Origin: Thermincola carboxydiphila
GTDB taxonomy: Bacteria; Bacillota; Thermincolia; Thermincolales; UBA2595
Length of the DNA: 39,763 bases
Assembly: GCA_016841725.1 (NCBI GenBank)
Contig: JAENYP010000022.1
Span: forward strand, 1-39,763
Direction of reading: 5' to 3'
The notes below the pieces were generated by a model. The model was not told the origin of the DNA, did not search any database, and saw only the letters and a list, made by a program, of their open reading frames with translations. Shown in pieces: positions 1 through 39,763 of this stretch. A program made the position numbers and the translations under genes. The number at the start of each line of letters is the position of its first letter. Positions within the stretch are counted from its first letter, which is position 1.

Positions 1-45
1 CACTCGGGACTTGCACCCGTTAGACTGCGCCCATGCTGGGCGCAC
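1..45 (-). mobile_element. 5' end of a class C-type group II intron (partial, runs off the left edge)
   Basis: Read on the minus strand from 45 downwards, the sequence starts GTGCGCCCAGCATGGGCGC and continues with CAGTCTAACGGGTGCAAG and TCCCGAG. This matches what I know of the conserved 5' domain I start of bacterial class C group II introns (GUGYG, a small CCC..GGG hairpin, then CAGUCUA.AGGGUG.AAGUCCCGA). It lies directly after the terminator of the cold-shock gene, and class C introns characteristically insert just after terminator hairpins. Only 45 bases are inside the window, so neither the reverse transcriptase nor the rest of the ribozyme can be seen. The exact 5' junction could be 45, 47 or 49 because of a GTGTGTG run. 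Confidence 0.75.
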
Positions 46-49
46 ACAC

Positions 50-82
50 AAAAAGGGCACTCCCCTAAGGAAATGCCCTTTG
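50..82 (-). terminator. Rho-independent terminator of the cold-shock gene
   Basis: On the minus strand AAAGGGCA pairs with TGCCCTTT across a short loop, and a run of five T follows. It sits about 15 bases past the stop codon of the cold-shock gene. The group II intron starts within a few bases of the T-run. Confidence 0.8.
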
Positions 83-96
83 AATATTTGTCCTGA

Positions 97-294
97 CTAC
101 TTGCGGACTACATTGGCGGCCTGCGGACCGCGGTTACCTTCAACGATGTCAAATGAAACTTCCTGACCTTCGTCAAGAGTCTTAAACCCATCGCTCTGAA
201 TAGCTGAGAAATGAACGAACACATCGCCGCCTTCTTCAGCCTCAATAAAACCAAAACCCTTTTCAGCATTAAACCATTTTACTTTACCTTCCAT
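97..294 (-). CDS. csp: Cold-shock domain protein (CspA family)
   Basis: This 65-residue protein is a single cold-shock domain, an OB-fold that binds single-stranded RNA and DNA and melts mRNA structure. RNP1 (KGFGFIE) and RNP2 (VFVHFSAI) are both intact, and length and start ([17 protein letters not shown]) are typical of the family. The ribosome binding site AAGGAGG lies just upstream. A probable promoter at 413-441 would give a leader of about 110 nucleotides, as is usual for cold-inducible csp mRNAs, whose leaders act as thermosensors. The gene is monocistronic, ended by the hairpin at 50-82. The family call is secure; whether this copy is cold-inducible or constitutive is inferred only from the leader. 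Confidence 0.96.
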
Positions 295-412
295 TTTGAA
301 AACCTCCTTTAATCAGACTGATCAAAAAGTTAAAACTCAAAATCTTTTTGCCCAACTCTGAAATTGAGGCCAAAAATGGTTTTGCGTTTTCAACCCTTTA
401 ACACGTGAATTA

Positions 413-441
413 ACAATAACATATCGTGGCAAAAATTGCAA
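413..441 (-). promoter_or_regulatory. Probable csp promoter with long leader
   Basis: On the minus strand TTGCAA (436-441) and TATTGT (413-418) are separated by 17 bases. The predicted start near 405 leaves a leader of about 110 nucleotides before the csp start codon. Confidence 0.5.
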
Positions 442-483
442 GTTTTTCTGAATAAAAAACTTGTGCTTCACTTACTGCTTCTA

Positions 484-512
484 TTGACAGGCGGCATTTC
501 CTGTGCTAACAT
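484..512 (+). promoter_or_regulatory. sdpR-sdpI promoter
   Basis: TTGACA at 484-489 and TAACAT at 507-512 are 17 bases apart, followed by the dyad at 527-542 and the sdpR start at 578. This is a good sigma-A-type promoter. Confidence 0.65.
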
Positions 513-526
513 TAAATTAAAGTTAT

Positions 527-542
527 TTAGACGTTTGTCTAA
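527..542 (+). promoter_or_regulatory. Probable SdpR operator
   Basis: TTAGAC and GTCTAA form a perfect 6-bp inverted repeat with a 4-base spacer. A further half-site-like TCTAAA follows near 554-559. The dyad lies just downstream of the predicted transcription start, where an ArsR-type autorepressor would block the promoter. In Bacillus subtilis SdpR represses the sdpRI promoter; the assignment here is by analogy. Confidence 0.5.
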
Positions 543-577
543 TTATTTAAATATCTAAACGAGGGAGGGGTGAGGCA

Positions 578-832
578 ATGGATAAAGCATTTAAAGCTCT
601 GTCGGATAAAACACGCCGAAAAATACTTAGAGACCTTAGGGAACGGGATATGTCTGCCGGAGAAATTGCCGACCTTTTTGATATCAGCAAACCAAGCATC
701 AGTCATCACCTGGATGCCTTAAAAAATGCCGGGCTGGTATTAAGCGAAAAACAGGGTCAGCATGTAATATATTCACTCAATACAACTGTTTTCCAGGATG
801 TGATGGCCTGGTTTCTTGAGTTTAAGGAATAA
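578..832 (+). CDS. sdpR: ArsR-family autorepressor SdpR
   Basis: This 84-residue winged-helix protein is close in length and sequence pattern to Bacillus subtilis SdpR: it starts MDKAFKALSDKTRRKIL, has the recognition-helix motif ISKPSISHHLDALK, and ends with a Y-S-L-N-T-T stretch. There is no obvious ArsR metal-binding Cys cluster, as expected for SdpR. The start has a GAGGGAGGGG ribosome binding site. The membrane protein SdpI is encoded 19 bases downstream. In B. subtilis SdpI gives immunity to the toxin SdpC and sequesters SdpR at the membrane, which derepresses the operon. No sdpC toxin gene is visible here, so this may be a stand-alone immunity or envelope-stress module. Confidence 0.88.
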   Translation: MDKAFKALSDKTRRKILRDLRERDMSAGEIADLFDISKPSISHHLDALKNAGLVLSEKQGQHVIYSLNTTVFQDVMAWFLEFKE

Positions 833-851
833 TATTAAAGGAGGCGGTTTA

Positions 852-1481
852 ATGAAACTCAGTAAGACTGTTATTGCATTAATTTTATTATCTGTTATTG
901 CTACTCTGTTTATTTACCAAAGTTTGCCGGATACCATCCCCCTGCACTGGAACATTAAAGGTGAAGTTGATAATACCGGGGGCAAAAATTTCGTGTTTGT
1001 CACTGCACTTTTACCACTAGCTCTTTACCTGTTAATGAAGTTTGCTCCTAAAATTGACCCTAAAAAGGCATCATATGACAAACACATGGGAAGTTATCAA
1101 ATTATTACCATCAGTGTTGTCCTGATGATGATTGGAATCCACTGGGTTTCAATTGTGGCGGCCATGGGATACAATATTGATGTCGGCATGTTTGTCAAAA
1201 TTGGAGTAGGCCTGCTGTTTATTGTCCTGGGCAATGTAATGCCCAAGCTAAGACATAATTATTTTGTGGGAATTAGAACTCCCTGGACCCTTGCCAACGA
1301 GGACAGCTGGAGAAAGACCCACAGGTTCGGTGGATACGCCTTCGTTTTGGCAGGTCTGGCCTTCTTTGTATCTGCCTTTTTCCATTCAGCAGTCAGTGCA
1401 TACATTTCCTTTGGCATAACTATTGCCCTTCTGATATCAACATTTGTTTATTCCTACGTGGCATTTAAAAAAGCGGCTTAG
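852..1481 (+). CDS. sdpI: SdpI-family membrane immunity protein (DUF1648 + SdpI)
   Basis: The ATG at 852 is chosen because AAAGGAGGCGG precedes it at the right distance; a longer reading from a TTG at 816 would run through that site. The 209-residue protein has an N-terminal DUF1648-like segment (LPDTIPLHWNIKGEVDN, near residues 28-44) after the first membrane helix. About six hydrophobic helices follow, with the SdpI signature R-T-P-W-T-L..W..THRFGG near residues 137-153. It is an integral membrane protein that in B. subtilis protects against the SdpC toxin and works as the signal receptor for SdpR. The pairing with sdpR supports the call. The target toxin is unknown here. Confidence 0.85.
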   Translation: MKLSKTVIALILLSVIATLFIYQSLPDTIPLHWNIKGEVDNTGGKNFVFVTALLPLALYLLMKFAPKIDPKKASYDKHMGSYQIITISVVLMMIGIHWVSIVAAMGYNIDVGMFVKIGVGLLFIVLGNVMPKLRHNYFVGIRTPWTLANEDSWRKTHRFGGYAFVLAGLAFFVSAFFHSAVSAYISFGITIALLISTFVYSYVAFKKAA

Positions 1482-1500
1482 ACAGATAACAACAGATAGA

Positions 1501-1539
1501 AAACCCCTGTATGCATGCTAAACATACAAGGGTTTTTTT
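1501..1539 (+). terminator. Terminator after sdpI
   Basis: ACCCCTGTATG pairs with CATACAAGGGT around a short loop and runs into seven T residues. It ends the sdpRI transcript. Confidence 0.85.
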
Positions 1540-1563
1540 ACATTACAGGGGGTACCAGGAACT

Positions 1564-2001
1564 TCAGGCTCCCTGGCCAACCCGGGCATCAAAACCAAAA
1601 CCCGCCTGGTTTACAAAACACCTGCCATTCGCCATCCCCAGGTCTAACTTTCTGGCGGTAAATGTCGGGAAACCAGCCGCCCAATCCGCACTCCTGCGCG
1701 GTATTCCCAACCCCCGGGCCAGGTCATTTCCCGTGCCGAATGGGGCCAGGGCCACCTTAACCTCACTGCCGGCGGCTGCCCCTGCTATTTCGTTTAGAGT
1801 GCCATCCCCGCCTGCTGCAATAATTGTGTCAGCCCCCTGGGCGATTACCTGTCGGGCCAGCCGGGAGGCATCACCCGGCCCTGTAGTTGTCAGAGTATCT
1901 ATTGTGCGGCCGCGGCCGGCAAGGTCGTTCCGGGTCTGCTTCCACTTGTGCGGAGCAGTGCCCCGACCTGCCGCAGGGTTCAAAATACAGACTGCTTCCA
2001 T
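1564..2001 (-). pseudogene. Truncated diacylglycerol/lipid kinase (DAGK catalytic domain)
   Basis: The 145-residue reading has the ATP-binding fold of the DagK/YegS lipid-kinase family: NPAAGRG near the start, GGDGTLNEIA and GTGNDLARGLG in the middle. It stops soon after AGFGFDARVG, where the family normally continues for another 140 residues or so, so about half of the protein is missing. The start at 2001 has AAGGGAG upstream; a longer reading from 2034 would begin before the predicted transcript start (promoter at 2035-2063). The stop is 25 bases from the sdpI terminator, so the 3' half was probably lost by deletion. Without the C-terminal lipid-binding lobe, kinase activity is unlikely. 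Confidence 0.7.
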
Positions 2002-2034
2002 TTCACTGTTTGCTCCCTTAGGTTCTTTTACCAC

Positions 2035-2063
2035 ATGATATTTTTTATCTGGTTAACTGTCAA
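2035..2063 (-). promoter_or_regulatory. Promoter of the truncated lipid-kinase gene
   Basis: TTGACA (2058-2063, minus strand) and TATCAT (2035-2040) are 17 bases apart, a near-consensus promoter. It points at the truncated kinase gene and places transcription start near 2028. Confidence 0.65.
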
Positions 2064-2126
2064 GAATAATAAATTTTTGACGATAATAAAAGTGTCGGTA
2101 TTTTTTATATAAAGGGAGGTTTTTCA

Positions 2127-3587
2127 TTGTTTCGTCCTGATTCTGTACTTAAAATAAAATTTACTGCTGCGGCTTTCGCCGGAAGGCAGCTTTCGGTATA
2201 TCGCAGCCTGAAAAACGAGCAAAGTTTCGATTTATTTATGCATCTTATTGATATGGTCAATATGGAATACCCCGGATCTGAAAAACTGGTGGAGGCTTAT
2301 TACGACCTGGTCCACAGTCTCCTGGGAATCAATGTCCCGGCCGGGTTTAGCGGTAATCCCTGGCAGTATTTTCTGGCCGATTTTATCCTGAAGGATGAAA
2401 ACCCGTTCAGCCGAACAGCTGAGTCGGTTCCCTTTGAAAAAATCGATACCGGTCTGAAGCAGGCATCAGGTGCAGATCTGGCTAACCTGAACAATCTTGC
2501 CGCAATCGACCCGAGAGCTATCCGGCACATGGTAAAAAACAGGGTCCGGGACCTGGTATCCAGTTTCACAGATATTCCTTCCCTGGATATGCTGCCCGGT
2601 TGGGATAAAGCCGACCCCAATACGGAAACCACACCCGCTGCCAACTCCGCATCTGATACCAACTCCACATCCGCTGCCGACTCCGCACCTGATGCCAGCT
2701 CGGCGCCTGATGCCGGCCTGGAGTTGGCTAATATGCTGGCCGTTTCTCAGGACTGGCAGTCACTCCTGCCTGATTTGGCCGAGTTTTACCGGAAGAACGG
2801 GGCCGGAATTTTCGGCAGTTACCATGCCCTAAGATGGGTCCGCAGCAAAGGCGCCGGCGGGTTCCAGGGTATTGTAGAGCCTGACCCGGTAACCTTTGAT
2901 AACCTTTTCGGGTATCGCAGTGAAAGGAAAATAATAATTAATAATACAGAAAAACTTCTCCAAGGACTGCCTGCCAATAATATCCTGCTGTACGGTGACC
3001 GGGGAACCGGCAAATCATCCTCGGTAAAAGCCCTGCTGCACCGTTTTGGTTCCATGGGCCTGCGCCTTATAGAAGTTTCCAAACAGGATTTGGCTGACTT
3101 CCCCAAAATAATACATCTTCTGAGACAGCGGGTGCAAAAGTTTATTATATTTATTGATGACCTTTCTTTTGAAGAAAATGACGCGGAGTACAGGTACCTG
3201 AAAGCGCTCCTGGAAGGAGGGCTGGAAGCCAGGCCGCAAAATGTGCTGATTTATGCCACTTCCAACAGGAGACACCTGATAAAAGAGAGGTTCAGTGACA
3301 GGGAGGATACTGCTTTAAGTGATGAAAAACGTCTTCAGGATACCCTCCAGGAAAAACTTTCCCTGGCAGACAGGTTCGGGATTACAGTAACCTTTACCTC
3401 ACCTGCCCAGGCAGAGTACCTGGCAATTGTAGATGGTCTCACCAAACAGGCAGGAATCAATATTCCCAAAGAAGAACTGCACCGTCAGGCGATTCAGTGG
3501 GAATTACGCTATAATGGCCGTTCCGGGCGGACAGCGCGCCAGTTTGTGGACTGGCTGGCCGGAGAGAAAAAGAAGCGTATTTTTTAG
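2127..3587 (+). CDS. DUF815-family AAA+ ATPase
   Basis: The gene starts at a TTG preceded by AAAGGGAGG. The 486-residue protein has an N-terminal helical part (1-150), a low-complexity Ala/Ser/Asp/Thr linker (about 160-195), then the DUF815 ATPase. In the ATPase are FDNLFGYRSERKIIINNTE, the P-loop GDRGTGKSS (near 292-300), a Walker B stretch IIFIDDLSFE and a sensor-like IYATSNRRHL. It is a predicted cytoplasmic P-loop NTPase; the substrate of the family is not known. TTGACG at 2077-2082 followed by an AT-rich -10 region is a weak promoter candidate. The gene converges on the rsuA-like gene with one base between the stops. Confidence 0.88.
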   Translation: MFRPDSVLKIKFTAAAFAGRQLSVYRSLKNEQSFDLFMHLIDMVNMEYPGSEKLVEAYYDLVHSLLGINVPAGFSGNPWQYFLADFILKDENPFSRTAESVPFEKIDTGLKQASGADLANLNNLAAIDPRAIRHMVKNRVRDLVSSFTDIPSLDMLPGWDKADPNTETTPAANSASDTNSTSAADSAPDASSAPDAGLELANMLAVSQDWQSLLPDLAEFYRKNGAGIFGSYHALRWVRSKGAGGFQGIVEPDPVTFDNLFGYRSERKIIINNTEKLLQGLPANNILLYGDRGTGKSSSVKALLHRFGSMGLRLIEVSKQDLADFPKIIHLLRQRVQKFIIFIDDLSFEENDAEYRYLKALLEGGLEARPQNVLIYATSNRRHLIKERFSDREDTALSDEKRLQDTLQEKLSLADRFGITVTFTSPAQAEYLAIVDGLTKQAGINIPKEELHRQAIQWELRYNGRSGRTARQFVDWLAGEKKKRIF

Positions 3588-3588
3588 C

Positions 3589-4308
3589 TTAATTTCTCAG
3601 CAGGGCCAGTTCCTCTGTACTTAATTCCCTTACAGTTCCCGGGGCCAGGGATTCATCCAGGCTGAGGCTGCCCATGGCAATCCTCTTCAGATAAACAACA
3701 GGCAGCCCAAGGGCTCCAAACATCCGCTTGACCTGATGATACTTCCCTTCGTGGATGATAACCTCTGCTTCAGAAACATCACCGGAGTGCAATATGGTCA
3801 GGCGGGATGGCATTGTCTTATACCCGTCTTCCAGGACAACACCTGCAGCAAAACGTTTGCCGTGGCCCTCTGTTATCTGGCCTTTGACTTTAACGAAATA
3901 TGTCTTGGGGACATGTTTTCTGGGTGCCAGGAGTTCATGGGCCAGTTTGCCGTCATTGGTAAGGATCAGGAGCCCCTCGGAATCTTTGTCCAGCCTGCCG
4001 ACCGGAAATAGTTCAAAATGCCTGAAACGGTCAGGGACAAGTTCAACAACTGTAGTCTCCTTTGAGTCAACAGTTGCCGACACACAGCCCGCAGGCTTAT
4101 TCAGCATGAGATAAACAAACTCCCTGAATTCAACGACATTTCCCTCAAAGGCAACCGTATCATATCCGAGATGCACATGAATAGAGCTGTCCGTGACTAT
4201 TGTGCCGTTAACGGCAACTTTACCCTCCCGGACAGTTTTCTTTATTTCCTTTCTGGAACCCAGGCCGGCATTGGCCAATAACTTATCTAACCGTATTTTA
4301 TCCTTCAA
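3589..4308 (-). CDS. rsuA: rRNA pseudouridine synthase, RsuA/RluB/E/F family
   Basis: The 239-residue protein has an N-terminal S4 RNA-binding domain (residues 4-60, IRLDKLLANAGLGSRKEIKK) and the RsuA-type catalytic domain with the signature GRLDKDSEGLLILTNDG, whose first Asp is the catalytic nucleophile. Later are the family motifs KTYFVKVKG and E-G-K-Y-H-Q-V-K-R-M. RsuA modifies U516 of 16S rRNA in E. coli; close paralogues act on 23S rRNA, so the exact site is not certain. The start is a TTG with AAAGGA about 14 bases upstream, a weak arrangement. It lies downstream of rsmF on the same strand, separated by the inverted repeat at 4402-4567. Confidence 0.88.
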   Translation of the reverse strand: MKDKIRLDKLLANAGLGSRKEIKKTVREGKVAVNGTIVTDSSIHVHLGYDTVAFEGNVVEFREFVYLMLNKPAGCVSATVDSKETTVVELVPDRFRHFELFPVGRLDKDSEGLLILTNDGKLAHELLAPRKHVPKTYFVKVKGQITEGHGKRFAAGVVLEDGYKTMPSRLTILHSGDVSEAEVIIHEGKYHQVKRMFGALGLPVVYLKRIAMGSLSLDESLAPGTVRELSTEELALLRN

Positions 4309-4401
4309 AAATCATGCATCCTTTCCTAAATACGCATCGTTACTTTCATAGGGCTCATGTTCAAGGTTCTGCACCCCGGGGTTTTTATTATTCTTCTGTA
4401 T

Positions 4402-4567
4402 GGCTCCGGATATAACCGTGAAATATGATGAGGTATTGTATAAGATTTTCCTGGCACTGCCGCCGTATGAGTCTTGTTGCCGGGGGTGGCAGCTTAGACT
4501 CATAGGCGGTAGTGTGGAAAATCGTTACAATACCTCATCATATACACCTACGGTCATTTCCGGAGCC
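4402..4567. repeat. 166-bp long inverted repeat (MITE-like or stable RNA hairpin)
   Basis: Left arm 4402-4473 and right arm 4497-4567 are imperfect inverted copies of about 72 bases, roughly 80 percent identical. Both begin with GGCTCCGGA when read inwards, and both share ATATGATGAGGTATTGTA and a distal TATGAGTC. The 23-base centre holds a further small hairpin (TGCC/GGCA). The right end overlaps the rsmF stop codon, and the element fills most of the rsmF-rsuA gap. No protein is coded. It may be a miniature inverted-repeat element, or an intercistronic hairpin that stabilises or processes an rsmF-rsuA transcript. It is too long for an ordinary terminator and has no clear T-run. Confidence 0.85.
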
Positions 4568-5934
4568 TATCCCATCCAGCGCCAGCCGGCGGGATAATAA
4601 TTGTTCAACATATCCTGGAGCTGCTTAGCCCACCCCAGTGGGAAACCGTCAACACACACCATGCGCCAGCCGCGCTCTCCGGTAATATTGAGGGTTTCAC
4701 CCTTGAGATACCTGATGACCTCCTCAGAGCCGGCAGCAAAGTCCAGGACCTGCCTGGCATCTTCCTTCTTTAACGCCAGCGCCAGGGGCGCCACAGGCTT
4801 GAATCTCTTTTTCCTTACTTCCCCGATGAACCATCCCGGCCTTAATACCTTCAAACCTTTAAGGTCAGGCAGTCCCGGAGGGATTACATAAAGACGGCTG
4901 TGATGCTGTGCCAGCCCTCTCTCAAATGGCGGAATGTTCATGGTATGTTCAAAAAAGGCCCGGTAATCCTCCAGGTCTTCCGGCAAAGGGGACTCCGGCA
5001 CGTATTCGGCAAACCCGGTCTCCTCACCGTCCCTTTTTCTCAGCAGGGCTGCGAAATGCCCCTCTCCCTTTATCCGGTGCGGCCAAAGACGGATGGTTTT
5101 CGATACCTGTTCCCCGGCCCCGGCCCATTGAGGTTGTCCGGGTGCAGCTCCGGGAACGGTATATATCCCCTCAGCCTCAAATTCGGGATAGAGTTTCACC
5201 AGAAAATCAATAATCCCCTCATTTTCTTCAGGAGCAAAGGTACAGGTAGAATAAACCAGCGCCCCCCCGGGTTTTAACATTTCAGCGGCAAACCTGATGA
5301 TGCCCTTCTGCATCTGGACACACCGTTCCACAGAGAACTCGCCCCAGCTCTTGACCGAACCGGGGTCTTTACGAAACATTCCTTCACCGGAACAGGGGGC
5401 ATCAACTACAATCTTATCAAAATAGCCTTTAAACCGTTCTGCCATCCGTGAAGGTATTTCATTTAGAATAATATAGTTTCTGACCCCGAACATCTCCATA
5501 TTGCGAACCATTCCCTTAAGCCGCTCACCACTGATATCATTGGCTACCAGGACCCCTTCCCCGGCCAGCCGGGCAGCAATATGTGTCGATTTGCCCCCAG
5601 GTGCAGCACACAGGTCAAGAACCCGGTCACCGGGCTGGGGGTCGAGGACTGAAACAGGGACCATGGCGCTGGGCTCCTGAATATAATAAAGGCCTGCATG
5701 GTAATAAGGGTGTTTTGCCGGCCTGTCTTCACTGTCTGTGTAAAAACCCTCCCTTGTCCAGGGCACAGGTATCAGGGCAAAGGGAGAAATCTCCCGAAAC
5801 TTTTCCACAGACACCTTAAGGGTGTTCACCCGCAGCCCGTGATGCCTGGGCTGGTCATAAGATGCCAGGAAATCCTCCAGTTCATCTCCCAGCATATTTT
5901 TCATCCGGTTCAAAAACTCCTCAGGAAGCTTCAT
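4567..5934 (-). CDS. rsmF: RsmF-like rRNA cytosine-C5 methyltransferase (NOL1/NOP2/Sun family)
   Basis: The 455-residue SAM-dependent methyltransferase has the family N-terminal domain, the SAM-binding motif VLDLCAAPGGKSTHIAARL (about 107-125), motif IV DAPCSGEGMFRKDP and motif VI YSTCTFAPEENEG. The two cysteines of PCSGEG and STCTF are those used for catalysis and release in RNA m5C methyltransferases. The C-terminal part (about 300-455) resembles the RsmF/YebU extension. It methylates rRNA cytosines; the exact position is inferred from the family. AAAGGTGG precedes the ATG. The stop overlaps the end of the inverted repeat at 4402-4567. Confidence 0.9.
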   Translation of the reverse strand: MKLPEEFLNRMKNMLGDELEDFLASYDQPRHHGLRVNTLKVSVEKFREISPFALIPVPWTREGFYTDSEDRPAKHPYYHAGLYYIQEPSAMVPVSVLDPQPGDRVLDLCAAPGGKSTHIAARLAGEGVLVANDISGERLKGMVRNMEMFGVRNYIILNEIPSRMAERFKGYFDKIVVDAPCSGEGMFRKDPGSVKSWGEFSVERCVQMQKGIIRFAAEMLKPGGALVYSTCTFAPEENEGIIDFLVKLYPEFEAEGIYTVPGAAPGQPQWAGAGEQVSKTIRLWPHRIKGEGHFAALLRKRDGEETGFAEYVPESPLPEDLEDYRAFFEHTMNIPPFERGLAQHHSRLYVIPPGLPDLKGLKVLRPGWFIGEVRKKRFKPVAPLALALKKEDARQVLDFAAGSEEVIRYLKGETLNITGERGWRMVCVDGFPLGWAKQLQDMLNNYYPAGWRWMG

Positions 5935-6056
5935 AACTTTCCACCTTTATATTAGTAATACCGTGACTAAACCCCGGCGCCTGAAAACAATCATCAGTAA
6001 ATCTTATTATAGCAAATAATTCCTGTCAAATGCAAAAATAAAAAAACGAATCCGGT

Positions 6057-7022
6057 TCATACCAAAAAAGCGCCTCCGACTACTTCAATTCCCTCCGTCT
6101 CCTTTAACCGGCCCAGCAGGCTAAAGAGGGCCCGGTCCTTATTTTTGGCCTCTACCATTATATCTATATCCCTGCCAAACTCACGGGCAGTTATCAGAAA
6201 TCTGTAAAAAGAGTCGAAGTCAATATCATCAGCATGGGCCCTGCAGTTCTTCTCACTCCTGGGGCTGGAAAAGTGCAGCTTTGGCACTCTCTCACCCCAG
6301 GTATTATATACCCTTTGCATAATATCACCAAGATCCTCCCCCTTGTTCCAGCACATATGATGGTGTACATCCAGCACCATGGGGATATTCAGTTCCTCAC
6401 AGATGCCCAGCACTTCTGCTGCCCCATATATCTTATCATCATTTTCCAGGAGGAGCCGTTTCCGGATACCGTCGGGAAGTTTTCGAAAATTCTCCGCGAA
6501 CCGTTTTACAGACTGCTCCCGGGAACCATACATGCCACCTACATGTATTACCATTTCCGCATTATCAAGACCCATCGCCTGAAATACCTTTTCATGGTAA
6601 TCCAGGTCCCGGAGAGAAGCTTCGATAACTTCCTTTCGGGGGCTGTTAATAAGGGTAAAGTGGTCCGGGTGAGAACTGAGGCGCATTTTATTTTCCCTTG
6701 CTATTGACCCTATTTTGGCAAATTCGTCCTGAAGGTCGGCAATGTAGTCCCATCCTGCGGTCAGCGGATGGGTTGCCAGCGGAACCAGTTTGGAGGTAAT
6801 CCGGAACAGGTGGACTCCATTTGCAGTATTGTAATACAGCAGCCTGGCCAGGTTTCTCAGGTTTTCGCCTGTAATCCTGCGCAGTTTGCCGATGCGGGCT
6901 TCCTCTCCCGCAATGCGTTCATAATTTTTTACGGTAATGGTCTTGGAGGACGAGCAGTCCTCCAGTTCCATCGACATAGCCACATAACCCAGACTTACCA
7001 GCACATCTTCAGCCCCGTTCAT
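6057..7022 (-). CDS. uvsE: UV DNA damage endonuclease UvsE/UvdE
   Basis: The 321-residue TIM-barrel protein has the UvdE motifs LGYVAMSMEL at the N-terminus, NLRNLARLLYYNTANGVHLFRITS, SSHPDHFTLINS, MVIHVGGMYGSRE, LENDDKIYGAAEVL and VLDVHHHMC, with the His, Glu and Asp residues that bind the metal cluster. The enzyme nicks DNA 5' to pyrimidine dimers, 6-4 photoproducts and some abasic sites, starting an excision pathway separate from UvrABC. Length is normal for the family. The start is uncertain: no good ribosome binding site precedes the ATG at 7022, and the GTG at 7004 would fit the usual N-terminus better. Confidence 0.93.
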   Translation of the reverse strand: MNGAEDVLVSLGYVAMSMELEDCSSSKTITVKNYERIAGEEARIGKLRRITGENLRNLARLLYYNTANGVHLFRITSKLVPLATHPLTAGWDYIADLQDEFAKIGSIARENKMRLSSHPDHFTLINSPRKEVIEASLRDLDYHEKVFQAMGLDNAEMVIHVGGMYGSREQSVKRFAENFRKLPDGIRKRLLLENDDKIYGAAEVLGICEELNIPMVLDVHHHMCWNKGEDLGDIMQRVYNTWGERVPKLHFSSPRSEKNCRAHADDIDFDSFYRFLITAREFGRDIDIMVEAKNKDRALFSLLGRLKETEGIEVVGGAFLV

Positions 7023-7163
7023 TCTGGTTTTTCATTAATGTTCCCTGACGGCCAAAAATTTTATCCTGATTAAGAAACAAAAAAGCCGCCAAACAATTAA
7101 AAAGAGGCCGCCGGTCGAACAGCAGCCCCTTAGAGAATGAATCTGTCCCTTATTTAATTGTAC

Positions 7164-7200
7164 CCGCAAATCTTTTTCCGCAAATCTTTTCCGCAAATTT
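7164..7200. repeat. Short tandem repeat CCGCAAATCTTTT (about 3 copies)
   Basis: Three near-identical 13- to 14-base units in a row differ only in T-run length and the last bases. They lie in the 226-bp gap between uvsE and the GerM gene, where I see no credible gene. It looks like slippage-prone sequence with no obvious function. Confidence 0.6.
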
Positions 7201-7248
7201 GCTTCCACATAATTATTGACTGAATTGATCCGCCAATTGTTCCGTAAA

Positions 7249-7854
7249 TTAGTCTTCAGAAACAATTTCCTTTTCCGGGGTTATGGGTTCACCTGTATAG
7301 CCATGACCCCAGATGGCTTCCTCTTTCTGGCCTTCAATCAGAAACTGTACCTTCTCTACCTCCGGCAGCTGTGCCAGAGTATGGGCTACCGACTGTGAAG
7401 TCATCCTCTCACCGGTGCTGCCGCCCCAGTGTTTTGTCTGCATTTCACGGGAAAAGTTTACAAAAGCGACCCCATCCACAACTTCAACTGAAATAAGCTT
7501 TGCCTCTTCAGGGATGGTCCGGTGCAGTCCTTCAGTCCGGGGACCCTCAATCAACTGCTCAATAAGCAGGTCTGCGAGAGGTTTACCGCCCTTTTCCACT
7601 GTGCGCTTTTCCGGTTTCAGGAACATGGCCTGGTCATCACTGAAATACAGGGTTATTTCGACCTGTTCCTCAGTGGGCTGTGGACTTACCGGGGGAGTCT
7701 CAGAGTTTTCCTGTTCCTCAACACGCGGCTCATCCTGTCCCACATCCTTCTTATCCTTGCTCCCTGTCAGGCCGCATCCGATAACAAATACAAGCAGCAC
7801 AGCCAGGGCTGTTAACATAAAATACCTGTTCCCTCTCATCACGTTCCCCCTCAT
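7249..7854 (-). CDS. GerMN-domain lipoprotein (sporulation/germination)
   Basis: The start at 7854 is chosen because GGAGG lies 8 bases upstream; the GTG three codons earlier would overlap that site. The 201-residue protein has an export signal ending in the lipobox VIGC, an acidic Pro/Glu/Gln-rich linker, then one GerMN domain (roughly residues 65-185, ITLYFSDDQAMFLKPEKR through VEKVQFLIEG). B. subtilis GerM carries two such domains and supports the SpoIIIA-SpoIIQ complex during spore formation; many clostridial paralogues have one. It should sit on the outer face of the cytoplasmic membrane. It follows a histidine kinase gene 118 bases upstream and may be part of that operon. Confidence 0.85.
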   Translation of the reverse strand: MRGNVMRGNRYFMLTALAVLLVFVIGCGLTGSKDKKDVGQDEPRVEEQENSETPPVSPQPTEEQVEITLYFSDDQAMFLKPEKRTVEKGGKPLADLLIEQLIEGPRTEGLHRTIPEEAKLISVEVVDGVAFVNFSREMQTKHWGGSTGERMTSQSVAHTLAQLPEVEKVQFLIEGQKEEAIWGHGYTGEPITPEKEIVSED

Positions 7855-7867
7855 CCTGTTCACCTCC

Positions 7868-7900
7868 CTTTATATTTTCTTTATATTTTCTTTATATTTT
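7868..7900. repeat. Tandem repeat of an 11-base unit (CTTTATATTTT x3)
   Basis: Three exact copies of CTTTATATTTT lie immediately upstream of the GerM ribosome binding site. On the coding strand this reads AAAATATAAAG three times, ending in AAAGGGAGG. It is A/T-rich leader DNA that could change copy number and so alter expression. Confidence 0.85.
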
Positions 7901-7972
7901 CTTTGTTTGTTTTCTCACTATAAATATACCCCTTATTAATTACACAGAGATGACGAAATTGTTACAAATGTT

Positions 7973-9373
7973 TTAAGTTAATTTTGGCAATTCTATTGTG
8001 AATATGGTCTCTCCTCCGGGTTCGCTGTCAACCACCACGTCACCGCCATGGAGCTCCACTATTTCCTTAACAATTGCCAACCCCAGGCCCCAGCCGCCGG
8101 TTTCCCGGGACCGGGCTTTGTCCACACGGTAAAACCGCTCAAAAATATTGGAGATTTCCCCCGGTGGGATGCCTGCTCCCCTGTTGGATACATAGAAGTA
8201 AAGCCTCTCATCCTTCACCCTGAATCCAAGGATTACCTTCTCACCTGCCGGGGAATACTTTACCGCATTGTCAACCAGGTTAACCAGGACCCTGAATATC
8301 TTTTCCCCATCCAGGGGCCAGTAAATATCCCCCGAATGAACGGTCCTTATTTCAACACCCTTGGCCCGGGCCATGGGGGCAGTGGCTTTGCGGACCGCTT
8401 CCGTAATTTCCCCCACAGAAGTCTCTTCAATTTTGAGCTGTCCCTGATTCCCTTCTATCCGGCTGAGTACCAGCAAATCCTCAACCAGATTCCTAAGCCT
8501 GTCTGCCTCAAATCGCAGATCCTTCATCTGTTCATGATACTCTTCAGGGGAACATGCCTCCTTTCGGGGACATGAATCCAGAAGTGCTGTTATCGCGGCT
8601 ACCGGACTTTTTAATTCATGGGAGGCATCAGCAACAAAACGTTTACGAATATTATCCTCTGCCTGTATTTTGGTACTCATTTCATTAAATACCCTTGTCA
8701 GTTCCCCGAATTCGTCTTTCCCCGGGGGCGTCTCTATCCGGTATCCGTAATCTCCCGATCCTATCTTCCCGGCAGCAACAATAAGTCTTTTTACCGGCCT
8801 GGTAAGATATGTACCCATAAACAGGCTGATCACAAAAACTACCGCTCCGCTGGCAGCCGAAAACCACAAGAGCCTGGCCCTGATCTCATCAAGGCGGGCC
8901 ACCATTGGGTTAAGGTCGGCAGACACAAAGACAGCGCCGGTTACCTGTTTGCCTGAATATACCGGAACAGCCAGGTACAGGATCCAGCCATAATCTTCTT
9001 CCCGGTATGGCGTGGCAGCATTTTCCCCTTTTAATGCGCTTAGGATCTCCGGGTGACTCAGGACCCTGCCCCGAAAATCACCGGCTGAATCGGCCATAAC
9101 CAGTCCTGTCCGGTCAAGTACCAGAAAACGGCTGCCCACCCGTTCTGCCTGGTTCCTGGCCAGGTAATTCAGGTAGGGCCTCTGCTCCCTGTCCCGAAGA
9201 TATGGCGCCGAACTATTGGCAAGAATATTGGCATGGGTAAAAAGCGCCGCCTTTTTTTCATCAAGAAAACTCTGTTGAAAAAAATCCATGGTGAAATAAC
9301 CAAAAGCAGCAACTGACAGAACTATGAGTACCAGGTAGGTGAACCCCAGTTTCAGTCCCAAACTTAAGCGCAT
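7973..9373 (-). CDS. Membrane sensor histidine kinase (two-component)
   Basis: The start at 9373 is chosen because GGGAG lies 8 bases upstream; in-frame starts at 9388 and 9379 are worse placed. The 466-residue protein has two membrane helices (about 8-30 and 168-192) enclosing a 135-residue extracellular PAS/Cache-like sensor, a HAMP linker, the HisKA box FVADASHELKSPVAA (phosphorylated His near 252), and an ATP-binding domain with N-box NLVDNAVKYS, G1 G-A-G-I-P and G2 GWGLGLAIV. The order resembles PhoR, ResE and WalK. The signal is unknown. The response regulator gene ends just upstream, and the pair is certainly co-transcribed. Confidence 0.93.
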   Translation of the reverse strand: MRLSLGLKLGFTYLVLIVLSVAAFGYFTMDFFQQSFLDEKKAALFTHANILANSSAPYLRDREQRPYLNYLARNQAERVGSRFLVLDRTGLVMADSAGDFRGRVLSHPEILSALKGENAATPYREEDYGWILYLAVPVYSGKQVTGAVFVSADLNPMVARLDEIRARLLWFSAASGAVVFVISLFMGTYLTRPVKRLIVAAGKIGSGDYGYRIETPPGKDEFGELTRVFNEMSTKIQAEDNIRKRFVADASHELKSPVAAITALLDSCPRKEACSPEEYHEQMKDLRFEADRLRNLVEDLLVLSRIEGNQGQLKIEETSVGEITEAVRKATAPMARAKGVEIRTVHSGDIYWPLDGEKIFRVLVNLVDNAVKYSPAGEKVILGFRVKDERLYFYVSNRGAGIPPGEISNIFERFYRVDKARSRETGGWGLGLAIVKEIVELHGGDVVVDSEPGGETIFTIELPKLT

Positions 9374-9388
9374 CCGCATATCTCCCAA

Positions 9389-10078
9389 TCAATCTTCCTC
9401 ACTGAAATAATAACCCACACCCCATTTTGTCTGAATATACTGCGGCTTTCCAGGCTCAGGTTCAATTTTCTCCCTAAGTCTCCTGATATGGACATCAACG
9501 GTACGGTCTTCCCCGATATAATCATAACCCCATATATCCTCCAGAAGCTTTGCCCTGGTAAAGACCCTGCCCGGCGCGCCTGCCAGGTGCAGCAGCAGCT
9601 CAAACTCCTTGCCGGTAAGGTCAACTTCCCTCCCGCCGGCTGAGACCTTCCTTCTGGATGTATCGATGACTATTTCTCCGCGCACTAACTGCCCGGTCTC
9701 TTTTCCCGGCTCATGGCTGGAACGCCTGAGAACTGCTTTGATACGCGCCAGAAGTTCCCTGAAGTTAAACGGTTTGGCCAGGTAATCATCTGCCCCCATT
9801 TCCAGGCCAATGATTTTGTCAATATCATCACCCCTGGCAGTCAGCATAATAATAGGAACCCCGGACATTGACCGGACCTCCCGGCACAGGGTCAGGCCAT
9901 CTACCCCGGGGAGCATGATATCAAGAATTATCAGATCAAATTGATTTTTCCTGACCTTCTCCCTGGCAGACTCACCGTCAAATGCCGCCTCAGTCTGGTA
10001 ACCTTCATTATTCAGGCTCTTGGCCAGACCTTTCACCAAGAGCTTTTCATCATCAACAATCAGGATTTTTGCAGCCAT
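9389..10078 (-). CDS. OmpR/PhoB-family response regulator
   Basis: The 229-residue protein has an N-terminal receiver domain with the acidic pair DDE at 9-11, the phospho-acceptor Asp in LIILDIMLPGVDG (near 52), Thr in MLTARGD and Lys in DYLAKPF. The C-terminal winged helix (about 130-226) has EFELLLHLAGAPGRVFTRAKLLE and the recognition helix DRTVDVHIRRLREKIE. It is a DNA-binding transcription factor phosphorylated by the adjacent kinase. An extended -10 promoter lies at 10111-10119. Targets are unknown, but the trailing GerM lipoprotein hints at an envelope or sporulation role. Confidence 0.95.
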   Translation of the reverse strand: MAAKILIVDDEKLLVKGLAKSLNNEGYQTEAAFDGESAREKVRKNQFDLIILDIMLPGVDGLTLCREVRSMSGVPIIMLTARGDDIDKIIGLEMGADDYLAKPFNFRELLARIKAVLRRSSHEPGKETGQLVRGEIVIDTSRRKVSAGGREVDLTGKEFELLLHLAGAPGRVFTRAKLLEDIWGYDYIGEDRTVDVHIRRLREKIEPEPGKPQYIQTKWGVGYYFSEED

Positions 10079-10110
10079 GATATCCCCCCGTCCTTACGGT
10101 AGTTATTCGT

Positions 10111-10119
10111 ATTATACCA
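10111..10119 (-). promoter_or_regulatory. Extended -10 promoter of the two-component operon
   Basis: On the minus strand TGGTATAAT is a perfect -10 box with the TGN extension, about 33 bases upstream of the response regulator start. The -35 region is poor, as extended -10 promoters allow. Confidence 0.6.
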
Positions 10120-10329
10120 CAGTATTTGGACGGCAAGCCATAAACCCAGTTGAGACTGATTAGACGCATCACAATTTTCAGGTAGTTCTATTAAGAAGTT
10201 GAACGCTATCAATTATGCCAGACACTTATATGTTCATACAAATTAACACTGCCCCGGTTAAACTCAGAAACATCCTTCAGGAAATAGGGTAAAAGGTTAT
10301 ATCAAGTTAGGCTTTTAGATTGTTAATAA

Positions 10330-10501
10330 GACAGGGGTGGATGTGTTCCGGAAGGCGGAGTCTGTCGTCCGTCCGGCCACGTCGAACGGGCTCTTTGCGT
10401 TTTAGCGCTTAGAGCCCGTTGTACCCTTTGGGTAGACCCGCAAAGCGGGAGCGGATGCCGGCGGAGACGTAGCCCGCCGGAGGAATACATCTACCCCTGT
10501 C
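10330..10501 (+). other. Structured element with 20-bp terminal inverted repeats: candidate noncoding RNA or MITE
   Basis: This 172-bp stretch has no gene on either strand. Its ends pair: GACAGGGGTGGATGTGTTCC at 10330-10349 matches the complement of 10482-10501 at 18 of 20 positions. Inside are stacked hairpins at 10387-10418 (CGGGCTCT/AGAGCCCG), 10421-10434 (TACCC/GGGTA), 10437-10449 (CCCGC/GCGGG) and 10458-10480 (CCGGCGG/CCGCCGG). The result is a multi-branched fold closed by a long stem. A strong terminator with a plus-strand T-run follows at 10546-10598. I do not recognise the family. It may be a structured RNA, perhaps mobile-element associated, or a miniature transposon. I see no clear target-site duplication and no clear promoter. 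Confidence 0.6.
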
Positions 10502-10541
10502 CATGTTACATTTTAAAAACCTAATAAATATAGGATTTGTC

Positions 10542-10598
10542 AAAAGCTAAGCTAGGCTCGTCCAAATTCGCATTTGGCATAGCTTAGCCTTTTTATTT
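10542..10598. terminator. Strong, possibly bidirectional terminator
   Basis: GCTAAGCTAGGC pairs with GCATAGCTTAGC and encloses a second perfect stem CCAAAT/ATTTGG. On the plus strand CTTTTTATTT follows, and on the minus strand GCTTTTG. It ends thrC on the minus strand and could end a plus-strand RNA coming from 10330-10501. The better T-run is on the plus strand. Confidence 0.8.
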
Positions 10599-10619
10599 AT
10601 GGATTCCACACCATTTTAA

Positions 10620-12119
10620 TTACAGTCCCAATATTTCTTCGATGTCTCTTTTGATTTCACCTTTATCGGAAACCCGGTGATGCCTCACGGGCTTGGCATC
10701 AAGATTCTGCAGTCCCCGGTGGATTTCCATTCCTGAAATATCTGCCAACTCCCGGAGAATTTCAAATTCATCTTTGCCGGTATCGGCCTCCTGCCCTTTT
10801 AAAGCCTTCAATACAGCACGGTTAAACTTAAAGGGACTTGCCGTCGCATCCAGAACGGTTACAGTCCTGTCCCCCGTCCGCCGGACATAGTCGTCATAGA
10901 CCTTAACCCCCACAGCAGTATGGGTATCAACTGTATAACCATAATTTTCAGATACCGTTTTTATGGTTTCCAGGGTTTCCACCTCACCCGCATAGCCGGC
11001 GCTCAGGATATGCTCTGTTTCTCTAAGGGTATTTTCATCTACCTGAAACTGGCCCTCTGTGTTCAACTGCCCCAGCCATTCACTGATTTCCCCCCCGTCG
11101 TGGCGGGTCACTTCAAATAAAAAGCGTTCCAGGTTGCTTGAAATCAGGATATCCATGGAAGGGCTGACTGTTTTGATAAATTCCCGGTTACGGTCATACT
11201 TCCCTGTGGCAAAGAAATCGGTCAGCACCCTGTTTTCATTGGAGGCACAAATCAGTTTATTAACCGGGAGCCCCATTCTGAAGGCATAATAACCGGCCAG
11301 GATGTTGCCGAAGTTTCCGGTGGGAACCACAAAATTGACTTTATCCCCCTGTGAAATGGCCTTTTTACCAACCAGGTCAAGGTAGGCCCAGAAGTAATAC
11401 ACAATCTGGGGAAGCAGCCGCCCCCAGTTAATTGAATTGGCAGAAGACAATTCATATCCCTTGTCTGCCAGATACCTGTTGTAAGCCTCATCCCCGAAAA
11501 CCTGTTTCACGGCATTCTGACAGTCGTCGAAATTACCCCTGACTGCCACCACATATGTATTGTCACCATCAGTGGTGGTCATCTGGAGTTCCTGGACCTT
11601 GCTGACACCGCCATGTGGATAGAATACTATAATCTTTATCCCCGGAACATTTTTAAATCCTTCCAGGGCGGCTTTGCCGGTATCCCCTGATGTTGCCACC
11701 AGGATAACCGTCTCCCTCTCTGCCCCCAGTTTCTCAATAGCTTTTGACAGGAAATGGGGCATTATCTGCAGGGCCATATCCTTAAAAGCTGCCGTAGGGC
11801 CGTGCCAAAGCTCCAGGATATAGGAACCGGCATCAAGTTTACTTAGCGGAGCCATATCCGGATGGTCAAAATTGCTGTCATTATAGGCTCTTTGGATACA
11901 ATCATCAATCTCTTCCGGAAGATAGTCTGTGAGGAACATCCCCAGTATCTCCCGGGCAACTTCCCGGTAACCCTTCCCCACAAGCCCAACGAGTTTTTCG
12001 GCATCGATAGGCGGGATTTCTTCAGGTACAAACAAGCCTCCCGGAGGCACCATTCCAAGTTTAATGGCTTCTGCAGAATTAACGCTGTTGAAATTACCTC
12101 TTGTACTAACGTACTTCAT
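10620..12119 (-). CDS. thrC: Threonine synthase
   Basis: The 499-residue PLP enzyme converts O-phosphohomoserine to threonine, the last step of threonine synthesis. The N-terminal domain MKYVSTRGN..GLFVPE is typical of the long (type II-like, about 450-520 residues) form. The PLP-binding lysine is K113 in GPTAAFKDMALQ. The phosphate-binding loop VATSGDTGKAALEGF and the later SSANSINWGRLLPQ and PTGNFGNILAGYYA are all present. The ATG has GGAG upstream, and a near-perfect promoter lies at 12152-12180. The gene stands alone here, with no hom or thrB in the window. The tnpB element begins a few bases beyond its -35 box. Confidence 0.96.
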   Translation of the reverse strand: MKYVSTRGNFNSVNSAEAIKLGMVPPGGLFVPEEIPPIDAEKLVGLVGKGYREVAREILGMFLTDYLPEEIDDCIQRAYNDSNFDHPDMAPLSKLDAGSYILELWHGPTAAFKDMALQIMPHFLSKAIEKLGAERETVILVATSGDTGKAALEGFKNVPGIKIIVFYPHGGVSKVQELQMTTTDGDNTYVVAVRGNFDDCQNAVKQVFGDEAYNRYLADKGYELSSANSINWGRLLPQIVYYFWAYLDLVGKKAISQGDKVNFVVPTGNFGNILAGYYAFRMGLPVNKLICASNENRVLTDFFATGKYDRNREFIKTVSPSMDILISSNLERFLFEVTRHDGGEISEWLGQLNTEGQFQVDENTLRETEHILSAGYAGEVETLETIKTVSENYGYTVDTHTAVGVKVYDDYVRRTGDRTVTVLDATASPFKFNRAVLKALKGQEADTGKDEFEILRELADISGMEIHRGLQNLDAKPVRHHRVSDKGEIKRDIEEILGL

Positions 12120-12151
12120 AGAAAATTCTCCTTCATTTATTGTATCTCCTA

Positions 12152-12180
12152 ATTATAAATCATCCCGGACAAGTGTTCAA
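12152..12180 (-). promoter_or_regulatory. thrC promoter
   Basis: On the minus strand TTGAAC (12175-12180) and a perfect TATAAT (12152-12157) are separated by 17 bases, about 33 bases upstream of the thrC start. The leader is short and holds no T-box or riboswitch-like structure. Confidence 0.75.
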
Positions 12181-12290
12181 CATTTATCTCTCCTCCGGCA
12201 AAAGACTCCCATCCTCTATAGGTGGGAGATGAATGCCGAAAAAAATTCAATCATTCCCGAACATTTGTTCCCAAGCCTCCTTAAATGTGA

Positions 12291-12296
12291 TATAAT
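12291..12296 (+). promoter_or_regulatory. Extended -10 promoter of tnpB
   Basis: TGATATAAT contains a perfect TATAAT at 12291-12296 with a TGN extension, 39 bases upstream of the tnpB start. AAGGAGGTG follows as ribosome binding site. Confidence 0.55.
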
Positions 12297-12334
12297 GGAA
12301 ATATCAAGAAATTAGCTTAAGGAGGTGTAAACTA

Positions 12335-13537
12335 GTGATTCGTACCCATAAAACAACTTTTCGCACTAATAAAAAAGACCTGGAACGGCTTTTTGCCTGT
12401 AACCGCATTTCAGCCCAAGTTTGGAATGATTGCCGTGAACACGCTAAAAACCATCACCAGCAAACAGGCCGTTGGATCAACCTAAGTAAACTGCAACAGC
12501 TTACTCGTAAAACATATCACCTCCATAGCCAAAGCGTCCAGTCAGTCCAGGAAAGATATTTAAAAGCAAGAAGAAACGCCTGGAAGGCCAGACAAAAAGG
12601 CTTTATAGATATTCGCTACCCCTACAAAGAAAAAAAGCACTATCCAACCCGGTGGAAAAAAGACGGCTTTGTCGTCCACCCTGACGGGTTAATTAAATTG
12701 AAAATGTGTCTGAACAATGGTAAACGTCAACCACCAATCCGTGTCAGGGTAGCTGACATACCCAAAGGCCAAATCAAAGAAATTGAACTGGTTTGGGATA
12801 GAAGGCTGATGCTGGCTATTAGTTATGAAGATGGCCGCAAGCCCCAGGAAAATAACAATCAATGTGTTGCCGCAATTGATATGGGAGAAATACATGGTAT
12901 TGCCTGCCTTGCCGACAATGGCCGGGTACTGGTCATCACTTCCAGGAAGCTTCGCTCCCAGAAGCGCCTGCGGAACAAAAAATACGCTGAACTTCAGAAA
13001 AAGCTAAGCAGGTGTCAAAAAGGCTCAAGGCGCTGGAAGAAGCTCCGCCGGGCATTGGCTAAAACATTGCAAAAAACAGAAGGACAACAACGGGATATTC
13101 TTCATAAATCCAGCTACCGGTTTGTCAAGTGGGCGAAAACTAACCAAATAGGTCAGGTAGTAGTTGGTGATGTAGATGGTGTCCAGCGAAACACTAAAGC
13201 CCACAAGAAAAATCCGAAAAAGAAACACAGGAGTCGCAAAGTAAACCAAAAGCTGAGTCAATGGCCATTTGGTATTCTGCTTCGGTATCTAACCTACAAG
13301 CTTGCTGCGGCAGGTATTGACTTAACAGAAATAGATGAATCATATACAACACAGACATGCCCTGTCTGTAACCGGAAGAAAAAAGTTTCCGGCAGAACTT
13401 ACCGGTGCTATTGTGGGTATGTAGAACACCGGGATATCCATGGCGCTAAAAACATCTTAGCAAAACACAAATATGGAGCAATTAAAGACCTGGGAATAAA
13501 AATAACCAAGGTCACGTATCTACGGCCCACCGGTTAG
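12335..13537 (+). CDS. tnpB: TnpB-family RNA-guided nuclease with altered RuvC-II
   Basis: The 400-residue protein starts at a GTG after AAGGAGGTG. It has the N-terminal helix-turn-helix and wedge region, a Lys/Arg-rich middle, and a RuvC nuclease split by a C4 zinc finger (C342, C345, C358, C360). RuvC-I has D182 in AAIDMGEIHG and RuvC-III has D367 in EHRDIHGAKNI. At RuvC-II, where the family has a catalytic Glu (VVxEDL), this protein has Gly: QVVVGDVDGVQ (G278, D279). E335 in TEIDESYTTQTC might take over as an alternative acidic residue. TnpB uses an RNA from the element's right end to cut DNA next to a TAM. Whether this one cuts cannot be told from sequence. Confidence 0.92.
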   Translation: MIRTHKTTFRTNKKDLERLFACNRISAQVWNDCREHAKNHHQQTGRWINLSKLQQLTRKTYHLHSQSVQSVQERYLKARRNAWKARQKGFIDIRYPYKEKKHYPTRWKKDGFVVHPDGLIKLKMCLNNGKRQPPIRVRVADIPKGQIKEIELVWDRRLMLAISYEDGRKPQENNNQCVAAIDMGEIHGIACLADNGRVLVITSRKLRSQKRLRNKKYAELQKKLSRCQKGSRRWKKLRRALAKTLQKTEGQQRDILHKSSYRFVKWAKTNQIGQVVVGDVDGVQRNTKAHKKNPKKKHRSRKVNQKLSQWPFGILLRYLTYKLAAAGIDLTEIDESYTTQTCPVCNRKKKVSGRTYRCYCGYVEHRDIHGAKNILAKHKYGAIKDLGIKITKVTYLRPTG

Positions 13538-13729
13538 GTGAAAAGTAGTAGAAGCCCTGTTCCGGGCCAGGAAGGGTGCAGAACCCTCTGTTGTCGGGAG
13601 AGTCAATGAATATCCGGGCATTCTTCGTGAATGAGGTTCCTCTAATGAGTAACCGTCTCGGGCATATCATTAGTCATTCTCCTTGAAGCCCCCGCCTCTA
13701 AACTGAAAGTGTAGGTGGGGGAGGTTCAC
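13538..13729 (+). ncRNA. Probable omega-RNA (reRNA) scaffold of tnpB
   Basis: The 190 bases between the tnpB stop and the element's right end contain no gene but are rich in pairing: AGGGTGCAGAACCCT (13574-13588), an imperfect long stem between about 13600 and 13675, and the terminal hairpin 13689-13721. TnpB guide RNAs are made from this position: the scaffold overlaps the 3' end of tnpB and the guide is read from the flanking host DNA. The 5' boundary is not visible and probably lies inside tnpB. The guide would start near 13730 with AAGTAAACTTGACAAAGG, the promoter region of the HD-GYP gene. Confidence 0.65.
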
Positions 13730-13737
13730 AAGTAAAC

Positions 13738-13766
13738 TTGACAAAGGCGCTGTATAAAGGTAAAAT
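13738..13766 (+). promoter_or_regulatory. Promoter of the HD-GYP gene
   Basis: A perfect TTGACA (13738-13743) and TAAAAT (13761-13766) are separated by 17 bases. The -35 lies only about 8 bases beyond the right end of the tnpB element. The -10 overlaps the dyad at 13764-13800. Confidence 0.8.
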
Positions 13767-13800
13767 TTACTATATACCCTATGGGGGTATATAGTAAATT
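13764..13800 (+). promoter_or_regulatory. Perfect 16-bp dyad overlapping the -10: CsoR-like operator
   Basis: AATTTACTATATACCC (13764-13779) is repeated exactly in inverted form at 13785-13800, with spacer TATGG. The core TACCCTATGGGGGTA closely resembles the copper-sensing CsoR operator of B. subtilis (TACCC..GGGGGTA type). Its position over the -10 and transcription start fits repression that is relieved by metal. No CsoR gene is in the window. A different CsoR/RcnR/FrmR-family repressor, or an unrelated one, could also bind. The hairpin is not followed by a T-run, so it is not a terminator. Confidence 0.7.
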
Positions 13801-13818
13801 TGTACAGGGAGGTATCTT

Positions 13819-14721
13819 ATGATAAGGTCCGATTTTTTGGGAATCATCGAGGAATACGAGTCACAACTAAAAAAGTACGGCCTAAACCTTAAGTACAAAA
13901 TCATGCTGAACATAGACGGCCACCTGTTGGAATGGCCTCTTGCGGGAAACCATCCCCGGGGTCTGGCTTTTACGGAATCAAGAGAGCTCCGCTGGGACAA
14001 TAAAGAAGCAGGTGTTTATTATTGGACAGGAACCTTAAGTCCTCACCAGCAAACCATAAATGAACTCATAGTTGACAACCTGTTAACCAAAATCCGGTTC
14101 CTGGAAAAAAGTTATCATACCCTAGACTGCGGAATGGGGGTTCTAAACAGCGCTGTCAAAGCAATTGAGGCCAAGGACAGGTATACCAGGGGACACTCAG
14201 ACCGGGTGGCTGCTCTGTCGCTAAAGATTGCAGGAACCCTTCACGAGGCAGGGCTTCTGGACCGGGAGTTTTCAAACCGGGACATAGAAATTGCGGCCAA
14301 GCTTCATGATATCGGAAAAATCGGGATAAGTGAATTGATCCTCACAAAAACCGGGGCCCTTACCATGCCGGAAATCCAGCATATCAGGCAGCATCCTGCC
14401 ATGGGAGCTGTCATTCTGACCCCCCTAAGCATATTTGAACACCTGATACCGGCTATTCGCCATCACCATGAAAGATTTGACGGAAACGGTTATCCTGACG
14501 GCCTCCGGGGTTCGGAAATCCCTCTCATTTCCAGAATCATCAGTGTGGCAGACACCTTTGATGCCCTTACCTCAAACCGGCCTTACCGTAAAGCCATGGA
14601 TCCCCCAACAGCCCTTGCCGAAATCCGCAGGGTCAGGGGAACTCAGCTTGACCCGGACATAGTCGGTGCTTTCCTGTCAATACCTGATAACAGGTTCCTT
14701 CCCCTCACACTTTCTTCATAA
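13819..14721 (+). CDS. HD-GYP-domain c-di-GMP phosphodiesterase
   Basis: The 300-residue cytoplasmic protein has an N-terminal region of about 105 residues that I do not recognise and that has no membrane helix. A full HD-GYP domain follows: RYTRGHSDRVAALS, the HD pair H163-D164 in KLHDIGKIGI, H192 in IRQHPAMG, then HHHERFDGNGYPDGLRG (residues 215-231) and SRIISVADTFDALTS. These motifs bind the bi- or trinuclear metal centre and c-di-GMP. The domain hydrolyses c-di-GMP to pGpG or GMP. GGGAGG precedes the ATG. The promoter overlaps a CsoR-like operator, which suggests metal-responsive c-di-GMP breakdown (inference). Confidence 0.92.
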   Translation: MIRSDFLGIIEEYESQLKKYGLNLKYKIMLNIDGHLLEWPLAGNHPRGLAFTESRELRWDNKEAGVYYWTGTLSPHQQTINELIVDNLLTKIRFLEKSYHTLDCGMGVLNSAVKAIEAKDRYTRGHSDRVAALSLKIAGTLHEAGLLDREFSNRDIEIAAKLHDIGKIGISELILTKTGALTMPEIQHIRQHPAMGAVILTPLSIFEHLIPAIRHHHERFDGNGYPDGLRGSEIPLISRIISVADTFDALTSNRPYRKAMDPPTALAEIRRVRGTQLDPDIVGAFLSIPDNRFLPLTLSS

Positions 14722-14738
14722 ACAATTCACAAACTGTT

Positions 14739-14744
14739 TATAAT
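14739..14744 (+). promoter_or_regulatory. Candidate promoter of the secreted Gly/Met-rich protein gene
   Basis: A perfect TATAAT lies at 14739-14744 with TTCATA about 18 bases upstream, just after the HD-GYP stop. It could start transcription about 70 bases before the next gene. Read-through from the HD-GYP gene is equally possible because no terminator separates them. Confidence 0.4.
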
Positions 14745-14820
14745 CTCAACAAAGATTCACCACAAATATCAGTTACTATATAACCAGAGGCCGGTACAAA
14801 AAAAAGAAAGGGTGATCGTA

Positions 14821-15369
14821 ATGAATATCAAAAAAACCTTGGGAGGTACAGCAGCGGTTCTGGCGCTTGGGGGAATGCTCGTCTTCGGGCAGCCATTCAC
14901 ACTACCTGATGCCAATGCCGCAACAACCGAACCCGCTGCCGCTGAGACAGCAAGTGTTTATGGCCAGGGCGCAGGGCTCGGCCGGGTATATGGGAACATG
15001 ATGGATTCTGTAAGCAAACAGCTTGGGATGGAGCCCGCAGAGTTAAGGACTGAACGACAGAGCGGCAAATCCCTGAGCCAGATTGCAGACAGCAAAGGTA
15101 TTACCGAGGACAAACTGGTTGACACCATCGTGGAGCAGAGAAAATCCCAGCTTGACCAGAGTGTTTCCAATGGGACCATCTCACAGGAACAGGCTGAGTA
15201 CTGTCAGGAAAACATGGAACAAAGGGTAACAGAAAGTGTTGAACGAACCACTGTGGGACCGCGTGACGGCAGAGGTGGTAAAGGAACAGGCAGAGCTGCC
15301 GGCATGGGCATGGGCAGAGGCGCCGGAATGGGCGCAGCCATGAGTTATGGCAATAACCTGAACCAATAA
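14821..15369 (+). CDS. Secreted protein with DUF2680-like region and Gly/Met-rich tail
   Basis: The ATG at 14821 is preferred because AAAGGG precedes it; a GTG three codons earlier overlaps that site. The 182-residue protein has a Sec signal peptide (NIKKTLGGTAAVLALGG.., likely cleaved after DANA), a helical middle (about 55-135) that alternates LGMEPAELR, GKSLSQIAD, ITEDKLVDTI and GTISQEQAEY as in DUF2680/YckD-type exported proteins, and a C-terminal tail rich in Gly, Met and Arg (MGMGRGAGMG). No catalytic motif is seen. Met-rich tails can bind Cu(I), and the gene follows a CsoR-like operator and HD-GYP gene. That metal link is speculative. Confidence 0.7.
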   Translation: MNIKKTLGGTAAVLALGGMLVFGQPFTLPDANAATTEPAAAETASVYGQGAGLGRVYGNMMDSVSKQLGMEPAELRTERQSGKSLSQIADSKGITEDKLVDTIVEQRKSQLDQSVSNGTISQEQAEYCQENMEQRVTESVERTTVGPRDGRGGKGTGRAAGMGMGRGAGMGAAMSYGNNLNQ

Positions 15370-15387
15370 CATACGCAAGATTGAAAA

Positions 15388-15438
15388 ACTCCACCGGCCT
15401 ACAGCCTGCCGCCAGGCAGGCGCTGTCTCCGGTGGAGT
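15388..15438. terminator. Bidirectional terminator
   Basis: ACTCCACCGG at 15388-15397 pairs with CCGGTGGAGT at 15429-15438 and encloses a second stem (GCCTGCC/GGCAGGC). A T-rich stretch follows on the plus strand and AAAAA precedes on the other side. It serves the secreted protein gene (plus) and the cupin gene (minus). Confidence 0.85.
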
Positions 15439-15459
15439 TTCACTTTCTTTTTGCCGGCC

Positions 15460-15792
15460 CTATTTGCCGCCCTTTGCAGGGCTTGGGGTTTTGACCACCA
15501 GGATTTCAAGATACTCTCCCTCAGAAGCATGAACTGAGTGGGGAATATCCTTAGGACTTATGACAATATCTGTCGCCTCCACAACTGCAGCTTCATCCCC
15601 AACAACTATTTTCCCTTTTCCCCTGACAACATAAAAAAATACATCAACCGGAGTAACGTGAGTATCCACAACTTCCCCGGCTTTGAGCAGCAGGTTCATA
15701 ATATTTACGTATTCAGATTCATATACCTTTCTTCCGGTCACCCCCCGCGGAGTGGCTGCCTTTGTCAGGTCTTCAAGCTTGATAACCTGCAT
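15460..15792 (-). CDS. Small single-domain cupin
   Basis: The start at 15792 is chosen because AAAGGGAGGAA lies just upstream; the longer open frame to 15870 has no such site. The 110-residue protein is one cupin barrel with motif 1 THVTPVDVFFYVVRGKGKIVVG and motif 2 SPKDIPHSVHASE. The usual first motif G(X)5HXH is reduced: one His (H in DTHVTP) and a later His (PHSV) remain, so metal binding may be weaker or different from classical cupins. Cupins range from sugar isomerases to dioxygenases and regulators. Function here is unknown. Nothing nearby suggests a pathway. Confidence 0.8.
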   Translation of the reverse strand: MQVIKLEDLTKAATPRGVTGRKVYESEYVNIMNLLLKAGEVVDTHVTPVDVFFYVVRGKGKIVVGDEAAVVEATDIVISPKDIPHSVHASEGEYLEILVVKTPSPAKGGK

Positions 15793-15987
15793 ATTTATTC
15801 CTCCCTTTGATTTTCTCTTGTTTTTCCTATTGTACACCTTATTTTTCTCCGGTTCGTTGATTTGTATCACATAAATACACCCGGAAAATCACTAATATCG
15901 GAAGGAAAAAGAATATAACCTGTTGAAATCTATTAAATGTCTTCGAAGGATGTTTCCAGACTGCTGGGGTGAACCGGAGGAATTTGA

Positions 15988-16653
15988 ATGAAGCTTAGAA
16001 AAACTTTAAAGTTCGGTGTTGCTGCAATTATTATGGTGGTAACCTTTGTCTTCTACTCCAATCTCGCTGTGTATATATCAGGAAGGTCCGGTGTGCATAC
16101 GGTAACAGACAGTCCGGAGGCAGATGCAGCTATAGTCCTGGGCGCCCGGGTATATCAAAGCGGGTCCCTGTCCCCGGTGCTTGCTGACCGCCTTGATACA
16201 GGAATCAAACTGTACACTGAAGGCAAGGTCAAAAAGCTCCTCCTGACCGGCGATCACGGCCAGACAACTTATGATGAGGTCAACAATATGCGCCTCTATG
16301 CCCTGGAGCAGGGCGTTCCTGAAGAAGACATTTTCATGGATCATGCCGGTTTCAGCACTTATGAGAGCATGTACCGGGCCAGAGACGTATTTAAAGTAAA
16401 AAAAGCTATTATCGTTACACAGGAATTCCATCTCCCCAGGGCGCTGTACCTGGCCAGATCACTGGGTCTTAAAGCTTCAGGGGTAGAAGCAGATAAAAGG
16501 GAATATTTAGGTGAAGATTATTTAAGGCTGCGCGAACTCCTGGCAAATACCAAGGCAGCCGCACAGCTGGCTATTCATGACCGGCCCACATATCTTGGTC
16601 CCGAAATACCCATCTGGGGTGACGGACGAGCCACCAAAGACACTAAAATATGA
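15988..16653 (+). CDS. SanA/YdcF-like membrane protein (DUF218)
   Basis: The 221-residue protein has one N-terminal membrane anchor (residues 10-32) and a DUF218 domain with AAIVLGARVYQSGSLSPVLADR, KLLLTGDHG, MDHAGFSTYESMYRARDVF and IIVTQEFHLPRALYLAR, close to E. coli SanA. SanA affects vancomycin permeability of the envelope at high temperature, and related ElyC/YdcF proteins act in peptidoglycan or polyisoprenoid carrier metabolism. The chemical reaction is not settled. CCGGAGGAA precedes the ATG. The stop lies 1 base from the convergent glycosylase gene. Confidence 0.88.
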   Translation: MKLRKTLKFGVAAIIMVVTFVFYSNLAVYISGRSGVHTVTDSPEADAAIVLGARVYQSGSLSPVLADRLDTGIKLYTEGKVKKLLLTGDHGQTTYDEVNNMRLYALEQGVPEEDIFMDHAGFSTYESMYRARDVFKVKKAIIVTQEFHLPRALYLARSLGLKASGVEADKREYLGEDYLRLRELLANTKAAAQLAIHDRPTYLGPEIPIWGDGRATKDTKI

Positions 16654-16654
16654 C

Positions 16655-17473
16655 TCAGTGCTGGCAGGTAAGACAGAAGTATGTCCACCTGCCATTCAGT
16701 TTCGTTTCACCAATCGGATTCCCGCAGACGCTGCACGGTTCCCCTCCCCTGTCGTAGATCATAAAGTGTGGTATCTGACCACCGCTCCTATTGTCCCATT
16801 GGGCATATTTCTCCTCAATGTACCCGCCATTATTGATCGCTTCCCTCAATATCCGGGGAATCACCTCCCACAGCCTTTTCAGCCCGTCTGGACCAATTTC
16901 CGGAATTTTTTTGGCCGGGATTATCCGGGCAGCAAACAGAACTTCATTGGAATAGGCGTTCCCCAATCCGGCTATAAGCCTCTGATCCATCAAAAGAGGT
17001 TTAACAGCTCCCCTTCTTTTTCGGAAAAGTTCCATAAAACTCTCCCAGGTAAAATCCGGAGACAATGGTTCAAGGCCCAGACCGGCCAATTCTGCTTCCA
17101 GGCCCAAAGAATCTACCAGGTGCAGGAACCCGAGCCCCAGGTCACAGAAAAACATTTTGCCGCCGTCACTAAAACCGATTATCACATGGGGCTTGCCCGG
17201 AAGTCCTTCATGGTCACTGCCTGTCCCATAATATAGCCTTCCGTCAAGCATCATATGGGTAACCAGGTATAAACCGCCACGGAGGTGGAAAACAAGAAAT
17301 TTGGCCCGTCTGGTAACATTATCGATCACCTGCCCGTTCAGCGCAGCAGATAATTCATTTACAGCCACGTTTATGCTTTTCGGCCTTTCAACCCAGACTC
17401 CGGTAACCTGTTTTCCGGTCACTGTTCTTAAAAGCATTGTCCGGTAATTTTCCATTTCCGGTATTTCAGGCAC
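16655..17473 (-). CDS. mutM: Fpg/Nei-family DNA glycosylase (MutM-like, divergent)
   Basis: The GTG at 17473 is chosen because it gives the family N-terminus PEIPEMENYR, where Pro2 is the Schiff-base nucleophile and Glu3 the acid; GGGGGGATAAAT precedes it. The 272-residue protein has the conserved Lys in RRAKFLVFHL, the helix-two-turn-helix PLLMDQRLIAGLGNAYSNEVLF, and a C-terminal C4 zinc finger CSVCGN..TYFCLTCQ with the DNA-contacting Arg. It removes damaged bases such as 8-oxoguanine. The usual DPRRFG loop is replaced by DLGLGFLHLV, and HLGMTG is THMMLDG. The residues that fill the gap left by the flipped base are therefore changed, and specificity may differ from classical MutM. Confidence 0.86.
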   Translation of the reverse strand: MPEIPEMENYRTMLLRTVTGKQVTGVWVERPKSINVAVNELSAALNGQVIDNVTRRAKFLVFHLRGGLYLVTHMMLDGRLYYGTGSDHEGLPGKPHVIIGFSDGGKMFFCDLGLGFLHLVDSLGLEAELAGLGLEPLSPDFTWESFMELFRKRRGAVKPLLMDQRLIAGLGNAYSNEVLFAARIIPAKKIPEIGPDGLKRLWEVIPRILREAINNGGYIEEKYAQWDNRSGGQIPHFMIYDRGGEPCSVCGNPIGETKLNGRWTYFCLTCQH

Positions 17474-17692
17474 ATTTATCCCCCCCACTGTTGTTTTCTG
17501 ATTTAGTTTCCTGCAATATCCCCTCTTTTAAACCCCGCTTAATAAAATTTCCCCCAAAAATTATTAACCTCTCGGCCAATGTTTACATAATATATTACAG
17601 GAAGATAGCAGGATATTTCCCCCTGCCTGAACATATAATTTACCGACCCCTTTCTTTAAGCCTTTCTACTATCCATAAAGTAGGTGAATATT

Positions 17693-18169
17693 GTGACTGA
17701 CCGGGAATTTTTTACCTTCCGTGAATATATGAAAAAAGATGAAGGCCCGCTGACAGCCTCAATGGAAGATTACCTGGAGATGATTTACCGGCTTTCAGAG
17801 AAATCGGGTTTTACCAGGATTCAGGACCTGGCAGCAGCTCTCAATGTGCAGCCGCCCTCTGCCACCAAAATGGTGCAGAAGCTTGCCGATATTAATCTTG
17901 TCAACTATAAGAAATATGGCATCATTTTACTAAATGATGCGGGCCAAAAAAAAGGCAGGGCCCTCCTGGACCGTCATCGAACCATAGAGGAATTCCTGCT
18001 TCTGCTGGGTCTTGAGGAAGGCGTACTGGAAGAGACCGAAAAAATCGAGCACACCATCGGTCCCCAGACTCTTAGGTGTATTGCCGGTTTTGTGCGGTTT
18101 TTTAAATCACGCCAGGACTTCATAGATGCTTATCATAAGTATCGCAAGCCGGAACAGGAACCCCCCTAA
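17693..18169 (+). CDS. mntR: MntR-type manganese/iron repressor (DtxR family)
   Basis: The GTG at 17693 is chosen because TAGGTGA sits 5 bases upstream; a GTG at 17684 overlaps it. The 158-residue protein has a 20-residue N-terminal extension, then the MntR fold: MEDYLEMIY with the metal-binding Asp and Glu, winged helix ARIQ-like FTRIQDLAAALNVQPPSATKMVQKL, the His of LDRHRTIEEF and the E..EH set in ETEKIEHTI. All six metal-ligand positions of B. subtilis MntR are kept. It should repress Mn2+ or Fe2+ uptake genes when metal is plentiful. No transporter gene is adjacent. Its last 4 bases overlap the convergent epimerase gene. Confidence 0.86.
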   Translation: MTDREFFTFREYMKKDEGPLTASMEDYLEMIYRLSEKSGFTRIQDLAAALNVQPPSATKMVQKLADINLVNYKKYGIILLNDAGQKKGRALLDRHRTIEEFLLLLGLEEGVLEETEKIEHTIGPQTLRCIAGFVRFFKSRQDFIDAYHKYRKPEQEPP

Positions 18170-19047
18170 AGGTTCCTTTTTTCAATGAATGAATAGGACA
18201 CCACCCCCCGGTACTCACAGCCGGGTTTCACCCTGACAGCCCGGCCCCTGTTCATATCATAATTGCTGCCCATCCATGGTTCCAGGCACAGAAATTCCCT
18301 TTCCCGCAGCACCCAAAGGACAATATACCTATAAGCATCATCATACCTGACAGTAACCCGGAAGCCATCACTCCTGTCAAACCAAGCCTCATTTGCCTGC
18401 AGACCGCCAAAGACCAGATTTGTTTCGGGAACAGCGCTAAAATCCGGAGTCCCGCGAAATACCTTGGTTTCCCCTGTTTTAATATCATCATATCTTTCCG
18501 CCGGAATATGCAGTTTAACAGCCCTTACCCCGGGAGCATAAAAGTAAGGGTGGAAACCGGCATAAAAAGGCATATCTGTGTCTGAGCCGTTAATATACTT
18601 CTGCTCAATGGTAATGGTCCCTTCTGTTATAAAATAAGCAAATTCCAGTCTGAAATCAAAGGGGTACATTTTCCGGGTTTCTTCATTACTTTCCAGGGAC
18701 AGCTTAATCCTGGCGCTGTCCCTAAGGCATTCGGGATCCTCTGCCTGCCATGGCAGATTCCTGGCCAGACCATGCTGTTTCATTTCATACTCCCGGCCAT
18801 TCTCCGGAACATACCGGCCATTCTCCAATGGACCACAGATGGGAAAAAGCACCGGATTACCCCCGCGGACATTTTTGGCACTGTCATATAGAGTGCTGCT
18901 GTCCAGGTAAAACAGCGGGACATCTCCCAAAGAGTACTCTGTCAGCATCCCGCCCCTACCGGGGATAAACTTGGCTGTGATGCCATTATCACTGAAAATC
19001 TCGTAAATTTCCAAGCCCTTTTCGACTAATTTCCTGGAACTGAACAA
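18166..19047 (-). CDS. Aldose 1-epimerase-family protein
   Basis: The TTG at 19047 is chosen because GGGAGAGG lies 8 bases upstream. The 293-residue protein has the galactose-mutarotase-like beta-sandwich: NPVLFPICGPLENGRY, the substrate-binding His in KQHGLARNLPW, the second His in YAGFHPYFYAP and the catalytic-base Glu in FLCLEPWMGS. The family interconverts alpha and beta anomers of aldoses or hexose-6-phosphates. This branch resembles the YeaD/LacX-type epimerases with unknown sugar. No sugar pathway genes are next to it. Confidence 0.85.
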   Translation of the reverse strand: MFSSRKLVEKGLEIYEIFSDNGITAKFIPGRGGMLTEYSLGDVPLFYLDSSTLYDSAKNVRGGNPVLFPICGPLENGRYVPENGREYEMKQHGLARNLPWQAEDPECLRDSARIKLSLESNEETRKMYPFDFRLEFAYFITEGTITIEQKYINGSDTDMPFYAGFHPYFYAPGVRAVKLHIPAERYDDIKTGETKVFRGTPDFSAVPETNLVFGGLQANEAWFDRSDGFRVTVRYDDAYRYIVLWVLREREFLCLEPWMGSNYDMNRGRAVRVKPGCEYRGVVSYSFIEKRNL

Positions 19048-19116
19048 ACGAAACACCTCTCCCAAAATATTTTACCCTTAAAAACAACTTTCCCGATCCA
19101 TTATTAGGATTGATGA

Positions 19117-19257
19117 CGATACGGCTCATCAGTGATTTCCGAATATGCCGCAGCCGAATCCTCCGGGACAGGGGAAACCCTGCTGCACCGTATCCTTGAC
19201 TCCGATACCGGCACGGAACTGGTCAGGGCACGGACCGTATGGCTGCCCAGAAGTTAA
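19117..19257 (+). pseudogene. C-terminal remnant of an acyl-ACP thioesterase-like gene
   Basis: One frame, open from 19117 and ending in TAA at 19257, reads EYAAAESSGTGETLLHRILD followed by SDTGTELVRARTVWLPRS. The pattern D-x-x-T-G-x-E-L-x-x-A-R-T-x-W is the C-terminal end of hot-dog acyl-ACP thioesterases. Only about 45 residues remain of a protein that is normally near 250, there is no start codon with ribosome binding site, and a stop (TGA at 19114-19116) precedes it. It is a decayed fragment in the 288-bp gap between the epimerase and cyclophilin genes. Confidence 0.5.
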
Positions 19258-19285
19258 CCCGTAGCGCATCAGCCACGGGTTTCAT
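19256..19285 (+). terminator. Hairpin after the thioesterase remnant
   Basis: AACCCGT pairs with ACGGGTT around AGCGCATCAGCC, followed by a short T-poor stretch. It starts at the remnant's stop codon and probably was its terminator. Confidence 0.45.
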
Positions 19286-19347
19286 AAGTTGGAAACTGCC
19301 TATCTGGTTATTTCCTTAATTAGTTATTGCCTTAATTGGATAATTCC

Positions 19348-19980
19348 CTAAAAGTCTTTTACTGTAACCTTGTCCATCTTGTCACCTGCTCTGAGCTGGA
19401 TAACTGCATCCATGCCCCCGACTACCTGGCCAAAAACCGTATAATCCCCATCAAGGAATGGTATTTCCTCGAGGGTAATGTAAAACTGGCTGCCGGCGGA
19501 ATCCAGGTCACCTTGCCTGCGGGCCATGGCTACAGCCCCTTTAAGGTGCTTATGGGAGTTAATCTCAGCCTTGATGGTATATCCGGGGCCGCCCATCCCA
19601 TTACCCTCGGGGTCTCCCCCCTGGATTACAAAACCGGGCTCATAACGGTGAAAAGTAAGGCTGTCATAAAAACCTTTTTCGGCAAGTTTCTTAAAGTTTT
19701 CCACCGTATTGGGAGCTTCATCCTTGAACAGCTCAATATATATCTTGCCATATTTTGTTTCAATAATACCTACTCTCTTACCCTTCAGAACTGATTCATC
19801 AAAAGGAGCGCTTTCTCCGTCAGGGGTGCCTGCTGCTCCATTCTCCTGAGCCGGTTCCTGACTCTCACCGCCCTGCTGCCCTGAAGTATCTGCAGCCTTT
19901 TCCGTATTACTTCCACAGCCTGCCACAGCCAGGAGCATTACCATAATAATTACTGTAAATACTGCTATTCGTTTGTTCAT
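19348..19980 (-). CDS. Lipoprotein cyclophilin (peptidyl-prolyl isomerase)
   Basis: The 210-residue protein has a signal peptide ending in the lipobox LAVAGC, a Gly/Gln/Glu-rich linker (about 22-62), then a compact cyclophilin domain: [55 protein letters not shown] and VFGQVV. The catalytic Arg is in FHRYEPGF and the Gln/Phe set is kept. It catalyses cis-trans isomerisation at proline on the outside of the cell, helping exported proteins fold. The start has an AGGGAG site. It stands alone between topB and the epimerase gene. Confidence 0.93.
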
Positions 19981-20078
19981 TTTTCCTGTTCACTCTCCCT
20001 TTCTCATTAATCAGTTAGGGGCTTAGATACTGCCCACATTTAAAGATAACAGATTTCGCCGCTCCTGTCACTAGCGAT

Positions 20079-22259
20079 TTAATCCTTACCTTCCATAGCT
20101 TCTTTTAGAAGAGCGCCAAGGTTAGTGCCAATGGTTCCCTGGTCACTGTATTGGTTTATCAGCTTTTTATTAACTGCTCCTTTACCACGGGCAGCCGACA
20201 GATTTTCCTTGAAATCCGCCATTTTTTCGGTAAAACCACAGTTTTTGCAGCGCACTATTTTACTGCCCTGCTTCTCCAGAATGACCATTTTCTTTTTACA
20301 GTCCGGGCAGCGGAAGTTGGAAACCTGGGGTTCGGCGGCTTCCCTATGCCCGCATTCCCGGTCCGGACAAGCCAGGAATTTCCCCTTTTTACCCTTAATC
20401 ATAATTAAGTACTGACCACAGTCGGGACACTTGACGCGGGATATATTGTCCGCCTTAAACTGAGCCCCGCTGGTGGCAATTTCCTTAACAAGCTTCACGG
20501 TGTACTCGCGAATCCCGGTCATAAAACTGGTCTTACTTTGCCTCCCCCGGGCCATTTCAGAAAGGGACTGTTCCCATTTTGCCGTAAGTTCCGGTGACCG
20601 CAGCTCTTCACTGACCAGGCCGATCAGCTGAATCCCTTTTGAGGTCGGAACGAGTTCCTTGCCCCGGCGTTCCACATAATCAGTATTAATGAGTTTCTCA
20701 ATAATCTCCGCCCTGGTAGCCGGTGTCCCCAAGCCGCTCTGTTTTAGCGCTTCCCTGAGTTCCTCATCCTCAACGAACTTTCCGGGGCTCTCCATGGCAG
20801 AAAGCAGGGTAGCCTCTGTATATCGCGCCGGGGGTTTCGTCTGGGCCTTATTAACCTTACAATCCTTAACCTGCTTAACAGCGCCCTTTTTCTGGGAATG
20901 CAGTACCTGCTCAGGCAGGGCATCATCCCGCTCCTCCCCTTCCTGATCGGCGCCCCTTCCGTAAACAGCCTTCCAACCCTGATCCCTGACCACCTTACCG
21001 CGGGAATAAAAGCTCTCACCTTCCGCGGTAGTAACCACAGTAACCCGTTCATATTTGAACGGCGGGTAAAAGGCGGCAATAAATTTTTTCACTATCAGGT
21101 CATATAATTTTCTTTCATCAGCATCAAGGACACTAAGGCGCACCGGTTCTTCGGTGGGAATAATAGCATGATGGTCACTGACCCTGCTGTCATCAACAAT
21201 CCTTTTGGTAACCGGCAGGGGTTTGCCCATTAGTGGGCGGGTATATTCGGCATATTCGCCGATGGTAACAGAATTTAGCCTGTCCTTTAGTGTCGGTATA
21301 ATATCCTTGGTGAGGTAACGTGAGTCTGTGCGCGGGTATGTAACCAGCTTATGCCGTTCATATAATCCCTGGAGGACCGACAGGGTTTTCTGGGCCGAAA
21401 AACCATACCTCCTGTTGGCATCCCGCTGCAGTTCGGTCAGGTCATGTAACAGGGGCGCCGGGTCTGCTTTTTGTTCTACTTTCAGGTCCGTAATCTTACC
21501 CGCAGCGCCCTTTGTTTTCCGGAGCAGGGCTTCAGCACGACTGAAATCAAAGATTCTTCCCTGACCTGAAGCATCCCGCCAATCGCCAAAATAGTCCCCG
21601 AAATCAGCTCGTACTGTCCAGAAATCCCGGGGAATAAACTTCTTAATCTCCTCTTCCCTGTTTACCATCATCGCCAGGGTTGGGGTCTGTACCCGCCCTG
21701 CCGATAGCTGTGCATTAAACCTGGTGGTCAGGGCCCTGGTCACGTTAAGACCTATCAGCCAGTCGGCCTCAGCCCTGCATACAGCTGAGGCATACAGGTT
21801 ATCATATGCCTTCCCGGGCTGCAGCCGGGCAAATCCCTCTTTAATGGCAGAGTCAGTCTGTGATGAGATCCACAGCCTGCGGAACGGTTTTTTCCAGCCG
21901 GCATATTCCATAATCCACCTTGCTACAAGCTCGCCTTCACGCCCGGCATCTGTGGCAACAATCAGTTCCCCCAGGTCACCCCGTTTCATCAGGTTCTTTA
22001 CTGCACCATACTGCTGGGATGTCTGCCCGATTGCCTTCAGTTTCATCTGCCTGGGCATCATGGGCAGGTCTTCCAACCGCCAGGTCTTGTATTTCTTGTC
22101 ATAATCCTCGGGTTCTGCCAGGGTCACCAGGTGTCCCAGAGCCCAGGTAACTACGTGTTTGGGGCCTTCCAGGTAACCCTTCCCTTTGGTATGGCATCCC
22201 AGAACCCGGGCAATTTCACGCCCCACACTGGGTTTTTCGGTCAGTACCAGTGACTTCAT
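20079..22259 (-). CDS. topB: DNA topoisomerase III (type IA)
   Basis: The start at 22259 follows GGAGGAGTACAT and gives the family N-terminus MKSLVLTEKPSVG; an upstream ATG at 22289 lies before that site. The 726-residue enzyme has the TOPRIM domain with ATDAGREGE and the type IA core with the catalytic Tyr near 308 in TYPRTDSRYL. The motifs LSAGRVQTPTLAMMV and GLGTPATRAEIIEKL are present. Two zinc-ribbon-like units lie at the C-terminus (CPDCGQ..CPDRECG and CPDCKK..CKNCG). It relaxes negative supercoils and decatenates DNA. The zinc ribbons are more common in TopA and plasmid-type TopB, so this belongs to the Firmicute TopB group with added ribbons. Confidence 0.95.
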   Translation of the reverse strand: MKSLVLTEKPSVGREIARVLGCHTKGKGYLEGPKHVVTWALGHLVTLAEPEDYDKKYKTWRLEDLPMMPRQMKLKAIGQTSQQYGAVKNLMKRGDLGELIVATDAGREGELVARWIMEYAGWKKPFRRLWISSQTDSAIKEGFARLQPGKAYDNLYASAVCRAEADWLIGLNVTRALTTRFNAQLSAGRVQTPTLAMMVNREEEIKKFIPRDFWTVRADFGDYFGDWRDASGQGRIFDFSRAEALLRKTKGAAGKITDLKVEQKADPAPLLHDLTELQRDANRRYGFSAQKTLSVLQGLYERHKLVTYPRTDSRYLTKDIIPTLKDRLNSVTIGEYAEYTRPLMGKPLPVTKRIVDDSRVSDHHAIIPTEEPVRLSVLDADERKLYDLIVKKFIAAFYPPFKYERVTVVTTAEGESFYSRGKVVRDQGWKAVYGRGADQEGEERDDALPEQVLHSQKKGAVKQVKDCKVNKAQTKPPARYTEATLLSAMESPGKFVEDEELREALKQSGLGTPATRAEIIEKLINTDYVERRGKELVPTSKGIQLIGLVSEELRSPELTAKWEQSLSEMARGRQSKTSFMTGIREYTVKLVKEIATSGAQFKADNISRVKCPDCGQYLIMIKGKKGKFLACPDRECGHREAAEPQVSNFRCPDCKKKMVILEKQGSKIVRCKNCGFTEKMADFKENLSAARGKGAVNKKLINQYSDQGTIGTNLGALLKEAMEGKD

Positions 22260-22461
22260 ATGTACTCCTCCGTTATGGCTAATTGTCAATCACTTCATTA
22301 TAGCATACCGGAACATTAGGGGGCAAAAAAGGATTTTCGATCCATAGGCAAAAAAGAATCTAACATCCGGGTGTTAAGCAGCATAAACTATATAGTGAAC
22401 TAGATTCTGGTTTGGTTTAAGTGATTTATGGCCACTTTATACATTTACGGGAGGAAAAAAA

Positions 22462-23358
22462 ATGATCAATCATGAATTCCCAGGTCCACCGGCAGCAAGT
22501 TTTAACCCTGCTGCCACTGCCGCTGCCCTGGACGAAATGAGGTTTTGGGTCCGGATTATGGGTGAACATGCCAAATTTATACGTTCGGGAATCGACCCTT
22601 CCCAAGAAACAACCTTTAGAAATGCAGATGCTTTTGCGGTAGAATTTGATAGGCTTCAAAGGGCTGTTGCTTGTACACCTCCTGGCGATTTTTCTGCAGT
22701 AAGTGCTTTACTATCGGAAGTAATTCCACGAACTGCAGCCCTTAGAAATTTTAAAGCGCAGCTTTTTAAAGCAATCTCGCAATGTGCAGCTGTGGCGGAA
22801 CTGCCTGCAGCGCTTCTTGACCATATCAGGCGGGAAGCAGACTTTTTCCTGAATAACTTATCCAGGGCAATGGGCCAACCGGCGGTACCCAGAGAAATCT
22901 TGGGGATACCTGATGGTGGAACGCCGGCCACCGTATTACCCAGGCTTTTAATTCCCTTTGCCGGTCAAAACATATTACTCATAGCAAGAGATGAAAACCT
23001 TTTCCACCTCCGGATTCAGGAGGAGCATGGCGAAGTACTGCTCCTGGTAGCTTACAGGCCCAAGCTGCAGGATATGCTTTACCGGGAAACTGCTAAATTT
23101 GAAAATCAAATAGAAACACTGCATCAGCAAGCCATGTCTGTCCCACTTCGGTCAAAGGCATTGCTCAAGTTTAATGCAAAAGTAAGGGATGTCATGATGT
23201 GCTGGCATGATTTCCTCATGGAGCTATTTCAAGATGTCATAAACTGCAAAGTTCCCTCCGGTCAAATCAACACCCCAGCTTTAATACTGGACCATATGGC
23301 CAGGGAGGTCGAATATTATATCAGTGTTATAGATATTGTTAACAGGACTATCGCCTGA
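22462..23358 (+). CDS. DUF2935 helical-bundle protein
   Basis: The 298-residue protein has two similar helical halves. The first begins ALDEMRFWVRIMGEHAKFI (about 26-44), with later Glu and His residues. The second begins near residue 205 (YRETAKFENQIETL) and ends EVEYYISVIDIVNRT. The repeated E..FW..H and E..YY patterns are those of DUF2935, a four-helix-bundle family that may bind metal like ferritins. A 45-residue insert (PREILGIPDGG..LLIARDEN, about 145-190) separates the halves. GGGAGG lies upstream of the ATG. Function is unknown; the family is common in spore formers. No transport or redox partner is nearby. Confidence 0.75.
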   Translation: MINHEFPGPPAASFNPAATAAALDEMRFWVRIMGEHAKFIRSGIDPSQETTFRNADAFAVEFDRLQRAVACTPPGDFSAVSALLSEVIPRTAALRNFKAQLFKAISQCAAVAELPAALLDHIRREADFFLNNLSRAMGQPAVPREILGIPDGGTPATVLPRLLIPFAGQNILLIARDENLFHLRIQEEHGEVLLLVAYRPKLQDMLYRETAKFENQIETLHQQAMSVPLRSKALLKFNAKVRDVMMCWHDFLMELFQDVINCKVPSGQINTPALILDHMAREVEYYISVIDIVNRTIA

Positions 23359-23382
23359 GAAACTGCCCTGATTCTATTAGTT

Positions 23383-23428
23383 AAAAGGAGTGCCCCATGA
23401 GCTTTTAATTAATGGAACACTCCCTTTT
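23383..23428. terminator. Bidirectional terminator
   Basis: AAAAGGAGTG pairs with CACTCCCTTTT, with an inner CCAT/ATGG stem, between the DUF2935 gene (plus) and the 57-residue gene (minus). It has T-runs in both directions. Confidence 0.8.
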
Positions 23429-23439
23429 GATATCATCCT

Positions 23440-23613
23440 CTATTTCTCCGGAGGCCTTTCAGGAGTTTTCTGTTCAGCTGCCTCAGTGATTTCCTCATTT
23501 AGGTTTTCTGTGAGCTGAACACCGGCGGGCACTCCGTAATCGGGGATATTGGTTTTTCCGATATACTTGTCCTCTTGATTATCTTTGCGATACTTCTGTT
23601 CTTTATCTGGCAA
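23440..23613 (-). CDS. Small charged hypothetical protein (57 residues)
   Basis: The open frame starts at a TTG that has GGAGG 9 bases upstream and ends in TAG; an ATG closer to the GGAGG is out of frame and stops at once. The product is very hydrophilic (LPDKEQKYRKDNQEDKYIGK at the start, ending PERPPEK), without membrane helix or Cys. I do not recognise it. It lies 60 bases downstream of a 77-residue small gene on the same strand, and both end at the terminator near 23400, so they form a small operon. The good ribosome binding site and the clean reading favour a real gene. Confidence 0.6.
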   Translation of the reverse strand: MPDKEQKYRKDNQEDKYIGKTNIPDYGVPAGVQLTENLNEEITEAAEQKTPERPPEK

Positions 23614-23673
23614 CAGGCATTACCTCCTTCACGGATATTTTGTCCATGCAGCATTGTTTCCCCGATACCCCGC

Positions 23674-23907
23674 TTACTCACTGTTAATTCGATCGGCGAT
23701 CTCGTTATTCAGGCCGCCCAAAGGGAGAGCCATAACATCTTCTGCCCTCTTTTCACTGGCAGCGCCGGCAATGGCATTATCCAGCGCTATCCCGGCTGCA
23801 TCTCCCATTTGCTGGATCATATCTGAGCCTGAAGTAACCCCCGGTATGCGGGTTTCATCTTTGTGACTGCCTTTGTTTTTGGTTGTAGCGGGTGCCTTGC
23901 GAACCAT
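23674..23907 (-). CDS. Small hypothetical protein (77 residues)
   Basis: The ATG at 23907 has AAGGAGGTG upstream. The protein begins with a basic, disordered stretch (MVRKAPATTKNKGSHKDETR) and continues with an Ala/Gly/Asn-rich helical segment ending GGLNNEIADRINSE. The Ala/Asn/Gly-rich composition and small size recall spore-core proteins, but the alpha/beta SASP signature is not there, so I give no function. A 57-residue gene follows on the same strand. Confidence 0.65.
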   Translation of the reverse strand: MVRKAPATTKNKGSHKDETRIPGVTSGSDMIQQMGDAAGIALDNAIAGAASEKRAEDVMALPLGGLNNEIADRINSE

Positions 23908-24028
23908 TTTATGCTAACACCTCCTTCAATATATCATTAATATCTCTCCCTTTCCGGTTTTTCATTACTACGTTTTAGAAATGCCTGTTTTGCAAGGCTC
24001 ATCCCTTTTAAATTAGTTAAGCAATATT

Positions 24029-24058
24029 AAATACCCCAAATATTTAATTTGGGGCATT
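24029..24058. terminator. Terminator of the PQQ-propeller gene
   Basis: CCCCAAAT (24034-24041) pairs with ATTTGGGG (24047-24054), and flanking AAAT/ATTT extend the stem. It lies 24 bases past the stop of the minus-strand gene at 24082. The small gene at 23907 starts further along the same strand. Confidence 0.65.
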
Positions 24059-24081
24059 TCGTTTGCAGAACTTAAATCGTC

Positions 24082-24741
24082 TTACAATGCCGGCAGGCGA
24101 TAGCCTCTGATGTAATGTGCCTCTTTAGGCGGAACTGCGGTCTCTAACAACAGTTTTCCGGTTTCCGCCGCAAAGGCCAGCAAAACAGTTTCTTCCCTCT
24201 CCCCGGCATCTCCCTTCTCCCCGGCCGAACCTCCTCCGGCAAACACCAGCACCCTATTTCCCGTAACCACCAGCTGAGGCACATCGACTGTCCCATCTCT
24301 TCCATAAACCCGGCTCTGTTCTGTGCTGACAGGAACTGACCAGATAAGTTTCCCGGAATTCTTGTCAAATGCATACAGCTTATATGCCTCATCAGTAACA
24401 TATACCCGCTCATGGTCTGCCGCAGGCCGGTTCCTGACTGCCCCTTCCACAGCCGCGCTCCATAACTGCTGTCCGGTAAGGGCATCAAAACAGTACAAAA
24501 CACCCGAACCGCTCCCTGTAAAAATCCGACCGTCAAAAAGAGGAGCAGCCAGAGCCCCGGTTTTAAACTCCCTGGTCTTATCCGGCGAACGACGATTAAC
24601 CTGGTCTGGCAGTGCCGGCCCCTTTTCCACCAGAGCCTCACAGGTTTTCCGGCCATCAACCTTGTGAGATATTAGGCCCTTAATTCTTTGAAACTGCATA
24701 ACAGCTCTCTCAGTACGCGATTTCACTGTATGAATCACCAT
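24082..24741 (-). CDS. Short PQQ-type beta-propeller protein
   Basis: The ATG at 24741 is preferred because AGGGGTGTG lies just upstream. The 219-residue protein has about three propeller blades with the PQQ-like repeat pattern LYxFDxxTGxxxW (GVLYCFDALTGQQLWSA, YKLYAFDKNSGKLIWSV, LLAFAAETGKLLLE). No signal peptide is seen and the first 55 residues look unrelated to a propeller. Full propellers have six to eight blades, so this is a fragment, an oligomerising half-propeller, or a decayed copy. A perfect 24-bp palindrome sits upstream at 24760-24783. Its role is unknown. Confidence 0.65.
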   Translation of the reverse strand: MVIHTVKSRTERAVMQFQRIKGLISHKVDGRKTCEALVEKGPALPDQVNRRSPDKTREFKTGALAAPLFDGRIFTGSGSGVLYCFDALTGQQLWSAAVEGAVRNRPAADHERVYVTDEAYKLYAFDKNSGKLIWSVPVSTEQSRVYGRDGTVDVPQLVVTGNRVLVFAGGGSAGEKGDAGEREETVLLAFAAETGKLLLETAVPPKEAHYIRGYRLPAL

Positions 24742-24759
24742 ACCGGACACACCCCTTTA

Positions 24760-24783
24760 GAGTATCTTTATATAAAGATACTC
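24760..24783. promoter_or_regulatory. Perfect 24-bp palindrome, candidate operator
   Basis: GAGTATCTTTAT is followed directly by its exact inverted copy ATAAAGATACTC. It lies in the 70-bp gap between the GGDEF-EAL gene and the PQQ-propeller gene, 19 bases upstream of the latter's start. No T-run follows on either side, so a terminator is unlikely. A repressor binding site in front of the propeller gene is the simplest reading. Confidence 0.5.
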
Positions 24784-24811
24784 CAGCAGCCCGGCAGGTG
24801 TGCCAAAATTT

Positions 24812-27800
24812 TTACAAAAGCCTCTTTTGCAGGAACATTTCCGCCTCTCCGGCAGGAACCGGCTTACTGCACAAAAATCCCTGCATTTTATTACAGCTGC
24901 GCTTTCTGAGAAAATCAAGCTGTTCCTGTAATTCCACACCTTCAGCAATAATATCCATACCCATGTTATGTCCCAAAACAATTATAGTATTAACAATGGC
25001 AGCATTATCCCTGTTATCGGGAATATCCCGCAGGAACATCCTGTCAATCTTAAGTGTACTGATAGGAAACCGTTTCAGGTAATTAAGCGAGGAATACCCG
25101 GTGCCAAAGTCATCTATAGCTATTCTGATTCCCATGTTATTAAGTTCACTCAGAATGGCGGCTGTAAATTCAGCATCCTGCATCGCAACGCTTTCAGTAA
25201 TCTCAAGTTCCAAAAAGCGGGGTTCCAAACCTGTTTCCTGCAGTACTTCAGCTATTTTTGCCGCGAGGTCAGGCTGCATAAACTGCCTTCCGGAGATATT
25301 AACTGCAACCCGCACCGGTGTGAAACCGGCATTTTGCCATTCCCTGTTTTGGGCACAAGCCCTGCGCAGCACCCATTCTCCAATAGGAACAATCAATCCG
25401 GTTTCCTCGGCTGCCGGAATAAATTTGTCCGGAATAACCAGTCCCAGTTCGGGATGCATCCACCTTACCAGGGCTTCCATGCCTGTTATCTCACCAGAAT
25501 TAATATCTACCTGGGGTTGATAACAGACCACAAACTGCTCCAGCTCAAGGGCATGGTGGAGGCTGTTTTCAAGGGAAAGCCGTTCATGAACCATGATGTT
25601 CATAGCAGGGGTATAGGAACAGAAATTGTTTCTGCCGCTTTCTTTGGCCCGATACATTGCCATATCAGCATTTTTCAGGAGTGTATCAGGGTCTTCACCA
25701 TCAAAGGGATACATGGAAATTCCGATACTAGTGGTAATATGAAACTCCTGACCTGCCATTAGCCAGGGCTCTCGCATCACTGAGAGCACCCTGAGGGCAA
25801 TAATTTCCACATCCTCCCTGCCGGAGACTTCAGGCAGCAAAATGGCAAATTCATCACCCCCCAGCCGGGAAATAGTGTCACAGTCGCGCACACAGGTCTG
25901 CAGCCTGTTAACCACATTTTGCAGTAACTGATCGCCGAAAGCATGACCCAGCATATCGTTAACACGTTTGAATCTATCGAGGTCCAGGAACATGACAGCC
26001 AGCTGGCCATTTTGATGCCTAGTCCGTGCCAGTTCCAAAGTGAGCCTGTCAACAAACAGTATTCTGTTGGGCACATCAGTCAGGGAATCATGGTGAGCCT
26101 GATATACCAATTGCTGCATCATATTGCGCCTTTCGGTAATGTCACGGAAAACCAGGACAGCCCCAATGATCCGGCCTGCCCGCTCTTTGATAGGTGAGGC
26201 AACACATTCTATGACATATTTATTCCCCACCCGGTCAGTTAAAACAGCATTATGGGAGGAAAAACCGCCGCCATTCCCTTCACGCATACAGTATTCAACA
26301 GGATTCTCAAGCTTCTCGCCAGTTTCACTGCCTATCCGGAATACCTCCAGGAGGGGTTTCCCCCTGGCTTCCTCATTGGTCCAGCCGGTAAGTTTTCCTG
26401 CCACCGGATTAAGGTATTCAACGTCTCCCCTGGCATTTGTACTGATAACCGCATCACCGATGGAATGCAGGGTAACCAGGGCACGTTCCTTCTCTTCCCA
26501 TATCATCTGTTCTGTTCTTCTGCGTACCTCCTCAGCCCTGGTGCGTTCACTGATATCCCTGATAACCTCTATGGCCCCGATAATTTCTCCGGCAGCATCC
26601 CTGAGTGGCGAGGATGTGATTTCTACATGTATTTCACCCTTGCCACCCCGGGCAGTAAAATGCCTCTCTGTGGTATGGATAACCCCGTCACGAAATGACA
26701 TCTGCACAGGACAGCCCATACAGACATCTTCTTTGTTTTCGTAAGCGGCATAACAGTATTCCCCCATATAATCACCTATGAGGTCCTTGCAGATACCGTT
26801 TTGAAAGAGGATTTTGAAATTAGTATCCTGAATGCTGATACCGTCACCTATCCCGGCTACAATGGCCTCAAGGGTATTTTTTTCCTCTTCGACTTTTATC
26901 TTGGCTGCCTGCAGCTCACTGAAATTCTCCCGAAGCGTGGCTGCCATGGATTTAAAGTTATCTACCAGGGATGTCATCTCCGCCAGGGAACTGAGCGGCC
27001 AGGCAACAGCCTGCCCATGGAGAATCTTTTCCGGGAGATTTGTGGTGACTCCGGCCAGGCTGGAAACAGGTCCCACCAACCCGCGGCAGATAACGTCCGC
27101 AAAAATCAAAGCCAGTATAGCCAAAACCAGTATTCCGGTCATATTTTTAATATTCGTGTCCATAGCCTCCTGGAGGAAAGGCGCCATGGAAACTTCGGTA
27201 ACCAAAGTCCAGTCAGTATAGCTGCCAACCGGTTTCTCTGTTATATAAAATGATTCCTGCCAGCGCACCAGTCCCGGCTGGCGCCCCGAAGAACCCGGTA
27301 TCCAATGAAAAATGTTGTTTCCAAAGACTGCTTTGCGGCCGCCCTCTTTACGGTCAAAAACCCGAGTGGGGCTGATTTCACTGCGGGTACCGGCCACCAC
27401 TTTTCCCTTGCTGTCGACTATAGTTGCCTCCAGTTCATTCCTTCGGCTGTTTACCTGCAGCAAGTCGCTAAAGTGGCTCAAGTCCAGTGAAGCAATAACA
27501 TAACCCGCAAACCGGTTTTGCACAATTACAGGGATACCCAAAGTAGCGATAGGGACAGGGTTGCCCACGCGGCCCATAAACACATCGGATACCACCGGCT
27601 GCCAGATTTCCTTCAGTTCCCTGTAATAATCTCTGTCGGAAAAATTCAGCCCGACTGCCGGTTTCCCGTTTTCATCAACATCCGGCGAAAAGACTCTGCT
27701 GGTCCCCTCTGCATCATCTATGTGAACCCGGATAATATCCGAGTGTGACATTCTCAATATGGCGGCGCTTACCTGTAACTCCTCTGTTGTCAGGTCATCC

Positions 27801-28543
27801 CTTGCAGCCAAAGAGGCAAGTTCAGCCAGCGCCCCTAAATGGTCCTGTTTCCATATGTTTAAGTTGTCAATAATCTGTGTGGATGAAGTTTCAATTATTA
27901 TCTCAATCTCTTTCTGCATATCTGCCTGTTCCCTTTGGTTATCCACAGCCATTAATATCAGGGCTGGAAAAAGCACAATGGAAATCAGCACATTAAATAA
28001 AAGCTGTCTTAAACTGGCAGGGTTTCCCTTATTGGGTTCCCGGTCAATACCGGCCCACTTGTCTAAAGGCAGGTGTGTATACAATACATTGGCAGCCAGG
28101 GCGTTAAAAATACCGTTTACTGCTGCCTTCAGAGAAATCAGCAAAGCAATTTGAAAATCCACTCCCAGTGCCTTAATATTAAAAAGCCAAATTGCCGGAA
28201 AACCGATACAGACCCAGAAAATGACTCCGGGAATAATAATGGTTTCCCCTCTTCGTTTTAAGAAATATCCGACAAACAGGGCTTCTAACATGAAAACCGG
28301 AAATGATAACGGCTGCCTTAAGTATAAGGTGCAGCCTGCAGCAGCAGCAGAAAGAAGACCCCACCCGAGTCCGAATATACGAAGCGCCAGGAGTACGGCA
28401 ATACTGCCAAAAAAGAACTCCACTCCTAACGCCAGTGAGAGACTCATAAAATTGCCGGCAATACCGAGGGCAGCAAGAACTGCTAAAAAAAGAGCTGCCC
28501 TTATAGGCCTATTTATGCTGCTGGCTCTATTAAATCCGGTCAT
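24812..28543 (-). CDS. Membrane sensor with dCache, PAS, GGDEF and EAL domains
   Basis: The start at 28543 has GGAGG 6 bases upstream; an open frame reaches to 28654 without such a site. The 1243-residue protein has about six N-terminal membrane helices, a dCache-like extracellular region (about 215-470), another helix, a HAMP-like segment, two PAS domains, then GGDEF and EAL. The first PAS has a Cys cluster (YCYAAYENKEDVCMGCPVQ). The GGDEF motif RLGGDEF is intact with an RxxD inhibitory site (RDCD) five residues upstream. The EAL domain has MEALVRW, ELEITES, DDFGTGYSS and AEGVE. Both the cyclase and phosphodiesterase sites look functional, so it may make or break c-di-GMP depending on an external ligand and a PAS signal. 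It is divergent from cls. Confidence 0.94.
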   Translation of the reverse strand: MTGFNRASSINRPIRAALFLAVLAALGIAGNFMSLSLALGVEFFFGSIAVLLALRIFGLGWGLLSAAAAGCTLYLRQPLSFPVFMLEALFVGYFLKRRGETIIIPGVIFWVCIGFPAIWLFNIKALGVDFQIALLISLKAAVNGIFNALAANVLYTHLPLDKWAGIDREPNKGNPASLRQLLFNVLISIVLFPALILMAVDNQREQADMQKEIEIIIETSSTQIIDNLNIWKQDHLGALAELASLAARDDLTTEELQVSAAILRMSHSDIIRVHIDDAEGTSRVFSPDVDENGKPAVGLNFSDRDYYRELKEIWQPVVSDVFMGRVGNPVPIATLGIPVIVQNRFAGYVIASLDLSHFSDLLQVNSRRNELEATIVDSKGKVVAGTRSEISPTRVFDRKEGGRKAVFGNNIFHWIPGSSGRQPGLVRWQESFYITEKPVGSYTDWTLVTEVSMAPFLQEAMDTNIKNMTGILVLAILALIFADVICRGLVGPVSSLAGVTTNLPEKILHGQAVAWPLSSLAEMTSLVDNFKSMAATLRENFSELQAAKIKVEEEKNTLEAIVAGIGDGISIQDTNFKILFQNGICKDLIGDYMGEYCYAAYENKEDVCMGCPVQMSFRDGVIHTTERHFTARGGKGEIHVEITSSPLRDAAGEIIGAIEVIRDISERTRAEEVRRRTEQMIWEEKERALVTLHSIGDAVISTNARGDVEYLNPVAGKLTGWTNEEARGKPLLEVFRIGSETGEKLENPVEYCMREGNGGGFSSHNAVLTDRVGNKYVIECVASPIKERAGRIIGAVLVFRDITERRNMMQQLVYQAHHDSLTDVPNRILFVDRLTLELARTRHQNGQLAVMFLDLDRFKRVNDMLGHAFGDQLLQNVVNRLQTCVRDCDTISRLGGDEFAILLPEVSGREDVEIIALRVLSVMREPWLMAGQEFHITTSIGISMYPFDGEDPDTLLKNADMAMYRAKESGRNNFCSYTPAMNIMVHERLSLENSLHHALELEQFVVCYQPQVDINSGEITGMEALVRWMHPELGLVIPDKFIPAAEETGLIVPIGEWVLRRACAQNREWQNAGFTPVRVAVNISGRQFMQPDLAAKIAEVLQETGLEPRFLELEITESVAMQDAEFTAAILSELNNMGIRIAIDDFGTGYSSLNYLKRFPISTLKIDRMFLRDIPDNRDNAAIVNTIIVLGHNMGMDIIAEGVELQEQLDFLRKRSCNKMQGFLCSKPVPAGEAEMFLQKRLL

Positions 28544-28739
28544 AATATCCTCCGCAAAATAATACAAATCATTATTATTATAAATACGACATTTATATAG
28601 TTTCTTCCTGCGCGGATTGGTAATTTTCGACAATAAGGCTTTGAGTATTAGCAAAAAATGGCATCAAGATTTCTGGAAATTTTGCGGGTTTTCTGGTAAC
28701 ATTAAAAAAACGGCAGGCTAAAAGCCTCGGAGGTAACTT

Positions 28740-30215
28740 ATGTTAACAGATTTATGGTCTCTTTATGGTGAAGGAATTGTGTGGGCCTATTCGGTATCTA
28801 CCACAATTCTCATAATAGTGGTCAGTTTCCTGATTTTCATGGAAAAGAAAAACCCCTATAAAACAATTGCCTGGCTGGCAGTGCTCAATATTTTCCCTAT
28901 CCTCGGCTTTATAGTATACCTGATGTTGGGACAAAACCTCCGTAGAAGAAAAGCCGTGCGCACCAAGTATATCAATGAGATGGAGTACCTCAGAAAAATA
29001 GTCGACCGCCAGATAGACTGTATCAAAAACGACTGTGAATTTGCCAGGGAACTGAATTCAAAAAAACAATTGGTCAATCTTATGCTTCATAATGCGAATG
29101 CGCCATTTACCAGAAGCAATTCGGCTGAGGTCCTCTCAGACGGCACAGAGGCTTTTGAAAACATTTTTGCCGCACTGGAAAAGGCAGCGAATCATATCCA
29201 CCTGGAATACTATATCATCCGTGATGACAAGACGGGCCGGAGATTAAAAGACATCCTGATCCGCAAAGCCCGGGAAGGAGTCACTGTGAAGGTTATCTAT
29301 GATGCCGTGGGAAGTTGGTATCTTCCCGGCAAATATACCCGGGAAATGCAGAAAAACGGCATTGAAATCAGGCCTTTTATGCCTGTAATCATGCCATACA
29401 TCAATAATAAGCTGAATTACCGGAACCACCGGAAAATTATTGTAATAGACGGCAGGGTGGGCTTTCTGGGCGGGCTTAATGTGGGAGACGAATACCTGGG
29501 ATACCACCCCAGGCTGGGGAAATGGCGAGATACCCACCTCCGGCTGGAGGGGTCGGCGGTACAATTCCTGCAGGTTATTTTTCTGCTGGACTGGGAGTTT
29601 GTCAGTCACGAAAAACTGGCTGACGAGACTAATTCCTCATATTTCCCGGAGATGATAAGCTTCACCGGCCAGCCTATTCAGATTGCTGCCAGCGGGCCGG
29701 ACTCTGACTGGGAATCCATCCGCCAGTCATATTTTGCATTGATTAACTCAGCCCATAAGTCTATAAAAATTACCACACCATACCTTATCCCAGATGAGGG
29801 TATTTCCCTTGCTCTGAAAACAGCGGCATTAAGCGGGGTTGATGTGAAAATAATTCTGCCTGGCATACCTGACCATAAAATTGTTTTCTGGGCTTCACAG
29901 AGTTATTTTGACGAGCTTATGGAGGCCGGTATCCAAGTCTATCTCTACCAACCGGGGTTCATTCATGCCAAAATTATTTCCGTTGACGGTGAAGTAGCGT
30001 CCCTTGGTTCAGCCAACCTGGACATGAGGAGCTTTCAGCTTAACTTCGAGGTCAATGCGATGATTTATGACAGGGCGCTGGTGGCAAAACTGGACACTGA
30101 TTTTGCCAGAGACCTGGCTCTGGCAAAGCAAGTCAATCCGGCGGAATTTGCCGCCAGACCGCTTTGGAGCCGAATCCGCCAGTCTGCCGCCCGCCTGCTG
30201 TCACCTCTCTTATAA
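28740..30215 (+). CDS. cls: Cardiolipin synthase (PLD superfamily)
   Basis: The 491-residue protein has two N-terminal membrane helices (about 12-33 and 40-62) and two phospholipase D repeats with HKD motifs: NHRKIIVIDGRVGFLGGLN (about 232-250) and IHAKIISVDGEVASLGSANLD (about 404-424). It joins two phosphatidylglycerol molecules to cardiolipin and glycerol. The length fits bacterial ClsA/YwnE. CGGAGG precedes the ATG. The 196-bp upstream region is shared with the divergent GGDEF-EAL gene. The stop is directly adjacent to the convergent DUF3231 gene, with no separate terminator visible. Confidence 0.95.
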   Translation: MLTDLWSLYGEGIVWAYSVSTTILIIVVSFLIFMEKKNPYKTIAWLAVLNIFPILGFIVYLMLGQNLRRRKAVRTKYINEMEYLRKIVDRQIDCIKNDCEFARELNSKKQLVNLMLHNANAPFTRSNSAEVLSDGTEAFENIFAALEKAANHIHLEYYIIRDDKTGRRLKDILIRKAREGVTVKVIYDAVGSWYLPGKYTREMQKNGIEIRPFMPVIMPYINNKLNYRNHRKIIVIDGRVGFLGGLNVGDEYLGYHPRLGKWRDTHLRLEGSAVQFLQVIFLLDWEFVSHEKLADETNSSYFPEMISFTGQPIQIAASGPDSDWESIRQSYFALINSAHKSIKITTPYLIPDEGISLALKTAALSGVDVKIILPGIPDHKIVFWASQSYFDELMEAGIQVYLYQPGFIHAKIISVDGEVASLGSANLDMRSFQLNFEVNAMIYDRALVAKLDTDFARDLALAKQVNPAEFAARPLWSRIRQSAARLLSPLL

Positions 30216-30731
30216 TCAATTTTTCTGTCCTGGCATCATTGGCGGTATTGCCAACCAGCCCTTCATTTTGCCATATCTGCACAACTCATCATATACATGA
30301 AGCTTCTTTATGAAAAAATCTGCAAACATTTCCCTGAGCTCATCATTCACGACAAAAGCCCTTAATGACCGGATACACAATTCAAGAACATCCTGGGCTG
30401 TGGTAAAAACTCTTCTGAACAGAAGCTGGTCCTTAATGATGCCGGGGTCAGCCGGAAAGTTAGAGCTTTTGGGATATCTGTTAGGCATAGGCAGCTTATA
30501 TTTGTTCATCACCTGTTCAATTTTATTAATCTGTTTTTCCCAGACCTGAAGGTCCCCTGCCAGCAAATTTCTAAAGTCAGGGTCATGGGCAACATTATGA
30601 TATATCTGCATTATCTCAACAAGGTCATACCTGATAACCAGGTTGTCCCACAACAAATATGCCTCCCCAGCTGCCATTACCGGTTCTTTTGCCTTATTAG
30701 CCGCTCCGATATGAAAGTTGCCTATCTGCAT
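30216..30731 (-). CDS. DUF3231-like spore-coat-type protein, copy 2
   Basis: The 171-residue helical protein starts MQIGNFHIGAANKAKEPVMA and has a bundle pattern with an LLWDNLVIRYDLVEIMQIYHN segment (split around 27-47), HDPDFRNLL, and a C-terminal VYDELCRYGKMKGWLAIPPM. It matches the DUF3231 family (related to CotF-like coat proteins), but that family usually has two such units in about 330 residues. Here each unit is a separate gene. It is paralogous to the gene 23 bases upstream (30755-31264). AAAGGAG precedes the ATG. The function is unknown, and a spore-coat role is inferred from the family. Confidence 0.75.
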   Translation of the reverse strand: MQIGNFHIGAANKAKEPVMAAGEAYLLWDNLVIRYDLVEIMQIYHNVAHDPDFRNLLAGDLQVWEKQINKIEQVMNKYKLPMPNRYPKSSNFPADPGIIKDQLLFRRVFTTAQDVLELCIRSLRAFVVNDELREMFADFFIKKLHVYDELCRYGKMKGWLAIPPMMPGQKN

Positions 30732-30754
30732 AGCTGTTCTCCTTTACCGTAGTA

Positions 30755-31264
30755 TCAGTTTGACATCGGCGGTACACTAATCCAGCCCTTCATTTTACCG
30801 TATTTACACAGGTCATCGAAGACTTCAACTTCATCAAGGGCGAACTGAATGAACATCTGCCTCAGCGGGTCAGTAACAACAGTCACTCTTATCGCCCAGA
30901 CATGATGGTCAAGGAAGTCCTGAATGCTTGTAAAAACTCTCCTGAAGAGAAATTCATCCCGAAAAACCCCGGACTGGGTCTCATAGCTAACACTTTTGGG
31001 AGGTCTCGGAGGCAAAGTGATCATGTACCTGTCCAGTTCCGCTTCCAGTTTGTTAACCTGTTTTTCCAACGTTCGGCCCAGCCCCTGGGTGAGTACGATG
31101 CGGAACTCCGGGTCATGGGCCAGGTTCTGGTAAGTCTGGGTTATCATTATGGCATCATATCTTGATACTAACATATCCCACAGGATATATACTTCTCCTG
31201 TGCTCAGCACAGGTGGGTTAAGCGTATCGGCTCCACCGACATGGAAGTTTCCGATTTGAACCAT
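30755..31264 (-). CDS. DUF3231-like spore-coat-type protein, copy 1
   Basis: This 169-residue paralogue of the next gene starts MVQIGNFHVGGADTLNPPVL, shares YILWDMLVSRYDAIMITQTY, HDPEFRIVL, FRRVFTSIQDFLDHHVWAIR, and ends DDLCKYGKMKGWISVPPM. The tandem arrangement looks like a duplication followed by divergence, or a two-unit DUF3231 protein split into two genes. It lies 26 bases downstream of the cis-prenyltransferase-like gene and may be in the same operon. The ribosome binding site AAAAGGGG is further from the ATG than usual. Confidence 0.75.
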   Translation of the reverse strand: MVQIGNFHVGGADTLNPPVLSTGEVYILWDMLVSRYDAIMITQTYQNLAHDPEFRIVLTQGLGRTLEKQVNKLEAELDRYMITLPPRPPKSVSYETQSGVFRDEFLFRRVFTSIQDFLDHHVWAIRVTVVTDPLRQMFIQFALDEVEVFDDLCKYGKMKGWISVPPMSN

Positions 31265-31290
31265 GGAAAAAACCCCTTTATATAGTTAAA

Positions 31291-31983
31291 TTACCCTCCA
31301 AGAGTGATATCCTGCCCCTCATACCACCTGAGGGCTTCAAAAAGGTGTTCCGGAGTGAAATCGGGCCAGTAATCATCTATTATATAAAAATCAGAATATA
31401 TTGACTGCACCGGCAAAAACCCGCTCAGCCTCCTACGGCCTCCCCAGCGAATAATCAAATCCACCCTGGAAACATCCGAAGATGCCAGATGTTTATAAAA
31501 ACCCCTCTGGGTGCCTTTCCCCTTGGCGCCTGCCCCGGCTGAACCGGTCAGCCCGTGGTTCAAATCCCACTGCCAGCCGTAATTTACCAGAAAATTAATC
31601 TTGATGGAACCCTCTCCGAAAGAAACCCTGTCAGTGTATGGTATCAATTCGCGTGGAAATGACGGGGAATCAGCATTACCGATGACCCTAAGTTCACCAT
31701 CACATTTAGACAGTTCCAAGACAGCATCGATACAGGCTTGTTTAAAGGCCTTCTTCTGAGAAAGCGGCCTCTTGGTGTTATCCTGGGTGAAACCATAAAA
31801 GGTCAGTTCCTTAACCCCCAGAGCACGGCAAAACTCATAAAGCTGCAGCCCCGGCCCGATGCCATTTTCATATCCGCGTTCCTTTGTCAACCCGTGTGCC
31901 TCTGCCCACCTGCGGTTACCGTCCGGAATAATACCAATATGATTGGGCAGGCGATTAAACTGGGGTAATTGCAAACAGGTCAT
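31291..31983 (-). CDS. Divergent cis-prenyltransferase (UppS-like)
   Basis: The 230-residue protein has the cis-prenyltransferase fold: IGIIPDGNRRWAEAHGL (catalytic Asp of the DGNRRWA motif), LTFYGFTQDNTKRPLSQ, and RWGGRRRLSGFLPVQSIYSDFYIIDDYWPDF. The usual residues HGHxxG, FSTENW and RTGGExRLSNF are changed (KERGYENG, FTQDNT, RWGGRRRLSGF). Family members add isopentenyl units to make the C55 undecaprenyl carrier; changes in the C-terminal motif suggest a different product or weak activity. It is not in the usual frr-uppS-cdsA context but lies after hyuB. TGGAGGAACG precedes the ATG. A short-chain or specialised product is possible. Confidence 0.75.
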   Translation of the reverse strand: MTCLQLPQFNRLPNHIGIIPDGNRRWAEAHGLTKERGYENGIGPGLQLYEFCRALGVKELTFYGFTQDNTKRPLSQKKAFKQACIDAVLELSKCDGELRVIGNADSPSFPRELIPYTDRVSFGEGSIKINFLVNYGWQWDLNHGLTGSAGAGAKGKGTQRGFYKHLASSDVSRVDLIIRWGGRRRLSGFLPVQSIYSDFYIIDDYWPDFTPEHLFEALRWYEGQDITLGG

Positions 31984-32022
31984 TTCGTTCCTCCAATGGA
32001 TATACTTAAGTAAATATAGTAT

Positions 32023-33771
32023 TTACCGGTTCACTGAAGTTATACTAAAATGATTAACCCGTGGATCACCCCCAGAGTTCCCAATGACCACACCATAAAT
32101 TCTCCCGGCTGCCTCAACTGACACAATGCCGTCCTGCACATCCTGCAGTACCAGCTCAGGGTCGCGTTCCAGAGGGCTGCCCCAGCCGCCGCCCCCTGAA
32201 GATACCAGCATCACTGAGTCTCCGGGCTGCAGCTGCCGCGGACTCTCCTTGCTCTGCAGCGGGATCTCCTCCTCACGTGTACAGAGGAATGCCCTGTTAA
32301 GGCTCCCGGGTTCTCCCCCTTTCAGACCATAGGGGGGAATCTTCATCCCATCACCAAACATAGCAATTCCCGGTTTGGGGTCATAAAACCGGATGGCATA
32401 CCTGATGCCCGGCCCGCCGCGATAACGGCCCGGTCCGGCCGTATCAGGCTCCATTTCGTGACAGAGGGTAATATGTGGGTACTGCACTTCATTGGACTCG
32501 ATATTTGGTGTCCTTACTCCCCCGTAATTGGATATCGGCGCCATATAAGGACTGCCATCCAACCCGTCCATAGCGCCGCCCGACCCCAGGGCACAGAAAG
32601 CGAAACCAACATAGAACCTCTCTGTACGGGGGTCCACTCCGTAAAATGACGGACCACAGTACCGGCCAAAACCTGCCGGTATCCGCTCCGGAGCTGCTGC
32701 TGCCAGGGCTTTGAAAATAGCGGCAATAACCTCCCCGGCCGGGGTAAGAGTGGAGAGGGTTACCGGGGCAGGAGGCAGTGGATTTACCAGGGAGCCCTTG
32801 GGGGCATTAACCGCAATGGCCCGAAAAGCCCCGCCGTTTCTGGGAACATCGGGCCCCAGAACCCATAATACAGCTATACAGGCTGCAGTTGTGGTAGTTA
32901 CAATTGATGTATTCACAAACCCCTTGACCTGGGAGTCAGTCCCCGAAAAATCCACCGTGAGACTGTCCCCTTTTTTTATCACCCTGGCTTCGATACGGAT
33001 GGGCTCCTCCTGGAACCCGTCATCATCTACTAACTCAACACCGGTAAAAATCCCCTCCGGCAAAGTTGCAATTCGTTCCCTGGCCAGCTTTTCAGCCTGG
33101 TCCAGAATCTCCCCGACCGTCCTATAGACAACCCCTGCCGAGTATTGCTCAATCATCTCCAGAAGACGCCGGCGGCCTATCCGGTTGGCCCCTGTTTGGG
33201 CAAGCAGGTCACTCCGCAGCATCCCGGGATTCCGGGTGTTATAAGTTATCAGGTCCAGGACTTCCTCCACCATGACGCCCCTGTTAACCAGCCGGAGGGG
33301 CGGAATGCGCAGCCCTTCCTGAAAAATTTCCGTGGCCTTAGGGTTATAGCTCCCTGCCGCCGAACCCCCTATATCCCCGTGGTGAGCGCGGCTGACACAG
33401 AAAAAAAGCAATTCTCCCCCGGCGAATACAGGAGTAATAATACCTATATCTGGCAGGTGGTTACCTCCGTAATAGGGGTCATTGACGATAAAAGCATCCC
33501 CGTCCGCTATCGTGTCCCCATAACGTTCCAATACTGCCTGTACGCTAAAGGAACCTGCTGTGGCCAGAATAGGGATGCCGCTCAGCTGGGACACTAACTC
33601 ACCCCTGGCATTACATATCCCACAGGCAAAATCACAGGCTTCGGCAAAAATAGGCGAACGGGCCGACCGTTCCAGGACCAGACCCATTTCCCCGGCAATA
33701 CTGTCCAGGCGGTTGGCAATTACCGCCTGGAGGATGACACGTTCTGTACGAATACCGGTTTCGGGGCTCAT
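32023..33771 (-). CDS. hyuB: Hydantoinase B / oxoprolinase-type subunit
   Basis: The 582-residue protein starts MSPETGIRTERVILQAVIANRLDSIAGEMG and has the HyuB signature patterns FIVNDPYYGGNHLPDIGIITPVF, SRAHHGDIGGSAAGSYNPKATEIFQEGLRIPP and, in the second half, YRGGPGIRYAIRFYDP. HyuA and HyuB together make ATP-dependent ring-opening or carboxylation enzymes (N-methylhydantoinase, 5-oxoprolinase, acetone and acetophenone carboxylase). Which activity applies here cannot be told. The start overlaps the hyuA stop by 4 bases, so the two are translationally coupled. Confidence 0.92.
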   Translation of the reverse strand: MSPETGIRTERVILQAVIANRLDSIAGEMGLVLERSARSPIFAEACDFACGICNARGELVSQLSGIPILATAGSFSVQAVLERYGDTIADGDAFIVNDPYYGGNHLPDIGIITPVFAGGELLFFCVSRAHHGDIGGSAAGSYNPKATEIFQEGLRIPPLRLVNRGVMVEEVLDLITYNTRNPGMLRSDLLAQTGANRIGRRRLLEMIEQYSAGVVYRTVGEILDQAEKLARERIATLPEGIFTGVELVDDDGFQEEPIRIEARVIKKGDSLTVDFSGTDSQVKGFVNTSIVTTTTAACIAVLWVLGPDVPRNGGAFRAIAVNAPKGSLVNPLPPAPVTLSTLTPAGEVIAAIFKALAAAAPERIPAGFGRYCGPSFYGVDPRTERFYVGFAFCALGSGGAMDGLDGSPYMAPISNYGGVRTPNIESNEVQYPHITLCHEMEPDTAGPGRYRGGPGIRYAIRFYDPKPGIAMFGDGMKIPPYGLKGGEPGSLNRAFLCTREEEIPLQSKESPRQLQPGDSVMLVSSGGGGWGSPLERDPELVLQDVQDGIVSVEAAGRIYGVVIGNSGGDPRVNHFSITSVNR

Positions 33772-35918
33772 TGGCCACCCTCCTCCCCTTTATTTGCGTT
33801 GTTCGTTTCCCGGTTATTTAGGTTGTTCGTTTCCCGCCGCAGTGAAATATAACCCTGTGCCCCAAGTGAAGCTGTAAACCCGGCAGGGACCAGAACGGTG
33901 GTATAAGGGAACTCCAGCAGCGCCGGACCTGGCGCCTCCGATGGCAGGCCAGAACCTGACACCACCCGTGGCAGGCCGGCAGCGCCATAGACCTTTACCG
34001 CCTGCCAGCCTGCAGGGTCCACCATGACCTCACGAGACCCGGCTGTAGGATAGTATTGTTCCACACCGTTATCCCCTGTCAAATGACTAAGACCGGGGTA
34101 CACATAGTCTCTGCCCTTTTCCCGGCATACCACCCGGACATTGACGATTTCCCATGGCTTACCGGGTTCGTCATAACCGAAGAGCTCCCTGTGTCGCTCA
34201 TGAAAGGCATTATTTATCTTTTCTGCGGATGATAACCCGAACTTTAATTCCCCCGGATTGATACTAATCTCATGATGCTGGTCCAGATATTTCATTTCCA
34301 GGGTAAGTTCCGTTTCCCGTTCCGCCCCGGAAACCCCATACCTGTGAAGGTCTGCATTTCCCTGTACCAGCATATCCCCCACCAGGGCATTGAGAGTTCC
34401 CCAGTCAAAGGAATCTGATGATATCAGGCAGGTCCTGGACAAATCCAACTGACGGGCTGCCCCCAGCATACCCCAGGCGCAAAAAACAGGACCCTGCAGG
34501 GGAATGACCGCTTCCCTCATCTCCAGTTCACCGGCAATCAGGCCGGCAAACAGCGGAAAAGCGCCGCCGGCAGCCACCAGGGCGAACCGGCGCGGGTCAA
34601 GCCCCTGCTGGACTGTGACCAGCCGGATGGCATCAGCCATCCTGGCAGCCGCAATGCGGTATATGGCAAGGGCAGCCTCAGCAGTGTCCAGCCCCAGGGG
34701 AACAGCCACCCTGTCTCTTACAGCAGCGAAAGCCCTGTCATAATCCAACCTGAGCCTGCCGCCGAGGAAACCTTCCGGATTAAGCAGACCCAGCAGCAAA
34801 GCGGCATCGGTAACAGTCGGTTCTGTTCCCCCACGCCCATAACAGGCCGGTCCGGGTACGGAGCCGGCCGAACGCGGCCCCACCATCAGACGCCCGCTTT
34901 CATCAACTGAAGCCACACTGCCTCCTCCAGCCCCAATGGACCGGATATCAGTCATCGGTAAAGTAACCGGGTGACCGGCCAGTTCAGCTTCCGGCACCTG
35001 CCTGCACTTACCGTTCACTACCAGGGTCACATCAAAACTTGTCCCCCCCATATCGGCAACCACCAGATCAGGATTTTGCAGCTCCTGTGCCAAGGCCTGC
35101 CCGCCCTGGGCTCCCCCTGCCGGACCTGACAAAAGGGTCTTTACGGCAAAGTTCTTCACTGTCCCGGCATCGGTCAGGCCGCCGCTGTTCAGCATCAAAT
35201 AAAGAGGTCTGTGCCAGCCGTAAGCAGCCAGTTTTTCTTCAAGTATATTCAGATAAGCAGCCAGGACAGGAGTCAGATAAGCATTGAGGACAACTGTGGA
35301 AGTACGTTCATACTCCCTGATCCGGGGTGACACCTCTGCCGAAGTGGTTATAAAAACCCCCGGCAGGGCCTCCCGCAGCGCTTCTGCAGCAGCCTGTTCA
35401 TGGGCCGGGTTCTGAAAAGAAAAAAGGAAACAAACCGCAGCTGACTCCACACCCTCTGCCCGAAGCCGGGCAATCGTCTCTTCCAGTTGTTCCCGGTCCA
35501 GGGGAATAACAACTTCCCCCCGGTAATCCAAACGTTCCCTGACACCCAGGCGCAAACACCGCGGAACCAGGAGCCTGGGAACCGGGGCCCGCAAATCCCA
35601 CTGGTTGTCCCGCCGCGACCGCCTTATCTCCAGGGCATCCCGGAAACCTTCGGTGGTCAGCAGGGCGGTTCGGGAACCTTGTCCTTCCAACAGAGCATTC
35701 AGGGCCAGAGTAGTCCCATGAATAATCTGCTCGGTTTCTTCCAAAAAAGTGGCCAAGTCCAGTCCCCAACAGCCGGCCATTTCCGCCAGGGCTAAAATTA
35801 TCCCTTGCGCCGGGTTCTCCCTGTCGGTCGGACTTTTAAGCATCATCATCTGTCCGGATTCGCTCACAGCTGCAATATCTGTAAAGGTCCCTCCGGTATC
35901 AATGGCTACCCGATACAT
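33768..35918 (-). CDS. hyuA: Hydantoinase A / oxoprolinase-type ATP-binding subunit
   Basis: The 716-residue protein has the ASKHA-type ATPase core: MYRVAIDTGGTFTDIAAVSE (phosphate 1), IIHGTTLALNALLEGQG, NSGGLTDAG, VADMGGTSFDVTLVVNG and the C-terminal VAAGGAFPLFAGL. It phosphorylates the ring or keto substrate using ATP. GGGGGTG precedes the ATG at 35918. The last 23 residues are a low-complexity tail with two copies of NNRETNN, caused by a 24-bp tandem duplication at 33790-33837. Its normal length and HyuB partner favour an active enzyme. Confidence 0.93.
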   Translation of the reverse strand: MYRVAIDTGGTFTDIAAVSESGQMMMLKSPTDRENPAQGIILALAEMAGCWGLDLATFLEETEQIIHGTTLALNALLEGQGSRTALLTTEGFRDALEIRRSRRDNQWDLRAPVPRLLVPRCLRLGVRERLDYRGEVVIPLDREQLEETIARLRAEGVESAAVCFLFSFQNPAHEQAAAEALREALPGVFITTSAEVSPRIREYERTSTVVLNAYLTPVLAAYLNILEEKLAAYGWHRPLYLMLNSGGLTDAGTVKNFAVKTLLSGPAGGAQGGQALAQELQNPDLVVADMGGTSFDVTLVVNGKCRQVPEAELAGHPVTLPMTDIRSIGAGGGSVASVDESGRLMVGPRSAGSVPGPACYGRGGTEPTVTDAALLLGLLNPEGFLGGRLRLDYDRAFAAVRDRVAVPLGLDTAEAALAIYRIAAARMADAIRLVTVQQGLDPRRFALVAAGGAFPLFAGLIAGELEMREAVIPLQGPVFCAWGMLGAARQLDLSRTCLISSDSFDWGTLNALVGDMLVQGNADLHRYGVSGAERETELTLEMKYLDQHHEISINPGELKFGLSSAEKINNAFHERHRELFGYDEPGKPWEIVNVRVVCREKGRDYVYPGLSHLTGDNGVEQYYPTAGSREVMVDPAGWQAVKVYGAAGLPRVVSGSGLPSEAPGPALLEFPYTTVLVPAGFTASLGAQGYISLRRETNNLNNRETNNANKGEEGGQ
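33790..33837. repeat. 24-bp tandem duplication at the 3' end of hyuA
   Basis: Two adjacent copies of a 24-base unit (TTATTTGCGTTGTTCG... and TTATTTAGGTTGTTCG...) differ at a few positions. They are in frame and encode the repeated NNRETNN tail. Confidence 0.85.
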
Positions 35919-35935
35919 GTTTCACCCCCACATAC

Positions 35936-36001
35936 TGTCATTCATTTTTTGCAGCCCACCGGCATTCATTTACCGGCCCACCGTCATTCATTTGCCAGCC
36001 C
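35936..36001. repeat. Three 22-bp imperfect direct repeats at the ubiD 3' end
   Basis: On the coding strand the pattern GGCTGGCAAATGAATGACGG is followed by GGCCGGTAAATGAATGCCGG and GGCTGCAAAAAATGAATGAC. The first copy contains the last codons and the stop of ubiD; the other two fill the ubiD-hyuA gap. It looks like repeated duplication of the ubiD 3' end. Confidence 0.8.
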
Positions 36002-37360
36002 CAGGTCAGGCCAGAATCTCCGGACCCGGCTGCGTACGTTTTCATCAATTTCAATTGTAGGCACATAGCCGCTCATTGGCTTGGTAGCATCAATCCCCAT
36101 TTTGGCCGTCCGGCTCAGTTCATCAGTTGACGGGTCCAGGGTGCATCCCATCCCCAGGTGCTGGGGAACAATTGTTACTCCCCTGTCTGCCTGTAGGCGG
36201 GTAGCCATGGCCCAGAGGACTTCCCGCTCATCAAAGACATCTACATCTTCATCGACAACCACCACCATTTTAATATTATGGTCTACACCCAGAGCCGCAA
36301 AAATAGCCTGCTGGGGCTGGCCCTCAGCAATTTTTTTCATGGATATGTAGCAGTGAAAAAGGCCGCATGAAGAAAAGGGGGCATGAACAGCTTTGATATT
36401 TGGCAAAGTCCGGTTCAGGGCATTCAGGACATCTCCTTCCCTCTGGACAGCCACAATGGTGATGTGTTCTGCACTCATTCCGGGAGTGATATCATGGAAC
36501 ATAGCTCTTTCCCGGTATTGTACGGCCTTGACCCGGAATACGTTTTCCGTACTGCGGTAACAGGCGTAATTGGTGAACTCGGCAAAAGGCCCTTCCTGCT
36601 CCCTGACCCCGGCCAGGATTTCACCCTCAAGCACAATTTCTGCCCAGGCAGGGACATCCAGGTTCACCGACCGGCATCCGGCCACTTCCAGGGGAGCTTC
36701 AAACAGGCCGCCAATAGCGCTGTACTTGCCTTCGTGGTAAGGGATCAGGGCCATGGAACCCAGGGCAATATTAGGATGCACCCCGATGACTACGGCTGCT
36801 TCCAGGTTTTGGCCCCTCTCTTCGGAACGGCGGAAATACTCCCAGAGCCGCTGCCGGGAGTGAAAACTGATGCCCAGTTTATTGCGCCCCTTAAGCTGCA
36901 TGCGGTGAAACCCCAGGGTTTCAGCCCCTGTTTCCGGATCACGGGCCACACAAAGGCCGGAAGTGATATACGGTCCGGCATCAATAGGGAAATGGGTCAG
37001 AATGGGAAGCCGGGTCAGGTCAACCTGATCCCCCTCCAGGAGATTAGCCTGAAAAGGAGCCTTCCGGACCCGCTTGACGCCGGGCCGCAGCTGAATCCTG
37101 CGGCCATATTCCGCAGCCAGGTCTTTTTCAGCCACTCCCATGGCCATCGCCAGGCGGCTGCGGGGAGCCAGGGCATTGGTCACTACGGGGAAACTGCTGT
37201 CAGCAACATTTTCAAAAATCACCATCGGATAACGGTGCTTCTTCTGCAGGTCCATCATCAGGGTACTAATCTCATATTCCCGGGAAACAGGGCCGGGAAT
37301 CCGCACAACTTCACCCTTTGCTTCAAGTTTTTCAATCAGATCACGCCAATCCTGGTTCAT
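35984..37360 (-). CDS. ubiD: UbiD-family decarboxylase
   Basis: The 458-residue protein has the UbiD fold: VIFENVADSSFPVVTNALAP, FPIDAGPYITSGLCVARDP, LGISFHSRQRLWEYF, AAVVIGVHPNIALGSM, and the catalytic EGEILAGVREQEGPFAEFTNY that carries the two acidic residues near the prenyl-FMN site. UbiD enzymes decarboxylate or carboxylate aromatic, heteroaromatic or unsaturated acids with prenylated FMN made by UbiX. No ubiX is in the window. AGGAGG precedes the ATG. It is preceded by ecfT (10-base gap) and followed by hyuA (65-base gap), so it is in the same operon. Substrate unknown. Confidence 0.93.
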   Translation of the reverse strand: MNQDWRDLIEKLEAKGEVVRIPGPVSREYEISTLMMDLQKKHRYPMVIFENVADSSFPVVTNALAPRSRLAMAMGVAEKDLAAEYGRRIQLRPGVKRVRKAPFQANLLEGDQVDLTRLPILTHFPIDAGPYITSGLCVARDPETGAETLGFHRMQLKGRNKLGISFHSRQRLWEYFRRSEERGQNLEAAVVIGVHPNIALGSMALIPYHEGKYSAIGGLFEAPLEVAGCRSVNLDVPAWAEIVLEGEILAGVREQEGPFAEFTNYACYRSTENVFRVKAVQYRERAMFHDITPGMSAEHITIVAVQREGDVLNALNRTLPNIKAVHAPFSSCGLFHCYISMKKIAEGQPQQAIFAALGVDHNIKMVVVVDEDVDVFDEREVLWAMATRLQADRGVTIVPQHLGMGCTLDPSTDELSRTAKMGIDATKPMSGYVPTIEIDENVRSRVRRFWPDLGLANE

Positions 37361-37370
37361 AATCTGCCTC

Positions 37371-38132
37371 CTAAATGTTATTATAGTAAATTATCAGCAA
37401 ACCGGCTGCAGCCATCAGAAGAATTGCAAGGGTTTCCCCCCGCGTGATTCTCAGTTCGTCAAGAAAGGTCCTCTCCCGGTATCGCCCAAAACCGCGCAGT
37501 TCCATGGCCAGGGCAGTCTCCCCGGCTCTCCTGAAGGAACGGAAAAGAAATGGCATGGTCACCGGCAGCAGGGCAGCAATTTTTTGAAAGGGATTTTGCA
37601 TCGGCACCCCCCTGGCTGACTGGCTCTCCAGAATTGAGGCCAATTCGTGTTCCATCAGGGGCAAAAACCTCATCGCCAAGCCTGCCAGCATGGCAAAACG
37701 GTAGGGAACACCGACCTTAACCAGAAACAGCACCAGGTCGGACGGGGAAGTCCAATGCAAAAACTGCATCCCTGCCAGTACAATTGCACCAAGGCGCAGC
37801 ACTGCGGTTAAAGCAAGCGGGACAGCGCCGCTGTATATTTCCAGCGGACCAAGAGCCAGTATTGGGTAACCTTCCCGGCAGAAAAGCAGTTGGATAACCA
37901 GCAGCTGCAGCGCTGCCAGACCCAGGACCAGAAAGGGATGATAAAAGGTCCGCAGCGGTATCCCTGCTGCCAGCGAACTGAGCAAAACGACCACAGGCAA
38001 AAGAGCCAGGACTCCGTAATTGGAATTAAACACCGCCAGAATTACAATCAAGATCAGCCAGGAGAGCTTGGTCCTGGGGTCAAGCCTTTCAATCGATGTA
38101 CCCCTGTTTTTATATCCTTCAAACAGCGCCAA
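37371..38132 (-). CDS. ecfT: ECF transporter T component (EcfT/CbiQ family)
   Basis: The TTG at 38132 is chosen because GGGAGG lies 8 bases upstream, inside the end of the ATPase gene; an open frame runs further up to 38279 but overlaps that gene by 160 bases. The 253-residue protein has about six membrane helices, and the ATPase-contacting arginines of EcfT are in SQSARGVP and MELRGFGRY. It couples ATP hydrolysis to the substrate-binding S component. The start overlaps the ATPase stop by 14 bases, so the two are coupled. No S component is encoded here. Confidence 0.9.
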   Translation of the reverse strand: MALFEGYKNRGTSIERLDPRTKLSWLILIVILAVFNSNYGVLALLPVVVLLSSLAAGIPLRTFYHPFLVLGLAALQLLVIQLLFCREGYPILALGPLEIYSGAVPLALTAVLRLGAIVLAGMQFLHWTSPSDLVLFLVKVGVPYRFAMLAGLAMRFLPLMEHELASILESQSARGVPMQNPFQKIAALLPVTMPFLFRSFRRAGETALAMELRGFGRYRERTFLDELRITRGETLAILLMAAAGLLIIYYNNI

Positions 38133-39684
38133 TGGCTGCCCCTCCCTCCAAAACGTCCCCGGGATTACTCTCGGTTCGCAAAATACGCCCGGCTGCAAAA
38201 CTACTCCCCGTTCCAAAATCCAGCCCAATACTACTGAACTCGTCCAGGGAAGAACCCAATTGGACAGTAGGGATATCAATATAAATTTGGTGTTTGAACA
38301 TCCCCACTATCCGGTGGGCATATTGAGCTGCCAGGCCCAGGTCATGAGTCACCAGAAGGACAGCCCCCCCCTCTGCTGCCACCTGTGACAACAACTGCAT
38401 AATAAGCTCGGCTGTTTCACGGTTAAGTCCTGAAGTGGGTTCATCGGCAATAATGATTTTGGGTTCAGCAGCCAGGACAGAGGCCAGGGCCAAAAGCTGC
38501 CTCTGACCGCTGCTCAGCCTTTGGGGATGCCGGCTGCGGTACTCAAAAAGTCCGGTAAACCTGAGGACACGGTTCACTCTTTGCATAACCTCATCGCGGG
38601 GAATTTTCCTTATCTTCAGGGCAAAAGCTGCTTCTTCCTCAACTGAGTTGGCAAAAATCTGGTAGTCGGGATTTTGGAAGAGAAAACCCACTTCCCGGCG
38701 AATATCCCAGATACTGTTTTTATGCAACTCCCGGCCCAGCACCCTTACTACACCCTGTTGTGGGGAAACCAATCCGTTAAAGTGTTTCGCCAGAGTAGTC
38801 TTTCCCGAACCGTTAAGCCCGACCAACGCAGCCAATTCCCCTTTTATAATCTCAAGACTGACATCTCTGCAGCCTTCCAGAGAACCCTCATAGGAATAAC
38901 TGCAGCTTTCAAGAGAGGCTGCCGTTTCCCCGGGACCGCTGACCTGTAACAACCCTTGGTAAAAACCCGCAGCAGCCCCAGAAATTACCGGCGCCGGCCT
39001 TGCCAAATCCTGAACTATACACCCATCATGCATAAGTATAAAACGAGTCCCGTATTCACTTAGTTCTTCCGGGTGGTCTGTGACCAGAATAATACTACAG
39101 TTACCGCTGCGGCTCAGCCTGCCCAGCCTTTTATAAATATCCCTCCTTCCCGGCGGGTCCATCTCGGCTGCCGGTTGGTCAAGGACCAGCACTTTCGGCT
39201 TCATTGCCAGCACTCCGGCAAGTACCGCCCTTTGTGCTTCCCCGCCGGACAGGGTCTCCGGGGAACGGTTCTCAAACCCTCTTAACCCAACGAAATCGAG
39301 CGCTTCGTCAATCCGCCTCCTCACCTCTGCCCTGTCCAAGGCCATATTTCCAGGGCCAAAGGCAACATCTTCGGCAATGGTTGAACTGAACAACTGGTTC
39401 TGCGGGTCCTGCATCATATAACCGACTGTGCCGGCCATTTCAGGCAGGACAGTCTCAGCGAGGTTCATCCCGGCAACTGTAACCTTACCTTCCATGACTG
39501 CCGGAAAGAAATGAGGTACAGCCCCGGTCAGGCAGTGGCACAGCGCTGTTTTTCCTGAAGCCACCGGCCCGGAAATCACCAGGAACTCCCCATGGGTAAC
39601 CACCAGCTCTATATCGGAGAGAGCCGACATCTCCTGCCCTGCAAAAACCAGGCTTTTAATAGAAACATCAACAAGTTTGGACAC
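38119..39684 (-). CDS. ECF transporter ATPase, two fused nucleotide-binding domains (A-A')
   Basis: The 521-residue protein is two ABC ATPases in one chain. Domain 1 has Walker A GPVASGKT (39-46), Q-loop QDPQNQLFSST, signature LSGGEAQ and Walker B VLVLDQP, with Gln170 in place of the catalytic Glu. Domain 2 has Walker A GLNGSGKTT (289-297), LSSGQRQ, Walker B IIIADEP (Glu415) and the H-loop THD. The fused form is like YkoD/CbiO-type ECF ATPases. Only the second site is likely to hydrolyse ATP fast, as in asymmetric ABC pairs. The start is a GTG after GGGGGGTG. The 3' end of a group II intron lies 29 bases upstream. Confidence 0.93.
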   Translation of the reverse strand: MSKLVDVSIKSLVFAGQEMSALSDIELVVTHGEFLVISGPVASGKTALCHCLTGAVPHFFPAVMEGKVTVAGMNLAETVLPEMAGTVGYMMQDPQNQLFSSTIAEDVAFGPGNMALDRAEVRRRIDEALDFVGLRGFENRSPETLSGGEAQRAVLAGVLAMKPKVLVLDQPAAEMDPPGRRDIYKRLGRLSRSGNCSIILVTDHPEELSEYGTRFILMHDGCIVQDLARPAPVISGAAAGFYQGLLQVSGPGETAASLESCSYSYEGSLEGCRDVSLEIIKGELAALVGLNGSGKTTLAKHFNGLVSPQQGVVRVLGRELHKNSIWDIRREVGFLFQNPDYQIFANSVEEEAAFALKIRKIPRDEVMQRVNRVLRFTGLFEYRSRHPQRLSSGQRQLLALASVLAAEPKIIIADEPTSGLNRETAELIMQLLSQVAAEGGAVLLVTHDLGLAAQYAHRIVGMFKHQIYIDIPTVQLGSSLDEFSSIGLDFGTGSSFAAGRILRTESNPGDVLEGGAAIGAV

Positions 39685-39712
39685 AACACACCCCCCTGCA
39701 CCATGCTAAAAA

Positions 39713-39763
39713 ATCGGGTAGGAGGCCACTCATTATTTGAGTAGCCGACCTCCCACACCACCG
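39713..39763 (-). mobile_element. 3' end (domain V tail and VI) of a class C-type group II intron (partial, runs off the right edge)
   Basis: Read on the minus strand from the right edge the sequence is CGGTGGTGTGGGAGGTCGGC, then TACTCAAATAATGAGTGGCC and TCCTACCCGAT. GGCTACTC pairs with GAGTGGCC and outer GGG with CCC, leaving a bulged A seven bases from the end (CCTACCCGAT), as in domain VI with its branch-point adenosine. The motif GGTGGTGTG..AGG..CCTCCTAC.CGAT is what I know from class C introns such as that of Oceanobacillus iheyensis. The intron would end at 39713 and the exon continues TTTTTAGC towards the ECF ATPase gene. Confidence 0.75.

Follow-up and report, generated by a model that had tools for sequence, protein, structure and literature searches.

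A GC-rich intergenic block of Thermincola carboxydiphila as a probable MITE-like palindromic repeat with a strand-specific conserved fold

Introduction

The stretch of Thermincola carboxydiphila DNA analyzed here (39,763 nt in full length; "the window") contains at 10330-10502 a gene-free, GC-rich structured block of 172 nt. What kind of element is it? The original prediction, made from the letters alone, left two answers standing, a new structured noncoding RNA or a MITE, and credited the block with a terminator of its own. Here, we examine the fold of the block, its copies in this and other genomes, the sites at which those copies lie, and the pattern of change in their stems.

Results

A multibranched fold in the spacer beyond thrC

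The block lies in a gap of 541 nt, with thrC (10620-12119, - strand) on one side and a response regulator gene (9389-10078, - strand) on the other. It folds far above chance: the + strand of 10329-10501 reaches -111.9 kcal/mol, compared with -66.7 +/- 3.75 for shuffled sequences (z -12), and the - strand of the block reaches -95.3 kcal/mol (z -8.8). The long matched ends are also borne out, and the arms 10331-10350 and 10482-10501 sit within an inverted repeat of 43 nt (10307-10349 and 10482-10524, 77% complementary) that extends into the AT-rich flanks. The internal hairpins are present (10385-10420, approximately 10420-10434 and 10437-10449, with further inner stems between these and the ends); however, they join into a single multibranched rod rather than standing as four separate units. 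The parts of the window copy are as follows.

10330-10502, + strand: GC-rich structured core in its long form (model positions 1-119 plus an inserted module), recognized by the CM R1 match and a fold z of -12
10331-10350, no strand: left arm of the outer core stem, GACAGGGGTGGATGTGTTCC, in a 19-pair helix
10482-10502, no strand: right arm of the outer core stem, GGAATACATCTACCCCTGTC, pairing with the left arm
10380-10434, + strand: optional hairpin module, AACGGGCTCTTTGCG..CGCTTAGAGCCCGTT plus GTACCC..GGGTA, which most copies do not have
10307-10330, no strand: left AT-rich inverted arm, degenerate in the window copy, its left end not sharp
10503-10549, no strand: right AT-rich inverted arm with the TIR-like TTTGTCAAAAGCT at its end, common to other copies up to approximately 10548
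10542-10597, no strand: terminator-like hairpin with a T-run on the + strand, occupying the place of the target terminator hairpin in other copies

The CM R1 match at 10330-10501 scores 124.8 bits on the + strand and 34.5 bits on the - strand. Two further features of the window may be recorded here. A TnpB-like protein of 400 aa, with OrfB_IS605 and Cas12f1-like TNB domains, is encoded at 12335-13537 (+ strand), 1.8 kb from the element, and we saw no link between the two. At 50-388 (- strand), the Rfam cspA thermoregulator (RF01766) is matched at 104.6 bits, in a Thermincola genome.

A dispersed family peculiar to Thermincolia

A search of the window's own genome placed 79 pieces at approximately 45 places among the candidates scored. 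We then trained a covariance model on 26 copies, and among its listed matches 44 distinct places reached E 3.3e-14 or better. Together with approximately 11 short or deleted forms that we read individually, these 44 places put the family at no fewer than 55 copies here; the raw total of 102 model matches, in which some places may appear twice, once per strand, was not used. The flanks vary from copy to copy, and the copies fall into several size classes. The commonest is 119 nt long and lacks module 10380-10434, which is present in the class of approximately 172 nt; others are a 119-nt form with a different inner stem, a collapsed 66-nt form consisting of the outer stems only, and a 188-nt form with a different hairpin module. 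Many copies with variable flanks had been named in advance as the mark of a MITE, and by that standard the family is one.

The family occurs in all ten genomes of the class Thermincolia searched with the covariance model (the class name follows GTDB taxonomy), and the sister species carry tens of copies. Elsewhere in the phylum, 144 genomes scanned with the model under stricter filters gave no match at E 1e-7. The element's 20-mer was met in the genome collection only in Thermincola ferriacetica, and the plasmid and phage collections contained no match to the element. As far as searched, the family is thus peculiar to Thermincolia. One exact 18-mer match among viral contigs lies in an unrelated phage-like contig that the model does not match, and it was set aside as chance.

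The statement that the block belongs to no known family also holds in Rfam. No family there, whether HEARO, raiA or another RNA, scores above its gathering threshold, and relaxing the search to E 10 adds a single weak match on the other strand, which we take as chance. Titles and abstracts of the Thermincola literature yielded no description of such a repeat; the family is apparently undescribed, a weak negative given the form of that source.

Other short repeats accompany the family. The first hairpin of the optional module, AACGGGCTCTTTGCGCTTTAGCGCTTAGAGCCCGTT, stands without the rest of the element at L051:502-552 and L060:590-625, perhaps as an independent small repeat nested in the larger element. 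One subfamily has a recurrent hairpin, GCCCTCTAC..AGC..GCT..GTAGAGGGC, on the left side of the element (L033, L037 and L059, with part of it in L049). The right flank of L027, approximately 150-290 nt past the element, contains another repeat family of approximately 125 nt (GGTGGGGTTTGGACCCC...TCTCCCACCTAAAGAGGTGGGAGTCTAGCGGCGG) that recurs at over 20 places across three genomes and may be an insertion-sequence end. A third short repeat, of approximately 70 nt (CTCCGGAAATGACCGTGGCATATGGTGAGGTGTTGTAC), lies in the left flank of L042 and also at L216, and it occurs dozens of times in these genomes.

Insertion sites and rearrangement in place

In the best-defined subfamily, the full unit is approximately 210 nt long; AT-rich inverted arms, which terminate in repeats of the YTGACAAA type, enclose the GC-rich hairpin core. 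Most copies have inverted arms; the YTGACAAA ends characterize this one subfamily, others have different ends, and those of the window copy are degenerate.

We searched the flanks of 12 copies in two sister species and then read the sites. At L029, a terminator hairpin of approximately 28 nt flanks the element on either side, and the sister genome has this hairpin, GATTAGGGCAGCCTAGGCTGCCCTAATC, once, without the element. L026 repeats this pattern, with one hairpin and no element in sister genome G001, and the sites of L023, L025 and L028 lack the element in G002. Flanking direct repeats scoring at least 24 were found in 9 of 45 copies, compared with 0.05% of mismatched control pairs. Most of these repeats are themselves hairpins, a whole terminator-like hairpin of 16-37 nt being duplicated, and because each is a palindrome, the flanks appear both directly and inversely repeated. 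The family shows three of the properties by which a MITE is recognized: short, non-coding, multi-copy units with variable flanks, terminal inverted repeats, and target-site duplications with empty sites, although no left repeat or target duplication is recognizable at the window copy. In both congeners, the window's own site is a short spacer of only ~80 nt with a different plain terminator, indicating that the element is absent there; the boundaries of the ~400 extra bases in the window are not clean. The empty or element-free sites in sister species support mobility. Movement is not frequent, since many copies lie at sites common to two or three species.

Copies have also been remodeled where they stand. 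The core is inverted at three shared sites (L040/L131, L045/L141 and L035/L124), and at a fourth it has been replaced by another core type within the same outer arms (L059/L145). Module 10380-10434 is present in one genome and absent from another at the shared sites L037/L121 and L040/L149. A deletion of 53 nt between two GGCGGAG direct repeats collapses the core at L052/L136, and L214 is a deleted remnant of which the arms alone are left. Copies are intergenic and lie mostly downstream of genes; in a rough tally of neighbors, with genes called from longest open frames only, orientation relative to genes showed no bias (21 convergent, 10 and 8 tandem, and 4 divergent).

A search of the same genome for the element's ends, allowing up to two mismatches, recognized no transposase-bearing copy among the places read. 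We call the family MITE-like for this reason, as no transposon sharing its ends was recognized there; its partner may have been lost.

Conservation of the fold on one strand

Covariation was measured on 81 copies from ten genomes and seven genera, in an alignment fitted to the model. Across 41 base pairs, 96.4% of cells hold standard pairs, and 32 of the 41 pairs have changed on both sides. Double changes occupy 541 cells against 160 in shuffles, and the covariation score is 0.503 against 0.192, figures that should not be read as probabilities because the shuffles ignore relatedness. Shifting the partner by one column abolishes the signal. A MAFFT alignment that was not fitted to the model (A1) agrees, more weakly (0.217 vs 0.105). 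In a set of 80 distinct sequences, 16 of the 19 pairs of the outer stem show changes in both partners, and compensatory changes can be seen at a single orthologous site (L045 vs L153). The covarying stems sought by the original prediction are therefore present, and covariation supports the secondary structure, as is required of a structured noncoding RNA.

The pattern differs between strands. G-U pairs outnumber A-C mismatches by 373 to 16 overall, and by 133 to 16 after removal of four nearly fixed wobble columns. A G-U pair on one strand would be an A-C mismatch on the other, so it is pairing on the core's + strand that counts. Hairpin-templated self-correction, which operates without selection, could in part generate such covariation. 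As the sole cause it is disfavored, because it would be expected to erase fixed U-G wobbles and asymmetric internal loops, yet both persist class-wide. Many RNAs conserve their unpaired columns above the paired ones; this family does not (0.74 vs 0.79), and we therefore make no case for a particular RNA function.

With covariation this strong and this strand-asymmetric, a structured RNA is a possible reading of the block. One tentative reading, which we hold as possible without favoring it, is a class-wide Thermincolia structured-RNA family that spreads by MITE-like mobility; its core would be transcribed, its fold would function for the host or in its own mobilization, and neighboring genes would be unharmed because each insertion into a terminator duplicates the hairpin. 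That the family is instead a functional structured noncoding RNA, whose many dispersed copies are transcribed from the core's + strand and whose mobility is incidental, seems unlikely to us. Of 45 copies, 12 do have inward TTGACA..TATAAA promoter-like boxes in the forward sense and 13 in the reverse, compared with approximately 5 in shuffles, but these boxes come mostly from one subfamily of related copies, stand on both sides and are missing from the window copy. Hairpin terminators flank many copies, and the covariation, with its G-U preference on one strand, is of RNA quality; against this, cores are found inverted at shared sites and lie in no preferred orientation to genes, unpaired columns are conserved no better than paired ones, and Rfam is silent.

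Candidate partners and the flanking hairpin

Y1 transposases, which are not expected to make target duplications, were considered as partners and rejected, as the Y1 genes scanned show no association with the element and none is found in G002 or G003. It is accordingly very improbable that we are dealing with a REP-type element that is moved by a REP-associated Y1 transposase (RAYT) and folds as ssDNA. The element is palindromic, intergenic and polar with respect to strand, palindromes are known REP targets (PMC3733652), and 7 of the 10 class genomes have Y1 transposase genes; however, the two genomes with no Y1 match are both more than 90% complete and both carry the element, no element lies within approximately 1.5 kb of a scanned Y1 gene, and the element is far longer than REPs of 20-40 bp.

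The terminator attributed to the block requires similar qualification. The hairpin at 10542-10592 exists, followed by the T-run TTTTTATTTA, but its quality is only moderate (z -2.7, moderately better than chance) rather than high, and a simple scanner does not list it. Nor does it appear to be the block's own. It can work bidirectionally and is located immediately downstream of thrC on the - strand, and so need not belong to the block; it occupies the place of the duplicated target hairpin in other copies, also closes thrC, and may well be the thrC terminator. At the window site there is no second copy of this hairpin to the left, and the 211 bases preceding the core are single-copy in this genome. 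A reading of the core itself as an ordinary transcription terminator or mRNA 3'-end stabilizer of thrC, with no life of its own, would suit the position of most copies at gene 3' ends and of the hairpin immediately beyond thrC, but it is already contradicted by the orthologous thrC site of two congeners, a plain terminator with no core, and by the same core next to unrelated genes elsewhere, and we give it almost no credence.

Discussion

We consider it probable that the block is one copy of a MITE-like palindromic repeat that is lineage-specific, mobile without being autonomous, and under selection for its fold as a single strand. The empty sites, the duplicated terminator hairpins and the inversions, core swaps and module changes in place argue for the MITE-like character, and the covarying pairs (32 of 41), with G-U pairs exceeding A-C mismatches even outside the fixed wobbles, argue that the fold of one strand matters. 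Several observations stand against this reading: no autonomous element or transposase with matching ends was found among the places read, target duplications are recognizable in only 9 of 45 copies, the window copy not among them, the many copies at sites common to two or three species speak for infrequent movement, and self-correction could account for part of the covariation. Of the two alternatives first proposed, the MITE was close to the mark, and the covariation leaves room for an RNA.

According to the mobile-repeat model, the element would insert at intergenic sites, mostly downstream of genes, and one subfamily would enter a terminator-like hairpin and duplicate the whole of it (16-37 nt). 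A transposase acting in trans and recognizing the terminal repeats probably moves the element. Once inserted, a core would invert, undergo conversion with other copies, gain or lose hairpin modules, and shorten through deletions between its internal direct repeats. Selection would preserve the fold of one core strand, which is probably recognized as ssDNA or RNA; we infer that it serves as ssDNA in transposition or as an RNA.

Among described elements, the Bacillus cereus group's bcr repeats come nearest, and the Thermincolia family combines features of two sets of them. The MITE-like repeats bcr1-bcr3 (bcr1 is approximately 150 bp) resemble it in being intergenic, high-copy, lineage-restricted, MITE-like, foldable and of similar size (PMC3446304; PMC2267715). 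The Thermincolia family differs in belonging to another lineage, in matching no Rfam family, and in showing modules, in-place inversions, terminator-hairpin duplication and measured strand-asymmetric covariation. With bcr10 and bcr18, proposed RNA elements seen in 5' UTRs, it shares the character of repeated elements with conserved secondary structure (PMC3446304); its copies, in contrast, lie mostly at 3' ends and show no orientation preference. REP elements are 20-40 bp long and tagged at one end, with GTAG types accompanying RAYT genes; GTAG- and CGTC-tagged REPs are likewise palindromic and intergenic, and some REP families are inserted in small palindromes (PMC3733652). Unlike these, the Thermincolia element has no associated Y1 gene. 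HEARO and IS605-orfB-type RNAs offer a parallel as structured RNA parts of mobile elements, but the Thermincolia block matches none of them in Rfam, the lone chance match at E 10 aside.

Small palindromic repeats are common, but a selected fold can rarely be told from one that simply comes with palindromic DNA. A single family that displays strand-asymmetric covariation, empty sites, duplication of whole terminators and inversion at shared sites makes this question testable. Insertion that copies the terminator it enters would, moreover, explain how the element could build up harmlessly at the ends of genes.
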